DNA from: an uncultured Kangiella sp.
GTDB taxonomy: Bacteria > Pseudomonadota > Gammaproteobacteria > Enterobacterales > Kangiellaceae
DNA: 64,000 nucleotides
NCBI GenBank assembly: GCA_947503435.1
Contig: CANNDL010000003.1
Location: forward strand, 372,001-436,000
Direction: 5' to 3'
Below the pieces are notes generated by a model. It worked only from the letters and a program-made list of their open reading frames with translations, made no database searches and was not told where the DNA came from. A program made the translations under genes and the position numbers. Of this stretch, positions 1 through 64,000 are shown one piece after another. Every line of letters begins with the position of its first letter. The first letter of the stretch is position 1.

Positions 1-6
1 AGAGTA

Positions 7-528
7 TCAGCCAATTGCCACCTCATCTGAGGTTTCAGTAGATTTAGGATGGCGGGAAATAACTTTGCTGCGCTTAATCTTATTTTGTAGTTGTATAATG
101 CCATACAGCAGCGCTTCGGCAGTTGGCGGACAGCCTGGAACATAGATATCGACAGGGACTATCCGATCGCAGCCGCGAACTACAGAGTACGAATAATGGT
201 AATAACCACCACCATTAGCACAAGAACCCATTGATATAACCCATTTTGGATCCGGCATTTGGTCATATACTCGACGTAAAGCTGGAGCCATTTTGTTGGT
301 AAGTGTCCCAGCCACTATCATCACATCAGATTGACGCGGGCTTGGGCGAAAGACAATTCCAAAGCGATCTAAATCGTATCGGGCAGCACCTGCGTGCATC
401 ATTTCTACCGCACAACAAGCCAATCCAAAGGTCATTGGCCACATAGAACCTGTTCGTGCCCAATCAAACAAGTCTTGTACACTCGTGGTAAAGAAGCCGT
501 CTTTGTTTAGTTTATCTTCAATTCCCAT
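7..528 (-). CDS. nuoB: NADH-quinone oxidoreductase subunit B
   Basis: This is the peripheral-arm subunit of respiratory complex I. It carries the terminal [4Fe-4S] cluster N2, which passes electrons to quinone at the inner membrane. The cluster ligands are visible as the adjacent pair C38-C39 in [10 protein letters not shown], then C103 in MGSCANGGG and C133 in VPGCPPTAE. The 173-residue length is slightly above the family's usual size. It lies seven bases downstream of nuoA on the same strand, so the two are co-transcribed. The rest of the nuo operon should continue beyond the left window edge. Identification is secure. Confidence 0.97.
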
Positions 529-534
529 AGTCGC

Positions 535-891
535 CTACTCCCACTCCAGCGCGCCTTTGCGCCATTCGTAAGCAAATCCGATGAGTAATAATAGGATAAA
601 AACACCCATAGCGCCGATACCAAACCAGCCTATTTCGTCAAAAACGACCGCCCATGGGAATAAAAAGGTAATTTCTAAATCGAAAATGATGAAAAGGATA
701 GCTACAAGATAGAAGCGGACATCAAATTTCATGCGTGAATCTTCAAACGCATCAAAGCCACACTCAAAGGGTTTTTCTTTATCTTCCGAAGGGTTGCTGG
801 GACCAGCAAAATAACCGACTAATAAGAGTCCGCCGCCAAATAAAAGGCCAATTAAAACGAATACGAGTATTGGTGCATATTCTGCAATCAT
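535..891 (-). CDS. nuoA: NADH-quinone oxidoreductase subunit A
   Basis: This is a small membrane subunit of complex I, corresponding to mitochondrial ND3. The 118 residues form three hydrophobic segments (roughly 7-29, 60-82 and 89-110). The family loop reads [12 protein letters not shown], followed by the conserved [11 protein letters not shown] with its buried acidic residues. It is the first gene of the operon. About 200 bases separate it from the divergent HD-GYP gene, and both promoters must lie there. In many gammaproteobacteria nuoA directly follows tRNA-Leu; here three genes intervene. Confidence 0.96.
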
Positions 892-1092
892 ACTTAAATG
901 GTCAATTTAACTGCGCGAGACCCGTTCCTTATTGTTTTCTATAGTTTTATTTTGCATTAACCTTACCAGTAGCCTGTCCCTTTGGCTAGTATTTTTGAGG
1001 CCGATAATTCATTACTTGATACAAATTGATAGAAATAACTATTTGATAAATATCAAAATATCATTATTATTAATAAAAAAGGAGATGAAGAA

Positions 1093-2403
1093 ATGGGTTT
1101 TCTGACAAACTTATTTTCCTCAAAGAAAAAAAGGAAAAGACCATCAGCATCAACGGCGCCCAAACCAAAGGTTAAGCGTGAGGTTGTTAAACGTAAAATA
1201 TCTTGCCACGAACTACAAGTTGGCATGACGGTAATTGAGCTCGATCGCCCTTGGACCGATCTACCAGTGATGTTCCAAGAACTCACTATCAAAACCGACG
1301 AAGAAATACAGTTACTGCAAAAATATTGCCAGCACGTTTTTATCGACTATGAGTCTTTTAAAATTCAAAGAGAGCAACAAATTGCCACTCTGCGTCGTCA
1401 AATTCGTTATAAAACTAAAGCTGCTTCGGCTAAGAAAGTAAGTAAAAGCCTTAAAAAAGAATTACCAAAAGCAAAGAAAGCCTTTGATAATTCCAATAAA
1501 CACATCCATCAAGTCATGCAACAGGTACAAAAAGACGGCAGCATCGACATCGACAGCTCCAAAAAACTAGTCTCCGAATGTGTTACCAGTATTCTTAGTA
1601 ACCCTAGCGCTATGTTTTGGATGACCAAAATCAAAGACCAAGACGAATACACCGCCGAGCATTGTCTTCGGGTAGGTATTTTGGCCATCGCATTTGGTCG
1701 CCACTTACAATTGGCGCCCGAAGAACTAGAGTTACTTGGGCTATGCGGAATGCTGCATGACGTTGGTAAGATGAAAGTCCCCAATTCAATTTTAAACAAG
1801 GAGGGACCTCTCACTGACGATGAATTTGATATCGTCAAAGAGCACACTGTATTGGGCTATGTATTCCTGAAGGAACATGGCGGAATTGCAGAACAAGTAT
1901 GTACCGCAGCTTATAATCACCACGAAAGTTTAGTGGGTGATGGCTATCCGAGAAAAATAGATGCTGCTTACTTAAGTTTGTACGATCGGATTATTGCGAT
2001 TGTTGATAGTTATGATGCCATGACCAGCGATCGCTGTTACCGCAAAGGCATGTCTGCGGATAAAGCTACATCAATATTATATAAAGAAACCAAGCATCGC
2101 TATGACGAATATCTTGTTAAAGAATTCATCAAAATGGTGGGCGTCTATCCGGTTGGTTCTTTTGTTCAGCTTAATAATGGCTTCTATGCAATCGTTTTAT
2201 CCGCTAACCCAGAATCTAAGTTGAGCCCTGTTGTTGAAATAATCACCGATGAAAATCAAAAACCGCTAAAACGAAAGATTGCAGTGGATCTATCCAAAGG
2301 GAAAAAATACAAAGGTATCGTGTTGCAGATCGCTAAAAGCGCATCTGATACAGAAATCAATATTGATATGAATGATTTTATTCAGCAACATATAGCCGCC
2401 TAA
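1093..2403 (+). CDS. HD-GYP domain c-di-GMP phosphodiesterase
   Basis: This is a probable cytoplasmic cyclic-di-GMP phosphodiesterase. A basic N-terminus (runs of K and R, residues 9-32) leads into a DUF3391-type region (about 35-80, CHELQVGMTVIELDRPW), a lysine-rich linker and an HD-GYP domain (about 175-370). The metal/catalytic HD pair is H221-D222 in LHDVGK. The signature HHES...GDGYP ends at P286, and the YDAMTSDR motif follows. No membrane segment is visible. A good AGGAG ribosome-binding site precedes the ATG. It stands alone, divergent from nuoA, so its target process cannot be read from context. Confidence 0.9.
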   Translation: MGFLTNLFSSKKKRKRPSASTAPKPKVKREVVKRKISCHELQVGMTVIELDRPWTDLPVMFQELTIKTDEEIQLLQKYCQHVFIDYESFKIQREQQIATLRRQIRYKTKAASAKKVSKSLKKELPKAKKAFDNSNKHIHQVMQQVQKDGSIDIDSSKKLVSECVTSILSNPSAMFWMTKIKDQDEYTAEHCLRVGILAIAFGRHLQLAPEELELLGLCGMLHDVGKMKVPNSILNKEGPLTDDEFDIVKEHTVLGYVFLKEHGGIAEQVCTAAYNHHESLVGDGYPRKIDAAYLSLYDRIIAIVDSYDAMTSDRCYRKGMSADKATSILYKETKHRYDEYLVKEFIKMVGVYPVGSFVQLNNGFYAIVLSANPESKLSPVVEIITDENQKPLKRKIAVDLSKGKKYKGIVLQIAKSASDTEINIDMNDFIQQHIAA

Positions 2404-2462
2404 CTTGTAATCGGCTCCCCCCTTTTCTATGATAGAAAAAACCTACTTTTAAGTGTTTACTT

Positions 2463-3458
2463 TTGCCTGTCGAAAACAAATTACACATCATTGAAGAGGA
2501 TTTTATACCGCCAAGCTGGGCAAAAAATTGCCATATGCAATCGTTACTTGGCACCTTAAAATTCCGTAAGCCGATTCTTTTAAAGAAATCGAAAAATCTT
2601 TTGGAGCAAAGCAAAGAACTTTTGCTAGAAGCGCATGATGATATTCGTTTACAAAGCTTTTATTCACCGCAAATTAAGCCCTCAAAAAAACTGGCATTAT
2701 TAATTCATGGTTGGGAAGGAAGCCATGAATCACTCTATTTACTATCAGCGGCAAACAGCCTTTATAAAGCAGGCTACGACATTCTAAGGTTAAATTTAAG
2801 AGACCATGGTAACAGTCACCATCTAAACCAAGAGTTATTTCACTCCAACCGATTACAGGAAGTGGTCGAAGCTATTGTATCGGCACAAAATCAATTACAA
2901 CCAAACACACTCGATATAATAGGATTTTCATTAGGTGGGAACTTCACTTGCAGAGTAGCCATTGAAGCACCCGCTAATAATATAAAACTCAATAAAGCCA
3001 TTGCTATTTGCCCTGCAATTAATCCTATTGATATCTTACACCAACTCGAAAATGGCCTTAGCTTTTACCACGATTATTTTGTCAAAAAATGGAAGCGTTC
3101 ATTACGTAAAAAAGAGAACTATTTTCCTGAAGCATACAACTTCAAGGATATCTATCCAATGAAGTCCATGCGTACTATGACCGAACATTTACTAGAATTA
3201 TTTGGTGATTTTGAATCTCCAGAAGAATACTTTAATGGCTATTCTTTAAGTGGTGAACGAATGGCTTCTCTCAAGACGTCGGTTACTCTATTAATGACTA
3301 AAGACGATCCGGTAATTAATTATCGTGACACATTTAGCCTAGTCCAAAATAAGCATCTCGCAATCCATGCAAATCAATATGGCGGCCATTGTGGATTTAT
3401 CAAAAATGCTAAACTCGAGAGCTGGGCTGACGACTTTATCCTAAAACATCTTAGTTAA
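2463..3458 (+). CDS. YheT-like alpha/beta hydrolase
   Basis: This is an alpha/beta-hydrolase-fold protein resembling the YheT family (331 residues). The N-terminal FIPPSWAKNCHMQSLLG matches the usual YheT opening. The oxyanion-loop motif LIHGWEGS, the nucleophile elbow GFSLGG (Ser156) and a C-terminal GHCGF histidine form the expected triad region. The start is a TTG with no clear Shine-Dalgarno sequence; the frame is closed just upstream (TAG at 2433-2435) and no other start retains the conserved N-terminus. The substrate is unknown. Its stop codon overlaps the stop of the convergent dehalogenase gene by four bases. Confidence 0.8.
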   Translation: MPVENKLHIIEEDFIPPSWAKNCHMQSLLGTLKFRKPILLKKSKNLLEQSKELLLEAHDDIRLQSFYSPQIKPSKKLALLIHGWEGSHESLYLLSAANSLYKAGYDILRLNLRDHGNSHHLNQELFHSNRLQEVVEAIVSAQNQLQPNTLDIIGFSLGGNFTCRVAIEAPANNIKLNKAIAICPAINPIDILHQLENGLSFYHDYFVKKWKRSLRKKENYFPEAYNFKDIYPMKSMRTMTEHLLELFGDFESPEEYFNGYSLSGERMASLKTSVTLLMTKDDPVINYRDTFSLVQNKHLAIHANQYGGHCGFIKNAKLESWADDFILKHLS

Positions 3459-4345
3459 TTATCCGCGATAAACTGATTAATAATTTCAGCAAACTCTTCT
3501 GGAGAATCTTCTTGTAAGAAGTGCCCGCCTTTTATAACTTGATGGGCTTGCCCTTTTGCTCCTGGAATATGAGCTTGCAGCAACTTATCTAACCCTCGTG
3601 TTATAGGGTCGCCATTAGAAAAGCACGTCAGAAATGGTTTTTTCCATTGTCCTAATAACTCCCAAGCCTCTCGATTGGCGTTGGCAGCAGGATCTTGTAA
3701 ACTCGAAGGTACTAATTGTGGAAATATCCTCGCGCCCGCTTTGTATTTTGAACTAGGAAATGGTGCTCGATAGGCCTTTAACTCTTCTTTATCTAAAATT
3801 TTAAAGCTGCCCTTATCGATTATTTTATCAATAGGAAACCAGGGGCTATATTTTGCAAAAGCTCGCCAAATTTTAAATATTTTTGGAAGCTCTTGCTTTC
3901 CAGTTGGAAGAAATCCATTGCCCACCACAATCCGTGAAAATCGTTCAGATTGCTCCGCAGCCACTCTTAAGCCAATCAAAGAGCCCCAGTCTTGACAAAC
4001 TAGGGTAATATTTTTTAGACCCAATTCTTCGATAAATTCAGTTACCCAAGTTACATGCTTTAAATAACTATAATTACTTTTCTTGGTTGGCTTGTCAGAT
4101 CTGCCAAAGCCTATCAAATCAGGCGCAATAACTCTATAACCTGCCTGTGCACAAATTGGAATCATGTGACGATATAAATAGGACCAGCTAGGCTCACCAT
4201 GAAGCATCAAAATAATGTCATTGCTCTTTCGATCACCTTCATCCAAATAATGCATTCGCAACCCAGAAATATCCTGATAATTTGCTTCAAAAGGATAATC
4301 TTTTAAATTGTTAAAATGGTTATCTGGTGTCCGAACAATTTTCAC
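3455..4345 (-). CDS. dhmA: Haloalkane dehalogenase (DhmA-like)
   Basis: This alpha/beta hydrolase is predicted to cleave carbon-halogen bonds by nucleophilic substitution. Numbered from the preferred start, HGEPSWSYLYR (about 49-59) supplies the oxyanion hole. CQDWG gives the nucleophile D119 and the halide-binding W120, SNGDPITRG the putative acid and KGGHFLQED the histidine. This layout is that of HLD-I haloalkane dehalogenases. The GTG at 4343-4345 is chosen because GGAGAG lies just upstream and the protein then begins MKIVRTPDNHF, the typical family start; a GTG 12 bases earlier overlaps that site. Close relatives without dehalogenase activity exist, so the substrate is inferred. Confidence 0.8.
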   Translation of the reverse strand: MKIVRTPDNHFNNLKDYPFEANYQDISGLRMHYLDEGDRKSNDIILMLHGEPSWSYLYRHMIPICAQAGYRVIAPDLIGFGRSDKPTKKSNYSYLKHVTWVTEFIEELGLKNITLVCQDWGSLIGLRVAAEQSERFSRIVVGNGFLPTGKQELPKIFKIWRAFAKYSPWFPIDKIIDKGSFKILDKEELKAYRAPFPSSKYKAGARIFPQLVPSSLQDPAANANREAWELLGQWKKPFLTCFSNGDPITRGLDKLLQAHIPGAKGQAHQVIKGGHFLQEDSPEEFAEIINQFIADN

Positions 4346-4395
4346 TGCTCTCTCCACATTGAGTTGGGATGAATCAATAAGATACTACAGTAGAC

Positions 4396-4428
4396 ATAAA
4401 AAAACCGCAGCTTTTCAGCTGCGGTTTA
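4396..4428 (-). terminator. Intrinsic terminator after tRNA-Leu
   Basis: An inverted repeat, AAACCGCAGCT and its complement around a short AAAA loop, is followed on the minus strand by a run of seven T. It would end the tpiA-secG-tRNA transcript. Confidence 0.85.
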
Positions 4429-4432
4429 ATAT

Positions 4433-4519
4433 TGGTGCTCGGAGTGGGACTTGAACCCACACGGCCATACGGCCACCACCCCCTCAAGATGGCGTGTCTA
4501 CCAATTCCACCACCCGAGC
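4433..4519 (-). tRNA. tRNA-Leu (anticodon GAG)
   Basis: The minus strand folds as a long-variable-arm tRNA. The acceptor stem GCTCGGG pairs with TCCGAGC. The anticodon stem CCATC/GGTGG encloses the loop TTGAGGG, giving anticodon GAG for CUC/CUU leucine codons. A T-arm with GGTTCAAGTCC and a genome-encoded 3' CCA are present. It starts 12 bases after the secG stop and is probably processed from the same transcript. Confidence 0.95.
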
Positions 4520-4531
4520 TAAATTAGTAGC

Positions 4532-5119
4532 TTATTTATCGCCGTCTGTTTTTTCTTTGATTTCTTCTTCAGCTTTTTTCTTAGCTTCTTCTAGCTTTTT
4601 CTCAGCATCGGTTTTAACTTCATCAGCTTTAGCTTCTACATCTTTCTTGATATCTTCAACTTTCTGTTCAACTGATTCAGCAGCTTTATCAGCTTCTGCT
4701 TTAACAGCGGCTTTTACTTCTTCACCCGTTGGGATTTCTGTGCTGATTGTTTCTACTACTTCCGTTGGAATTTCAGTAGCTGTGCTATTAGTCTCTGTTG
4801 GAATAGCGTTAACACTTGGCTCATTGGTAGTTTCCGAAGCCGCTTGATTTAACTTAGCAGCTTCATCAGCGATACCAACTTCATCAGCAGCATTTTTCTT
4901 AACCCAAGAGATTGATAATGCAATAACAAAGAACAGGATTGCCAAGATCGTCGTACTTTTAGTTAAGAAGTTACCAGCACCTGGCGCACCAAATAAGGTG
5001 TTTGAACCACCGGCACCAAATGAAGCACCCATTTCTGCGCCTTTACCTTGTTGAATTAAGATAATTCCAATTAATAAAAGGGCGACTACCAATAAACTGA
5101 TCAATAAAAATAATTCCAT
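4532..5119 (-). CDS. secG: Preprotein translocase subunit SecG with long charged tail
   Basis: This is the accessory subunit of the SecYEG protein-export channel in the inner membrane. The family part is the first 75 or so residues: a first membrane segment (about 3-21), the conserved IQQGKGAEMGASFGAG loop, NTLFGAPGAGNFL, and a second segment (about 53-71). An unusual extension of about 115 residues follows. It is rich in Thr/Glu at first and then Ala/Lys/Glu in heptad-like order, predicted to form a long helix or coiled coil. Standard SecG proteins are about 110 residues, so this one (195) is clearly extended. It lies four bases after tpiA. Confidence 0.92.
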   Translation of the reverse strand: MELFLLISLLVVALLLIGIILIQQGKGAEMGASFGAGGSNTLFGAPGAGNFLTKSTTILAILFFVIALSISWVKKNAADEVGIADEAAKLNQAASETTNEPSVNAIPTETNSTATEIPTEVVETISTEIPTGEEVKAAVKAEADKAAESVEQKVEDIKKDVEAKADEVKTDAEKKLEEAKKKAEEEIKEKTDGDK

Positions 5120-5123
5120 CGTC

Positions 5124-5879
5124 TTAACCTGCTGCTCTACATATTGCTATAAATTGTTCGGCTTTTAACGAAGCGCCACCAATCAAACCACCATCGATAT
5201 CGACTTGCGCTAAAAGTTGTTCAGCGTTAGTAGGATTCATACTACCGCCATATAAAATTTGTGTTTTCTCTGCCACATCACCATCAAACTGGGCTAAATG
5301 TGATCTAATTTCTGCGTGTACTTCTTGAGCTTGCTCTGGAGTTGCGGTTTTACCAGTACCAATGGCCCAGACTGGCTCATATGCAATAACGCCTTTGCCC
5401 AAAGCTTCAATGCCATAATGATTGATTACCGCATCAATTTGGCTTTTCACTACATCCATAGTGGTGCCAGCTTCACGCTCTTCAAGGGTTTCTCCTATAC
5501 AAAGTACAGGAATTAAGTCATAACCTAATGCAGCATTATATTTATCAGCAACCATTTTAGACGACTCGCCATATAGGCTACGACGCTCTGAATGCCCGAC
5601 TAGTACATACTGACCACCAATATCGGCTAGCATAGCGCCACTGATCTCGCCAGTAAAAGCCCCTTTGGCTTCATGCGATAAGTTCTGTGCACCCACTTTT
5701 ATTTGAGAGCTTTCTGCTAAACCAATAACTAACGGCATATATACAGAAGGAGCGCACACTAAAATAGCGCTATTCCAAGCGGGATCAAGTTTATCTTTAA
5801 TGCCGTTCATTAACTCTTGAATGAACTGGCGATCGCCGTTCATTTTCCAGTTTCCGGCTATTAATGTCTGTCTTGTCAT
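5124..5879 (-). CDS. tpiA: Triosephosphate isomerase
   Basis: This glycolytic/gluconeogenic enzyme interconverts dihydroxyacetone phosphate and glyceraldehyde 3-phosphate in the cytoplasm. The 251 residues have the normal family length. The substrate lysine is K12 in AGNWKMNG, the catalytic histidine lies in VGHSERR, and the catalytic glutamate in AYEPVWAIGTGKTA, whose last part is the mobile loop 6. YGGSMNP binds phosphate. The gene leads the tpiA-secG-tRNA-Leu unit. A TAAAAT -10-like element lies upstream within the long gap shared with nqrA. Confidence 0.97.
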   Translation of the reverse strand: MTRQTLIAGNWKMNGDRQFIQELMNGIKDKLDPAWNSAILVCAPSVYMPLVIGLAESSQIKVGAQNLSHEAKGAFTGEISGAMLADIGGQYVLVGHSERRSLYGESSKMVADKYNAALGYDLIPVLCIGETLEEREAGTTMDVVKSQIDAVINHYGIEALGKGVIAYEPVWAIGTGKTATPEQAQEVHAEIRSHLAQFDGDVAEKTQILYGGSMNPTNAEQLLAQVDIDGGLIGGASLKAEQFIAICRAAG

Positions 5880-6101
5880 ACGCCTATTTATATTGATTTA
5901 AAGCATCTATTTTAACGCAATTAACTTACTAGTAATTAACAAGTTAAAATTAGGTTAAATTTCGGCTTTTTACAAAAGGGCGCAAATGATATATGAAAGC
6001 CCTATTAAGCACAAGGACTAAAGCCACGAAAGACCGCTAGATACTTGTGCAATTAAATTATTTCCCTATAAAAATCATGGATTTTGAACCCCTGATCCAA
6101 G

Positions 6102-6107
6102 TATAAT
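6102..6107 (+). promoter_or_regulatory. Putative -10 box of the nqr operon
   Basis: A perfect TATAAT is followed by a GC-rich discriminator (ACGCGCC), as seen at growth-rate-controlled promoters. No good -35 hexamer lies 16-18 bases upstream; a TTGAAC is only 12 bases away. Initiation near 6114 would leave a leader of about 215 bases before nqrA. Confidence 0.5.
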
Positions 6108-6183
6108 ACGCGCCGTTTAAAGTCATTATTGAAATTCTTAGCAGAAATAATATTTTGGCTTTAGTTTTAACCGTTTTGGGTAT

Positions 6184-6284
6184 AGCGAGATAAAGATGTT
6201 TTTTATCGCTGGTTGTGGTGTTCCACATGCCGGCATTTTGTCGTGTTTGCGCTGTATATCAAAGGGTTAGGAGGCATCAGCCTC
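6184..6284 (+). promoter_or_regulatory. nqrA leader with hairpins and a tiny ORF
   Basis: This is the structured part of the 451-base gap between tpiA and nqrA. One hairpin pairs AGCGA(g)ATAAA (6184-6194) with TTTTATCGCT (6201-6210). A second is GAGGC-ATCA-GCCTC (6271-6284). Between them an ATG at 6196 opens a 24-codon frame ending at 6270 with three cysteines. I see no strong ribosome-binding site for it, so translation is unproven. No recognised riboswitch class is apparent. The rest of the gap, 5880-6100, holds only the tpiA promoter region. Confidence 0.3.
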
Positions 6285-6330
6285 ATATTGAATTAACATT
6301 ATTTAATTTAACCAACGAAAGTAGCGACCT

Positions 6331-7677
6331 ATGATTAAGATTAAGAAAGGCTTGGATTTGCCCATAGAAGGCCAACCTGAGCAAACGATCTCAGACGGTG
6401 CTACGGTAAAAACCGTCGCCATTCTCGGCGAAGATTATGTAGGCATGAAGCCGACCATGCACGTTAAAGTGGGTGATTCGGTTAAAAAAGGTCAACTAAT
6501 TTTCGACGATAAAAAGACTCCCGGAGTAAAGTATACAGCTCCAGCGGGAGGCACCGTAACCGCCATCAACCGTGGAGCTAAGCGTAAACTATTATCCGTA
6601 GTTGTAGAAATTGCTGAGCAAGAAGAAGCAGTTAGCTTTAATCAATTTTCTGTTGACCAATTAGCTGGCCTTGAGCGCCAAGCGATAGTTGAGCAGATGG
6701 TAGAGTCAGGGCTTTGGACTGCATTGCGTACACGTCCTTATTCAAAAGTACCGGCGATTGATAGTGAAACCAAAGCCATTTTTGTATCAGCCATGGATAC
6801 CAATCCTTTAGCGGCTGATCCAGAAGTTGTAATCGTGGAAAACGCAGAAGCCTTTAACCAAGGGTTAAGCCTTCTTACTACCTTATCAGCAGGCAAAGTA
6901 TTCGTTGGTACCAAAGATGGTAGCAACTTGAGCAAGCTTGATCATCCTAAAGTTCAATATGAAAGCTTCTCTGGCCCACACCCTGCAGGCAACGTTGGTA
7001 CCCATATCCATTTCTTATATCCCGCTGCTTCAGACAATACGGTTTGGCATTTAGGTTATCAAGACGTGATTGCGCTAGCCAAGTTATTCACTACGGGCGA
7101 GCTATATATGGATCGAGTTGCTGCCATAGGCGGGAGCATGATCAAAAAACCTCATCTTGTACGCACCCGTGTAGGCGCGAATATTGATGAATTGCTTGCT
7201 GGCGAAGAAACTGATGCGGATAACCGTCATTTATCGGGTTCAGTATTAAATGGCTTCCACGCTATTGAATCACGTGCATTCTTAGGTCGTTATCACAACC
7301 AGGTTACCGTGATTCGTGAAGGTCGTGAAAAGGAGTTCTTCGGCTGGGCAATGCCTGGTGCCAACAAGTTCTCTGTAACTCGCGCCTTTATTTCAGCGTT
7401 CTTTCCAAAGAAAAGCTATGCCATGACCACCACCACTGGCGGTTCTGAGCGCGCTATCATGCCAATTGGCCTTTATGAAAGGGTCATGCCTTTAGACATA
7501 TTGCCGACTCAATTGATTCGTGCATTAGTGACTGGTGATACCGATACGGCACAAAAACTTGGTGCGCTTGAGTTGGATGAAGAAGATTTAGCTTTATGTA
7601 CTTATGTTTGTGCAGGCAAATATGAGTATGGCCCAATTCTTCGTGAAAACCTGACTAGAATTGAGAAGGAAGGTTAA
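6331..7677 (+). CDS. nqrA: Na+-translocating NADH:quinone reductase subunit A
   Basis: This is the peripheral cytoplasmic subunit of the six-subunit sodium-pumping NADH dehydrogenase. The 448 residues match the family length and begin with the typical [14 protein letters not shown] biotinyl/lipoyl-like fold ([22 protein letters not shown]) follows near residue 45. [19 protein letters not shown] and the C-terminal cysteine-containing [18 protein letters not shown] are family landmarks. It is the first gene of the nqrABCDEF operon, two bases before nqrB. Confidence 0.97.
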
Positions 7678-7679
7678 GC

Positions 7680-8885
7680 ATGGGTTTAAAAAAATTAATT
7701 GAAAAATACGAACCGCATTTCGAGAAAGGCGGCAAGTGGGAAAAGTGGTATGCGCTTTATGAAGCAGCAGCAACTATTTTCTACACGCCTGGTCATGTAA
7801 CCACTAACGGTTCTCACGTACGCGACAATATCGATTTGAAGCGTATTATGATCATGGTTTGGTTCGCTACCTTTCCTGCCATGTTCTTCGGTATGTGGAA
7901 TATCGGCTATCAAGCACAAATGGGTATGGCTAGCGGTTTAGCATTGCCAGACGTTTGGCAAGTTGGTTTCTTTGAGTTCTTCGGCGGCGCTATTACTGCT
8001 GAAACAGGTTTCTTTGGCCTAATGTTCTACGGCTCTTGCTTCTTCTTACCAATTTACGCGACGACCTTTATCGTTGGTGGTTTCTGGGAAGTATTGTTTG
8101 CTAGCATTCGTGGTCATGAAATTAACGAAGGCTTCTTTGTTACCTCAATTCTATTCGCGCTTATTGTGCCACCAGAAATTCCACTATGGCAAGTTGCCTT
8201 AGGTATTACATTTGGTGTGGTGGTCGCAAAAGAAATCTTTGGTGGTACTGGTAAGAACTTCATGAACCCAGCATTAGCAGGTCGTGCTTTCTTATTCTTC
8301 GCCTATCCAACGGACATTTCAGGTACTGAAGTTTGGGCAGCCGTTGATGGATTTTCAAGTGCTACACCTTTAGCTGCAGCTGCTGCTGGCTCAATCACTG
8401 ATTACACTATTAACCAAAGTTGGTGGGATTCTTTCTACGGCTTTATCCCTGGTTCAATTGGTGAGACTTCGACCTTAGCGGTTATGATTGGCGGCTTATT
8501 TATCATTGCTGCGCGCATTGCTTCTTGGAGAATCGTGTTGGGCGTGATGATTGGTATGGTTGCTTCATCTTATTTATTGAACTTCATTGGTAGCGAAACT
8601 AATCCAATGTTCGCCATGCCTTGGTATTGGCATTTGGTTACCGGAGGTTTCGCTTTCGGTATGTTCTTTATGGCAACCGACCCCGTTTCTGCCTCTTTAA
8701 CCAATAAAGGTAAGTGGTACTTCGGTGCTTTAATTGGTGTGATGGTGATATTAATTCGTGTGGTGAACCCTGCGTTCCCAGAAGGCATGATGTTAGCTAT
8801 TCTATTTGCAAACGTATTTGCACCATTAATTGACCATTTCGTGGTTCAAGCAAACATGAAAAGGAGGGCTCGTCGTCATGTCTAG
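7680..8885 (+). CDS. nqrB: Na+-translocating NADH:quinone reductase subunit B
   Basis: This large membrane subunit carries covalently bound FMN and contributes to the sodium path. The 401 residues contain multiple membrane helices. The flavinylation motif reads GFSSATPLA, placing the FMN-accepting threonine at T229, equivalent to T236 of Vibrio cholerae NqrB. The glycine-rich [17 protein letters not shown] motif is also typical. The coding end overlaps nqrC by eight bases, which suggests translational coupling. The local ApbE protein would attach the FMN. Confidence 0.97.
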
Positions 8886-9636
8886 TAAAGAAAGTCCTAC
8901 TAAAACTATTATAGTTGCATTGCTATTAAGCTTAGTATGCTCGGTCGTGGTATCCACGGCTGCCATTAAGCTAAAGCCATTGCAGCAGAAAAACCAAGCA
9001 TTAGATAAAAAGCGCAATATCCTAGTTGCTGCAGGCATGATGGAAGAAAAATCTTCTGCCGATATTGAAGCCTTATTCAACCAAGTAGAGTCTAAGTTTG
9101 TTGATTTAGCTTCTGGAGAATTCGTTGAAGAACCTGTTGGCTTCGATCAACGCGCTTTTGCAAAGAACGCTGACACGAACCTTGTTTTAACAGCTGAACA
9201 AGACTTAGGCGGCATCGGCAAACGCTCTCAAATTGCCAATGTTTATATCGTTAAAAATAATGGTCAGTTAGACAGCATTATTTTACCGATTCACGGCAAA
9301 GGCCTATTTTCAACTTTGTATGGTTTCATTGCTTTGGATAAAGACCTAAAAACCGTTAAAGGTCTTAAATATTATGAGCATGGTGAAACTCCTGGTTTAG
9401 GTGCTGAAGTTGAAAACCCAAGTTGGCTGGCGAAATGGCCAGGCAAACAAGTGTTAGATGCTAATGGCGAGCCAGTTTTGGCTTTGGTTAAAACTGTTGC
9501 TGACGATAACAATGAAGTTGATGCCCTTTCTGGCGCTACTTGGACTACCAATGGCGTTGAAGGCATGATCCACTTCTGGTTAGGCGACAACGGCTTTGGT
9601 CCTTTCTTAGATAAAGTAAGAGCGGAGGGTCTATAA
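8878..9636 (+). CDS. nqrC: Na+-translocating NADH:quinone reductase subunit C
   Basis: This is the second covalently flavinylated subunit. It has one N-terminal membrane anchor (about residues 10-31) and a large periplasmic FMN domain. The attachment motif SGATWTTNG ends near the C-terminus, with T221 as the FMN-bearing threonine. The preceding [14 protein letters not shown] is a standard NqrC/RnfG motif. The length of 252 residues is normal. It starts inside the end of nqrB and ends one base before nqrD. Confidence 0.97.
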
Positions 9637-9637
9637 G

Positions 9638-10273
9638 ATGGCTTTCGATAAACAAGAAGCTAAGTCGGTACTATTAGGACCGCTATTCAATAACAACCCA
9701 ATTGCCTTACAAGTTTTAGGTATTTGCTCTGCTTTAGCGGTTACCGTCAAATTAGAAACTGCTTTTGTAATGAGCTTGGCTTTGACAGCGGTTGTTGCTT
9801 TCTCAAACTTACTAATCAGTTTGATTCGTAAACATATTCCATCAAGCATTCGTATTATTGTACAAATGACGATTATTGCTTCTTTGGTAATCTTGGTTGA
9901 CCAAATCTTAAAAGCCTACGCTTACGATATATCAAAGCAGCTAGCGGTCTTTGTTGGTTTGATTATTACTAACTGTATCGTGATGGGTCGAGCCGAAGCT
10001 TACGCCATGAAAAATGGTCCATTTATGAGCTTCCTAGATGGTATTGGTAATGGATTAGGCTATTCGATTTTATTAATTGTAGTCGCTTTCTTCCGCGAAC
10101 TATTTGGCTCCGGCAAGCTCTGGGGGCAAACTATTTTCCAAACCGTTTCTGATGGTGGCTGGTACCAAACTAATGGCTTATTGCTATTACCAGCTAGTTC
10201 ATTCTTCATTATTGGTTTATTAATATGGGCTCTTCGTACTTGGAAGACTGATCAAGTCGAGGAGAAAGACTAA
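9638..10273 (+). CDS. nqrD: Na+-translocating NADH:quinone reductase subunit D
   Basis: This is an integral membrane subunit of about six helices (211 residues) that pairs with NqrE. The two half-motifs binding the intramembrane iron centre supply cysteines; one is visible in [16 protein letters not shown] and an N-terminal one in [11 protein letters not shown]. The family motif [13 protein letters not shown] lies in the second half. It overlaps the nqrE start by one base. NqrM, encoded downstream, is the known factor for iron-site assembly. Confidence 0.96.
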
Positions 10274-10881
10274 TGGAACATTATATTTCTTTATTTGTAC
10301 GTGCAGTTTTCGTTGAAAACTTGGCACTATCATTCCTCTTGGGAATGTGTACTTTCTTAGCGGTATCTAAGAAAGTTCAAACCTCTATTGGCCTTGGTAT
10401 TGCAGTTGTTGTAGTACAAACCATTACCGTTCCAGTAAATAATTTACTATTAAACAACTTATTAGCTGAAGGCGCCTTAACTTGGGCTGGCTTTCCTGAG
10501 GCTGATTTAAGTTTCTTGGGATTGATTGTTTACATTGGCGTTATCGCGGCGGTTGTTCAAATCTTAGAGATGACTCTAGATAAGTTCTTCCCAGCACTTT
10601 ATCAGTCACTCGGTATCTTCTTACCTTTAATTACGGTGAACTGTGCCATTATGGGTGGTTCATTATTCATGGTAGAGAACAACTACAACTTGTCTGAGTC
10701 TGTTGTATTCGGTTTAGGCTCTGGTTTTGGTTGGGCATTAGCGATTGCTGCACTTGCCGGCATTCGTGAAAAAATGAAATACTCAGATGTACCTGATGGT
10801 CTACGTGGTTTAGGTATCACCTTTATCGTAGTTGGCTTAATGGCGCTTGGGTTTATGTCGTTTACTGGCATTAAGCTGTAA
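10273..10881 (+). CDS. nqrE: Na+-translocating NADH:quinone reductase subunit E
   Basis: This is an integral membrane subunit homologous to NqrD but in inverted topology, with 202 residues and about six helices. The cysteine motifs [13 protein letters not shown] and [11 protein letters not shown] mirror those in NqrD and complete the intramembrane iron site. [22 protein letters not shown] at the C-terminus is characteristic (split here only by reading order). It is translationally coupled to nqrD and followed after 11 bases by nqrF with an AGGGGAAC ribosome-binding site. Confidence 0.96.
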
Positions 10882-10892
10882 GGGGAACACTA

Positions 10893-12119
10893 ATGAATGA
10901 AATAATTTTAGGCGTTGCCTTATTCACAGCAGTTATCTTGGCGTTAGTTTTCGTCATTTTACTTGCTCGTAAGCAACTCGTAAGCACAGGCGACGTTACT
11001 ATCGACATTAATGGCGATGCGGACAAAGCTATTAATGTGCAAGCTGGAGGCAAACTACTTAACGCATTAGCAGATTCGGGTATTTTTGTATCTTCTGCCT
11101 GTGGCGGTGGTGGAACTTGCGGTCAATGTATTTGCAAAGTAACTGACGGTGGTGGTTCTATTCTTCCTACTGAAGAAAGTCACATTAATAAACGTGAAGC
11201 AGCCGATGGTTACCGTTTATCTTGCCAAGTTGCTGTTAAGCAAGACATGAAAATTGAAGTGCCAGAAGAAGTGTTTGGTACTAAGAAATGGGAATGTGAA
11301 GTCATCTCTAATGAAAACAAGGCGACATTCATTAAAGAATTGAAACTTAAAATTCCTAATGGTGAAAGCGTACCGTTTCGTGCCGGTGGCTATATTCAAA
11401 TCGAAGCGCCTGCGTACAAATTGAAGTATTCAGAATTCGACGTTGAAGAAGAGTATCAAGAAGATTGGAATCGATTTAAATTATTCGATATTGAATCAGA
11501 AGTTAAGGAAGAAACCATCCGCGCTTATTCAATGGCTAATTACCCAATGGAAGAAGGCATTATCATGTTAAATGTGCGTATCGCTACGCCACCGCCGCGT
11601 GATATGTCGTTACCAGCGGGAAAGATGTCATCTTATATCTTTAATTTGAAACCTGGTGACAAAGTTACTATTTCTGGTCCTTATGGCGAATTTTACGCTA
11701 AAGAGACTAAAGCCGAAATGGTATTCGTGGGCGGTGGGGCCGGCATGGCGCCAATGCGTTCACATATCTTCGATCAGCTTCGTCGCATAAAGTCCGATCG
11801 TAAAATAAGCTTCTGGTATGGTGCTCGTTCAGTACGAGAAATGTTTTATGTTGAAGATTTCGATATGTTGGCTAAAGAGAATGACAACTTCGACTGGCAT
11901 GTAGCACTCTCAGACCCTCAGCCAGAAGATAATTGGGACGGTTACACAGGATTTATTCACAATGTACTTTTAGAAAATTATCTAAAAGATCACCCAGCTC
12001 CAGAAGATTGTGAATTTTATATGTGTGGGCCGCCGATGATGAATGCAGCTGTTATACAAATGCTAGAAGATCTAGGCGTTGAGCGTGAAAACATATTATT
12101 AGACGATTTTGGAGGCTAG
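10893..12119 (+). CDS. nqrF: Na+-translocating NADH:quinone reductase subunit F
   Basis: This is the NADH-oxidising entry subunit. It has an N-terminal membrane anchor (about 4-24), a ferredoxin-like [2Fe-2S] domain and a ferredoxin-NADP+-reductase-like FAD/NADH module. The cluster cysteines C70, C76, C79 and C111 sit at the positions known from Vibrio cholerae Nqr[10 protein letters not shown] binds [15 protein letters not shown] the NADH phosphates, and [12 protein letters not shown] is the C-terminal NADH motif. The 408 residues match the family. A strong terminator follows, so the six subunit genes form one unit. Confidence 0.97.
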
Positions 12120-12154
12120 CTTTACAAAGCTAACAATCGTTATTAAGTTCAGTT

Positions 12155-12187
12155 AAAATAGGTAGCAATATTGTTACCTATTTTTTT
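12155..12187 (+). terminator. Intrinsic terminator after nqrF
   Basis: A ten-base stem (AAAATAGGTA with TACCTATTTT) around GCAATATTGT ends in a run of seven T. It separates the structural nqr genes from the maturation genes; apbE starts only 11 bases later, so read-through or a local promoter must serve apbE. Confidence 0.85.
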
Positions 12188-12198
12188 GCCTGCTATTT

Positions 12199-13212
12199 AT
12201 GTCTCTTTATAAATTTCCGTTTTCACTGCTACTCTTCTCTGTTTTAGTTAGCTGCAGCAATGAATCTGACTATAAAAAAATCCTTGGCTCTACTATGGGA
12301 ACAAGCTACAGCGTGATTGCCAAAATTGATCAGCAGAGTATCAATGCAATCCATCAAGAAATAGAAACTGAGCTAGCCGATATTAATCAGCTAATGTCTA
12401 CCTACATTTCCGATTCTGAAATTAACCGATTCAACCGGTCTAACGATAACAATTGCTTCAAATTCTCAGATAAAACTTGGGCAGTACTACTAGCATCAAG
12501 GCAGGTGTACCAGGAAACCAATGGCGCCTTTGATATTACTGTAGGACCTCTGATTTCAAGGTGGGGTTTTAGCGTAGAAGAGTATGAACAAAAGGTTCCT
12601 TCGCAAAGCGAAGTGGAGTATTTATTAAGTCAGGTTGGAACCGACAAGCTTGTGTTTAATGAAATTGAACAATGTATTCGCAAAACTATCCCCAGCATGA
12701 CAATTAATTTATCTGCTATTGCTAAAGGGTTTGCCGTTGATCAACTGACAAATATTCTTAATCAACATCAAATATCCAACTATTTGGTGGAGATTGGTGG
12801 TGAAGTTAAAGCTAAGGGACTTAAAAATTATAATCAGAACTGGAAAGTTGCTGTTGAAAACCCTTCCGATAGTTTGCAAAAATCTCAGTCAACCGTAGTA
12901 AACTTACGCAATAGCTCCATTGCTACTTCTGGCGACTACCGCAATTACTTCGAGTATAAGGGTAAACGCTTTTCCCATACAATAAACCCCAAAACGGGCT
13001 ACTCTGTTGAACATAATTTAACGTCGGTCTCTGTTATCCACCCAAGCAACATGATGGCTGATGCTTATGCTACTGCATTTAATGTGATGGGGGCTAGTGA
13101 ATCCCATTTATTTGCCGATAATAATAATCTTGCCATTTATTCAATATCATTTGTACAAAATGAATCAAAGGTCATTGCAAATAAGCAATTTCAAGCCTAT
13201 ATAAGCCAATAA
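12199..13212 (+). CDS. apbE: FAD:protein FMN transferase (lipoprotein)
   Basis: This enzyme transfers FMN from FAD to threonines of NqrB and NqrC in the periplasm. The N-terminus is a lipoprotein signal with lipobox LVSC, so the mature protein is tethered to a membrane. Family motifs are GSTMGTSYSV near the start, the FDITVGPL motif, NLSAIAKGFAVDQL, EIGGEVKAKG and the C-terminal HTINPKTG and DAYATAFNVMG metal/substrate motifs. The length of 337 is normal. No clear ribosome-binding site precedes the ATG, and the nqrF terminator is immediately upstream. Confidence 0.95.
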   Translation: MSLYKFPFSLLLFSVLVSCSNESDYKKILGSTMGTSYSVIAKIDQQSINAIHQEIETELADINQLMSTYISDSEINRFNRSNDNNCFKFSDKTWAVLLASRQVYQETNGAFDITVGPLISRWGFSVEEYEQKVPSQSEVEYLLSQVGTDKLVFNEIEQCIRKTIPSMTINLSAIAKGFAVDQLTNILNQHQISNYLVEIGGEVKAKGLKNYNQNWKVAVENPSDSLQKSQSTVVNLRNSSIATSGDYRNYFEYKGKRFSHTINPKTGYSVEHNLTSVSVIHPSNMMADAYATAFNVMGASESHLFADNNNLAIYSISFVQNESKVIANKQFQAYISQ

Positions 13213-13255
13213 CTTATATGATAAAATATTGCTTAATTAGTAAGCAGGTACATTC

Positions 13256-13471
13256 ATGAGCACTTTTATTTTAGCTTTCTCACTTTTTGGTTTTGTCATA
13301 TTAATAATGGCTGTGGGCTATATCTTTCAACAAAAAAGAATTAGTGGAAGTTGTGGTGGCTTAGACGCCTTAGGAATAGAAAAATCCTGTGATTGTGAAA
13401 AACCTTGCGCAAAAAAACGCGCTCGACTAAGAAACGAGCGCCGATTAAATATACAAATTATCGAAGACTAA
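13256..13471 (+). CDS. nqrM: Na+-NQR iron-site maturation protein NqrM
   Basis: This small membrane protein (71 residues, DUF539 family) is needed for assembling the NqrD-NqrE iron centre. It has one N-terminal helix (about 3-23) followed by a cysteine-rich tail with SCGG and CDCEKPC, the expected metal-handling residues, and a basic end. It follows apbE by 43 bases and completes the nqr maturation set. The convergent CBS gene ends eight bases away. Confidence 0.93.
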   Translation: MSTFILAFSLFGFVILIMAVGYIFQQKRISGSCGGLDALGIEKSCDCEKPCAKKRARLRNERRLNIQIIED

Positions 13472-13479
13472 GCTTTCTT

Positions 13480-13887
13480 CTATTCCCAATTAACGCCAAT
13501 GTATTGCAACGCTTTTAAAATAGATTGGCGCGAAATCATCCCTACTAATTGACTCTTTTCTACAACAGGATACATGCGGCAATTATCCTGTAAAAAGCGC
13601 TCAGCAACGTCAGCAATACTATCATCGGGATGGCAGGTTCTGACATCTTTAGTCATTCTATCCATGACTCTATCGCCCAAATCCCCATGATAAATGGCGC
13701 TCAAAACAGTATGCAAACAGTCTTTTTCAGATAAGTATCCTACTAAGCGATTATGATCATCCAGCACAGGTGCGCCCGTTAAGCGATATTCCAGCATAGT
13801 TTGGGCAGCTTCGACTACATCAGTTTCTGGAGCCAAAGTAATCATGGCTGAAGTCATATAGTCTCTAACGGCAACTGATTTAAGCAT
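13480..13887 (-). CDS. Tandem CBS domain protein
   Basis: This is a stand-alone pair of CBS domains (about residues 7-62 and 75-130) in 135 residues, with the recurring VRDYMTSAMITLAPET and TGAPVLDDHNRLVGYLSE signatures. Such modules bind adenine nucleotides and act as energy or ligand sensors, but no catalytic partner is fused here. It lies alone between nqrM and the ompA-like gene with an intrinsic terminator upstream, so its target is unknown. Confidence 0.85.
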   Translation of the reverse strand: MLKSVAVRDYMTSAMITLAPETDVVEAAQTMLEYRLTGAPVLDDHNRLVGYLSEKDCLHTVLSAIYHGDLGDRVMDRMTKDVRTCHPDDSIADVAERFLQDNCRMYPVVEKSQLVGMISRQSILKALQYIGVNWE

Positions 13888-13977
13888 TCAGGACTCCTTT
13901 AATTTAATGTTAACTTATTGTTTTTAAGAATATTATTTTAGCTTAATTTGATAATAGCTTAATTATTTCTTACAGGC

Positions 13978-14011
13978 AAAATAAAACCCAGCCGAAGCTG
14001 GGTTTTATTTT
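13978..14011 (-). terminator. Intrinsic terminator of the OmpA-family gene
   Basis: A perfect 15-base inverted repeat, AAAATAAAACCCAGC, surrounds a CGAA-position tetraloop. A/T-rich flanks on both sides make it potentially bidirectional. It lies 22 bases past the OmpA stop. Confidence 0.85.
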
Positions 14012-14032
14012 ATAGATGTATAAAAGTATTAA

Positions 14033-15205
14033 TTACTTTTCAACAACAGTCTCTAAATGCGCTTCAGCACGACGGTTCATAGCACGACCTTCAGCAGTAG
14101 AATTATCTGCGATTGGGTTTGCTTCACCATAACCAATACCCGATAAGCGAGATGCTGCAATACCGAAGTTGCTTACTAAGTAGTTAACTACAGAGTCTGC
14201 ACGACGTTGAGATAAAGATTTGTTGTAACTTGCGGCGCCAACACTGTCAGTGTGACCTTGGATTTCAGCATTTACATCAGGATATTGACGCATAAACTCA
14301 GCTACTTTAGAGATTTCAGCAACCATTCCTGGCTTGATAGCAGCTTTGTTAGTGTCGAAGTTCAAGCGCATATCGATAACCACTTTCTCTTCTAACTTAA
14401 CACGACAACCTTTCTCGTCTACTTTTGCACCAGCTGGTGTGTTTGGACAAGCATCTTGGTAGTCATATACGCCGTCACCGTCCGAATCTAATGGGCAGCC
14501 ATAAGAATCAACACGTGCGCCTGCAGGAGTACCAGGACAACGATCGTTTGCGTCGATTACACCATCACCATCAGAATCTTTAGGAGCTTTTACTGGCTCT
14601 TTAACAACTGCAGGTGAATCATACTCTGTAGAACCAAAGAAATAACCAAAGCCAACATACAATAATTTGTCGTCACCAAAATCTGTGTCGCCATCTAAGA
14701 AGTCAACGCCAGCACGAACAAACGCATGCTTAGAAGCAAAGTGCTGTATACCTACACCTAGCTTGATATATTCATTCTCTTCAAGTTGAGAAGGAATTAA
14801 GTAAGGGCTAGCACCGCCGCCAGCATCTACATTATATCGACCTAAACCAAACTTCAGAAACGGGCTTGTAGTAGTACTACCTAACCAGTCAGTATCATTA
14901 TAAAGGAAATCGACACCATACGACTCCAAGTCAAATCTGCCTGTTAAAGGTTCATCTCTAGAGCCTGTTTTATCAAGATCATCGAAATAAGCATAATGAC
15001 CTTCAATAGCCCAATTTTTATTGAACATCCAGCCAATATTAGTACCAAAAGTATCTTGATCGCCTAAGTTTCTTGCAACATCAAAATCAGCATTTGTCCA
15101 ATTTATCATTCCGTAGGCACCGCTACGATCCTTTACTTCACCTTCACCTGCGAAACCTGCAACGCTTGCAGATAATAAGCAAGCACCAATTATTAACTTC
15201 TTCAT
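14033..15205 (-). CDS. OmpA-family outer membrane protein with calcium-binding linker
   Basis: This is an outer-membrane beta-barrel protein of 390 residues anchored to peptidoglycan. A signal peptide (about 1-19, ending VAGFAG) precedes an eight-strand-type barrel (about 25-195). A linker with two thrombospondin type 3-like repeats (DSDGDGVIDANDRCPGTPAG and the related DSDGDGVYDYQDACPNTPAG) has calcium-binding aspartates and disulfide cysteines. The C-terminal OmpA domain carries NFDTNKAAIKP, the HTDSVGAASYNKSLSQRRA peptidoglycan-binding motif and GEANPIADN. The layout resembles OprF/OmpA of related bacteria. A promoter and a terminator flank it, so it is monocistronic. Confidence 0.92.
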   Translation of the reverse strand: MKKLIIGACLLSASVAGFAGEGEVKDRSGAYGMINWTNADFDVARNLGDQDTFGTNIGWMFNKNWAIEGHYAYFDDLDKTGSRDEPLTGRFDLESYGVDFLYNDTDWLGSTTTSPFLKFGLGRYNVDAGGGASPYLIPSQLEENEYIKLGVGIQHFASKHAFVRAGVDFLDGDTDFGDDKLLYVGFGYFFGSTEYDSPAVVKEPVKAPKDSDGDGVIDANDRCPGTPAGARVDSYGCPLDSDGDGVYDYQDACPNTPAGAKVDEKGCRVKLEEKVVIDMRLNFDTNKAAIKPGMVAEISKVAEFMRQYPDVNAEIQGHTDSVGAASYNKSLSQRRADSVVNYLVSNFGIAASRLSGIGYGEANPIADNSTAEGRAMNRRAEAHLETVVEK

Positions 15206-15258
15206 TTGATTTGCCCTCTCTTATTTAGAAGTATTCCAATTATCATAAAATCTCTGAT

Positions 15259-15288
15259 AGTATACATGAAACAATAACTTATATACAA
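15259..15288 (-). promoter_or_regulatory. Probable sigma-70 promoter of the OmpA-family gene
   Basis: On the minus strand TTGTAT (15288-15283) and TATACT (15264-15259) are spaced by 18 bases, about 54 bases upstream of the ATG. The ribosome-binding site is GAGAGGG. Confidence 0.55.
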
Positions 15289-15334
15289 AAAATAGTATCT
15301 ATTTTAATGAATTTTACATCCTAAGTTATTGATC

Positions 15335-16663
15335 TTAGCTAACAAAAGCAGCTATTTCTTCAGCTTTACTCTTTGCTAATTCACTGTTTTCAGCTTCAAC
15401 CATTACTCGGATTAAAGGTTCAGTGCCTGAAGCCCTAATCAAAACCCGCCCCAAACCAGCCAATTCCGCTTCAGCTTGTTTGATAATTGCCTGTAGTTTT
15501 TCAGATTTCAGGGCATTCTTAGCATCTGTTACTCGAATATTAATCAATGTTTGAGGATACAAGGGGGTTTTGCATACCAAAGTATTCAGATCTTCATTAG
15601 ATGATTTTAGCATTTTCAATACTTGCAGTGCGGCAATAATTCCATCACCAGTGGTGTTGTGCTCAAGACTAATTACATGTCCAGAAGACTCTCCTCCTAA
15701 CACCCAATTATTCCTTTTCAACTCTTCCATCACGTATCGATCACCAACTTTCGCTCTAGAAAAAGGCACATCGATTTCTTCAAGGGCTTTCTCAACGGCC
15801 ATATTAGTCATTAAGGTACCGACCACGCCACCTATCAACTTCCCTTGTTTTTTCAACGATTGAGCAATTAATAATATTAATTGATCTCCATTAACCAGTT
15901 CTCCTTTCGAATCGATCATCATGACTCGATCTGCATCTCCATCAAAAGCAATACCCAGGTCTGCTTTCTCAAACAAAACCTTTTCTGCTAGGGGTTTAGT
16001 ATAAGTTGCGCCTCTTTCCTGATTGATATTCAAACCATCAGGACTAACTCCAATTTTAACAACTTCCGCGCCTAATTCTTTAAACACATAAGGCGCAATA
16101 TGATAAGCCGCTCCATGAGCACAATCTAAAACTATTTTCATGCCTTTCAACGAAAAGTCATTCGGTACACTTGCTTTGCAAAATTCAATATATCGAGCTG
16201 CTGCATCCTCAATTCGATAGGCTTTTCCTAGATACTCAGACGATAAAGAAGTCATTTCTTGATCAAGTATTTTTTCTATTTCCAGCTCTACTTCATCCGA
16301 CAATTTTGTACCATCTTTTGAAAAGAATTTTATACCATTATCATGAAAAGGGTTATGAGAAGCACTTATAACAATGCCGGCATCGGCTCTAAATGTTCTT
16401 GTTAAATAGGCCACCGCTGGTGTCGGCATAGGTCCTACTAACAGACTATCTACCCCAGCTGCAGTTAAACCCGCTTCAAGTACAGATTCAAACATGTAGC
16501 CTGAAATTCGAGTATCTTTACCAATAACAACCTTGCCACGACTCTTGCCATTTTGGGCTAATACCTTTCCTGCCGCCCAACCTAATTTTAAAACAAATTC
16601 TGGTGTAATAGGGAATTGCCCAACGGTGCCTCGAATACCATCAGTTCCAAAATATTTTCTCAT
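15335..16663 (-). CDS. glmM: Phosphoglucosamine mutase
   Basis: This enzyme converts glucosamine 6-phosphate to glucosamine 1-phosphate for UDP-GlcNAc, hence for peptidoglycan and lipopolysaccharide. The phosphoserine is S102 in [12 protein letters not shown]. The magnesium loop is FDGDADRVM, the sugar-binding motif GGESSGH and the phosphate-binding loop [11 protein letters not shown]. Length (442) is normal. It follows folP by 18 bases in the ftsH-folP-glmM order typical of gammaproteobacteria. Confidence 0.97.
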
Positions 16664-16681
16664 TGTTATTTTCCTTTATTC

Positions 16682-17494
16682 TTATTTAATACTTTCTATT
16701 GCTTTATAAACTTCAATTGCTTCTTTGGTTGCCTTTACATCATGCACTCTCAAGATTTTAGCACCTTTTGTTACCGCAATTAAGCCCGCGGCTACGCTAG
16801 CAATCATTCTTTGATCAATATCAAGCCCTAAAATTTCGGAAAACATCCTCTTACGAGAAACCCCTACTAACAAGGGTAATCCGTCAATACTCAAGCCTGC
16901 TATCTCTTTCAATAACTCGCAGTTATGCTCCAATGCTTTTCCAAAACCAATGCCTGGGTCTAAACAAATACGCTCTTTATCTATCCCTGAAGATAAACAA
17001 GCCTCAACTCTGGACTGTAAAAAATCTCTTACTTCCACAACCACATTTTCATAACTAGGATGGACTTGCATATCCCTAGGTTGACCTTGCATATGCATTA
17101 AGCACACATCCACATTAGCTTCTGCAACAACTGCTAGTGCTCCTTCTTCTTGCAAAGCCCGCACATCATTGATCATAGAAACACCAGCGCTTATGGCCGC
17201 TTGCATAACCTGTGGTTTAGAAGTGTCAATGGAAATAGCGATATCTAATTGCTTTATTGATTCGAGTAGCGGCATAACTCGTTCTAATTCATCTTGCTCA
17301 GCAACTGATTTAGCTCCGGGTCGAGTTGACTCGCCTCCAATATCAATAATATCAACTCCATCCCTAACCATTTTTTCAGCATGTTTTAATGCATGAGAGT
17401 ATTGGCTAAAACGGCCACCATCGGAAAAAGAGTCTGGGGTCACATTTAGAATCCCCATTACTAATGGACCAGGCTTTTTTAAAATTGATTCCAT
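16682..17494 (-). CDS. folP: Dihydropteroate synthase
   Basis: This enzyme joins p-aminobenzoate to a pterin diphosphate in folate synthesis and is the sulfonamide target. Motifs include MGILNVTPDSFSDGG, DIIDIGGESTRPGA, CLDPGIGFGK and LVGVSRKRMF, in the correct order for a TIM barrel. I chose the ATG at 17492-17494 (271 residues). The frame also has a TTG at 17546-17548, but that codon and the next seven lie inside the ftsH terminator stem. The short form has the usual distance to the first beta strand. Confidence 0.95.
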   Translation of the reverse strand: MESILKKPGPLVMGILNVTPDSFSDGGRFSQYSHALKHAEKMVRDGVDIIDIGGESTRPGAKSVAEQDELERVMPLLESIKQLDIAISIDTSKPQVMQAAISAGVSMINDVRALQEEGALAVVAEANVDVCLMHMQGQPRDMQVHPSYENVVVEVRDFLQSRVEACLSSGIDKERICLDPGIGFGKALEHNCELLKEIAGLSIDGLPLLVGVSRKRMFSEILGLDIDQRMIASVAAGLIAVTKGAKILRVHDVKATKEAIEVYKAIESIK

Positions 17495-17519
17495 CGTTTT
17501 TATTTTATTCCAAGCTAGA

Positions 17520-17546
17520 AAAGAAAAAGGCCCGATGGGCCTTTTC
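17520..17546 (-). terminator. Intrinsic terminator after ftsH
   Basis: AAAAGGCCC and its complement surround a three-base loop, followed on the minus strand by CTTTTTCTTTTC-type T-rich sequence. It begins five bases beyond the ftsH stop and would separate ftsH from folP, at least partly. Confidence 0.75.
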
Positions 17547-17550
17547 AAAT

Positions 17551-19494
17551 TTATTCTTCGCGCAACTTAACTACAACGGCCGAACCCTCTTGCTCCTCAT
17601 CGGAGGGTTGAGGATCTTTCGGCGGCTCTTTAGGACCGTCCGGCTTATCATTCCAACCTTTTGGTGGTTGCGGATCATTGCCTTCCATAATTTCTGCAAT
17701 CTGCTTTGCATCAATGGTTTCATATTTCATTAAGGCATCAGACATGGCATGCAACTTGTCCAAATTTTCTTTCAATATTTTTTCAGCGCGTTTATAGTTT
17801 CGATCAATAAAGTCACGTATTTCTTCATCAATTGCACGCGCCGTATCATCAGCAATATTTTTATGCTGCGTTACCGATCGACCTAGGAAAACTTCACCTT
17901 CGTCTTGCGCATAAGATAAAGGTCCTAATTTATCAGACAAACCCCACTTAGTTACCATATTGCGTGCAATATCCGTTGCGCGCTCTATATCATTAGAGGC
18001 TCCAGTGGTAACTTGATCTGGCCCATTTAAGATTTCTTCGGCTATTCGCCCGCCAAATAAAGAAGACAATTGAGATTCAAGTTGTTCTTTTGACATTGAA
18101 TAACGGTCTTGCTCAGGCAGATACATAGTTACGCCTAAAGCACGACCCCGCGGAATGATACTAACTTTATAAACCGGATCATGGCTTGGAACTTTCAGAC
18201 CAACAATTGCATGACCAGCTTCATGATAAGCAGTATTACGCTTTTCTTCTTCAGTCATCACCATTGATCGGCGTTCTGCACCCATCATAATTTTATCTTT
18301 AGCTTTTTCAAAGTGCTCCATATTTACCGTGCGCATATTTTCACGAGCAGCAAATAAAGCAGCTTCATTAACCAAATTAGCTAAATCTGCGCCAGAAAAA
18401 CCCGGAGTACCACGAGCTATAACGCCTGCTTCAACATTGTCGGATGCTGGCACTTTACGCATATGAACTTGTAGGATTTTTTCTCGTCCTTTGATATCGG
18501 GTAAACCAACTACCACTTGGCGGTCAAAGCGACCTGGACGCAACAAGGCAGGATCTAACACATCAGGACGGTTAGTCGCGGCAATAACAATCACCCCTTC
18601 TCCGCCTTCAAATCCATCCATCTCAACTAACAATTGGTTCAGGGTCTGCTCACGCTCATCGTGACCACCACCCATGCCAGCACCACGATGGCGACCTACG
18701 GCATCAATCTCATCAATAAAGATAATACAAGGCGCATGTTTTTTCGCTTGATCAAACATATCTCGAACACGCGAAGCACCCACACCAACAAACATTTCTA
18801 CAAAGTCAGAACCTGAAATCGTAAAGAACGGTACTTTTGCTTCTCCTGCAATGGCTCTTGCTAGTAAGGTTTTACCCGTGCCCGGAGGGCCAACCATCAA
18901 AACACCGCGTGGAATTGTGCCACCTAACTTTTGATATTTACGAGGATCACGTAAGAAATCGACTAATTCGCCAACTTCTTCTTTGGCCTCTTCAACGCCA
19001 GCTACATCAGCAAAAGTTGTTTTAACTTGGTCTTCGGAAAGCATACGCGCTTTTGACTTACCAAAAGACAGAGCACCGCCGCCTTTACCGCCGCCTTGCA
19101 TCTGACGCATAAAGTAAATCCAAACTGCAATTAATAATAAAATTGGGCCAAAAGTAAATAAAATAGTACTAAAGCTATTCCCTTCCGGTTTCACTGCTTC
19201 ATAATCAACTTTATTTTCTAATAAAATTTCATTCAGCTTTTCAACACTACCAGCAGGAATTTGCGCAACAATTTGATTCTCATCATTGTTTGCATCAACT
19301 TGCCCAATAGCTAATCCACCGCCATTAGGGTCGATTTTAACCTTGGCAAACTCTTTGTTTTCAATTTTTTGAACAAATTCACTAAATGGAACTTTACTAT
19401 TATCCATTGCACGTTGATTCACTTGCTCAATTACAAAAAACAAAATAATGGCTGTTACAGCCCAAAACAGTATATTTTTCACTAAGTCGTTCAA
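17551..19494 (-). CDS. ftsH: ATP-dependent zinc metalloprotease FtsH
   Basis: This is the membrane-bound AAA+ protease that degrades misassembled membrane proteins and regulators such as sigma-32 and LpxC. It has two N-terminal membrane helices (about 5-23 and 107-127) enclosing a periplasmic domain. Walker A is GPPGTGKT and Walker [16 protein letters not shown], followed by the second region of homology [19 protein letters not shown]. The zinc site HEAGH lies near residue 420. The C-terminal tail is proline- and acid-rich. The 647 residues match the family. It is downstream of rlmE, as in most gammaproteobacteria. Confidence 0.98.
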
Positions 19495-19631
19495 ACTTGA
19501 ACCTCAACTTTTACGGCTTGCTTGCCATTTTCTATTAATAAATACATTATGCCATGCTGACTAAAGAACTGAAGCCCCATTTACAAAAGCTAACAAGTTT
19601 CTTTTATCATTCAAGCAGTTATCTTTAACGA

Positions 19632-20252
19632 TTATCCTTTAAAACCTTGTGCTAAAACATACACTTCACGAGATCTATCACGAGATGCATCAGGCTTTCG
19701 AATCATCACCTTTGAAAACATTTGGCGACATTGACGTACATAATCATCAAACCCTTCGCCCTGAAACACTTTAACTAAATAGGAGCCGCCCTTTGCTAAG
19801 ACATTTTGTGCCAAGTCTAAGGCTAATTCAGTCAAGTACATAGCCCGCGGAATATCAACAGCATCTACACCACTCATATTGGGGGCCATATCCGATAAAA
19901 CAAGGTCCGCCTTTCGCTGGCCAATACTCTCCAACAATTGATTCAATACAGTTTCTTCGCGAAAATCACCCTGAATAAAGTGCACATCAGCTAAAGCATC
20001 CATTTCTAAAATATCTAAAGCAAAAATATTACCATTTGAACCTATCTTCAAACCGCAATACTGAGACCAGCCTCCTGGCGCTGCGCCTAAGTCCACTATA
20101 GTATGGCCAGCCTTAACCAAGTTATATTTCTTATCCAGTTCCTCTAACTTATAAACTGCACGCGAACGATAACCGTCCTTTTGAGAACGCTTAACATAAT
20201 GATCATCGAAATGCTCTTTCATCCAACGATGGCTGCTTTTACTTTTTCCCAT
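19632..20252 (-). CDS. rlmE: 23S rRNA 2'-O-methyltransferase (U2552)
   Basis: This is the heat-shock methyltransferase RlmE/RrmJ/FtsJ, which modifies the ribosomal A-loop late in 50S assembly. The 206 residues show the SAM-binding [14 protein letters not shown], the [13 protein letters not shown] motif with its catalytic aspartate, and [12 protein letters not shown] with the catalytic lysine. The basic N-terminus ([19 protein letters not shown]) is typical. It is divergent from yhbY and upstream of ftsH, an arrangement conserved in the class. Confidence 0.96.
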
Positions 20253-20295
20253 ATCTTTAAATAAACGCTATCACTAAATTACTAAAAGTCTCTCT

Positions 20296-20319
20296 ATTGT
20301 ACCCTTTTTAGGGTAAAAT
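20296..20319. promoter_or_regulatory. Palindrome between divergent rlmE and yhbY promoters
   Basis: TACCC-TTTTTA-GGGTA (20300-20315) is a perfect inverted repeat. A TACAAT -10-like box reads toward rlmE (20301-20296) and TAAAAT reads toward yhbY (20314-20319). Matching -35 hexamers are poor. It may be an operator shared by both promoters, but this is inference. Confidence 0.3.
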
Positions 20320-20350
20320 ACCGCTTAATTTACTTAATCAATTCTTTAAG

Positions 20351-20650
20351 ATGACTCAATTATCCAAACCACAAATCAAATTTTTAAAATCAGAAGCACA
20401 TGCTTTAAAGCCCGTTGTAATGATTGGTGGCAATGGAGTCACGGAGTCCGTGCTCGAGGAGCTGGAAAGAGCACTTGAACATCACGAATTGGTCAAAGTG
20501 AAGATTCGAGCGGAAGATCGCGATGAAAAGCATGAAATTATCGATTATTTGTGCGAAAAAACTAACGCCTTAAAGATTAATACTATCGGCCACATGCTAG
20601 TACTATTTCGCCAATCAAAGGATAAGAAAATCACCTTGCCAAAGAGATAG
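20351..20650 (+). CDS. yhbY: YhbY-family CRM-domain RNA-binding protein
   Basis: This small ribosome-associated protein (99 residues) consists of a single CRM domain that binds pre-50S particles. The signature GxxG loop is VMIGGNGVTESVLEELERAL, followed by HHELVKVKI. The basic C-terminus reads KDKKITLPKR. It is divergent from rlmE, the usual neighbour, which suggests joint work in 50S assembly. Its last 20 bases overlap the end of the convergent DUF523 gene. Confidence 0.93.
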   Translation: MTQLSKPQIKFLKSEAHALKPVVMIGGNGVTESVLEELERALEHHELVKVKIRAEDRDEKHEIIDYLCEKTNALKINTIGHMLVLFRQSKDKKITLPKR

Positions 20651-21149
20651 CTTTATTTGCCTCTTTTACTGCACGAAGAAAATCAACAACATCCTTGTCA
20701 GAGTTTAAATCTCGGTGGTTAATAATTGGCATACTAGGAAATCGTTCTGCTACTTTAGCTATAAATAAACCTGAGCCATTATCGGTTAATTTTCTTTTCT
20801 TATGATCATAAATAACGGTGGTTTTATAGCCACAACTGGGTGATTTTTCAGCGCAAATAAAACCTCCACAAGTGTTTATTAACGCCAACTTATCTTCAAA
20901 CAGTTTAGCCATTTTGGCCGTGAAATCCTGACTAGAATCCCCAACTGCTTTAACTCGAACACTACCCAGTTCACTTTGTATCAATTCAATAGTAGGCCTA
21001 GGTACTGGCATTCCGATTTCAACTTCAGGGCAAATAGCCACCAGTTCCGCACCTTCTTGTTGCAGCTTTTCCAACCATAGTGAACGTTTATGCTTACCAT
21101 CGTAACGAACCGCATTACCCGCTAAACAAGAACTAATAGCTATCTTCAT
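20631..21149 (-). CDS. DUF523 (TudS-like) family protein
   Basis: The 172-residue protein belongs to DUF523, a family that includes the [4Fe-4S] thiouracil desulfidase TudS. Candidate cluster cysteines are C8 in ISSCLAG, C40 in AICPEVE and C106 in SPSCGYK; C94 and C99 are also present. VRYDGKHK and GMPVPRP are family motifs. It may release sulfur from thiolated bases in the cytoplasm, but many members are uncharacterised, so the activity is inferred. Its 3' end overlaps yhbY by 20 bases. Confidence 0.78.
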   Translation of the reverse strand: MKIAISSCLAGNAVRYDGKHKRSLWLEKLQQEGAELVAICPEVEIGMPVPRPTIELIQSELGSVRVKAVGDSSQDFTAKMAKLFEDKLALINTCGGFICAEKSPSCGYKTTVIYDHKKRKLTDNGSGLFIAKVAERFPSMPIINHRDLNSDKDVVDFLRAVKEANKAISLAR

Positions 21150-21155
21150 CTGTAT

Positions 21156-21953
21156 CTATTTACACTCTTTATCTTGAGTATCAATTACTACAGGCTGCCA
21201 TAAATACCCCCCCGACTTATCCAGTTCAGATTTATTATAATAAGCTGAGATGTAATATATTTTATTTGGCATGACCTTAAACCTAGTTAGTGCGCCTTTT
21301 TCCAGTTGTTTATTTTTTCTACTGCTCAACGTTTCAGGAACCGACGCATAGATCAGTAGTTCGTGGATGCCAGCAGAAACTTTAAATTCTCCTGCAGTTC
21401 CAATTTTTAAATCATTATCAATTTCTCTGATTATCGCCTGATAATGATTCCTTTTGTAAGTAGGCTTTCTTACGCTGACGTACCCACAACCAGGTTCCTC
21501 TGCAACAATATCGGAGCTCTTAAGTTCAGCCTCGACTTTTGCTCCAGATTTCAAATTATTAGCAAATAATTCAACTAAGTACTTTTCTTCAGCGACATCA
21601 GCAATAAATATCAGCTTATTACTCTTTTTAAATCGTTTTTTCTCACCGGTATCAGAAAGCTTCTCACCATCATCATATGCTGTGAAGCTATATTCATAAT
21701 CCAAATCATTACTATTGTTAATTTCCAGTTCAAATAACTTACTTTCTTTTTCTTTTACACTTATCTTACCCGATTGTTCAGCTTCAACCACAATCTTAGG
21801 ATTATAAACAGGTATTAAACCATGCCTAACTTTAATCACAGTTTCGACCGGTTTTCCCTTGATATCAAATACTTTAAGCTCGAAATGAGTCGCTGAGCCA
21901 GCGAATACCAATGGGCTTAAAAAAATAAGCAAAATTGCAATTATCTTTTTCAT
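21156..21953 (-). CDS. Secreted protein of unknown function
   Basis: I do not recognise this 265-residue protein. A clear signal peptide (about 1-18, cleavage after VFA) indicates export. The rest alternates short strands and charged loops, such as a repeated FELKVFDIKGKPVET-type opening, suggesting beta-sandwich domains. The C-terminal half contains GEFKVSAGIHELLIYASVPE and an ending with a single cysteine. Two other cysteines are few for a disulfide-rich protein. It lies six bases upstream of the DUF523 gene and could be co-transcribed with it, which gives no functional hint. Confidence 0.6.
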   Translation of the reverse strand: MKKIIAILLIFLSPLVFAGSATHFELKVFDIKGKPVETVIKVRHGLIPVYNPKIVVEAEQSGKISVKEKESKLFELEINNSNDLDYEYSFTAYDDGEKLSDTGEKKRFKKSNKLIFIADVAEEKYLVELFANNLKSGAKVEAELKSSDIVAEEPGCGYVSVRKPTYKRNHYQAIIREIDNDLKIGTAGEFKVSAGIHELLIYASVPETLSSRKNKQLEKGALTRFKVMPNKIYYISAYYNKSELDKSGGYLWQPVVIDTQDKECK

Positions 21954-22095
21954 CTATTTCTCCTACTAAGATATACAAATCTTAACTTCATATAACTAGA
22001 ACTCAAGTTAAATGACTGATATTCTTAATATTCTTAAAGGAATAGCGCTATACATTAGTAATAATAAATACATCTAAAATATAAAACTATTTTCA

Positions 22096-22659
22096 ATGGA
22101 TCATAAAAAACTTCGCAAGATTAGAATCAAAAAGGACTGGACCCAAGGTTTTGCATCAAAGCAAATAGGGATTCAACAATCTTATTTATCGAAGCTCGAA
22201 AATGGACAAGCAATTCCTTCAACTGAAATTATCGAGGCTATCGCTAAAGCCTATAGCATTGATAAGAATTCTTTTGCAGCAGATTTAACCGTTGAAACTA
22301 CACACTCAAATAAACCGCAACCTGCAACAAGCAACCTAGTTCCCATGGGACTGGCGATTCTAGGCTTTCTTTTTATCGGCACCGCTTGGTTTGGTATTTA
22401 CAAAAGTAATTACGCTTATACCTACGAGCTAGCAATTCAAGAACAACAAACAATTACCGCACCCATGTATTTTATTCTTGATGAATACCATGGTGAAAAA
22501 CACCAAAGGGAGTTTTCCGATATTCAATACACTTATCATTTAATTGGTGAAAGGAAAATCCACCCAAAACAAAACCGTTGGATATACTATTTAGGATTTA
22601 TTTTTACAGGAATGGCCCTAATAAGTTATTTCTTCCCATTAGGGCGTATGAAAATTTAG
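22096..22659 (+). CDS. XRE-family regulator with membrane segments
   Basis: The N-terminal 55 residues form a lambda-repressor-like helix-turn-helix (IRIKKDWTQGFASKQIGIQQ then SYLSKLENGQAIPSTEIIEA). After a short linker there is a hydrophobic segment (about 77-96) and a second one (about 163-182), with a roughly 65-residue loop between. The layout suggests a membrane-tethered transcription regulator whose loop may sense an extracytoplasmic signal. It is divergent from the secreted protein gene and its stop is two bases from the greA stop. Targets are unknown; the adjacent secreted protein is a candidate. Confidence 0.72.
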   Translation: MDHKKLRKIRIKKDWTQGFASKQIGIQQSYLSKLENGQAIPSTEIIEAIAKAYSIDKNSFAADLTVETTHSNKPQPATSNLVPMGLAILGFLFIGTAWFGIYKSNYAYTYELAIQEQQTITAPMYFILDEYHGEKHQREFSDIQYTYHLIGERKIHPKQNRWIYYLGFIFTGMALISYFFPLGRMKI

Positions 22660-22661
22660 GA

Positions 22662-23144
22662 TTAGATATAAAGTACTTCAGCAACTTCGTACTCTACAGC
22701 ACCGCCTGGAGTTTGAATATTGGCAATATCGCCTTCTTCTTTTCCTATAAGCCCACGAGCTATCGGCGAATTAACCGAAATTTTGCCAGCTTTTAAATCG
22801 GCCTCATCATCACCAACGATCTGATATTTAATTTCGTCAGCATCATCGTCATCCAGATTAATTAACATAACGGTAGCGCCAAAAATTACTTTTCCATTGT
22901 TAGTTATTTTTGTGATATCAATAATTTGAGCATTGCCCAATTTACCTTCAATATCTTGAATGCGCCCTTCTGCAAAACCTTGTTGTTCTCTTGCCGCATG
23001 GTATTCAGCATTTTCCTTCAAATCACCATGTTCGCGAGCTTCTGCAATTGAAGCCACGATTCGTGGACGAATGACTTTTTTTAACTCTTCGAGCTCGGCT
23101 TGTAGCGCTTCAGCGCCTTTTGCCGTCATTGGATATCTATTCAT
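22662..23144 (-). CDS. greA: Transcription elongation factor GreA
   Basis: This factor rescues backtracked RNA polymerase by stimulating transcript cleavage. The N-terminal coiled coil carries the acidic tip motif [17 protein letters not shown], and the C-terminal FKBP-like domain includes [14 protein letters not shown]. Length (160) is normal. It follows carB by 14 bases, an order conserved with Pseudomonas. Confidence 0.97.
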
Positions 23145-23158
23145 AATTTATATCTTAT

Positions 23159-26100
23159 TTATACTCTCTTAACTTGCGTATGCAGCTCTTGCACCGAGTT
23201 AATTTCGCTACGCGAATGTTCTTTCATTGCTGCGCATGAAGCGACCGCACCGGCTAGAGTAGTGGTGTACGGGATCTTGTGCTGCAATGCGCTACGACGG
23301 ATCAGATAAGAGTCTGCAATTGCTTGCTTACCTTCAGTAGTATTAATAATGTAATCCACTTCTCCGTTCTTGATGGTATCCACTATGTGCGGACGACCTT
23401 CAAACATTTTATTCACACGCTGACAGGGAATTCCTGCTTCAACTATAGTCCGAGCCGTTCCGCCTGTTGCTAACAATTCAAAGCCTTGATCTACTAACGC
23501 TTTAGCAACTGCTGGTAAGTTTGGACGATCCGCTTCACGCACACTGATCACTACTTGACCTGACATTGGCACCGCTTGACCACCACCTAGCTTAGCTTTA
23601 TAGAATGCTTCACCAAAGGTTTTGCCCACACCCATAGCTTCACCCGTAGATTTCATTTCAGGAGTCAATATTGGATCTGATCCAGGGAATTTATTAAATG
23701 GGAATACCGGCTCTTTTACTGAGTAGTACTGTGGAATAATTTCCTGAGTAAAACCTGTTTCTTTTAACGTTTTACCTGCCATAACACTTGCAGCAACTTT
23801 TGCTAATGGCGTACTAGTAGCTTTAGAAACAAATGGAACTGTTCTTGATGCACGTGGATTAACTTCTAGAATAAAAATCTTATCGCCTTGGATAGCGAAC
23901 TGTGCATTCATTAAACCACGCACTTGCAATTCTTTAGCCATCACCAACATTTGACGGCGCATTTCATCTTGAACTTCTTGGCCAAGACTAAAAGGAGGAA
24001 TTGAACAGGCTGAGTCTCCCGAGTGAACACCTGCTTGCTCGATGTGCTCCATAACACCGCCAATTAAAATTTCTTCGCCGTCAAAAATCGCATCAACATC
24101 AACTTCAATCGCATCATCTAAGAATCGATCCAGCAATACTGGTGACTCGTTTGAAACACTTACTGCTTCGTTCATATAACGACGCAATTCATCTTCGTTA
24201 TAAACAATTTCCATTGCACGACCACCTAGTACATAGGAAGGACGAACTACTAATGGATAGCCGATCTCTTCCGCTAAGCGCACACCTTCTTCAAGGTTTC
24301 TAGCAGTACGGTTTGGTGGCTGTAATAAGTTCAAACGCTCGATAGCACGCTGGAATCTTTCGCGATCTTCGGCTCTATCAATTGCATCTGGAGAAGTACC
24401 AATAATGGGTACACCAGCGGCTTCTAAATCACGTGCCAATTTCAGTGGTGTTTGACCACCATAGTGAACAATAACGCCTTTCGGTTTTTCAACATCAACA
24501 ATCGCTAATACATCTTCAAGCGTTACTGGTTCAAAATATAAACGATCAGAAGTATCGTAATCTGTTGAAACGGTTTCAGGATTACAATTAACCATAATGG
24601 TTTCATAACCGTCTTCACGCATAGCAAATGCAGCATGCACACAGCAGTAATCAAATTCGATACCTTGGCCGATTCGATTTGGGCCACCACCCAAAATCAT
24701 GATTTTTTCTTTGTCCGAAGGCACGGCTTCGCACTCTTCATCGTAGCTTGAATACATATAAGCTGTAGAAGTTGAGAATTCCGCAGCGCAAGTATCAACA
24801 CGTTTAAATACTGGCAAGACGCCGAGATTCTTACGTAATTTTCGAATTTCTTTTTCACTGGCCGCGAAAATATCTGCCAAACGCATATCCGAGAAGCCCT
24901 TACGCTTTAATGTACGCAAAATCTTTTCGTTTAATTCTGACAATGACATTTCGGTTAAAGTTTTTTCAATCGTAATTAATTCTTCAATTTGCACCAAGAA
25001 CCAACGATCAATGTTGGTATATTCAAAAACTTTTTCTAGCGACCAACCATTTCGAAATGCATCGGCGACATACCAGATACGCTCAGCGCCAGGAATTCTC
25101 AAACGTTGGCGTAATAAGTCAGTCAAATGCTCATCTTCAGGGTCAAGTTGTGGTTCAAAACCAGCAGAACCCACTTCTAAACCACGTAGCGCTTTTTGTA
25201 ATGACTCTTGGAAATTACGACCAATCGCCATCACTTCACCTACTGATTTCATTTGTGTAGTTAAAGTGGCGTCCGAATTCGGGAATTTCTCGAAATTAAA
25301 GCGTGGAATTTTAGTAACAACATAATCGATAGTTGGCTCAAATGATGCTGGAGTTGCGCCACCTGTAATATCGTTTTGCAACTCATCAAGGGTGTAACCA
25401 ACGGCTAATTTTGCTGCCACTTTTGCAATTGGGAAGCCTGTAGCTTTTGAAGCCAAAGCTGATGAGCGCGAAACACGTGGATTCATTTCAATAATAGTCA
25501 TGCGACCATTTTTCGGATTCACCGCAAACTGTACATTTGAACCGCCCGTTTCAACACCAATCTCACGCAAAACTGCCAAAGAGGCATCACGCATGATTTG
25601 GTATTCTTTATCCGTTAAAGTTTGCGCTGGCGCAACGGTAATCGAGTCACCAGTGTGCACGCCCATTGGATCAAAGTTTTCAATCGAACAGATAATGATA
25701 CAGTTGTCGTTCTTATCACGAACCACTTCCATCTCATATTCTTTCCAACCAATTAAAGATTCATCAATCAATAATTCATTAGTTGGCGAAAGGTCTAAAC
25801 CTCGCGCGCAAATTTCTTCAAATTCTTCTTTGTTATATGCAATGCCGCCGCCGGTACCACCCATAGTAAACGATGGGCGAATAATACAAGGGAAGCCAAC
25901 TTCTTGTTGAACTTTCCACGCTTCTTCTAAGCTATGCGCAACGTCTTGTTTTGGCTGGTCTAAGCCAATCTTTGACATGGCTTTAGCAAACAATTCACGA
26001 TCTTCTGCTTTATCAATCGCTTCACGAGTCGCGCCAATCATTTCTACGCCATAGATTTCTAATACGCCACGCGAGGCTAAGTCTAGTGCACAGTTAAGCG

Positions 26101-26383
26101 CCGTTTGACCACCCATGGTTGGCAAGATAGCGTCAGGTCTTTCTTTCTCAATAATTTTAGCAACAACTTCCCAGTGAATTGGCTCGATATAAGTTGCATC
26201 GGCCATGTTTGGATCAGTCATAATAGTTGCAGGATTTGAGTTAACCAAAATAACTCGATAACCCTCTTCGCGAAGTGCTTTACAAGCTTGTGCGCCCGAA
26301 TAATCAAACTCACACGCCTGACCAATAATGATAGGGCCAGCACCTAAAATCAAAATACTTTTTATATCAGTACGTTTTGGCAT
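23159..26383 (-). CDS. carB: Carbamoyl-phosphate synthase large subunit
   Basis: This is the synthetase subunit that makes carbamoyl phosphate from bicarbonate, ATP and ammonia for pyrimidine and arginine synthesis. The 1074 residues contain two homologous ATP-grasp halves (about 1-550 and 551-935) and a C-terminal allosteric MGS-like domain with [17 protein letters not shown]. Motifs [20 protein letters not shown] and [20 protein letters not shown] mark the two halves. It is preceded by carA after 11 bases. Confidence 0.98.
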
Positions 26384-26394
26384 CTCAATCTTAC

Positions 26395-27546
26395 CTATAC
26401 TTTGTGTTGAGTCATTAGTTCAATGAAGTGATCAAATAAAGGCGCTGCATCATGCGGGCCAGGACTTGCTTCTGGGTGTCCCTGGAAACTAAATGCTGGT
26501 TGATCCGTTCTATGGATACCTTGTAATGATCCGTCGAATAACGAACGATGCGTTGCCCGAAGATTTTCCGGCAAAGTTTCTTCGTCGGCAGCAAAGCCAT
26601 GATTCTGACTGGTAATTAACACCGTTTTATCATCTAAATTTTGGACCGGATGATTAGCGCCGTGATGGCCAAATTTCATCTTTACGGTTTTTGCACCACT
26701 GGCTAGAGCCAATAATTGGTGGCCTAAGCAGATGCCGAAAGTTGGAGTTCCTGTTGCGACAATTTCTTTAATCGCATCAATAGCATAATCACATGGCTCT
26801 GGATCGCCCGGCCCGTTGGATAAGAAAACACCATCTGGATTCATGGCTAACACTTCACCAGCCGGCGTTTGCGCAGGCACTACCGTTAAGTCACAGCCAC
26901 GATCCGTTAGCATTCTTAAGATGTTGCGTTTTACGCCATAGTCATAAGCCACAACTTTAAATTTCTTATCTTCAAGCTTGCCATGACCTTTACCTAGCTC
27001 CCAAGAAGTGGCATCCCATTGATAGGTTTCTTTTGTGCAAACTTCTTTTGCTAAATCCATGCCTTTTAAGCCAGGGAATTGTTTAGCTAGTTCTAGAGCT
27101 TTCTCTTCGCTAATGTCACCTGACATTAAGCATCCATTTTGCGCACCCTTATCTCGTAAGATTCGAGTCAGGCGTCGAGTATCGATGTCAGCAATCGCTA
27201 CTTTATTATGGCGCTTTAAATATTCTGGCAGGGTTTCTTCAGAACGAAAGTTACTTTGTAGTAACGGCAAATCACGAATAATTAAGGCTTCTGCCCAAAC
27301 TTGATTTGATTCTTCATCTTCAGCGTTTGTACCAGTGTTACCGATATGCGGATAAGTCAATGTCACCATCTGTTTGGCGTAAGAAGGATCCGTTAGGATT
27401 TCTTGATAGCCAGTCATGGCGGTATTAAAAACGACTTCACCGACGGCATGGCCATCTGCGCCAATAGAAGTACCACGGAAAACACTGCCATCTTCTAGGA
27501 CGAGAATGGCGGGCTGAAGCTCTTGAAAAGGCTGTTGGGCTGACAA
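26395..27546 (-). CDS. carA: Carbamoyl-phosphate synthase small subunit
   Basis: This is the glutaminase subunit that delivers ammonia to CarB. The class I amidotransferase domain shows the catalytic cysteine in [15 protein letters not shown] and the histidine/glutamate in [19 protein letters not shown]. The N-terminal part has [20 protein letters not shown] place the start at TTG 27546-27544 because a GGAGG lies five bases upstream; a TTG 12 bases earlier overlaps that site. A structured leader precedes it (see 27591-27652). Confidence 0.97.
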
Positions 27547-27590
27547 AGAAACCTCCAAAAAATATGCTCAAGCTACTGCAAAAATAGGGT

Positions 27591-27652
27591 GCAAAAAATC
27601 CAGACTCATTCATTAATGAGTCCGTAACTATCAAGTTTCACGGATTTTTGGC
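27591..27652 (-). promoter_or_regulatory. Structured leader of carA
   Basis: In the carA 5' leader GCCAAAAATCC (27652-27642) can pair with GGATTTTTTGC (27601-27591) at 10 of 11 positions. Inside lies a perfect hairpin GACTCATT/AATGAGTC (27603-27622). The predicted transcript start near 27657 is right at the first arm. It may be an attenuation or stability element; no known pyrimidine or arginine box is matched. Confidence 0.35.
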
Positions 27653-27663
27653 AAATTCGCGCT

Positions 27664-27693
27664 ATTTTAAGGGATCGCTCGTTTTAAGTCTAA
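27664..27693 (-). promoter_or_regulatory. Probable carAB promoter
   Basis: On the minus strand TTAGAC (27693-27688) and TAAAAT (27669-27664) are spaced by 18 bases. This would give a leader of about 110 bases. Confidence 0.5.
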
Positions 27694-27769
27694 TGAAATT
27701 CGCTTGAATCGAGTGAAGTTTGGAAAAGATTAACTAATCGATTTGTATTTCTTCGCCTATGGCAAATAC

Positions 27770-27898
27770 AAAAGAAAAAGGGCGCTATTCGCGCCCATTT
27801 TCGTTTGGCCTCATGCCAGTTTTAGATGCTCCCTGCGACTTCCGTGTTTCACCATGTCCATCGGCTTTGTCTTCCTTAGATGTACCTCCTTGGTACAG
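27770..27898 (-). ncRNA. Candidate Rsm/Csr-type regulatory RNA (CsrA sponge)
   Basis: About 128 bases on the minus strand carry five GGA motifs in under 75 bases (plus-strand TCC at 27830, 27841, 27857, 27873, 27887). The first sits in the loop of GTACC-AAGGA-GGTAC (27882-27896) and the second in TCT-AAGGA-AGA (27870-27880). GGA in a hairpin loop is the CsrA/RsmA binding signature. A TTGCAA/TAAATT promoter precedes it and a GC-rich terminator ends it. Its role would be to sequester CsrA, as RsmY/RsmZ do. No long reading frame with a ribosome-binding site occupies this strand. Family membership is inferred from motif density. Confidence 0.62.
27775..27796 (-). terminator. Terminator of the candidate Rsm RNA
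   Basis: GGGCGC and GCGCCC (27780-27785, 27791-27796) pair around a five-base loop, followed on the minus strand by TTTTTC. The T-run shows that the transcript reads on the minus strand, from the dapB side. Confidence 0.8.
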
Positions 27899-27903
27899 GA
27901 TTT

Positions 27904-27931
27904 AATTTACGCTTATTTTTTATGATTGCAA
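27904..27931 (-). promoter_or_regulatory. Promoter of the candidate Rsm RNA
   Basis: On the minus strand TTGCAA (27931-27926) and TAAATT (27909-27904) are spaced by 16 bases, with initiation expected near 27897, at the base of the first hairpin. Confidence 0.55.
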
Positions 27932-27990
27932 TACAGCTTTCAAACGCTGAACCTAAATCATAAAAACAATTATTTTATAAAATACAATGG

Positions 27991-28098
27991 CTTACATGAA
28001 AAACCACAGGATCATTAAACAAAAACGGGTTCAAAACCGACCTATTTCTGGTTAAATTTTAGGCTATAACTTACAGGTGGAATGGACAATCTCTTACA
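27991..28098 (-). promoter_or_regulatory. Possible GacA activator sites upstream of the Rsm RNA
   Basis: TGTAAG occurs three times on the minus strand (28098, 28075 and 27996 leftward). The middle one reads TGTAAG-N6-CCTAAA, matching four of six positions of the second half of the GacA box (TGTAAG-N6-CTTACA), about 170 bases upstream of the start. GacA boxes of rsm genes lie at similar distances. The remaining bases up to dapB show nothing else. Confidence 0.4.
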
Positions 28099-28145
28099 AA
28101 ATATTCTTATTTAGGATGTCAGATTTATGACAATAAGTGATGGAG

Positions 28146-28952
28146 TTAGTATTTTTCCCGATTTTGTAACATATCTTGCATGCTATAAAGCCCTTCGGAC
28201 TGCTTAGCCAGCCATTTTGCAGCTTCAATGGCACCTTGAGCAAAACATTGACGAGATTGTGCTTCATGTTTTATCGACAATAATTCTCCGTTTAGAGCAA
28301 AAGTCACATCATGAGTACCGACAATTTCACCCGCTCTCATCACAGAAAAACCAATTTCGCCAGCTTTGCGCTCACCCGAACGTTCAAATTGGGCAATATC
28401 ACCCAACGATTTCCCTTGTGAAGTTGCAATGGCATCGCCAATGGTTAATGCAGTACCAGAAGGCGCATCTATTTTATGCTTGTGATGCGCTTCAAAGATT
28501 TCGATGTCGGCTTGCTCGCCCAATAACTTTGTCGCTTGCTGTACTAAGTTAATTAAAGCATTCACCCCTAAGCTGTAATTGGCCGACAGCATGATCGGAA
28601 TATTTTTCGATGCTTGTTCAATTAATTCTAATTGCTCATTGGTAAAGCCAGTAGTTCCAATTACCATAGGAATCTTGGCTTGCTGGGCAAGCTGCAAAAT
28701 TCCCATACTATGCTCAGGCAGGCTAAAATCGACTAAAACTTCTCCCTCTTGAAAAGCTTCGTTATAGTTAGCACCAAGAAGCTTACCTTGAGGATTGGCA
28801 CCAATGATATAACCAATATCAGTTCCAATAAGCGGGTGATTTTCTCTTGCCATTGCTGCAGAAATAACTGTTGCTGCGTCACTTACAACAGTAGTAAGTA
28901 ATTCCTTACCCATACGGCCAGTGGCCGCATTAATGACAATAGAAGTAATCAT
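28146..28952 (-). CDS. dapB: 4-hydroxy-tetrahydrodipicolinate reductase
   Basis: This enzyme makes tetrahydrodipicolinate for lysine and diaminopimelate, hence peptidoglycan. The nucleotide-binding motif is NAATGRMGKEL. The catalytic region is EAHHKHKIDAPSGTAL, and GTTGF lies at the domain junction. Length (268) is normal. Its start overlaps the stop of the upstream secreted-protein gene by one base. In Pseudomonas dapB sits between dnaJ and carA; the same order holds here with added genes. Confidence 0.97.
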   Translation of the reverse strand: MITSIVINAATGRMGKELLTTVVSDAATVISAAMARENHPLIGTDIGYIIGANPQGKLLGANYNEAFQEGEVLVDFSLPEHSMGILQLAQQAKIPMVIGTTGFTNEQLELIEQASKNIPIMLSANYSLGVNALINLVQQATKLLGEQADIEIFEAHHKHKIDAPSGTALTIGDAIATSQGKSLGDIAQFERSGERKAGEIGFSVMRAGEIVGTHDVTFALNGELLSIKHEAQSRQCFAQGAIEAAKWLAKQSEGLYSMQDMLQNREKY

Positions 28953-29371
28953 TAAGCTTTACAATTTTCCTCGTTAACAGAACTCTCAACACCTTTAGCG
29001 ATTTGACTAAGGCTCATATATTTTACATTAGCATCTCGACGACCACCCCATTCCATATCTCGGATTTCAGGAAAGTTAGTCATAGTTAAAGCGATTAATG
29101 GCTGTTGCAAATCTACCATAAAAGAATGCTTAAATTTCGATTGGGTATGCTTTTCTGTTACCACTAATAAGCAAGCCAATTTTTGCTTTTTCTCTTCAGG
29201 CAAAATCTTCCTGGTGTTTGCAACCGGATATTTAGCCAAATATGTTGCCGGATTATAATCGGCCTTTGAACTATACTCTGGTGGAATTTGAAAATCAGGA
29301 TAAACCACCGTCTGTGCTGAAACTGGAACAGAAACGAATAAAAAAGAAAAGAATAAAGCAGCTTTTAACAT
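28952..29371 (-). CDS. Small secreted protein of unknown function
   Basis: A 139-residue protein with a signal peptide (about 1-19, cleavage after VSA). I do not recognise a family. The mature part has two cysteines (in KLACLLVV and at ENCKA near the end), which could form a disulfide, and the segment KQPLIALTMTNF-like strands before MEWGGRRDANVKYMSL. It is one base from dapB and thus probably co-transcribed with it, though no functional link is evident. Confidence 0.6.
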   Translation of the reverse strand: MLKAALFFSFLFVSVPVSAQTVVYPDFQIPPEYSSKADYNPATYLAKYPVANTRKILPEEKKQKLACLLVVTEKHTQSKFKHSFMVDLQQPLIALTMTNFPEIRDMEWGGRRDANVKYMSLSQIAKGVESSVNEENCKA

Positions 29372-29451
29372 GAAATCTCTTTGGCTTGGTTAAATCAAGG
29401 CACACAATACCGAATATAGGGCATATAGATCAAGCAAGTACTGTCTAATTT

Positions 29452-29934
29452 TTATACAGTCTTTGTAAATTCTTGATCCCAGTCACTAAATTGCATGCGA
29501 ACTTTATCGATGTTTGGTGCAAACCCATCTTTTATCACTGAAATTTGCTTAAAACCATTTTTTTCATAAAAGCCCTGTACATGCTGAGAGGTATCAATGA
29601 TGACATTAGTGAGGCCCAATTGGTGCCGCACAGCATTAAGTCGATGCAGCAATAATTGAGTACCTACTCCTTGCTTATGCCGTCTTTGATCGACCATTCC
29701 CCAGCGCAGAAAGACTTGTTGCTCCAATTCTCCAAAACCACCGCATGCCAACAACCTTTCGGGCTTGTCTTCCGAGTAAAATACTAAATAACAGTTATTG
29801 CTAACTTCGCTAGCTAAGAAATTCTCAAAATCTTGCAGTTCATTTTTGGCAAAATAAAGGCCTATATTGGTCTCAAAAATTGCTAAACACTGTACTTTGT
29901 CTTGCGCACAATACGGACGGCTCATTATTTTCAA
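29452..29934 (-). CDS. GNAT-family N-acetyltransferase
   Basis: This is an acetyl-CoA-dependent acyltransferase of 160 residues. The acetyl-CoA loop is RRHKQGVGTQLLLHRL, followed by IIDTSQHVQGFYEKNGFKQI, the usual beta-6/alpha-4 segment. The acceptor is unknown. The start is a TTG at 29934 with GGAG seven bases upstream; an ATG nine bases later is the alternative. It overlaps the stop of the TesA-like gene by four bases and belongs to the ABC-tesA-GNAT run. Confidence 0.82.
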   Translation of the reverse strand: MKIMSRPYCAQDKVQCLAIFETNIGLYFAKNELQDFENFLASEVSNNCYLVFYSEDKPERLLACGGFGELEQQVFLRWGMVDQRRHKQGVGTQLLLHRLNAVRHQLGLTNVIIDTSQHVQGFYEKNGFKQISVIKDGFAPNIDKVRMQFSDWDQEFTKTV

Positions 29935-30536
29935 TGCAAAGCTCCATTATCTTCTAGAATCTCATAGACTCGTTCAGCTAATTTTTGATAACCCGTAGCA
30001 TTGAAGTGGATAGGATCAGACTTATAGCGTTTTTTCTTAATCAGTTCAGAAATTATTTCACCGTCATACACTAAGCCATATTGCTGCGCCAATTCATCGT
30101 ACAAATCGGCTGAATCTGAGAATATATTTTTCTCGGGCACCCCTAAGAAAACTAACTGAATATTACGAGATTGAATTTGCTCAATCATTTGTGAAAGATT
30201 CTGCTTAGTTTGTGTCAAATTATAGTTTCTAAGAATATCATTACCGCCTTCTAACAGTATGACCAGTTGCGGTTCATGCTTTTCTAGCACTGAGGTTAAA
30301 CGCGCCAAACCTTCTGCTGTGGCTTCGCCTGAAACCCCCTCATTAATCACTTTAAAACCTGATATATGCGCTAATTTTTGTGGATAGGCTTCCATTTCAT
30401 TAACGCCGACACCAGCAGTTAAGCTATCCCCAAATGCCACAATTGGTTGAGCATGATTGAGTTTTTGTAATTTGTCTTCACCACAGCTTATTAATATAAA
30501 GGTCAATAAGAATGGTAAGTATTTAAACAACCTCAT
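29931..30536 (-). CDS. tesA: TesA-like SGNH esterase/lysophospholipase (lipoprotein)
   Basis: This periplasmic SGNH-hydrolase acts on acyl-CoA, lysophospholipid or aryl esters. The N-terminus is a lipoprotein signal with lipobox LISC. Block I is AFGDSLTAG with the catalytic serine, block III GGNDILRN, and block V DPIHFNATGY with the catalytic Asp and His. The usual TesA is soluble in the periplasm; lipid attachment here is a variation. Start overlaps the ABC transporter stop (ATGA), so the two are coupled. Confidence 0.87.
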   Translation of the reverse strand: MRLFKYLPFLLTFILISCGEDKLQKLNHAQPIVAFGDSLTAGVGVNEMEAYPQKLAHISGFKVINEGVSGEATAEGLARLTSVLEKHEPQLVILLEGGNDILRNYNLTQTKQNLSQMIEQIQSRNIQLVFLGVPEKNIFSDSADLYDELAQQYGLVYDGEIISELIKKKRYKSDPIHFNATGYQKLAERVYEILEDNGALH

Positions 30537-32308
30537 GACTCATTACTCGACAAATCAAATTGCAACTCACATAACCTTTGATAAAGCTTTGAGCGGCTTA
30601 GTAATTCTTCATGTGGCCCCATGTCTAATATCTTACCTTGATCCATTAAAACAATTTTATCGGCATGTACCACCGTAGAAAGCCTATGAGCAATAATTAA
30701 GGTGGTTCTATCTTGCATCAATTCTTTTAGAGCAGCTTGCACATGATGTTCACTTTCCGCATCCAGTGCGCTGGTTGCTTCATCCAATAATAGTACTTCA
30801 GGATCTTTTAGGATGGCTCTGGCTAAAGCAACTCGTTGCTTTTGGCCACCCGATAAGCGAACGCCCTGCTCGCCCAGATAACTTTCATAACCCTCCGGCA
30901 GCTCTTTGACAAAATCATGAGCATGCGCCTTAGTCGCCGCTTCAATGACTTCATCATTTGAGGCTTCGGTTTTACCGTATCGAATGTTGTACCAAACATC
31001 ATTACTAAACAAAATGGGGTTTTGTGGAACTAGCGCCATATGCTCTCGAAGTTCTGATGGCACCTGCAGTTTGAGATCGGAATTTTTAAAATAAATCGTA
31101 CCTTGCTGCGGATCATAAAATCGTTGCAGCATTTCAAATAGCGTTGTCTTGCCAGCACCGGATGGCCCCACGAGTGCCACCACCTCACCTTGCTTTATCC
31201 GTAAATTAATATCATCAAGTGCCAGCTCATCCGGCCGCGATGGGTAATTAAAGCTTATGCTCTGAAACTCAATGACCGTTTCAGAAGTTTGATCCAAAGC
31301 TGTTGTTTGTTCAGGCGGTAAAATATTAGATTCCACCCCCATTAAATCGACCACTCTTTCAGCTGCACCAGCAGCTCTTTGTACTTCACCATAGACTTCC
31401 GCAATAGTGGCCGCCGACATACCCACCATCATGGCATAAAACACGAAAGCCGCTAGTTCGCCACCAGTGATAGCGCCGGAAATTACGCCATTGCCGCCAA
31501 CCCACATCATGGCACTTAGGCCACCAAACACCATCAATATTACTGAAGCGATTAAGATAGACCTTTGCCGAACCCGTTTCTTTGCTGTGGCAAAGGCCTT
31601 TTCAACTTCATCGCTAAAAGCGACTTTTTCTTGCTCTTCACGACTATAGCTTTGCACTACTTTAATGTTCTGAATAATTTCACCAGCATAAGTACCCACA
31701 TCAGCAATAGTATCTTGGCTATCTTTAGAAAACTTTCTTACTTTACGTCCGAAAAATAGCATTGGCAAAATAGCCATTGGCACGCCGATTAAGATATACA
31801 TAGTCAGCTGAACGTTAGTAAAAAACAGCATTATTATGCCGCCAATAAAGGTCAGGCTTGAGCGAAGCGCCATTGAGAATGAGGAACCGACTATCGACTG
31901 CAATAAAGTCGTGTCTGTGGTCAAACGAGACATAATTTCGCCGCTACGATTTTCCTCAAAATAGGCTGGATGCAGCATCACAATTTGATCAAAAACCGCT
32001 TTACGAATATCCGCACTGACCCGCTCGCCAAGCCAAGACATCAAATAAAAGCGACAGAAAGTTCCAACAGCTAAAAGGCTCACTAAGCCAATCATCACGA
32101 AAATAGCTGAACGCAACTGTTCAACCGAGCCAGCCGCAAAGCCATTATCAATCACCATCTTTAAGCCCTGTCCCAATGACAAGCTCACAGCTGCCGTTAG
32201 CAGTAATGCTAATAATGCAAAAGCCACCATTTTTTTATATGGCTTTAAGAAAGCAACTATAGGCAGTAACGTTTGTAATGATTTTTTTTCTTTCTTTTCC
32301 ATACTCAA
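30533..32308 (-). CDS. MsbA-like ABC exporter (fused membrane and ATPase)
   Basis: This is a half-size ABC exporter of 591 residues. Six membrane helices (about 25-310) are followed by a nucleotide-binding domain. Walker A is GPSGAGKTTLF, the signature LSGGQKQRVALARAIL, Walker B EVLLLDEATSALD and the switch IIAHRLS. The overall pattern matches lipid/multidrug exporters of the MsbA/ABCB type; lipid A or a related lipid is possible, but the substrate cannot be told from sequence. Linkage with the TesA-like lipase suggests lipid handling, by inference. Confidence 0.87.
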   Translation of the reverse strand: MSMEKKEKKSLQTLLPIVAFLKPYKKMVAFALLALLLTAAVSLSLGQGLKMVIDNGFAAGSVEQLRSAIFVMIGLVSLLAVGTFCRFYLMSWLGERVSADIRKAVFDQIVMLHPAYFEENRSGEIMSRLTTDTTLLQSIVGSSFSMALRSSLTFIGGIIMLFFTNVQLTMYILIGVPMAILPMLFFGRKVRKFSKDSQDTIADVGTYAGEIIQNIKVVQSYSREEQEKVAFSDEVEKAFATAKKRVRQRSILIASVILMVFGGLSAMMWVGGNGVISGAITGGELAAFVFYAMMVGMSAATIAEVYGEVQRAAGAAERVVDLMGVESNILPPEQTTALDQTSETVIEFQSISFNYPSRPDELALDDINLRIKQGEVVALVGPSGAGKTTLFEMLQRFYDPQQGTIYFKNSDLKLQVPSELREHMALVPQNPILFSNDVWYNIRYGKTEASNDEVIEAATKAHAHDFVKELPEGYESYLGEQGVRLSGGQKQRVALARAILKDPEVLLLDEATSALDAESEHHVQAALKELMQDRTTLIIAHRLSTVVHADKIVLMDQGKILDMGPHEELLSRSKLYQRLCELQFDLSSNES

Positions 32309-32315
32309 CTCATAA

Positions 32316-32340
32316 AAAAGCCCGCAAATAGCGGGCTTTT
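32316..32340 (-). terminator. Intrinsic terminator after dnaJ
   Basis: AAAAGCCCGC and GCGGGCTTTT surround a five-base loop, with a run of six T on the minus strand. It lies just past the dnaJ stop and before the ABC transporter start. Confidence 0.85.
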
Positions 32341-32349
32341 AATCTAACA

Positions 32350-33486
32350 TTAACTGGTCATATTATCCCAGAATTTTTTTACACCATCGAACCAACCGGT
32401 TTCTTTTGGGCTGTTTTTACCGCCTGACTCTTCAACGCTTTGCTGAAATTGTTCAAGCATTTCTTTTTGTTCTTTGCTCAGCTTAACTGGCGTTTCTAAA
32501 ATCACGCGGCACATTAAGTCGCCCGTATAATTTTGTCTTAAGGCCTTAATACCTTTACCTTTCAAGCGGAACATTTTTCCGGTTTGTGTTTCAGCTGGAA
32601 TCTTGAGACTAACTTTTCCATCCAGTGTCGGAACTTGTAAAGTTCCGCCCAATGCTGCAGTAACAAAGCTTACTGGAACTTCGGCATAAAGGTTGGCACC
32701 ATCACGAACAAAGATCTCATGTTCTTTAACATTGATTTGTACGTACAAATCACCTGATGGAGCGCCCGGGCCACCTGCTTCGCCTTCGCCTGATAAACGA
32801 ATGCGATCACCAGTGTCTACGCCCGCAGGGATTTTCACTGAAAGAGTCTTGGTCTTATGAACTCGACCTTGGCCATTACAGCTATTACAAGGATCTTTAA
32901 TGGTTTGACCCTGCCCCTGACAATCTGGACAAGCTTGTTGAACCGAGAAAAATCCCTGAGTCATGCGCACTTGGCCTTGGCCATTACAGGTTCCACAGGT
33001 TACTTTCTCTGAACCTTTCTTAGCGCCAGAACCATCACAAGGATCGCAATCTACATAAGTTGGTACCTTAATGGTTTTCGAAACACCATTGACCGCTTCT
33101 TCTAAGGTTACTTGCATATTGTATTGCAAGTCGGAACCACGTTGTGGGCCAGCATGACCGCCGCCACGACGTCCACCTCCACCGAAGATATCACCAAACA
33201 TATCACCGAAAATGTCGCCCATATCAGCACCATGGAAGCCACCCTGACCACCAGCACCTTGGTCAACACCAGCGTGACCAAATTGGTCATAAGCTTGACG
33301 CTTTTGCGGATCGTTTAAAACCTCATAGGCCTCTTTGGCTTCTTTAAAGCGTGCTTCGGCCTCTTTGTCATCTGGATTACGATCGGGGTGATTCTTCATC
33401 GCCAATCGACGGTAAGCTTTTTTGAGCTCCGCCTTATCAGCACTTTTTCCAACCCCTAATACTTCGTAATAATCACGTTTAGACAT
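32350..33486 (-). CDS. dnaJ: Chaperone protein DnaJ
   Basis: This Hsp40 co-chaperone delivers substrates to DnaK and stimulates its ATPase. The J domain has the HPD motif in [11 protein letters not shown], followed by a Gly/Phe-rich stretch (about 75-115). Four zinc-binding repeats read [24 protein letters not shown] and CNSCNGQG, then come the substrate-binding C-terminal domains. The length of 378 is normal. A stable hairpin lies between it and dnaK. Confidence 0.97.
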
Positions 33487-33523
33487 ATGTTTTCTTCTTC
33501 AAAAATAGAATTTGTTTTAACGC

Positions 33524-33552
33524 ATAAAGCAGGAGACAAACTCCTGCTTTAT
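33524..33552 (-). terminator. Hairpin between dnaK and dnaJ
   Basis: ATAAAGCAGGAG and its complement CTCCTGCTTTAT form a perfect 12-base stem with a five-base loop. Only three T follow the stem, so it may be a weak terminator or an mRNA-stabilising element that reduces dnaJ relative to dnaK. Confidence 0.55.
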
Positions 33553-33590
33553 ATTTAGATGGTCATCAATGATGACTTCCAACAAATCGC

Positions 33591-35519
33591 TTAGGCGTTT
33601 TTGTTGTCATCCTTTACTTCTTCAAACTCAGCATCAACTACGTCGTCACCTGCATTCGAAGCTTGCTCAGCACCTGGCTGCGCACCAGCTTCAGCTTGTT
33701 GTTGAGCTTGAGCATACATGCGCTCAGCTAATTTAGCAGATGCCTGACTTAAGGCTTCAGTCTTAGCTTTAATTTCTTCTAAGTCGTCAGTCTTAATCGC
33801 TTCTTCTAAGTCATTAGCAGCCGCTTCAATCGCTTCTTTCTCGCCATCTTCAAAAGTAACATTTTCGTCATCAAAAGATTTACGAGTCGCGTGAACAAGT
33901 CCGTCCGCTTGGTTACGAGCCTCAGCCAGCTCTTGGAACTTCTTATCTTCTTCAGCATGCGCTTCAGCGTCTTGAACCATTTGTTCAATCTCTTCGTCCG
34001 ATAAACCAGAAGAAGCTTTGATCTGAATCGATTGCTCTTTACCAGTCGCTTTATCTTTCGCAGAAACGTGCATAATACCGTTCGCATCAATATCGAAAGT
34101 CACTTCGATTTGTGGCATACCACGTGGTGCTGGTGGAATATCTTCAAGATTAAACTGACCTAAAGATTTATTCTGCTTAGCCATCTTGCGCTCACCTTGT
34201 AACACGTGAACCGTAACTGCAGTTTGATTATCAGCAGCTGTAGAATAAACTTGAGAGGCTTTAGTTGGGATGGTTGTATTCTTATCGATAAGAACGTGCA
34301 TCACTTCACCTTGCGTCTCAATACCTAGTGATAATGGCGTTACATCTAACAATAGGACATCTTTAACGTCACCAGACAGAACCGCACCTTGAATCGCCGC
34401 GCCCATAGCTACTGCTTCATCAGGGTTAACGTCTTTGCGTGGTTCTTTGCCGAAGAACGAAGTTACTTGCTCTTGTACTTTAGGCATACGCGTTTGACCA
34501 CCGACCAAAATCACGTCGTCGATTTCAGAAGTTGATAAACCAGCGTCTTGTAACGCTTGCTTAACTGGCGCCATTGAACGCTCAATTAAGTCTTCAACCA
34601 ATGCTTCTAATTTGGCACGAGTTAATTTGATGTTTAAGTGCTTAGGACCGGTTGCATCAGCTGTGATGTAAGGTAAGTTTACATCAGTCTGTGAGCTAGA
34701 AGACAATTCGATTTTGGCTTTCTCGCCCGCTTCTTTTAAACGTTGCATCGCAAGTGCGTCGCCTTTAAGGTCAATGCCTTGCTCTTTCTTGAATTCTTCA
34801 GCTAAATATTGGATAACGCGGTTATCAAAATCTTCACCACCTAAGAAAGTATCACCGTTAGTCGCTAATACTTCGAATGTGTGCTCGCCATCAACTTCTG
34901 CGATTTCAATAACAGATATATCGAAAGTACCACCACCTAAATCATAAACCGCAATAGTGCGATCGCCGCGTTCTTTATCCATACCATAAGCTAACGCTGC
35001 AGCCGTTGGCTCATTGATAATACGCTTAACTTCTAAACCCGCGATTTTACCCGCATCTTTAGTCGCTTGACGTTGTGAATCGTTGAAGTATGCCGGTACG
35101 GTGATAACCGCTGCAGTTACTTCTTCACCTAAAAAGTCTTCAGCCGTTTTCTTCATTTTCTTTAGAACTTCTGCAGACACTTGAGGTGGAGCCATTTTGT
35201 TACCATTCACAGAGACCCAAGCGTCACCATTGTCCGCTTCAACAATCTTGTATGGCACCATTTCGATGTCTTTTTGAACCACGTCGCTTTTGAACTTACG
35301 ACCGATCAAACGCTTGATCGCGTATAAAGTGTTTTCAGGATTAGTTACTGCCTGACGCTTTGCAGATTGGCCTACAAGAGTCTCGCCATCAGTGAAAGCG
35401 ATGATAGAAGGAGTCGTACGACCGCCTTCAGAGTTCTCGATAACACGAGCTTTGTCGCCGTCTAATACCGCAACACATGAGTTTGTTGTACCTAAATCGA
35501 TACCGATAATCTTGCCCAT
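33591..35519 (-). CDS. dnaK: Chaperone protein DnaK
   Basis: This Hsp70 chaperone has an ATPase domain (about 1-385, with [13 protein letters not shown] and [12 protein letters not shown]) and a substrate-binding domain with lid. The tail ends [14 protein letters not shown], the typical EEVKDD-type terminus. The 642 residues are normal. A sigma-32-like promoter is readable upstream (35561-35589). Confidence 0.98.
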
Positions 35520-35560
35520 TTTTCTACTCCGAAAAATATAGTTAAATCTTACTTGGAACC

Positions 35561-35589
35561 TATATGTGGGCTGGGTTTAGGAGATCAAG
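35561..35589 (-). promoter_or_regulatory. Sigma-32 heat-shock promoter of dnaK
   Basis: On the minus strand CTTGATC (35589-35583) and CCCACATATA (35570-35561) are separated by 12 bases, close to the consensus CTTGAAA and CCCCATnTA. It lies about 40 bases upstream of the dnaK start. Confidence 0.7.
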
Positions 35590-35636
35590 GGATCTTTTTA
35601 AGAAAAACTTAATTTTTTTAGGGTTATTGCAAAAAA

Positions 35637-35659
35637 AAGCCTGAGGTTTACTCAGGCTT
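35637..35659 (-). terminator. Intrinsic terminator after YebC and the small membrane gene
   Basis: AAGCCTGA and TCAGGCTT surround a seven-base loop and are followed by a run of eight T on the minus strand. It protects the dnaK promoter from read-through. Confidence 0.85.
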
Positions 35660-35660
35660 A

Positions 35661-35996
35661 TTATAAATATAGCCAACCAAAGAATGTAATAAAGGATATA
35701 ATTCCCAATACTCCAATTATCGTACACATGGCTTTAACGCCTGAGTCAGTTACTTTTCTTTGTAACGAGCCAATAGCACATAATATAACTGTAATAGGGT
35801 ATGAGATTAAAAATAGAGGGATTATTATAAATTCAGAGAATAGAAGCTGCCCTAAAAATTCTCCCCCGAAAGACAGGGGATTTTCGTCAGAGTTTTCTAT
35901 TTTTGGTTTTATAAAATGAGTAAAAACACTTAAATAAATAATGGGCTGTAAGCCACAATAAATAACGATCGAGATTACTAGTAAAGTGTTACCCAT
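35661..35996 (-). CDS. Small membrane protein of unknown function
   Basis: The 111 residues hold three hydrophobic segments (about 5-27, 52-76 and 88-110) separated by a short charged loop with KPKIENSDENPLSF. I do not recognise a family. Its start overlaps the YebC stop by one base, so it is likely translated from the same mRNA. Confidence 0.55.
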   Translation of the reverse strand: MGNTLLVISIVIYCGLQPIIYLSVFTHFIKPKIENSDENPLSFGGEFLGQLLFSEFIIIPLFLISYPITVILCAIGSLQRKVTDSGVKAMCTIIGVLGIISFITFFGWLYL

Positions 35997-36712
35997 TAAA
36001 GCTCGGCATTATGATATACATTCTGTACATCATCTTGGTCTTCTAGCATTTCCATAAACTTTTCGAACATTTCCATATCATCAGCTGGGACTTCGGCCAT
36101 GACCTTAGGGATAAATTGAATTTCATCAACTTCGAATTCAATTTCACCAAAGTTTTCAGTCAAAGCTTGTTTGGCTTTGGCATATTCGATGTTTGGTGCG
36201 AATACCGACATGATGCCATCTTCTAGCTCAATATCAGTAACGTCAACGTCCGCCATCATTAGCGCTTCTAACACCGCTTCTTCGTCATCATGTGGAAAAA
36301 CAAAAATCGCACTGTGATCAAACATATGGCTAACGCTGCCTTCAGTTCCGATTTTGCATTTGGTTTTAGTAAAGCAAAGACGAACTTCGCCGAAAGTTCT
36401 GTTTGGATTATCGGTTAGACAGTCCACTATCACCATAGTATTGCCAGGGCCATAACCTTCATAACGTGCAACGGCAAAGTCTTCACCTGCGCCAGAAGTG
36501 GCTTTATCGATGGCGTTTTTAATGACGTGAGCAGGTACTTGAGCGCGCTTAGCAGCATCAACCAAGCTGCGAAGTGCTAAATTACCTTCTGGATCAGCAC
36601 CACCTTGTTTAGCGACAACATATATCTGACGACTAAATTTACTGTAAATTTTTGAATTCTGATTCGAAGTTTTCGCCATCGAATCTTTACGGTTTTGATA
36701 TGCGCGACCCAT
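35996..36712 (-). CDS. YebC/PmpR-family regulator or translation factor
   Basis: This 238-residue member of the YebC/PmpR family was long viewed as a transcription regulator. More recently, family members have been linked to translation of difficult peptide motifs. The conserved N-terminus [20 protein letters not shown] and the [20 protein letters not shown] and YEGYGPG motifs are visible. The opening resembles the YeeN subgroup rather than classic YebC near ruvC. It starts the two-gene unit with the small membrane protein. Confidence 0.88.
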
Positions 36713-36789
36713 AATTCCTTACCAAAAATAGTTTAATTAACACGATTGGCTTGGCATTTTATAGGATTTGAAGCTAATTAGGTAGATTA

Positions 36790-36815
36790 AAAAAGGCTAC
36801 CTAAGTAGCCCTTTT
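36790..36815 (-). terminator. Intrinsic terminator after the 86-residue gene
   Basis: GGCTAC and GTAGCC surround a CTAA loop, with A/T flanks and six T on the minus strand. Confidence 0.75.
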
Positions 36816-36817
36816 AA

Positions 36818-37078
36818 TTAGTGATGCTTGTCAAATATATGCAGAACTTCTTTTAGATGTAGATGATCTCGAATTTCTGCCCAAAATTCATCAAGATGCG
36901 GTGCTTTTTCGGCTAAGCGATGCAAAGTCACGCCTACTGAAAGTACACTTAATAAAGCTAATGGATAGACGGCAAAGGCCATAAATGGTGACAAACTTAG
37001 CTTTGCCGCCAAAATAAATATGGTACCTACTGCTATTACCACGCCTAAATCAACGGTTTTTTGTAAAATGCGTTTCAT
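36818..37078 (-). CDS. Small membrane protein of unknown function
   Basis: An 86-residue protein with two adjoining hydrophobic segments (about 10-29 and 31-52) and a charged, histidine-rich C-terminus (HLHLKEVLHIFDKHH). No family is recognised. It has its own terminator and lies between yebC and the LysR gene. Confidence 0.55.
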   Translation of the reverse strand: MKRILQKTVDLGVVIAVGTIFILAAKLSLSPFMAFAVYPLALLSVLSVGVTLHRLAEKAPHLDEFWAEIRDHLHLKEVLHIFDKHH

Positions 37079-37152
37079 GACCTTTCCCTCGCTACTCCTT
37101 ACTTTGAATTTCAGAATAGCAATCGGTCTAAATTTTCACAAAAGGATTAAAT

Positions 37153-38055
37153 TCAGCTCTCAAGTGAAAATTTTTCAGCTAAATGATAATCCTCTTTAAA
37201 TAGGTCAATTATCGCTAGTTCAAACTCATCCAGCACTTTATCTTCCTGATAAATAAGATAAATTTTCTCTCTCCAATGTCGAGCGCTGTTCTTAATCGGA
37301 GTAAGTTTCCCTTTTGTGAGATGATGATAGGCAAAGTGCAAAAATAAACCGCTGTAACCTTCGCCTGCCAATAAATCCTCAATTAGTACCTTAAAATCAC
37401 TATAGAATTGCTGATTTTCGCTACCGCCCATACTCTCAACCGAAACTGATAATAAATGGGCAAATCGTTTGTGAGTTTCGTTATATAGGATCTTGTGCCC
37501 TTTTAAATCATCTAACCCTTTGATTTTATGATCTTTAATGTATTGATTACTCGCCACCATCAGAGTGACAACATGGCACAACTGAATGGCTTTAAAACCT
37601 GGCCAATGGCCACTGCCGATCCTAATAGCTAGATTAAAGTCGTCACTTTCTAACTGCTCAACGGAAACTATTTCTTCTAATATTAGTTCACCTTGCCAAT
37701 TTAACTGCTTTAATTTCTGTTCAATTTGCTGCTTTAATTCAATTGAAAAATCTTCATTCACCATCAAATGAATTTTGGCTTGCCTTTGGGTTAGCTGTTC
37801 TAGATCCATAGTATCGATCTGCTGAAAAACCGGACTAATCTTCTGCAACAATTTATAGCCCGCTTTACTAACAATCACTTGGCCGGGTTTGCGATTAAAG
37901 AGTGAGAAGCCAAGTTTAGATTCTAAGGAGCGAATTTGGTGGCTGACCGCAGAGGGGCTGATATTCAGTTCTTCAGCAGCATTTTTAAAGCTGCCATGAC
38001 GAGCGGCTACTTCAAAAATATCCAAAAGGTGTAAATAGCTGCGGTTCCTTCGCAT
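37153..38055 (-). CDS. LysR-family transcriptional regulator
   Basis: This is a DNA-binding activator/repressor of 300 residues. The N-terminal winged helix (about 5-65) reads FEVAARHGSFKNAAEELNIS followed by SAVSHQIRSLESKLGFSLF. The rest is a periplasmic-binding-like effector domain. The order resembles GcvA/AmpR-type members. No divergent target gene is adjacent, since grpE lies upstream on the same strand, so its regulon is unknown. Confidence 0.9.
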   Translation of the reverse strand: MRRNRSYLHLLDIFEVAARHGSFKNAAEELNISPSAVSHQIRSLESKLGFSLFNRKPGQVIVSKAGYKLLQKISPVFQQIDTMDLEQLTQRQAKIHLMVNEDFSIELKQQIEQKLKQLNWQGELILEEIVSVEQLESDDFNLAIRIGSGHWPGFKAIQLCHVVTLMVASNQYIKDHKIKGLDDLKGHKILYNETHKRFAHLLSVSVESMGGSENQQFYSDFKVLIEDLLAGEGYSGLFLHFAYHHLTKGKLTPIKNSARHWREKIYLIYQEDKVLDEFELAIIDLFKEDYHLAEKFSLES

Positions 38056-38137
38056 TTTGAGTCCTTTAATAATTTACTGCAGAAATTGTAGCATCTTGCG
38101 GTTAAATTTCTGCTAAGTGCTTCAATGATGCAATAAA

Positions 38138-38158
38138 AAAGGGCCTCAAGGCCCCTTT
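38138..38158 (-). terminator. Intrinsic terminator after grpE
   Basis: AAAGGGCC and GGCCCCTTT surround a TCAA loop and are followed on the minus strand by TTTTTTATTG. It ends the hrcA-grpE unit before the LysR gene. Confidence 0.8.
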
Positions 38159-38174
38159 CCTAACTCTTTTGAAG

Positions 38175-38765
38175 TTATTGAGCAACCACTACTCTAGCAG
38201 GACGAATCAAACGACCATTCAAGCTGTAGCCTTTTTGAAACACATCAATAATGGTATTCGACTCATGCGCAGGGCTTGGCACCATGGTCATGGCTTCGTG
38301 TAACTGTGGATCAAACACTTCTTCCACTGGATTTAATTGCTCAATGCCAAACTTCTCTAAGGTCGAAAGCGTCATTTTAAGCGTCAATTCCATGCCTTCT
38401 TTCATGGCTACTGATTCTTCGTGCTTAGCTTCGTGAGCCAAGCCTTGCTCTAAACTATCCACCACTGCCAACATTTCATTGGCAAATTTCTCTATGGCAA
38501 ATTTTCGCGCATTGGTCACTTCTTTCTCGCTACGGCGACGTATGTTATCTGCTTCGGCTTTCGTGCGAAGCGCTAAGTCCATATTTTCTGCAACTTTAGC
38601 TTCCGCTTCTTCCAAAGCTTTTTCTAGTTCGTCGATACGAGCTGAATCGCCAGTTAATTCTTCTGCCATTTCAGCAAAAGCTTCTTCAACTTGTTCTGCT
38701 GCAGTTTCAGCAGCTTTTACTGTAGATCCAATATCTTCTTGATTTTTAACGTCTTTTTCAGACAT
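38175..38765 (-). CDS. grpE: Nucleotide exchange factor GrpE
   Basis: This protein releases ADP from DnaK. The 196 residues start with an acidic, disordered segment, then a long coiled coil (about 30-110) with RTKAEADNIRRRSEKEV, and end in the beta domain with NPVEEVFDPQLHEAMTMVPS and GYSLNGRLIRPARVVVAQ. It lies 60 bases after hrcA and is probably in the same transcript. Confidence 0.97.
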   Translation of the reverse strand: MSEKDVKNQEDIGSTVKAAETAAEQVEEAFAEMAEELTGDSARIDELEKALEEAEAKVAENMDLALRTKAEADNIRRRSEKEVTNARKFAIEKFANEMLAVVDSLEQGLAHEAKHEESVAMKEGMELTLKMTLSTLEKFGIEQLNPVEEVFDPQLHEAMTMVPSPAHESNTIIDVFQKGYSLNGRLIRPARVVVAQ

Positions 38766-38825
38766 AAGATTACTCCAAAAATTCTCTGGAATGATTTGAA
38801 AATTAAGTGGTAGCTATAATAAGGT

Positions 38826-39860
38826 CTAGGACTCAGAATTCAAGGCAGAAGTGAGGATTTTCGCGGTAATATCAACGATTGGAATAACCTTGTCGTAAGC
38901 CATGCGAGTTGGCCCGACAACAGCGAGCACACCAACAGCTTGACCATCAATAGAATATGGCGCACCGACCACTGAACATTGGTTCAAAACATCATAGCCC
39001 GACTCTTCACCAATAAAGAGCTGAACACCGTCGGCGGATAGACATTTATCTAATAAGCCTAGCATCTGAGTTTTCTCGGCAAATGCATCGAAAACTGACT
39101 GTAGATCGGATATTCCACCGGCACCCACCCAATTCAGCATTTGTGATTTACCAGTGATTTGAACTTCATCTTCTTGCTTCTCGCCAGCAAAACCTTTTTC
39201 CGCCACTGCCATCATCGAAGCCATCATCTGATCCATCTGTGACTTGTCTGATTTTAATTCCTCAAACAGCTCGCGGCGGACCGTATCCAATTCTTTGCCA
39301 GCATAATGATGATTCACATAATTAGCTGCTTGTTGCAGCTCTTCTCGGCTAATGTCCACATCGAGTTGAATCACTCGGTTTTGTACTTCGCCATTATCCA
39401 ATACCAAAATAACTAATACTTTTTGCTGCGACAGTGGCACAAATTCTACTTGGCTAACGCAAGTCACATCACGTCTTGGTACCCGAATCAAACCCGCCAT
39501 ATTAGTCATTTGCGACAACATATTGGTTACGCTATTGAGCATCTGCCCTGTTTCAGTGGCATCATCTAGTTGGCGCTTGAGCTGCTGTTGGTAGTTTTGT
39601 TCAACATCTTGCACTGTCAATAATTGATCAACGAATAAACGCACACCTTGACAGGTGGGGATACGACCCGCTGAAGTATGAGGCGAAGTCAGTAACCCCA
39701 TTTCTTCGAGATCGTGCATGACATTGCGAATAGTGGCAGGACTAACGCTGAGTTGAGAATTCTCCAATAAGGTTTTTGAGCCCACAGGCTGGCCGTTAGA
39801 GATATAAGTCTCTACCAAAGTCTTCATTAAGGTTTGGGCGCGCTGATCGAATTTGCTCAT
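38826..39860 (-). CDS. hrcA: Heat-inducible transcription repressor HrcA
   Basis: This is a repressor of heat-shock genes that binds the CIRCE element. The N-terminal winged helix carries ETYISNGQPVGSKTLLE and SPATIRNVMHDLEEMGLLTS, followed by HTSAGRIPT. The GAF-like core ends with GVLAVVGPTRMAYDKVIPIV. The 344 residues are normal. No CIRCE repeat (TTAGCACTC-N9-GAGTGCTAA) is visible in the window; its target may be groESL elsewhere. A sigma-32-like promoter lies upstream. Confidence 0.95.
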   Translation of the reverse strand: MSKFDQRAQTLMKTLVETYISNGQPVGSKTLLENSQLSVSPATIRNVMHDLEEMGLLTSPHTSAGRIPTCQGVRLFVDQLLTVQDVEQNYQQQLKRQLDDATETGQMLNSVTNMLSQMTNMAGLIRVPRRDVTCVSQVEFVPLSQQKVLVILVLDNGEVQNRVIQLDVDISREELQQAANYVNHHYAGKELDTVRRELFEELKSDKSQMDQMMASMMAVAEKGFAGEKQEDEVQITGKSQMLNWVGAGGISDLQSVFDAFAEKTQMLGLLDKCLSADGVQLFIGEESGYDVLNQCSVVGAPYSIDGQAVGVLAVVGPTRMAYDKVIPIVDITAKILTSALNSES

Positions 39861-39941
39861 CTTATTGGTTGCTATGTTTAGAGGATCAGGTTTTAGAGCT
39901 ACCCGAACATTCTATTGTTTATTTATCTTCCTATATATTGT

Positions 39942-39970
39942 TAAATATGGGTCAATAAATCAATTACAAG
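39942..39970 (-). promoter_or_regulatory. Sigma-32-like promoter of hrcA-grpE
   Basis: On the minus strand CTTGTAA (39970-39964) and CCCATATTTA (39951-39942) are separated by 12 bases, the same spacing as the dnaK promoter. It lies about 80 bases upstream of hrcA. Confidence 0.6.
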
Positions 39971-40003
39971 TTTCTATTTAGAAATAAAAACCTTGGAACT
40001 GCT

Positions 40004-40900
40004 TTGAGCACGGATAAAAAACTGACATTTTCTACTATTGGAATCATGGGTAAACCGAAACATAAAGAAGTCGGCGAGACCATTATGACCTTGTTTAATT
40101 TTCTGCAAAAAGAGAATTATTCATTATTGGTAGAAGATTCGGTAGCAAACGATTTATCCATTCCGAAAGAGCAGCAAGGGGCATGGCAGACGCTAGGTGA
40201 ACATTGTGATCTCGTAATTGTAGTGGGCGGTGATGGCTCCATGCTGTATGCAGCACGTTTAATGAGCGATTACCGGATTCCATTATTGGGGGTCAATCGC
40301 GGTTACCTTGGATTTCTAACGGACATACAACCACAGCAAGTGTGCGAGAAGGTCGCCGAAGTTTTAGCGGGCGAATATAAAGAAGAAAGGCGTTTTCTGC
40401 TGGAAGCCGAAATTGAGGGTGATCAGAATTCCGAACATCCACGCTTTAGCGATGCGGTCAACGACATCGTTTTATACCCTGGTGAAATATCACGAATGAT
40501 TGAGTTTGAAGTTTATATCAATGACTCATTTGTATATAGCGTCCGCGGCGATGGGTTAATTATTTCGACCCCAACTGGCTCAACTGCATATTCACTGTCA
40601 GCTGGCGGTCCTATTATGTCGCCAGCTATTAATGCCATATCACTTGTTCCCATGTTCCCGCATACCTTATCCAGCCGCCCTATTTCGATTAGCGCTGATT
40701 CGAAAGTGGATATTGTTTTTAGTAAAGATAATCAAAACGAAGCCCGTTTAAGTTGTGATGGTCAAGTGCGTTTTCCAGTTATGCCGGGTGAAAAATTCTG
40801 CGTGCGTAAGCGCAAACAAGAGATGTGGTTACTGCACCCCAAAGATTATGACTATTTCCGCCTGCTAAGAACCAAACTTGGCTGGGGTTCAAAATTATAA
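40004..40900 (+). CDS. nadK: NAD kinase
   Basis: This enzyme phosphorylates NAD to NADP using ATP. The signature VVVGGDGSMLYAARLM contains the catalytic GGDG, and STPTGSTAYSLSAGGPI with NRGYLGFLTDI are family motifs. The start is a TTG at 40004; the next ATG falls inside the conserved STIGIMGKPKH strand, so the TTG is preferred. A GGAACT precedes it. Length is 298. It is divergent from hrcA and precedes recN by 29 bases. Confidence 0.95.
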   Translation: MSTDKKLTFSTIGIMGKPKHKEVGETIMTLFNFLQKENYSLLVEDSVANDLSIPKEQQGAWQTLGEHCDLVIVVGGDGSMLYAARLMSDYRIPLLGVNRGYLGFLTDIQPQQVCEKVAEVLAGEYKEERRFLLEAEIEGDQNSEHPRFSDAVNDIVLYPGEISRMIEFEVYINDSFVYSVRGDGLIISTPTGSTAYSLSAGGPIMSPAINAISLVPMFPHTLSSRPISISADSKVDIVFSKDNQNEARLSCDGQVRFPVMPGEKFCVRKRKQEMWLLHPKDYDYFRLLRTKLGWGSKL

Positions 40901-40929
40901 TTTCTCCCAAGATAAAAACTTAATCCTTT

Positions 40930-42591
40930 ATGCTAAGCAGTATTCATATAAAAGATTTTGCCATTATTGAACAGCTTGATTTAGAGCTTAAATCAGGGAT
41001 GACCGTGATCACCGGTGAAACTGGCGCGGGTAAATCAATTGTGGTGGATGCACTTGGGTTTACCTTAGGTGCTAGAGCCGACAGTGGCGTGGTTCGCCAT
41101 GGTGCTAAACGAGCAGAAATCAGCGCCATCTTTGATATTGAAAAATTACCGCAAGTGTTTCAATGGCTCGAAGAGCAAATGCTGGATGATGAGCAAGATT
41201 GTATTTTACGTCGTGTTATTAATCATGATGGTCGTTCAAAAGCTTTTGTGAATGGCCAGCCAGTAAATCTTACTCAACTGTCGGAACTCGGTGATTTTCT
41301 AGTCGATATTCATGGGCAGCATGAACATCAATCGCTATTTAAACCACAAACGCATTTACAGTTATTGGATCGTTACGCTGGTTTATCTGAGAACACCAAT
41401 AAATTAGCAGGGCTATCTAAATCTATTCACAAAATTGGAAATCAGCTCGCTGAATTTCAGTCGGCCTTAAAAGATAAAAACGATCGAAAGGATTTACTGA
41501 AATATCAGTTAGAAGAATTGTCGCAAGCGCCTATTGATAAAGCAGAGCAAATCGAAAGTGAGCATAGGCGAGCCGCCAATGCCAGCCAGTTACTGGAAAA
41601 AGGTCAAGCCAGTTTATCGGCGCTGCACGAAGATGAACAGTCGATTTCATCAGTTTTAAATTCTGTTGCTTCGCAAATTAGCGATTTATATGCGGTTGAT
41701 GAGAATCTAAAAAATACTAATGACTTATTGCAATCTGCTTTAGTTGAAGTAGATGAAGCTTGCAATGAATTACGTAATTATATTGAGTCGATTGATGCTA
41801 ACCCTGAACAATTTCAGCAACTCGATTCAGAGCTGTCTGCTTTACACGATTTATCAAGAAAGCATCAAGCGAATATTCAGCAGTTGCCAGAAATCTTAAC
41901 GGGCCTAGAAAGTGAACTCAGTCAATTGGCTGGAGATGAAGCCAGTTTTGAGGAGTTAGAAAAAGAGCTTACTCAGTTACAAGAGCAATACCAAAAGTTA
42001 GCATTAATCATAAGTAAAAAACGACAAACAGCTGCTAAAAAACTTAGTAAAGAAATTGTATCGCTGATGACACAACTTGGATTGGGTTCTGGTTTATTTG
42101 AAATTGAATTTAAGGCACAAACTGATAGCAGCTTTAAAGCTACTGGCCTTGAAGCAGCTGAATTTATGGTTTCCACCAACCCAGGGCAAAATCCGATGCC
42201 CTTACGAAAAGTTGCGTCTGGTGGTGAGCTTTCTAGAATCAGCTTAGCTCTACAGGTTATTAATGCCCAAACAACCCAATTACCAACATTAATTTTTGAT
42301 GAAGTTGATGTTGGCATAGGTGGAGGCACCGCTGAAATTGTAGGTAACTTATTAAAATCGCTTGGCAACAGAGCGCAAATTTTAACCGTAACTCATCAAG
42401 CACAAGTTGCCGCTCAAGGACATCAGCATTTACTAGTCGCCAAGTCGCAAACTAAAGAATCTACGACTAATCAAATGTTGGAAATCACTAGCGATGAGCG
42501 TATTGAAGAAATTGCTCGCATGATAGGTGGAGTAGAAATTACTGAAACCATTAGAAGTCACGCAATAGAATTGCTCAGTGAAAACACATAA
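40930..42591 (+). CDS. recN: DNA repair protein RecN
   Basis: This SMC-like ATPase acts in double-strand break repair. Walker A is GETGAGKSIV and the signature ASGGELSRISLAL. Walker B reads LIFDEVDVGIGGGTA, separated from Walker A by a long coiled coil (about 160-370). Length (553) is normal. The 14-base overlap with the next gene suggests coupling. I see no clear LexA box upstream. Confidence 0.96.
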   Translation: MLSSIHIKDFAIIEQLDLELKSGMTVITGETGAGKSIVVDALGFTLGARADSGVVRHGAKRAEISAIFDIEKLPQVFQWLEEQMLDDEQDCILRRVINHDGRSKAFVNGQPVNLTQLSELGDFLVDIHGQHEHQSLFKPQTHLQLLDRYAGLSENTNKLAGLSKSIHKIGNQLAEFQSALKDKNDRKDLLKYQLEELSQAPIDKAEQIESEHRRAANASQLLEKGQASLSALHEDEQSISSVLNSVASQISDLYAVDENLKNTNDLLQSALVEVDEACNELRNYIESIDANPEQFQQLDSELSALHDLSRKHQANIQQLPEILTGLESELSQLAGDEASFEELEKELTQLQEQYQKLALIISKKRQTAAKKLSKEIVSLMTQLGLGSGLFEIEFKAQTDSSFKATGLEAAEFMVSTNPGQNPMPLRKVASGGELSRISLALQVINAQTTQLPTLIFDEVDVGIGGGTAEIVGNLLKSLGNRAQILTVTHQAQVAAQGHQHLLVAKSQTKESTTNQMLEITSDERIEEIARMIGGVEITETIRSHAIELLSENT

Positions 42592-43117
42592 ACTCTATAA
42601 AGATGGTAACATCGATAAGTTTCGTAATTACCCTAAGGCAATCTTTATCGCTTCAATGGTTAGCTTTATTGTATTTATAGTTCCGGTTGGCTTTCTTGGA
42701 CAAATAATTTTAGAGATACCTTATGCTAATTATAATGGACACAGGAAAAGTGAAATAGTCGCACAATTTCTCCATAATCTTTTTCAATTTTTTAAAGATT
42801 TTGAAAACCGATCTTTTCTGAAGACTATTATTCTTATGTCCACAGGTATAGTTTTTATAAATGTTATCTATATACTCAAGAAGCCAATGATAATGGTGAA
42901 ATACCCTTTTATTTTTTTCTATGGGAACAGTCCATTCGCGTCTAAATTCAAGATCCCGGAATTAAAGTCGGTTTCAATTACTTCAGATCCTTATTCACTT
43001 AATTTTATAGTTAAGCACATTGGCTTAACAGAAACGATCGAAGTGAAAGGGGTCGATTATTTAAAGGGTAGTGCTGAAGCCTTTATTCAAAAGCATACTC
43101 ATATTGTACCAATATAA
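42578..43117 (+). CDS. Membrane protein of unknown function overlapping recN
   Basis: The 179-residue protein has two hydrophobic segments (about 22-44 and 84-103) with a basic N-terminus. Its C-terminal 80 residues are a soluble domain ending in HTHIVPI. No family is recognised. It starts with GTG inside recN and overlaps it by 14 bases; no strong ribosome-binding site is visible, so it may rely on coupling. No later start codon keeps both hydrophobic segments. Confidence 0.55.
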   Translation: MKTHKLYKDGNIDKFRNYPKAIFIASMVSFIVFIVPVGFLGQIILEIPYANYNGHRKSEIVAQFLHNLFQFFKDFENRSFLKTIILMSTGIVFINVIYILKKPMIMVKYPFIFFYGNSPFASKFKIPELKSVSITSDPYSLNFIVKHIGLTETIEVKGVDYLKGSAEAFIQKHTHIVPI

Positions 43118-43135
43118 CTAACCCCCACCGATAAT

Positions 43136-43849
43136 TTACTTCTCTGACACTAAGCTATAAATTGTATAACGGCTATTCGAAACATTCAGGGTTGGATCAA
43201 ACTGCAAGTCATTAACCATCTGCTCTAAATCAAACTGACTAGCAATATCCTCACTCTCATCTTGAGCTTTATCAAAGTTAAAATTCAGCAATCCTTTACT
43301 GTAGCCTTCAAAAGTCCAAGCCCAACTTTCTCCCCACTCTATATCTTTTGCATTTTGCTTTATACGATTAGAAGACCCTTTTACGCCAATCCCCTGCATT
43401 AAAGTAAATTGACTTACAGCCACTTTATTGGGTAGCGTTTCATCTTCAAGTGCACTGAATTTTGATGGAGAAAAGAAATATTCAAAATCTGCAACATCAA
43501 TACTATCTGAGGTTGACCAATTTATTTGCAGATCGTTTTTATTGAGCCAGCTTTCATAGTCGCTCCGGTTTGCTTTTTGGAAGCAACAGTGTCGAATAAG
43601 GTAACTGTCTAAATGGCTAGAAGCTTGCGCTTTATAAATTTCCCAAGGATTGTTATCACCAGCGATTTTTCGATCGTTAATATAACCATTGAGAAGTTTT
43701 TCAAACTCTGAGGCTTGCTGAAATGGAACATCCACCACCCAAATTTCTGATAACTTACTCTTCTGTGGCGATTGAGCGAATAGACTAAATGAACCGATTA
43801 CCGCGAGCACGACCAACCCGCTAAGAACTCCTTTAAATTGCTTAGACAT
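43136..43849 (-). CDS. Secreted paralogue B of a tandem pair
   Basis: I do not recognise the family. The start at 43849 is chosen for its AAGGAG site. A signal peptide (about 1-25, ending SLFAQS) precedes a protein of about 210 residues. The sequence falls into two similar-length halves: the first has WVVDVPFQQASEFEKLLNGY and YLIRHCCFQKANRSDYESWL, while the second has WGESWAWTFEGYSKGLLNFN. The pattern (strand, helix, strand with CCF, helix) suggests ferredoxin-like dimeric alpha/beta barrel domains. It is a diverged copy of the next gene. Confidence 0.65.
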   Translation of the reverse strand: MSKQFKGVLSGLVVLAVIGSFSLFAQSPQKSKLSEIWVVDVPFQQASEFEKLLNGYINDRKIAGDNNPWEIYKAQASSHLDSYLIRHCCFQKANRSDYESWLNKNDLQINWSTSDSIDVADFEYFFSPSKFSALEDETLPNKVAVSQFTLMQGIGVKGSSNRIKQNAKDIEWGESWAWTFEGYSKGLLNFNFDKAQDESEDIASQFDLEQMVNDLQFDPTLNVSNSRYTIYSLVSEK

Positions 43850-43986
43850 AGCTATCTCCTTAAACTTGTCATTAAACAAGCGCTAAGCCCAATACATTTA
43901 TTTTTATACTAACAATACAATAATACACTTTATTTTAGTTTGCTAAAACTAACGATGTCACATTCATTAAAATGTCAGATAGCAGC

Positions 43987-44026
43987 AACCTCTTAAGCTA
44001 GATCTAGTTAATCCAGCTAAGAGGTT
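43987..44026 (-). terminator. Stem-loop downstream of paralogue A
   Basis: AACCTCTTA(a)GCT pairs with AGCTAAGAGGTT with one bulge around a 15-base loop. There is no T-run, so it may stabilise the 3' end of the mRNA rather than terminate it. Confidence 0.4.
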
Positions 44027-44036
44027 GAAATACTGA

Positions 44037-44813
44037 CTATTTCTTCATTTTTGAAGACAAGTCTCCTCGATAGTTATAAATGGTATATGTCGACCCTTTA
44101 AAACTTCCATCAAAGTTCCCAAACAATTCCTCAACCTTATCTTTAGAACCTAAGTGTTTGGCTGCCGCTTCTCCAAAACTTGGTGATGGCGGAACCATGT
44201 CAGAAAAGTTTTCAAATGGGAACACTAAATTAACCGTTGCAGGTCCGGACATCGAATAAGTCCAACCCCACCTTTCTTTCCAACCCATGTCTTTAGCAAC
44301 TTTACTAACGGCTTTAACAGCATCTCCAGCATTTTCACCATGCTTCACTTTAAAGGTTCTGACACCAACAAATTTGAAGGGCTTACCGTCATTCGGCCAA
44401 TTACCATTTTCATGATCTACCCATGAATAGTGATGCTCATAATCTTTAACATATTTGCCAGCACCTTTATTCCAGTGCTCACTGGCCTTCGAATCTTGAG
44501 TCCATTTCATATATGCATCCATATCAGGCCACTTAAAACAACATGATCGAATAAAATATCGATTCATATTGGTACCGGTATGAGGCGTGTATATTTGCCA
44601 TTCACGGGGATCGCTTTTAGATTCTCGATACTTCACATGCTCTTTAAATGCTTTTTCGAAAGCGGCGAGATCTTTGCTATCAATTTCAACCACCCACGTT
44701 TCGGCAATTGCCGGTGATTTTTCTTCCGCCGCGGAAAGAGTCAGAGGCAATAATAAGACAGCCAACAATGGCCAATAGAAGATTTTCTTAATATTGAAAG
44801 TGCGTTTGTTCAT
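44037..44813 (-). CDS. Secreted paralogue A of a tandem pair
   Basis: This is the upstream member of the pair. The start at 44813 has GGAG eight bases upstream; an ATG 12 bases earlier overlaps that site. A signal peptide (about 1-28, ending TLSAAEE) precedes two repeats with TWVVEIDSKDLAAFEKAFKE and YFIRSCCFKWPDMDAYMKWT in the first half and GWKERWGWTYSMSG in the second. The adjacent CC pair, the aromatic WGW motif and the C-terminal STYTIY are shared with the neighbour, so duplication is clear. The role is unknown; a periplasmic ligand-binding function is only a guess. Confidence 0.65.
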   Translation of the reverse strand: MNKRTFNIKKIFYWPLLAVLLLPLTLSAAEEKSPAIAETWVVEIDSKDLAAFEKAFKEHVKYRESKSDPREWQIYTPHTGTNMNRYFIRSCCFKWPDMDAYMKWTQDSKASEHWNKGAGKYVKDYEHHYSWVDHENGNWPNDGKPFKFVGVRTFKVKHGENAGDAVKAVSKVAKDMGWKERWGWTYSMSGPATVNLVFPFENFSDMVPPSPSFGEAAAKHLGSKDKVEELFGNFDGSFKGSTYTIYNYRGDLSSKMKK

Positions 44814-44868
44814 AGTGTTCTCCATTTAACATTGAGTTAATTCACTATGCACAAGCCTAAAAAAGGAG

Positions 44869-44933
44869 AAGCCAAGCAGGCTTCAAAGTGGCGATTATTT
44901 TACGCTTTCAATTCAAAAAGGCAAATCGCCACT
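44869..44933. repeat. Inverted repeats upstream of paralogue A
   Basis: GAAGCC-AAGCA-GGCTTC (44869-44885) is followed by AGTGGCGATT (44887-44896) and its perfect complement AATCGCCACT (44924-44933). The 178-base gap from fur to paralogue A holds nothing else recognisable apart from a small unsupported frame. Confidence 0.5.
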
Positions 44934-45003
44934 AGATAAGATCAAAACAAAAAAACTGACTTCAGCGAGCATTAGGACTTTAAGAGATTGGTCTAATGAT
45001 TAA

Positions 45004-45405
45004 TTACTTCTTAGGCCTAACGTAAAGCACCAAGCTATGGTCAACAATTTCCACCCCGTGCTTTTCAGCAATCCTGTGCTGTAAATCTTCAATTTCCTCG
45101 CTGAAGAATTCAATGACCTCACCAGAATCCACATTAACCATATGGTCGTGATGCTCGCCATCGTCCATTTCGAAAACTGAATGGCCGCCCTCAAAGTTAT
45201 GGCGTGTCACCAGGCCTGCTTGTTCAAACTGAGTCAAAACCCGATAAACCGTCGCTAACCCAACATCATCACCTGCTTCGAGTAATTTTTTATACACATC
45301 CTCTGCGCTTAAATGACGATCCTCGGAACTTTCTAGGATTTGCATAATCTTAACTCTGGGCAGTGTGACCTTGAGTCCAGCTTTTTTTAGTTGTTTGTTT
45401 TCCAA
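45004..45405 (-). CDS. fur: Ferric uptake regulator Fur
   Basis: This is an iron-responsive repressor. The winged helix (about 1-85) has LKVTLPRVKIMQIL and VGLATVYRVLTQFEQAGLV; the metal/dimer domain has HHDHMVNVDSGEVIEF and AEKHGVEIVDHSLVLYV. The CxxC structural zinc cysteines of E. coli Fur are absent; there is no cysteine in the whole 133-residue protein, as in Pseudomonas-type Furs with reduced Cys content. It is divergent from bamE, the standard arrangement. Confidence 0.96.
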   Translation of the reverse strand: MENKQLKKAGLKVTLPRVKIMQILESSEDRHLSAEDVYKKLLEAGDDVGLATVYRVLTQFEQAGLVTRHNFEGGHSVFEMDDGEHHDHMVNVDSGEVIEFFSEEIEDLQHRIAEKHGVEIVDHSLVLYVRPKK

Positions 45406-45439
45406 AATTAAAACTCCGATAGCATTAAGCGACGAAATG

Positions 45440-45467
45440 ATTATACTATGCCCAGATTGAATGAAAA
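45440..45467 (-). promoter_or_regulatory. Probable fur promoter
   Basis: On the minus strand a perfect TATAAT (45445-45440) lies 16 bases from TTTTCA (45467-45462), about 35 bases upstream of the coding start. No obvious Fur box is visible. Confidence 0.5.
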
Positions 45468-45523
45468 GTTATATTGTCTTAATCCCAAGGGCAATGGATA
45501 AAAGCTAAATAATAAGGTTTATC

Positions 45524-45844
45524 ATGAGAAATTTGTTAGTAGTTTTATTATCACTGAGCCTTTTATCAGTGACGGCGTGTGTTTATAAGCCCAATATCAA
45601 GCAAGGTAATGTGCTGGATCAAAAAGAAATCAATCAGATTCGTCCGGGCATGACCAAAGAGCAGGTTCGTTTTATTTTAGGTAACCCAGTTTTAAACACC
45701 AACTTAGATAACGACACTTGGTATTATTTGTATTATTTAATCCCATCACGTGGCGATAAAGTTGAGAAGCGGCTAATTCTAAAGTTTGCTGATGATAAGT
45801 TAGCCACTATGGAAGGTACTGAGAAGCCTGAATCTCAAGAATAA
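45524..45844 (+). CDS. bamE: Outer membrane protein assembly factor BamE
   Basis: This lipoprotein is part of the BAM complex that inserts beta-barrel proteins into the outer membrane. The lipobox is VTAC (about residue 19). The SmpA/OmlA domain shows INQIRPGMTKEQVRFILGNP and DTWYYLYYL. The length of 106 is typical. It is divergent from fur and followed by a strong terminator. Confidence 0.96.
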   Translation: MRNLLVVLLSLSLLSVTACVYKPNIKQGNVLDQKEINQIRPGMTKEQVRFILGNPVLNTNLDNDTWYYLYYLIPSRGDKVEKRLILKFADDKLATMEGTEKPESQE

Positions 45845-45854
45845 TTCAAACCAT

Positions 45855-45890
45855 AAAAAAGCCGCTATCTCATTGATTTAGCGGCTTTTT
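45855..45890 (+). terminator. Intrinsic terminator after bamE
   Basis: AAAAAAGCCGCTA and TAGCGGCTTTTT surround an 11-base loop, with T-runs on both strands. It can serve bamE and the convergent anti-sigma gene. Confidence 0.85.
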
Positions 45891-45904
45891 CTATTTAATG
45901 AAAA

Positions 45905-46138
45905 CTATTTTTCCATTGCTTCTTGATATTCTTTAGCTAACTTCTGGTGCAATTCTTCAGAGGGTGCTTGTTTGGGAGAAATTCCAATCATGGATATCGT
46001 TTGTTTGAGTTGCTCAATATAACGTTTGCAGTGGGTGCACATGAACAGATGCATTTTAAACTTAAAGCGTTGCCATCGACTCATGTCGCCTTCTAAATAT
46101 TCACTACCGTTTTCAACTAATTTCTTACAGGTTAACAT
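45905..46138 (-). CDS. Zinc-binding anti-sigma factor-like protein
   Basis: A 77-residue protein with the zinc-finger pattern of HC2/ZAS anti-sigma factors: C4, then KMHLFMCTHCKRY with H30 and the pair C34/C37. It begins inside the end of the ECF sigma factor gene (ATG overlapping by seven bases), so the two are translated together. It probably binds and holds the sigma factor, and may respond to oxidative or metal stress. No membrane segment is visible. Confidence 0.8.
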   Translation of the reverse strand: MLTCKKLVENGSEYLEGDMSRWQRFKFKMHLFMCTHCKRYIEQLKQTISMIGISPKQAPSEELHQKLAKEYQEAMEK

Positions 46139-46746
46139 TTGCCAGTCCTCTGAAAGTGCGCAACCATTTGTTGCATCTTGTCTCTTGCTCTATGCAACAG
46201 CACTCGTGCATTGGATGAGCTGACTTCTAGAATGTTACAGATTTCTTCCATTTCCATTCCACCTACATCTCTAAGGTTCAAAACCTGTTTTTGATTTGGT
46301 GGCAATAGTTCTAAATGCTTATCAAAACAGTCTTGAAGCTCATTTGCTGAAAGCAGTTCATCAGGCGAAGCAGAGTCCCATTCAGTATTAGACTCATTCC
46401 AATGACCTCGATTATCAAATCGTGGATCGGTTGCCCAAGTTTCATTAACGGCCTCTAAACTTACTGAGCGCGATTCTTTTCTTAGCCGAGTTTTTGCTTC
46501 ATTGGCTACAATTCGAATCAACCAACTTTTGAGTTTTGAACGCCCCTCAAATTTTGGCAATGCGCGAATACCGGAAACCCAAGCTTCTTGAACAACTTCG
46601 TCAGCAATAGCATGTCCAGCAATGGCATAAGCCACTGAATACATTGAAGGATAATAAGCCTTAACCACCTTGCTAAATAGCAACTGATCATTATTCATCA
46701 AGCCCGCAATTAACTCTTTTTCTTCTGGTAAGTCTTTTTCACTCAT
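46132..46746 (-). CDS. ECF-subfamily RNA polymerase sigma factor
   Basis: This is an extracytoplasmic-function sigma factor of 204 residues. Region 2 (about 20-90) has VVQEAWVSGIRALPKFEGRS, and region 4 (about 140-195) has LELLPPNQKQVLNLRDVGG and EEICNILEVSSSNARVLLHR. The overlapping zinc-binding protein is its likely anti-sigma. It is divergent from the FMN-GltS-like gene, which may be a target, but no shared promoter motif is clear. Confidence 0.92.
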   Translation of the reverse strand: MSEKDLPEEKELIAGLMNNDQLLFSKVVKAYYPSMYSVAYAIAGHAIADEVVQEAWVSGIRALPKFEGRSKLKSWLIRIVANEAKTRLRKESRSVSLEAVNETWATDPRFDNRGHWNESNTEWDSASPDELLSANELQDCFDKHLELLPPNQKQVLNLRDVGGMEMEEICNILEVSSSNARVLLHRARDKMQQMVAHFQRTGKC

Positions 46747-46885
46747 AACTCGTGTTTACATGCGCCCCAGTATTTATTGTATTTTGAATAATTGATGAGA
46801 TGCTTCTCTACCATCATTCTATCATTTATGCCAAAGTATAGGCTTATTTGAGTAATTCGCAAATTAATCTGTAAGGTAACTGGAT

Positions 46886-48406
46886 ATGAACTCGCTTGCC
46901 ATTATGTCATTCGTTAAAACTGCTATGGACTGGATTGGAGCAATTTTAGTATTCGCCATTTTGCTGCTGCTATTACTAGTCATAGTTCTCTACATCATCG
47001 ATAAAACTCAACGCAAACAAACTATCCGCAGAAATTACCCAGTAATTGGCAGGTTCCGCTACTTTTTCGAGCATTTGGGTGAGTTCTTTCGTCAATACTT
47101 TTTTGCCATGGATCGCGAAGAAATGCCTTTCAATCGCGCCGAAAGAAGCTGGGCTTATCGCGCAGCTAAAGACGTCAGCCGTACCATGGCCTTTGGTTCG
47201 ACTCGCAACTTAAATCCAACCGGTACCGTCATGTTCTTGAATGATCCGTTTCCGGTGCTTAAAAAGGACGCCAAAAAAGCCAAACCCATATTAATTGGCC
47301 CCTATGCCAAACATCCTTATGAAGCCCCTAGTTTTTTTAATATTTCTGCTATGAGTTTTGGCGCACTTTCTAGGAAGGCCGTCATTGCATTAGCGAAAGG
47401 AGCCGACAAAGCAGGTTGTTGGATTAACACCGGTGAAGGCGGCTTAGCACCTTATCATTTAGCGGGTGATGGCGACGTAGTATTCCAGTTTGGTACCGCC
47501 AAATACGGCGTTCGAGATTCTAATGGCAAACTTGATGACTCCAAATTAAAAGCCATTGGTGACAACCCACAAGTGAAAATGGTTGAGCTGAAAATGAGCC
47601 AAGGCGCTAAACCGGGTAAAGGCGGGTTATTGCCCGCAGGTAAAGTGACCGAAGAAATTTCTAAAATTCGCGGCATCCCAGCAGGCGAAGCTTCTATCAG
47701 TCCCAATGGGCATCCTGAAATAACTTCCGTTTCTGATCTCTTAGATATGATCGAACATATTCGCCAAGTCACCGGCAAACCTTGTGGTTTTAAAGCCGTT
47801 ATTGGCTCTCATCAATACCTAGTGGATTTAATGACAGAAATAAATAGTCGCGGTATTGAGTCTGCTCCAGACTTTATAACTATTGATAGTGCCGATGGCG
47901 GTACGGGCGCAGCTCCGCAACCACTTTTCGACTATGTTGGCTTACCATTAAAAGAAAGCCTACCTTTAACCATTGACCTTCTTGAAGAACATGGCTTGAG
48001 AGCTAGGGTCAAAGTTATTTGTTCAGGTAAAATGATTACTCCATCTGGTGTGGCTTGGGCTAAAGCGATGGGGGCGGATATTGTTGTATCAGCGCGAGGC
48101 TTTATGTTTGCCCTTGGTTGTATTCAAGCTTTGCAATGCAGTAAAAATACTTGCCCTACCGGAATTACCACTCATGATGAAGAGCTTCAAGAAGGCTTAG
48201 TCATCTCGGATAAGCTTGAGCGAGTTTATCATTATCATAAAAATATGGTCTCTGCGGTTGAGATGATCGCACACTCTTGTGGCGTAAAATCACCACACGA
48301 TTTATCAAGAGAACACGTTCGAGTTGTAACAGAAAGCGGTTTATCGACTCCATTAGATAAATTACATCCGTATCAAGAAAATGAAATTGAAATTAGTCAG
48401 CGTTAA
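46886..48406 (+). CDS. Membrane-anchored FMN-binding glutamate synthase-like protein
   Basis: This 506-residue protein has an N-terminal membrane helix (about 16-40) and a glutamate-synthase-type FMN barrel (about 90-480). FFNISAMSFGALSRKAVIAL, NTGEGGLAPYH and the CSKNTCPTGITTHD motif are visible. The substrate is unknown; glutamate synthesis would need an amidotransferase that is absent. Together with the DoxX gene 31 bases downstream it may form a small redox unit, by inference. Confidence 0.85.
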   Translation: MNSLAIMSFVKTAMDWIGAILVFAILLLLLLVIVLYIIDKTQRKQTIRRNYPVIGRFRYFFEHLGEFFRQYFFAMDREEMPFNRAERSWAYRAAKDVSRTMAFGSTRNLNPTGTVMFLNDPFPVLKKDAKKAKPILIGPYAKHPYEAPSFFNISAMSFGALSRKAVIALAKGADKAGCWINTGEGGLAPYHLAGDGDVVFQFGTAKYGVRDSNGKLDDSKLKAIGDNPQVKMVELKMSQGAKPGKGGLLPAGKVTEEISKIRGIPAGEASISPNGHPEITSVSDLLDMIEHIRQVTGKPCGFKAVIGSHQYLVDLMTEINSRGIESAPDFITIDSADGGTGAAPQPLFDYVGLPLKESLPLTIDLLEEHGLRARVKVICSGKMITPSGVAWAKAMGADIVVSARGFMFALGCIQALQCSKNTCPTGITTHDEELQEGLVISDKLERVYHYHKNMVSAVEMIAHSCGVKSPHDLSREHVRVVTESGLSTPLDKLHPYQENEIEISQR

Positions 48407-48437
48407 TTAATTGATGCCGGCAATTTGAGGAGAGAAT

Positions 48438-49046
48438 ATGCAATCGTTGATCGCCACTTACTATCGTTTCCACCATTGGTTGTTTAATAGCGCTAAACAT
48501 TTATCGGGGATTCCCCCGCTTTTATTTAGAATACTGCTATTTTTTCCTTTATACGAAGCCGGGACTCGCAAGTTTGCTAACTTTGAAGATACCGCTGCTT
48601 GGTTCGGTAATCCAGAATGGGGATTAGGGCTACCTTTCCCAGAAGTTATGACTTTTTTAGCTGCAAGTGCTGAGACTGTCGGCGCAATCTGCATTTTAAT
48701 TGGCTTTGCTACCCGCTGGGCTGCTATCCCTCTCATGGTTACTATGATTGTAGCCGCGATGACAGTGCATTGGGATAATGGCTGGTTTGCCATTGCTCAA
48801 TCTGCTGATCCAGATGTAGCGAGCCGTTTAAATACAGGCCGTGAAATTTTACAAGAGAATGGAAATTACGAGTGGCTAACTGGAAAGGGAAGCTTCGTCA
48901 TTTTACAAAATGGCATCGAGTTTGCAGCAACCTACTTTATCATGCTGTTCTCACTGTTTATCACTGGTGGTGGTAAATATTTCTCTATCGATTATTGGCT
49001 AAACAAAGCCTTTTCTAAAGATGATACTCAATTAAGTTATAAATAA
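48438..49046 (+). CDS. DoxX-family membrane protein
   Basis: This 202-residue integral membrane protein has about four helices. The DoxX-type motif RILLFFPLYEAGTRKFANFE lies near the N-terminus, followed by GAICILIGFATRWAAIPLMV. DoxX proteins are linked to redox or thiol metabolism but have no single activity. A GGAGAG ribosome-binding site and short spacing suggest an operon with the preceding FMN protein. A terminator follows. Confidence 0.83.
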   Translation: MQSLIATYYRFHHWLFNSAKHLSGIPPLLFRILLFFPLYEAGTRKFANFEDTAAWFGNPEWGLGLPFPEVMTFLAASAETVGAICILIGFATRWAAIPLMVTMIVAAMTVHWDNGWFAIAQSADPDVASRLNTGREILQENGNYEWLTGKGSFVILQNGIEFAATYFIMLFSLFITGGGKYFSIDYWLNKAFSKDDTQLSYK

Positions 49047-49062
49047 ACTATCAGACTTCATC

Positions 49063-49085
49063 AAAGGGCTCATTGAGCCCTTTTT
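49063..49085 (+). terminator. Intrinsic terminator after the DoxX gene
   Basis: AAAGGGCTCA and TGAGCCCTTT pair directly around a short T loop and run into a T-stretch on the plus strand. Confidence 0.85.
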
Positions 49086-49170
49086 ATTAACTCAATCATC
49101 TGCAAATCCGACCAGAATAGGGCTAGAATAGGCGTATGATCGAATTCCTATACCTCTGGTAAAACACACT

Positions 49171-50364
49171 ATGAGCAAATACTTCCAGCAATCTTTAGAC
49201 ATTCATCGCTACCTTCGTGGCAAGTGGGCCATCAAATCTAAAGTACCTCTGCAAAATCGTGATGATTTATCCGTTGCATATACTCCTGGAGTGGCGGCGG
49301 TTTCTAATCATATTGCCGAAGATGCAAATGCCAGCTATGCCCTGACTATGAAAGGCAATTCGGTGGCAATCGTTTCTGACGGCTCTGCAGTTTTAGGCTT
49401 AGGCGATATTGGTCCTCAAGCTGCCTTGCCGGTCATGGAAGGTAAGGCCATTTTATTCAAGGAATTTGCCGATATTGATGGTGTGCCATTAGTGATTGAT
49501 GCTGAAAGTGTAGAAGAAATAGTCACTACTGTGAAAACGGTAGCGCCTACCTTTGGCGGCATCAATTTAGAAGATATTGCGGCACCTAAATGCTTTGAAA
49601 TTGAAGAGCGTTTGCAAGACATTGGTATTCCCGTTTTTCATGATGATCAGCACGGCACGGCAATTGTTTTGTTAGCGGCGCTAATCAATGCCTGCAAAGT
49701 AACCAACAAACCCATTGAGTCATTGAAGGTAGTGATTAATGGTGCCGGAGCAGCAGGAACGGCGATTGCCCGCTTATTGCGCTGTGTTGGACACGAACAA
49801 AGTGCCTGCATCCCAGTCGAAGACGTTTTGGTTTGTGACTCTAAAGGTATTATTTCTAAAAATCGCGATAACCTTAACAACGAAAAAGTTAAGCTATTGG
49901 CATACACCAATAGGTTTAATCGTGATGGAAAATTACTCGATGCTCTTAAAGATGCCGATGTGTTTATTGGCGTATCAAAAGGCAACTTACTCTGTGGTGA
50001 TGACATCCAGTTGATGAACCAAGATCCCATTATTCTGGCAATGGCCAATCCCATTCCTGAAATTATGCCCGATGAAGCCTTAAAAGCTGGCGCTTCGGTA
50101 GTCGGCACTGGTCGTAGTGACTTTCCAAACCAAGTGAATAATGTTTTAGCCTTCCCAGGAATTTTTCGTGGCGCACTCGATGCGCGCGCCACACGAATTA
50201 GTGAAGGTATGAAAATTGCTGCAGCTCATGCGTTAGCAGAATCAGTCAACAACATTACGGCTTCGCACGTATTACCCGACCCGTTAAATAGGAACGTAGC
50301 ACAAAAGGTAGCCGAAGCGGTTAAAGCCAAAGCGATTGAAGAAAAATTACAGCGTCCTAGCTAG
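49171..50364 (+). CDS. Malic enzyme (short, MaeB-like)
   Basis: This enzyme decarboxylates malate to pyruvate with NAD(P). The 397 residues comprise the catalytic part only; the phosphotransacetylase-like domain of long MaeB is absent. KVPLQNRDDLSVAYTPGVAA has the catalytic Tyr region, LEDIAAPKCFEIE and FHDDQHGTAIV are metal-site motifs, and VVINGAGAAGTAIARLL binds the cofactor. NAD or NADP use cannot be decided. Its end overlaps the convergent gene by eight bases. Confidence 0.92.
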   Translation: MSKYFQQSLDIHRYLRGKWAIKSKVPLQNRDDLSVAYTPGVAAVSNHIAEDANASYALTMKGNSVAIVSDGSAVLGLGDIGPQAALPVMEGKAILFKEFADIDGVPLVIDAESVEEIVTTVKTVAPTFGGINLEDIAAPKCFEIEERLQDIGIPVFHDDQHGTAIVLLAALINACKVTNKPIESLKVVINGAGAAGTAIARLLRCVGHEQSACIPVEDVLVCDSKGIISKNRDNLNNEKVKLLAYTNRFNRDGKLLDALKDADVFIGVSKGNLLCGDDIQLMNQDPIILAMANPIPEIMPDEALKAGASVVGTGRSDFPNQVNNVLAFPGIFRGALDARATRISEGMKIAAAHALAESVNNITASHVLPDPLNRNVAQKVAEAVKAKAIEEKLQRPS

Positions 50365-51355
50365 TGTTTCTACAAGTTTCTATTCGCTCAACCGCTAACT
50401 GAATCAATTCAGGCCGGGTAAACATTAATAAATGCTCTTGCGAATTTACCGGCCAGTAAGCACTGCAAGAGTTCTTGCTAGCCACTTTAAAGAATTGTTC
50501 CTTGCCTTGATCTCGCCATTTGATAATTGAAGATTTTATTTCTTTCTCTTTAATAGCGGCTAAATACCCTGTCTCAAAATCAGAGTCTAAAATTACAACA
50601 GGAATACTCTTTGGCAAAGAGTGTTTAATCGCACTTTCTAGATCAGTTTTGTAAGTTGTGACTTCTTTGAATTTATTGATTTGATACTGTGGCTTTTCAC
50701 GAAGCTGCTCGTATTGCCCGTACAGATCCCAGTCCATAAATTCTGATAAATCATCCGGTATAATTTCTGCAAGATGATTTCTTTCAGCCATTATTTTCTT
50801 AGCAATCCTATCCTGATATTTTCCAGCTTTAATGTATTCCTCAAGTTGCAGCCAGTTCTTTCGGTAATTTTCACTCTCGCCGGTATAGTGCTGGATCGCA
50901 TGCTTGGTCAAAACATCTGGGTCTATTAACACAACACCTTTCACCTTTTTCTGTACCAAGGGATCTTTTAAAGCTAGCTGCACACTTAAATTTGATGATG
51001 CAAACGCCACTATGATTAAAGGCTTTCCTTGTTCTAATAGAAAATCTGCCAAGCGACTAGAAAAATCACGATAAGACGGTTTGTTGATGGTATCGGAGAA
51101 TCCTTGAGAGGCACGATCTATGGCGATAGTTGAGTAGTATTGTGATAAATAATTTTGCCCTAAAATCCACCAAGCTAAATCCGAATGCCAATTATCCGTA
51201 GGGCCTGATAATAAAATTAGAGTTGGCTTTTGCGGATTATCGCCTTTCACAATTTTCGATAACTTTATGTCGTCACTATTATTAGCTGCTTGTGACTTTG
51301 CAAAAGTTAGACTTATCATTATTATCAAAAGTGTAACCATCATTCTAATTAGCAA
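50357..51355 (-). CDS. Secreted alpha/beta-hydrolase-like protein
   Basis: The start at TTG 51355 has AAGGAG six bases upstream; a TTG 33 bases earlier would place that site inside the gene. A signal peptide (about 1-24, ending AKSQA) is followed by a hydrolase-like region with LILLSGPTDNWHSDLAWWIL and VVLIDPDVL. The usual nucleophile elbow GxSxG is replaced by VAFASSNLSV, so catalysis is uncertain; the late EHLLMFTRPE could give the histidine. The role is unknown. Confidence 0.65.
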   Translation of the reverse strand: MLIRMMVTLLIIMISLTFAKSQAANNSDDIKLSKIVKGDNPQKPTLILLSGPTDNWHSDLAWWILGQNYLSQYYSTIAIDRASQGFSDTINKPSYRDFSSRLADFLLEQGKPLIIVAFASSNLSVQLALKDPLVQKKVKGVVLIDPDVLTKHAIQHYTGESENYRKNWLQLEEYIKAGKYQDRIAKKIMAERNHLAEIIPDDLSEFMDWDLYGQYEQLREKPQYQINKFKEVTTYKTDLESAIKHSLPKSIPVVILDSDFETGYLAAIKEKEIKSSIIKWRDQGKEQFFKVASKNSCSAYWPVNSQEHLLMFTRPELIQLAVERIETCRNTS

Positions 51356-51563
51356 ATTCGACTCCTTTAAAACTCTGAACAATCTCAAACAAAACTACAA
51401 CTATCAACGTAATAGCTAAAGTGTTTACCCATAATAATATGTAACTAAATGTACATTAATTAGTCAAAATTTAGCACTATCCTCAAAATGTGATTACTAG
51501 ATTAGCCTGCACTAACAATATTTGCTATATAGTAATGTCTGTATCTAAAAGTAGGCTACAACT

Positions 51564-53723
51564 ATGAAAATAAAATATATCGCAACAGCCTTAGTAGGAA
51601 TTGTGGCTATGACCTATTTGCCGTCACTTTCGGCTCATAGCGGCGGCCACCCAACCCGCTACGTCTCTCCGAATGGAGTAGATCAAGGCAATTGCGCTAA
51701 AGCCAAAGAACCATGCAGAACCATTAGCTATGCTGTTGGGAAATCCAGTAAAGGCGATAAGATTCGATTATCTTCTGGCAACTATTATATAAAAGATATG
51801 GATATTTTTTATTTATTGAATGACATGGTTGCTATAAGCGGCGGTTATTCAAATGATGACTTTTTTAAGAAACAGTCTACAGAAAAAAATCCGACAACCC
51901 TGATCGGTATTCCTGAAGAGTATCACACCCGTTTAAAAGAAAAGGGCTTTCGAATATTACAAGACAGTAAAGGTAATGCAGAGTTTAGGATCAAACCAGA
52001 ATACCTAGAGCTACTCGACCGATATAAAAAAATCACCACCAAAGTTGAGCGTAAAATTACTTGTAATGACGGTGTTGCAGGTGAATATGAATGTAAAGAT
52101 ATTAATTTAGAATCACACTTACCCCTTAGTCAAATGAGCTCAAGTCCTACTAGTGCCAATGACATATGGGGTTATCGTGACCTAAACAATAATCGCGAGT
52201 ATGCCATTTTAGGATTAAATAACGGTACCCTCGTAGTCGATGTAACCGATCCAACTAACCCTGTTGAAGTAGGCACAATTGTAGGAGAAAGAAGTACTTG
52301 GCGTGATGTTAAGGTTTATCAATATTTAGATAACAATGACAATAGTTACAAAGTCTATGCTTACGTCACAACAGAAGCCATTGGTGGGTTCCAGGTAATT
52401 GATCTTACTGATGCACCTAACTCAGTTTCATTAGCTAATACTGTAAACGTTTTCCGCTCGGCGCATAACGTTTACCTGGGCAATATCGATTATGCTACAG
52501 GGACTGCAAATCCAGGAGAATCGCCTTACTTATATATCGCGGGATCAAACTTAGGAAGCGGTAGTCAAAGTGGCTCTTTTAGAATTTTCGATCTCGACGA
52601 TCCAGTAAATCCAAAACTAGTGACTGACCCAAGTTCTGCTTTTTATATGCATGATGCCACCAGCATGACAATAAATGATAGTAGAACTGACCAATGTGCA
52701 AGTGGCCACAACCCTTGCGAACTATTAATTGACTTCAGCTCCGATCGCTCGTTCAATAATAGCCGAATCAATGTAGACATCTGGGATACCACGGACAAAT
52801 CGAACCCAAGCCTTTTGAGCAGTAGCACCTACAACAATGCTAGCTACATTCACTCAGGTTGGTACTCGAAAGATAAGAATTATATTTTTGTACAAGATGA
52901 ACTTGATGAAAGAGATCGTGGTGTCAATACCACTCTTTATGTTCTCGATATTCGCAACCTTAAGTCCCCATCCATTGTAGGTTCTTATGTTGGTCCTACT
53001 CGTGCTATAGACCACAATGGATTCACATTAGGTGATAAGTATTATATGTCTAACTATAAAAGAGGGTTGGTTGTTTTAGACGTAAGTAACCCTGTGGTTC
53101 CTACTGAAATTGGCTTCTTTGATACTTACCCTATTCCTGCTGCTAATGATTCCGAGTTTGATGGTGCTTGGGGAGCCTACCCTTACTTACCAAGTGGTAA
53201 TATTTTAGTCAGTGATATTTCTAATGGCCTATACGTTTTAACCGACAACACTAAATTAATTTCTGAACAAGCCGGTGAAATATCTCTTGCAAGTAATGCT
53301 CTCAATGTCGATGAAGCCAATGCTTCAGTGACAATCACAGTCTCTCGCTTGGCGGGCTCTAATGGTCAAGTTAGCATCGATTATGCTACTCAAGATGGTT
53401 CTGCCAGTGCGGATTCTGACTATACCGCCTCTAATGGAACCCTAACTTGGGGAGCGGGAGATATAACGAACAAAACAATCAATATTGATATTTTAGATGA
53501 CTCTGATCAGGAAAATAATGAGTCGTTTACAGTTGCCTTAAGTAATCCACAAGGTGGGGCAACACTGGGAAGTTCAACTTTTACCATAAATATTAATCAA
53601 AGTGACCAACCAGCTCCTGTAACTCCACCACCATCAAATGATGGCGGCGGTGGCGGTCCTGTCTTACCTTTAACATTATTTGGCTTATTAGGCGTGTTAA
53701 TTTACCGTCGTAAATATTCCTAA
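51564..53723 (+). CDS. Choice-of-anchor B family surface protein, GlyGly-CTERM
   Basis: This 719-residue secreted protein has a signal peptide (about 1-24). It continues with a short YVSPNGVDQGNCAKAKEPCR segment of the right-handed helix type, then repeated strand motifs (VVDVTDPTNPVEVGTI, VIDLTDAPNSV, VLDIRNLKSPSIVGSY, VLDVSNPVVPTEIGFF) that look like LVIVD-type beta-propeller repeats. A Calx-beta domain (about 575-665) precedes a GGGGG linker, a hydrophobic helix and a basic end (YRRKYS). That tail is the GlyGly-CTERM signal processed by rhombosortase and exported through type II secretion. The ligand is unknown. Confidence 0.83.
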   Translation: MKIKYIATALVGIVAMTYLPSLSAHSGGHPTRYVSPNGVDQGNCAKAKEPCRTISYAVGKSSKGDKIRLSSGNYYIKDMDIFYLLNDMVAISGGYSNDDFFKKQSTEKNPTTLIGIPEEYHTRLKEKGFRILQDSKGNAEFRIKPEYLELLDRYKKITTKVERKITCNDGVAGEYECKDINLESHLPLSQMSSSPTSANDIWGYRDLNNNREYAILGLNNGTLVVDVTDPTNPVEVGTIVGERSTWRDVKVYQYLDNNDNSYKVYAYVTTEAIGGFQVIDLTDAPNSVSLANTVNVFRSAHNVYLGNIDYATGTANPGESPYLYIAGSNLGSGSQSGSFRIFDLDDPVNPKLVTDPSSAFYMHDATSMTINDSRTDQCASGHNPCELLIDFSSDRSFNNSRINVDIWDTTDKSNPSLLSSSTYNNASYIHSGWYSKDKNYIFVQDELDERDRGVNTTLYVLDIRNLKSPSIVGSYVGPTRAIDHNGFTLGDKYYMSNYKRGLVVLDVSNPVVPTEIGFFDTYPIPAANDSEFDGAWGAYPYLPSGNILVSDISNGLYVLTDNTKLISEQAGEISLASNALNVDEANASVTITVSRLAGSNGQVSIDYATQDGSASADSDYTASNGTLTWGAGDITNKTINIDILDDSDQENNESFTVALSNPQGGATLGSSTFTININQSDQPAPVTPPPSNDGGGGGPVLPLTLFGLLGVLIYRRKYS

Positions 53724-53727
53724 AACA

Positions 53728-53757
53728 AAAAGGCGCTTCATGCGCCTTTATTTTTTC
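53728..53757 (+). terminator. Intrinsic terminator after the GlyGly-CTERM gene
   Basis: AAAGGCGC and GCGCCTTT surround a five-base loop and lead into TTATTTTTT. It overlaps the last codons of the convergent phosphatase gene. Confidence 0.8.
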
Positions 53758-55891
53758 TCTGACTAGCCATTGTTTCAAAAGTTCTTTGTTCCAGCTGATT
53801 TAACACATCTTGTTTTGAGGAATAATACGCATTAGTAGTCATAGACTCAGGCAGTAAGTAATAGTCGGTAATCATCTTATCCTGTGATAAATAATGAATA
53901 ACCAAACCATTCTTGGTCATTTCTGCATACTCCAATAGCTTATTGGCTTTTAGGATTAATTCATTGGCTTTAGACAATAGAAGATCCAATCTTGGGAGAC
54001 GGCTTAATATTGGATCTTTTTTGCCAATATCACCGATCATCTTTTTCTGAGTGCTTGAGGATAGTGCCGGAGCCGTAAATTCTCGAATCACATCATTATG
54101 CTTACCAACTAACCCCGCATGAATATCTCCGGACAACAAAATCATATTATCTATTGCGGAAAAACTATCCAACAAATCTTTTCTTTTATCCGGAAAGCCA
54201 TCCCAATGATCCACATTCATATAAAAGAGTTGGTTATACGGTTCCGGAATATTGAGGCCTTCATCTCTTAAGTCCAGCAACAAAGAATTCATTGCCACAG
54301 AATTAGCTAAAATTTTCCAGTTAGCTGTGGAACTAAATAGTTGGTTCTTCAGCCATAACTCTTGTCGCTGACCAAAAGCATTTTGATTACTACTATTAAA
54401 TACGTAAGTTGCCGCTGCTAAAAGGTCATAGGCTTGCTTTACAACAAAGTAACGTGAACCAATTTCTCCAAACAAGTTTAACTTACCAAGTAAACCGTAA
54501 GAAAAACCAATCCCATTAGCTAAATTTTCATTAATTTGCTGTTCAGACTTGAGCCATTGATTAATGACAGAGATGGCTAGATTGCCGGTGACTAATGCAG
54601 AAGTCTTTTTCATGGCTTCGTTCTTAGTTAACCCCTCAGCATGATAAGCTTTAATCAGAGCTTCTTTGAGTAACGCCTTTTGATTAACAAAGTCAGCGCT
54701 ATCAATATCAACGTAAGGTGCAAAATATTGTTTAAGACTTTCAAAGTCGATTCCTTGCGTGCTCAACAACAATTGCAAAGCAGTTTCATTAAAAATGATA
54801 GTGCCGGGAAACGCTTCTTCTGGTATTAAATGCTCCGGTCGATAAGTTCTATAATCCGATACGACTAAATCTAAATTGCTACCAAAATTAAAACTTCTGT
54901 AGATCTTCGTATCAGGAAAACGATTCAACTCTGAACGCTTTAAGGATTTCGTAATTGGTGACTCGTTTTCATTTATATCTATCGGCATAAACTCAAAGAA
55001 TGCCTGTTCAGAATTCAACTTGCGTACTAAATCAGCTTCATCTTTGCGACCAGTATAATGAGTGCTATTCATACCAAATGAATCATCGGCAAATTCATGG
55101 TCATCCCAGATAGCAATCATAGGAAATTTTTCATGGACTTTCTGCAACAAAGGATCACTGCGATAAATTTGATAAAGCTGCCGGTAATTGTTTAAACTTC
55201 TTGCTGCATAAAATGGCGCCTCTTCCGAGCCCAGCTTTATCGCGCCATTTATATCTTTGAATTCTACTTTACGACTATCATCCGTTTGAAACCTTGGGTC
55301 TCTAGTTGTCTCATAGATATAGTCTCCAAGAAACAACACAAAATCCAAATCATCTTGTTCCAATAATTTCCAATAGCTGTTGTAGTAACGGCCTACATAA
55401 TCCTGACAACAAACTTGTGCAAATTTTATATTTTCTAGTTGCCCTGCTTCAGGAGCTGTTTTAGTCCGTCCTATCTTCGAGCTATAGTTTTTATTGTCGC
55501 TTGGGAAAATAAATCGATAGTAATAATGCTCATTAGGCGTTAAATCGATAACTTTAATCGAGACGCAACCATCACGCTCCAATTCTGCTTGTGCTTCAAA
55601 ATATAAAATGATTTCTTCAAACTGCTCATCTTTTGCCATTTGCAACACTAAAGGTAAGCTCTTATTCCGGCGACCAACTTCTGCCAAGCGAGTCCAAAGT
55701 ACAACACTATTAGCCCGAGGTTCAGCCGACAAGATTGATTGCGGATAATATTTGCTGGCTTGCTCATCAGAAAAAGTCAGCTTACCGAAATTCTTAACCG
55801 TTGAAGATTCAGATTGACACGAAACCATAGAAGCAAGACTCACTCCCGCGCCAGTTACAGCCATTGATTGTAAAAATTTTCTTCGTTGCAT
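53738..55891 (-). CDS. PhoD-like alkaline phosphatase (Tat, lipoprotein)
   Basis: This is a 717-residue metallophosphatase. A Tat-type signal (RRKFLQ) is combined with a lipobox-like SMVSC near residue 24, so export folded and lipid-anchored is likely. PhoD motifs are AQVCCQDY, FVLFLGDYIYE, IAIWDDHEFADDSFG and LSGDIHAGL; these supply metal ligands for a phosphomonoesterase or phosphodiesterase. An unusually long middle segment (about 330-480) exceeds the typical PhoD length. It is convergent to the GlyGly-CTERM gene. Confidence 0.88.
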   Translation of the reverse strand: MQRRKFLQSMAVTGAGVSLASMVSCQSESSTVKNFGKLTFSDEQASKYYPQSILSAEPRANSVVLWTRLAEVGRRNKSLPLVLQMAKDEQFEEIILYFEAQAELERDGCVSIKVIDLTPNEHYYYRFIFPSDNKNYSSKIGRTKTAPEAGQLENIKFAQVCCQDYVGRYYNSYWKLLEQDDLDFVLFLGDYIYETTRDPRFQTDDSRKVEFKDINGAIKLGSEEAPFYAARSLNNYRQLYQIYRSDPLLQKVHEKFPMIAIWDDHEFADDSFGMNSTHYTGRKDEADLVRKLNSEQAFFEFMPIDINENESPITKSLKRSELNRFPDTKIYRSFNFGSNLDLVVSDYRTYRPEHLIPEEAFPGTIIFNETALQLLLSTQGIDFESLKQYFAPYVDIDSADFVNQKALLKEALIKAYHAEGLTKNEAMKKTSALVTGNLAISVINQWLKSEQQINENLANGIGFSYGLLGKLNLFGEIGSRYFVVKQAYDLLAAATYVFNSSNQNAFGQRQELWLKNQLFSSTANWKILANSVAMNSLLLDLRDEGLNIPEPYNQLFYMNVDHWDGFPDKRKDLLDSFSAIDNMILLSGDIHAGLVGKHNDVIREFTAPALSSSTQKKMIGDIGKKDPILSRLPRLDLLLSKANELILKANKLLEYAEMTKNGLVIHYLSQDKMITDYYLLPESMTTNAYYSSKQDVLNQLEQRTFETMASQRKNKGA

Positions 55892-56015
55892 TTATGAATC
55901 ATTTTCGTTTCTCTAAGCTCATCTTATCAATATCAATTAACCTTCATAACCTTTATTTCTAAACAAGCCCCGATATTTTACGTATAATGCTCCAAAATTA
56001 TTCGTAGGACATACC

Positions 56016-56732
56016 ATGAGACCAAGCGGCCGCAGTAGCAATCAACTAAGACCTGTCACCATTACCCGTAATTTTACTAAGCACGCTGAAGGCTCGGTAT
56101 TAATAGAATTTGGTGAAACCAAAGTTTTGTGTAATGCCAGTGTAGAAGAAGGTGTGCCTCGATTTCTAAAGGGCAAAGGCCAAGGCTGGATAACGGCAGA
56201 ATATGGAATGCTTCCTCGCTCAACTCATACTCGTATGCGCCGTGAAGCCAGCAATGGTAAGCAAGGCGGTCGCACCCTTGAGATACAACGTCTAATCGGT
56301 CGTTCTTTAAGAGCTGCAGTTGATATGTCGCAACTTGGCGAAAACACCATCTATTTCGACTGTGATGTTATTCAAGCGGATGGTGGTACTCGTACAGCTT
56401 CTATTAGCGGAGCTTGCATTGCATTGCATGACGCTTTATCTCATATGCGTCGCAAAGGAATCATTAAAACAAATCCAATGAAACATTGGATTGGGGCTAT
56501 TTCCGTGGGTATTTATAAAGGCACGCCGGTTTTGGATTTAGATTATCCAGAAGACTCAGAAGCCGAAACTGATATGAATATCGTGATGGATGAAAATGGT
56601 GGATTTATCGAGTTACAAGGAACTGCCGAAGCAGAGCCATTTTCCGGCGATGAGTTAACAGCTTTGTTGGATTTGGGCAAACAAGGCATTCGCGAGATTT
56701 TTGACTTGCAGAAACAAGCAATAAGTAATTAA
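56016..56732 (+). CDS. rph: Ribonuclease PH
   Basis: This phosphorolytic 3' exonuclease trims tRNA precursors. The 238 residues start [20 protein letters not shown] and include [35 protein letters not shown] and [15 protein letters not shown], with the phosphate-binding arginines of the family. It is the intact full length. TAGGAC precedes the ATG. It is followed by an RDD protein 23 bases later. Confidence 0.97.
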
Positions 56733-56755
56733 TACATTAATAAAAAAGGAAAATA

Positions 56756-57313
56756 ATGCAAAACGAAAACCCTTACGAAGCTCCAAAATCTGATATTGGC
56801 TTCTTCGATCAAATCGATGCGCAAAACTTATCGCAAAAGTATGCCTCACGAGGCAGTAGGTTTGGCGCAGCAATTTTAGATACTATTTTCTTAATCATTC
56901 CTCTTTTCATTCTCTTCTTTGCCTTTGGGTTAGTTGATTTTTTAGCCACTGGTGATACCGACTCAACATTTTTAGATCTAATGTTCGACACTCAATCCAA
57001 TCTGTTTATGGAAATGTTTATATCGCTTGCCTTTGCTTTTGGTTTATTTGTTCTAGTACAGGGGTATTTTATCTATACATCGTCACAAACTTTAGGCAAA
57101 AAAATTCTAGGAATGAAAGTGGTCGATCTAGAAGGCAAGCCAGTCTCTGGAAATCACTACCTTTTCTTAAGATACTTACCTATGACTACCGCATCTTATC
57201 TACCATTAATTGGTGGAATTATTGCGATTATAAATTGTTTAATGATTTTTAGAGCCGATCATAACTGCCTACATGATGATATTGCGAAGACTCGAGTTAT
57301 TAAAATAAACTAG
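56756..57313 (+). CDS. RDD-family membrane protein
   Basis: This 185-residue membrane protein has three or four hydrophobic segments (about 42-65, 80-107 and 141-163). The RDD signature appears as YASRGSRFGAAILDTIFL and later GKKILGMKVVDLEGKPVS. RDD proteins are often of unknown function or transport-related. The ribosome-binding site AAGGAAA is good. The stop overlaps the trkH stop by four bases. Confidence 0.85.
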   Translation: MQNENPYEAPKSDIGFFDQIDAQNLSQKYASRGSRFGAAILDTIFLIIPLFILFFAFGLVDFLATGDTDSTFLDLMFDTQSNLFMEMFISLAFAFGLFVLVQGYFIYTSSQTLGKKILGMKVVDLEGKPVSGNHYLFLRYLPMTTASYLPLIGGIIAIINCLMIFRADHNCLHDDIAKTRVIKIN

Positions 57314-58758
57314 CGTCTCCAAAAATAGGGCGTGAAGAGAACCAGCAATGTAAAAATTTCTAAACGCCCTAATAACATTGCAAAACTCAAGACATATTTA
57401 GATAAGTCCGAAAGACCATTATAGTTTAAAGCCACTTCACCTAGCCCTGGGCCTAGGTTATTCATACAGGCAGCAACAGCTGAAAAAGCCGTGACTTGAT
57501 CAAGTCCATCCGCCACAAGAATCAACATCAATATCACAAACAAAGCTACGTAAGTGGCAAAGAAGCCCCAAACCGACTGCACTACTCTATCGGTGACTGA
57601 CTCTTTACCGAGTTTAATTAAGAATACGCCATTAGGGTGAATTAATCGTTTGATCTCACGAGCGCCCTGCTTGAAAAGCAATAACACCCTAATGATCTTC
57701 ATGCCACCAGCAGTAGAGCCTGCGCAACCACCTGCAAAACTGGCGAAAATTAATAAAATCGGAAGGAAAATAGGCCAAGCATGAAACTCGGTAGTGGCAA
57801 ATCCAGTAGTAGTTGCGATTGAAACGGTGTGAAAAATCCCTTTAACGACTGAATCACTAAAATCAAACAGACCGTAACCAAATAAAACTAAAACACAGCA
57901 CAGTGCAATCAAACTAAGAAATAATAAGTAACTTTTAAATTCAGGATCTTTCAAATATGGCTTAATACTAAGTCGCTTAAAAGCAACAAAGTGCAGAGCA
58001 AAATTAATTCCCGCCACTAACATAAAGAAGCTACAAATCAGTTCAATAGCATTCGATTGGAAGTAACCGATACTAGCATCATGCGGTGAAAACCCGCCAA
58101 TAGCAATTGTTGAGAAACTATGAGCAATAGCATCAAACGGCCCCATACCAGCTAACCAATAGGCGAGACCACAAGCAATGGTCAAACCTAGATAGATATA
58201 CCATAAGGCTTTAGCTGTTCCGGCAATTCGAGGCGTTAATTTATTGTCTTTCATCGGACCTGGAGTTTCTGCTCGATATAGCTGCATCCCACCAATCCCA
58301 AGCATCGGTAAAATAGCCACCGCTAAAACGATAATACCCATTCCGCCAAGCCATTGCAGTTGTTGTCGATAGAATAAAATCGCATGAGGTAATTCATCTA
58401 AACCGCTTATCACCGTGGCTCCAGTGGTGGTTAAGCCAGAAAAAGATTCGAAAATAGCGTTGGCTAAAGATAAATTAAGACCATCAGTCAGCAGGAATGG
58501 TAACGAGCCGAAGAGGCTCAGTACGGTCCAAAATAAAACAACAATTAAAAAACCGTCTCGTATTTTTAACTCTGCTCGAGAATTACGATTAGGAAAATAA
58601 AGGGAAAAGCCTGTTATTAATGAAATAATAAAGGTAGTAAAAAATGAGGTACCGCCACCATCTTCATAAATGAACGATATCACTACAGGTGGCATCATGG
58701 TCAAACTGAACAACATCAATAGAAGACCAAGGAAGCGGATAATAGTGGCGACTTGCAT
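57310..58758 (-). CDS. trkH: Trk potassium uptake protein TrkH
   Basis: This is the potassium channel-like subunit in the inner membrane, with 482 residues and four M1-P-M2 units. Selectivity-filter loops read SGLTTTGATV, STIAIGGFS, TVSIATTTGFAT and ACMNNLGPGLG. The gating loop region GGCAGSTAGGMKI is present. It follows trkA by 24 bases, and TrkA gates it. Together they form the high-affinity K+ uptake system. Confidence 0.96.
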   Translation of the reverse strand: MQVATIIRFLGLLLMLFSLTMMPPVVISFIYEDGGGTSFFTTFIISLITGFSLYFPNRNSRAELKIRDGFLIVVLFWTVLSLFGSLPFLLTDGLNLSLANAIFESFSGLTTTGATVISGLDELPHAILFYRQQLQWLGGMGIIVLAVAILPMLGIGGMQLYRAETPGPMKDNKLTPRIAGTAKALWYIYLGLTIACGLAYWLAGMGPFDAIAHSFSTIAIGGFSPHDASIGYFQSNAIELICSFFMLVAGINFALHFVAFKRLSIKPYLKDPEFKSYLLFLSLIALCCVLVLFGYGLFDFSDSVVKGIFHTVSIATTTGFATTEFHAWPIFLPILLIFASFAGGCAGSTAGGMKIIRVLLLFKQGAREIKRLIHPNGVFLIKLGKESVTDRVVQSVWGFFATYVALFVILMLILVADGLDQVTAFSAVAACMNNLGPGLGEVALNYNGLSDLSKYVLSFAMLLGRLEIFTLLVLFTPYFWRR

Positions 58759-58782
58759 CGTATTCTCTATTAACTCATCAGA

Positions 58783-60156
58783 CTAAAAGTAAGTGACATT
58801 GACTTGGAATAAGCGCTCAACATCATGGATGTAAGCCTTATCGACCATAAATAAAATCACATGATCATATTCGCGAATGATCACATTGTCGTGAGCAATT
58901 AATACTTTGCCATCTCGAACCAAAGCACCAATGGTGGTTCCTGGTGGCAAAGGTACTTCACTAATAGCACGCCCTATGACTAGTGAGCTTTGTTCATTGC
59001 CACGCGCAATAGCTTCGATTGCCTCAGCCGCACCTCGACGCAAAGAATAAACATTAGAAACCAATCCACGGCGAATGTGTTTTAACAAACTACCAATAGT
59101 TACCTGTTGTGGCGAAATGGCAATGTCGATTTCTTGACCTTGAATTAGATCTACATAGGCAGGGCGATTGATCAAAACCATGGTCTTTTTTACGCCCATG
59201 CGCTTTGCTAACATCGCCGACATAATGTTGGCTTCATCATCATTAGTCACCGCAACAAATAGATCAAAATCTTTAATGTTTTCGTCATCTAACAGATCTT
59301 GATCGGAAATATCGCCATGCAATACCAAACTGTCCTGCAAGGTATCGGCCAAGTGTTGAACTCGATCCGCATCACGCTCAATAATTTTAACCTGCATTTC
59401 TTTTTCAAGATTCAAAGCCAGTCCTTTACCGATGTTACCGCCACCAGCAATCATAACCCGCTCATAATCTTTTTCGAGGCGTTGCAATTCACTCATAACC
59501 GCACGAATGTGCTTTTTATCCGCTAAGAAGAAAACTTCATCATCGGCTTCAATAATTGTGTGACCGGTTGGCACTATCGGTTTTCCGCGACGGAAAATTG
59601 CTGCGACTCGTGTATCAACATTTGGTAAATGATGACGTAACTCAGACAGCGCATTACCCACTAGTGGGCCGCCATAATAAGCTCTAACTGCCACCAACCG
59701 AACTGCACCTTCGGCAAAATCAAGAACCTGGAAAGCGCCAGGGTTTTCGATTAAGCGAGTAACATAGTTAGTTACCAATTGTTCGGGACTAATAACTACA
59801 TCAACCGGAATGTGATTGTCTTCAAATAAGTTGGGGAATGAGTGGTAGTTCTGTGAACGAATGCGAGCGATTTTTTTCGGCGTTTGAAACAAGGTGTGAG
59901 CAATTTGGCAAGCCATCATATTGACTTCATCACTATTGGTTACCGCTACTAACATATCAGCGTCATCAATACCTGCTTTATACAAAACATTAGGATGTGC
60001 GCCATGACCGGCAATGGTTCTTAAATCTAAATGGTCCTGAATATCACGCAGCCGCTTCGCATCGGTATCAATTAGCGTAATATCGTTGTCTTCGCCTTCT
60101 AGATTTAGTGCCAAGCTCATTCCCACTTGCCCAGCACCTAAAATAATAATTTTCAT
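58783..60156 (-). CDS. trkA: Trk regulatory NAD-binding protein TrkA
   Basis: This is the cytoplasmic regulator of TrkH. Two RCK modules are seen: [19 protein letters not shown] at the start and [18 protein letters not shown] at about 235, each with a TrkA-C domain after it. The length of 457 is normal. It is downstream of rsmB, the same order as in E. coli (def-fmt-rsmB-trkA). Confidence 0.97.
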
Positions 60157-60272
60157 ATACTTTTCTATGGCTCGCTTGAGATTTATTGCCTATTTGAGCA
60201 TCTCTTATTTAGCCTATCTCTACATGCTAACCCTATAAGCCACTGATCTAAAGGATTTTTTCGTAAAATTGT

Positions 60273-61595
60273 CTATTTATCAACCGCTTGTTTACTTAGC
60301 AAACAATAATAAAAGCCATCCATTTGCAGCTGGTTGGGTAATATTTGACAACCAATTTCGGCATTCGAAAGCTGCATCACTTTGCTATCCAAGGGCTCTA
60401 TCTGAGCGTCAGCCTGTTCCGTTAAAAATGATTCAATTTGCTGACCATTTTCTTGCGGTAAGATTGAGCAGGTTGCGTATAACAACTTGCCACTTGGCTT
60501 TAAACGCTTCCAAGCTTGCTTCAACATTTCGGCTTGTATTAATACCAATTCATTAATATCAGATTCACGCCTTAATAACTTAATATCAGGGTGACGTCTA
60601 ATGACACCTGTAGCACTACAAGGCACGTCTAGTAATATTTGATCAAAGTATTTATCCGTTTCTTTGAGATATTCAACCGCGTCATAACAAATAACCTGTG
60701 CATCGAGTTGCAAACGCTCTAGATTTTCCTCAATACGTTCACAGCGCCGATCGTCTATATCAATAGCCGTCAGTTCTATTTGATTATTAGAATATTCCAA
60801 CAAATGAGCAGCTTTACCACCGGGTGCAGAACAAGCATCTAAAATAGTCATCCCGGCTTGGGGCATTAAAATATGTGCCGATAATTGAGCCGCGGCATCT
60901 TGAACTGATACCCAGCCTTCTGAAAAGTTAGGTAACTGGATAACATTGACTGGTTTTTCTAATACAATTGCACTGGCAACTAATTCATGAGCTGTCGCCT
61001 CAATAGAAGATTCTATTAATAATTTCAGATATTGCTCACGACTGGTTTTGGCTAAATTAACCCTTAAGGTCAGGGGCGCTTGCTGATTGGAGTATTCTAA
61101 AATTTGATCAACCTGCCCTTTATAGCTTGGTTTAATTTTATTAATCAGCCAATTGGGCATAGCAAATTTCGAGTCCCAATTTTTATCAAGCTGATGATTA
61201 ATGGACTCTTGTTGTCTTACATAATTCCTTAAAACACCATTAATTAATTTCTTTGCCCAGGGCTTCTTTAATTGCTCACAAGCCTCTACCGTGGCAGCTA
61301 TTGCTGCATGATCCGGAGTTCGAGCATACTCTAACTGATATAGCCCAATTAATAACAAACACTTAACATCAGCATCTTTATTGCGAATTGGTTTTTGCAT
61401 TAAACTTTTTGCAGCAGCATCTAATCTAATGAAGTAGCGACAACTATTTAGGACTAATGATTTAAAAAGCGATAAATCACTCGGGTTTTCAAACTCAATA
61501 TTGGCCAAGATTTCGGTGGCTGAGTGACCTTCGAAAGCAATTTCTGCTAATGTTTTGGCGGCTTGAGAACGAACTTGTGAGCTAGTTAATACCAT
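60273..61595 (-). CDS. rsmB: 16S rRNA (cytosine-967-C5)-methyltransferase
   Basis: This enzyme methylates C967 of 16S rRNA. The N-terminal NusB-like RNA-binding domain (about 5-140) is followed by the SAM domain with ILDACSAPGGKAAHLLE. The catalytic motif is DVPCSATGVIRRHPD, then YATCSILPQENG. The ATG at 61595 overlaps the fmt stop as TAATG; an upstream TTG in frame is less likely. Confidence 0.96.
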   Translation of the reverse strand: MVLTSSQVRSQAAKTLAEIAFEGHSATEILANIEFENPSDLSLFKSLVLNSCRYFIRLDAAAKSLMQKPIRNKDADVKCLLLIGLYQLEYARTPDHAAIAATVEACEQLKKPWAKKLINGVLRNYVRQQESINHQLDKNWDSKFAMPNWLINKIKPSYKGQVDQILEYSNQQAPLTLRVNLAKTSREQYLKLLIESSIEATAHELVASAIVLEKPVNVIQLPNFSEGWVSVQDAAAQLSAHILMPQAGMTILDACSAPGGKAAHLLEYSNNQIELTAIDIDDRRCERIEENLERLQLDAQVICYDAVEYLKETDKYFDQILLDVPCSATGVIRRHPDIKLLRRESDINELVLIQAEMLKQAWKRLKPSGKLLYATCSILPQENGQQIESFLTEQADAQIEPLDSKVMQLSNAEIGCQILPNQLQMDGFYYCLLSKQAVDK

Positions 61596-62557
61596 TAGCA
61601 AATCAGCTCAAATTGTTGTCCAACCGAAAACAATGCTTGCCTAGCCGGGGCATTAAGTAAATCTTTAGCCGACATCATTTTAGAGCCTGGCATTTGTAGA
61701 TGAGTCAAACGAAGCAACCCTTCATCACAAGCTACTAGTATTCCTGCTTTATCAGTGCGCAATATAGTTCCGGGTAATTCATCAGTAATATTATCAACTA
61801 CCTCTGCTTGCCAGACACGTATCGTTTGCCCTTCAATTTGTGCCGTACATATCGGCCAAGAATTAAAGGCACGAATTTTGCGCTCAATGCTTGATGCAGA
61901 AGCTTGCCAATTAATTTGCCCTTCCTGCTTATTCAATTTATGAGCATATGTAGCTAGCTCATCATTTTGTATTTCTGGCTCAATCTGATTTGCAGTAATC
62001 TTGTCGATAGCTTCCGTTAATAACGTCGCACCTTGAATTGCTAATTTGTCATGCAAACTTGAACCCGTTTCATTACTGGTAATTTCAGTGACCGCTTTTA
62101 ACAACATAGGACCAGTATCAAGTCCGGCTTCCATCTGCATTATCGTAATTCCCGATTCTGAATCACCAGCCTCAATCGCTCTTTGAATTGGAGCTGCACC
62201 ACGCCAACGGGGCAAAAGTGAACCATGAACATTAATACAGCCTTGCTTTGGAGTATCTAACACTGATTGCGGTAACAATAACCCATAAGCCACCACAATC
62301 ATTAGATCTGCATCATATTGAGCCAAAATATCGCGATCAGCTTGCTCTTTAAAATTGACTGGTTGTTCTACGGATATATTGTGTGTCAAAGCTAGTTCTT
62401 TAACCGGGCTCATACTAATTTTTTTACCTCGACCCGCTTTCCGATCGGGCTGGGTATAGACAGCCACAATTTCATTTCCCGAATTGGTACACTGCTCTAT
62501 AAGCGCCTTTAAGCTGGTTGCTGCAAAATCTGGAGTGCCTGCAAATACAATTTTCAA
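61595..62557 (-). CDS. fmt: Methionyl-tRNA formyltransferase
   Basis: This enzyme formylates the initiator Met-tRNA. The 320 residues contain FAGTPDFAATSLKAL, the catalytic NVHGSLLPRWRGAAPIQRAI and MEAGLDTGPML, followed by the tRNA-binding C-terminal OB domain. It lies 43 bases downstream of def but a terminator separates them. Confidence 0.97.
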   Translation of the reverse strand: MKIVFAGTPDFAATSLKALIEQCTNSGNEIVAVYTQPDRKAGRGKKISMSPVKELALTHNISVEQPVNFKEQADRDILAQYDADLMIVVAYGLLLPQSVLDTPKQGCINVHGSLLPRWRGAAPIQRAIEAGDSESGITIMQMEAGLDTGPMLLKAVTEITSNETGSSLHDKLAIQGATLLTEAIDKITANQIEPEIQNDELATYAHKLNKQEGQINWQASASSIERKIRAFNSWPICTAQIEGQTIRVWQAEVVDNITDELPGTILRTDKAGILVACDEGLLRLTHLQMPGSKMMSAKDLLNAPARQALFSVGQQFELIC

Positions 62558-62591
62558 AAATATTTCCCTTAAATATATGCCTAATTAAAAA

Positions 62592-62609
62592 AGCTGGGGT
62601 TAACCAGCT
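62592..62609 (-). terminator. Intrinsic terminator overlapping the def stop
   Basis: AGCTGG and CCAGCT surround a six-base loop that includes the def stop codon, followed by TTTTTTAATT on the minus strand. It could reduce expression of fmt from the def transcript. Confidence 0.7.
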
Positions 62610-63118
62610 CTTAATTTTTTCTTTTGCTGCTTTTCCAGCATGGTTCGAATTCGTTTTTGCTTCAATGGCGATAAGTAATCTACGAAAACCTTGCCATTAA
62701 TGTGGTCATTCTCGTGTTGAATAACAATAGCTAAGAACTCATCAGTATCTATTTCGAATGGTTTGCCATCTCGATCCAGGGCTTTCACTTTCACGCCTTT
62801 AGCGCGCTCTACTTTGGCGTAAACGCCTGGAAAAGATAAGCAGCCTTCTTCATTAGTTTCAATATCGCGTTTTTCTACAATTTCCGGATTGATAAAAACC
62901 AAAGGTTCAGACTTATCTTCCGAAATATCGATAATAAACAAGCGCTTATGAAAATCTACTTGAGTCGCTGCTAAGCCAATACCAGGCGCTTCATACATAG
63001 TTTCAAACATATCATCTATCTGCTTTTGCAGGGCCGCATCGAACTCTTCTGGCAAAATTTCTTTAGCCTTGGTTCTTAACCTTGAATCGGGATATTCTAA
63101 AATTTCTAAAATTGCCAT
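62600..63118 (-). CDS. def: Peptide deformylase
   Basis: This metal enzyme removes the formyl group from new proteins. The three family motifs are GIGLAATQ (about 45-52), EGCLSFPG with the metal-binding Cys, and [12 protein letters not shown] with the two His and the catalytic Glu. The length of 172 is normal. It heads the def-fmt-rsmB-trkA-trkH run and is divergent from the last gene of the window. Confidence 0.97.
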
Positions 63119-63227
63119 TGAATTCGTTATAATTAAAACAAATGTTAATAGAACTATGATAATAAAATGTGGGTCTTATGACTATTGTTTTCAATGGTTT
63201 GCCCAATAATAATCAGGAACATCAACT

Positions 63228-64000
63228 GTGAAAAAAACGCTAATAGGACTTTTCATCATTTTCATTGCTGGCTTCATGATCTACTTCACACGTCCCAGCC
63301 AAACTCAACCACAAACTAGCCAACCAAGTGAGGCCAAGAGCAATCACTCACAACTTATCGAGCATAATATTGACACCCATAGCGAACCAGTTGATGTAGA
63401 AAAATGTGATAGCAAGGCTATGGTTCAGGCATTGGACAAGCTCAAGGAGGAGCGTAATAAAGCGCTGAAGGCAATAGTTGGCGACGTTATAAGCGCGGAA
63501 CAGTTGAGTAATGTGGTTAAGCGTGAGCTTAGCGATTATCAGTTGTCACAAGAAATCAAACCGAATCCACAGCAGAAACTGCCGGAACAGACACCTGAGC
63601 AACTGTCCTTAAGTGAATTCCAACAAAATCGTAAGCTATCTGAAGATTTGATGATGGGAGCTTTAGCTGGCCAATCTGCGCTATATGTCGATAAATTTCT
63701 TGCGGGTGATTTGGCGCCATTAAATGCTAACAGTAGCTTACATAAAGTCTTTCTAGTTAATGTGATTGCTATGGCCGGTGAGCAAGATACATTCGACGCC
63801 ATTAATGGGCTCTATGCTAAAGAAGACAAACTCGCTCCAGAGTTAACAACCGCCATTATTCAGGGCATTAGCGATCCGAAGCGACTCACTCAACTATTAA
63901 GCCGAATTCCGGATATTAATCAAACCGTCAATCAAGCGGGTGCTATTTTCGGCTCCGATCGCAACAGAACGCCAATCCAACTGGCCGTTATGAACCGCAA
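63228..64000 (+). CDS. Membrane-anchored protein of unknown function (partial)
   Basis: A frame opens with GTG at 63228 and stays open to the window end. AGGAAC lies seven bases upstream of the start. An N-terminal signal anchor (about 3-20) is followed by a Gln/Ser-rich linker, a charged region with KCDSKAMVQALDKLKEERNK-like helices and, near the end, a segment VNQAGAIFGSDRNRTPIQLA that resembles an ankyrin repeat. The C-terminus is cut. The function is not recognisable. Confidence 0.7.
   Translation, partial: MKKTLIGLFIIFIAGFMIYFTRPSQTQPQTSQPSEAKSNHSQLIEHNIDTHSEPVDVEKCDSKAMVQALDKLKEERNKALKAIVGDVISAEQLSNVVKRELSDYQLSQEIKPNPQQKLPEQTPEQLSLSEFQQNRKLSEDLMMGALAGQSALYVDKFLAGDLAPLNANSSLHKVFLVNVIAMAGEQDTFDAINGLYAKEDKLAPELTTAIIQGISDPKRLTQLLSRIPDINQTVNQAGAIFGSDRNRTPIQLAVMNR

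Follow-up and report, generated by a model that had tools for sequence, protein, structure and literature searches.

A very probable CsrB-type CsrA decoy RNA encoded between dapB and carA in Kangiella

Bacteria of the genus Kangiella very probably carry, on the strand between dapB and carA, a gene for a short regulatory RNA that serves as the cell's CsrA decoy. Here, we analysed this gene in a 64-kb stretch of DNA from an uncultured Kangiella sp. (the entire stretch is called 'the window' in the following), where it occupies positions 27771..27899 of the minus strand, and in an alignment of 19 Kangiella sequences, as it is conserved in 19 of 20 Kangiella genomes. Its identity as a small RNA (sRNA) gene is well supported. 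We are highly confident that the locus encodes a free-standing CsrB-type sRNA, i.e. a CsrA sponge with its own terminator, which would be switched on by BarA-UvrY via an upstream element; transcription, UvrY control, CsrA binding and sequestration are predicted from homology and anatomy. An earlier note on this DNA had proposed an Rsm/Csr-type sRNA that might be a CsrA sponge, a proposal that gains support from the GGA hairpins, the upstream element, the genes for CsrA, UvrY and a kinase, and the matches of a model (R2) described below.

Results

The RNA gene comprises about 129 bases and is predicted to yield an RNA of approximately 120-130 nt. Its start was placed at about 27897-27898 on the grounds of a -10-like hexamer and the first hairpin, its end in a T-run near 27775. 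On the minus strand, dapB (28952-28146) lies upstream and carA (27558-26395) downstream. A DNA search found the gene in 19/20 Kangiella genomes (E <= 2.4e-19); the remaining genome, 55% complete, gave short matches only. The gap between carA and dapB, which the earlier note had named as the site, proved to be the usual one in the genus, with dapB and carA flanking the RNA in all 18 Kangiella loci that reach both genes, while the nineteenth starts at a contig end. At one Kangiella locus (L011), the distance before carA is about 1.2 kb.

Five GGA motifs were found on the minus strand at RNA positions 11, 25, 41, 57 and 68, just as had been claimed for some 75 bases of this stretch. Since five or more GGAs also turned up 341 times when the 78-nt core was shuffled 5000 times with its dinucleotides preserved, and since both strands of the window hold three clusters of five GGAs per 75 bases, the RNA's own included, the GGA count alone is weak evidence. 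That shuffle frequency, together with a promoter that matches the consensus at only 8/12 positions, is what speaks for a chance GGA cluster in intergenic DNA flanked by a spurious promoter and terminator. Against such an accident, 19 genomes show conservation, paired changes and the upstream element, which leave it next to no probability. The case for a real RNA gene thus lies in conservation (19/20 genomes; five body GGAs in 19/19 aligned Kangiella sequences) and not in the number of GGAs, and the loss of the GGA hairpins in relatives, named beforehand as one observation that would count against the proposal, is not what the 19 of 20 genomes display. A sixth GGA, located in the terminator hairpin, occurs in seven of the aligned sequences.

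Folding, suggested earlier as a check, gave a structure better than that of shuffled sequences (z -2.38; 2/200 as good). In the consensus structure, GGA 1, 3 and 5 lie inside hairpin loops and GGA 2 and 4 are single-stranded. The alignment columns of four GGAs are kept in 19/19 sequences, those of GGA 2 in 6/19 only, owing to gaps beside it. Hairpin 1 (27881..27897, minus strand; UGUACC-AAGGA-GGUACA) exposes GGA 1 in its loop; 98.9% of its cells are paired and one of its pairs is G-C in 17 and A-U in 2 of the 19 sequences. The loop AAGGA had been recognised correctly in the earlier note, but with a stem of five pairs, where we count six (UGUACC/GGUACA). GGA 2 follows at 27873..27875 (minus strand). 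The window's sequence does allow a three-pair hairpin UCU-AAGGA-AGA, also proposed before, yet relatives do not preserve it. Consensus hairpin 2 (27851..27865, minus strand; GCCG-AUGGACA-UGGU) holds GGA 3 in its loop, with 100% of cells paired and one pair changed on both sides, and GGA 4 stands at 27841..27843 (minus strand). GGA 5 is part of a mini-hairpin, GC-AGGGA-GC (27828..27836, minus strand), which aligns to GCAGGGAGCA of CsrB and forms a block common to the CsrB 3' end; covariation lends it no support, as both its pairs are invariant. Hairpin 4 (27807..27817, minus strand; GGC-AUGAG-GCC), which has no GGA in Kangiella, again shows one pair changed on both sides. Altogether, four pairs are changed on both sides, one in each of four helices, a value that none of 500 shuffles reached (shuffled mean 0.5), although such counts are small and the relatedness of the 19 sequences inflates tests of this kind. 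The number of further pair types was not above that of the shuffles (204/500 reach the observed value).

Upstream of hairpin 1, a -10-like hexamer TAAATT (27904..27909, minus strand) appears as TAAATT, TAGATT, TAAAGT or TAGAGT in the aligned relatives and is separated by a 16-base spacer from a -35-like hexamer TTGCAA (27926..27931, minus strand), whose TTG is invariant in 19 aligned loci. Hexamers with this spacing had been pointed out previously and, with a consensus match of only 8/12, form a candidate promoter that is kept in relatives. The pair is absent from our promoter scan because the scan needed 9/12; it listed instead an overlapping pair at 27943-27915 on the same strand. Promoter-like sites numbered 4 in the region compared to 2.1 expected, and among the overlapping pairs TTGCAA/TAAATT is the one kept across relatives. 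At the other end, the terminator scan agreed with the earlier description of a GC-rich terminator with T-run: an intrinsic terminator (27775..27796, minus strand) with one pair changed on both sides, reading GGGCGC-GAATA-GCGCCC-TTTTTC at 27796-27780. Terminator-like sites in the region amounted to 5 compared to 0.4 expected, and the terminator accompanies the RNA in each of the 19 Kangiella genomes that have it.

Further upstream lies a predicted UvrY/GacA-type element (28070..28098, minus strand), composed of the 18-mer TGTAAGAGATTGTCCATT (28098-28081), 5 bp and the half-site TGTAAG (28075-28070), and centred at about -190 to -192 in the window. A relaxed pattern, fitted to these same loci, recovers the element in 18/18 Kangiella loci with upstream sequence, and its centre lies at -187.5 to -190.5 in all 18, measured from a reference start set by hairpin 1. 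For E. coli csrB, PMC4682653 places the centre of a UvrY inverted repeat at -183/-182 and, 5 bp further downstream, TGTAGGAGA; it prints TGTGAGACATTGACCATT as the UvrY site of Salmonella csrC. Compared to the latter, the Kangiella element is identical at 18/18 bases in two loci (L004 and L012) and at 15/18 in the window, ranging from 10 to 18 over the 18 loci, with some species at the low values of 10 or 11. The corresponding ranges are 11 to 15 of 18 for the E. coli csrC site and 7 to 12 of 18 for the E. coli csrB palindrome. Judged by these matches and by the half-site 5 bp downstream, the element is csrC-like in its letters and csrB-like in the placement of its second half-site.

A strict version of the pattern occurs once per genome in 15/20 Kangiella genomes, 14 times at the RNA; the fifteenth hit (G011) lies near a contig end, and the RNA of that genome lies at the end of another contig. 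That the strict pattern hits RNA loci follows from its construction, hence the result is that there are no hits elsewhere. The pattern in reverse, used as a control, was hit once in the 20 genomes, and the four RNA-bearing genomes without the strict pattern deviate from it at one or two positions. The element at the RNA appears to be the main or only strong UvrY site in the Kangiella genome.

Some sRNAs both base-pair with mRNAs and bind CsrA. A GGA-rich sRNA that mainly base-pairs with mRNAs (Hfq-type), with CsrA binding as a secondary property, would fit the conserved single-stranded segments that we observed, but here the GGA motifs are conserved along with their loops, and the upstream element resembles that of csrB/csrC genes. 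We therefore regard a mainly base-pairing RNA as very unlikely and retain the CsrA sponge as the preferred reading.

The proteins for such a system are encoded as well. CsrA (PF02599) was found in 20/20 Kangiella genomes, twice in two of them, and the first 60 residues of CsrA from the window's genome reach 119.5 bits with the NCBIfam CsrA model (cut-off 73). Within the window's genome, the scope of both searches, UvrY/GacA scored 317.2 bits (cut-off 280), and the best BarA/GacS-like kinase, a 942-residue open frame, scored 888.5 bits, which is 1.5 under its cut-off of 890. Paired close csrA matches were noted at G006:C1:1322444-1323100 and G007:C26:77955-79335.

How would the RNA act? Signalling by the BarA/GacS-type kinase would lead to phosphorylated UvrY/GacA, which would bind the element about 190 bp upstream and turn the promoter on. 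Transcription would end at the RNA's own terminator, before carA is reached. The GGA motifs, three of them presented in consensus hairpin loops, would then bind CsrA dimers and keep them off mRNAs, and capture of CsrA by the RNA would free CsrA-repressed mRNAs.

At gathering level, Rfam reported tRNA only over the whole window. When the threshold was lifted for the stretch around the gene (496 bases), CsrB (RF00018) came out on top with 26.5 bits (E 1.5e-5). The CsrB check that the earlier note had suggested thus gave a match, albeit under the gathering score of 71 bits, so that the RNA falls outside the Rfam family as defined there. This alignment covers the block GCAGGGAGCA and the terminator, at the 3' end of CsrB. 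The other models suggested at the time, RsmY, RsmZ (PrrB/RsmZ) and TwoAYGGAY, were not among the matches listed for the stretch up to E = 10, and neither was CsrC (RF00084); one lower-scoring same-clan overlap, its family not given, comes in addition. RsmY, RsmZ and TwoAYGGAY likewise gave nothing at gathering score in the window or in the 19 Kangiella loci, none of which reaches any Rfam gathering score (0/19), and eight loci from other Kangiellaceae gave no gathering-level match either. Of the 'Rsm/Csr-type' assignment, the Csr part stands, the RNA's nearest kin being the CsrB 3' end rather than RsmY, RsmZ or TwoAYGGAY. Elsewhere in its own genome, RF00018 produced only a chance-level match (8.4 bits, E 5.2). 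The same genome search yielded matches in 8/14 control genomes, over the cut-off in one, and weak RF00018 matches therefore mean little.

A model (R2) built from 13 Kangiellaceae sequences was run on 197 genomes drawn from the order, with the stricter filters that apply when many genomes are searched, and matched 81. These comprise 13 Kangiella genomes (a single match in each), one further genome of the Kangiellaceae and 67 genomes of other families, 40 of which have two to four matches; the remaining 116/197 had none. When R2-matched loci were scanned with Rfam, CsrB passed the gathering score at the position of the match in 6/17 and failed to do so in 11; the block GCARGGAGC was present in 15/17 of the order-wide loci read. 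As R2 recovers Rfam-confirmed CsrB genes, the Kangiella RNA is, on this evidence, homologous to the 3' part of CsrB despite its failed Rfam score. In E. coli, CsrB turnover is set by this 3' part, which contains two CsrA sites and, ahead of the terminator, an unstructured RNase E site (PMC5027483); the 3' part may have the same role in Kangiella.

With another model, R1, matches at E <= 1 were listed in at least 39 of 40 genomes of the family. Many weak ones were rejected, since they fall on the opposite strand of these terminators or are chance-like. Outside the genus, 8 of the 11 R1 loci read look real (L120-L126, L130), whereas L127, L128 and L129 were dropped as chance. Neither R1 nor R2 revealed a second Csr RNA in the window's own genome, where a diverged copy could escape both: of the next best R1 matches, one scored 22.8 bits and lies antisense to this terminator region, the other scored 22.1 bits, and R2 gave one match at E <= 0.001. 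No other Csr sRNA appears to be encoded in the Kangiella genome.

Three genera of the Kangiellaceae have such RNAs between dapB and carA, as does one genome of a second family. Besides Kangiella, genus g6 has an R2 match in the gap in 5/5 genomes and genus g4 in its single genome (1/1), the g4 sequence being part of the R2 training set. In the one genome of genus g5 (1/1), dapB is followed by two tandem RNAs, both in the training set, with carA some 4 kb beyond. In family f4, one genome has an R2 match between carA and dapB with dapB and the RNA both pointing away from carA; in another, whose 4.5-kb contig lacks dapB, carA and dnaJ enclose two matches. In two genomes of family f14, one strong and one weaker match come after dapB, with no carA within the 15-16 kb examined. 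Genera g2 and g3 of the Kangiellaceae have a carA match in 12/13 genomes (14 loci, some cut by contig ends), and neither dapB nor R2 matched in about 1.5 kb beside carA; in six genomes of these two genera, related RNAs were read elsewhere.

Several of these RNAs were also inspected individually. The tandem CsrB-type RNAs after dapB in a Kangiellaceae genus other than Kangiella (L172, G034; both in the training set) lie at 5273-5442 and 5737-5886. Somewhat longer CsrB-type RNAs of g2 and g3 (L121, L122, L123, L124, L125 and L126) were seen near genes that, by their translations, are priA-like, recombinase-like or carbonic anhydrase-like. In two other families, paired CsrB-type matches at L168 (G052; 5418-5566 and 5938-6088), L169 (G095; 7239-7380 and 8993-9157) and L170 (G067; 935-1125 and 1548-1671) are preceded by UvrY-type palindromes and stand beside dapB or between carA and dnaJ.

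These loci also bear on a second role that the site itself might suggest. In Kangiella the RNA is upstream of carA on the same strand, and it could form the 5' leader (attenuator) of carA, transcribed from the same promoter, with the terminator governing read-through into carAB. However, related RNAs stand away from carA or point away from it, which disfavours a leader: the one of G042 points away, G052 and G095 have no carA in the 15-16 kb examined, and those of g2 and g3 lie at other loci. Moreover, 15 loci have a separate hairpin with T-run just before carA (recognised by eye and tool-scored in the window only). We give the leader only a slim chance and keep to a free-standing sponge RNA.

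Discussion

The Kangiella RNA is very probably a further member of the well-known class of Csr sRNAs that was missed here by standard RNA annotation. It resembles CsrB/RsmB (RF00018) in its 3' block GGA..GCAGGGAGCA, in the A-rich stretch before a GC-rich terminator, in the presentation of GGA in loops and in a UvrY-type element that lies about 185-190 bp upstream and is followed after 5 bp by a second half-site. It differs from CsrB in its length (about 128 nt compared to 356 model positions), in its score below the Rfam cut-off, in the hairpin before the terminator, which has no GGA, and in its locus between dapB and carA. Its GGAs number five, compared to 22 in E. coli CsrB as stated in PMC5027483. 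The likeness to Salmonella csrC, whose site as printed in PMC4682653 equals the 18-mers of L004 and L012, lies in the upstream site. A conserved, CsrA-related sRNA of a marine gammaproteobacterium, CsrR2 of Alcanivorax, is similar by its description in PMC9788540, where it is independently transcribed; in contrast to the Kangiella RNA, it is associated with a ferredoxin gene rather than with dapB-carA.

Pseudomonas RsmX, RsmY and RsmZ, with 100-130 nt and few GGAs, have about the format of the Kangiella RNA. The latter is set apart from them by the Rfam matches listed above, and the Pseudomonas GacA box lies nearer to its gene than the Kangiella element does. Among the papers listed for Kangiella CsrA/sRNA and for csrB-dapB-carA, we saw no report of an RNA between dapB and carA of Kangiella, though prediction papers could still hold one.

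Less expected than the membership itself are the common dapB neighbourhood, the occurrence of just one UvrY-type site in a genome and the fact that the standard model overlooks the RNA. Short CsrB relatives lie between dapB and carA in two families or more and directly behind dapB in a third, sometimes in pairs, and those scanned went unseen by Rfam. We tentatively put forward, with a chance just short of even, that the dapB neighbourhood is an old csr locus, of which Kangiella would hold a stripped-down form: a single sponge RNA comprising hardly anything but the CsrB 3' end, and a single strong UvrY-type site per genome. The differing orientation of the f4 match and the greater distance of carA in g5 make this slightly less likely. 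Among 61 named dapB loci, R2 matched the sense strand in 8/8 from Kangiella, which add no evidence to the 20-genome set, and none of the 53 from outside the genus (three Idiomarina included) at E <= 0.1, so the position at dapB is not general.

For Kangiella and its relatives, the RNA likely supplies the sponge of a Csr system for which scanning of their loci with Rfam brought up no Csr RNA, though Kangiella has CsrA. One sponge with about five GGAs and one UvrY-type site per genome would amount to a simple natural test of the minimum number of CsrA sites, and the common place beside dapB offers a handle for finding csr RNAs missed by sequence models.

The separate hairpin before carA deserves mention in its own right. 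In the window, it is found immediately ahead of carA (27559-27670, minus strand; hairpin 27624-27601) as a palindrome of the type GGACTCATT...AATGAGTC with a T-run behind it. Across the 15 Kangiella loci it is imperfect in several cases. The palindrome may be a transcription attenuator of carAB. At some loci (L001 and L005), an upstream TCCGT/ACGGA arm could pair with the 5' side of this palindrome.
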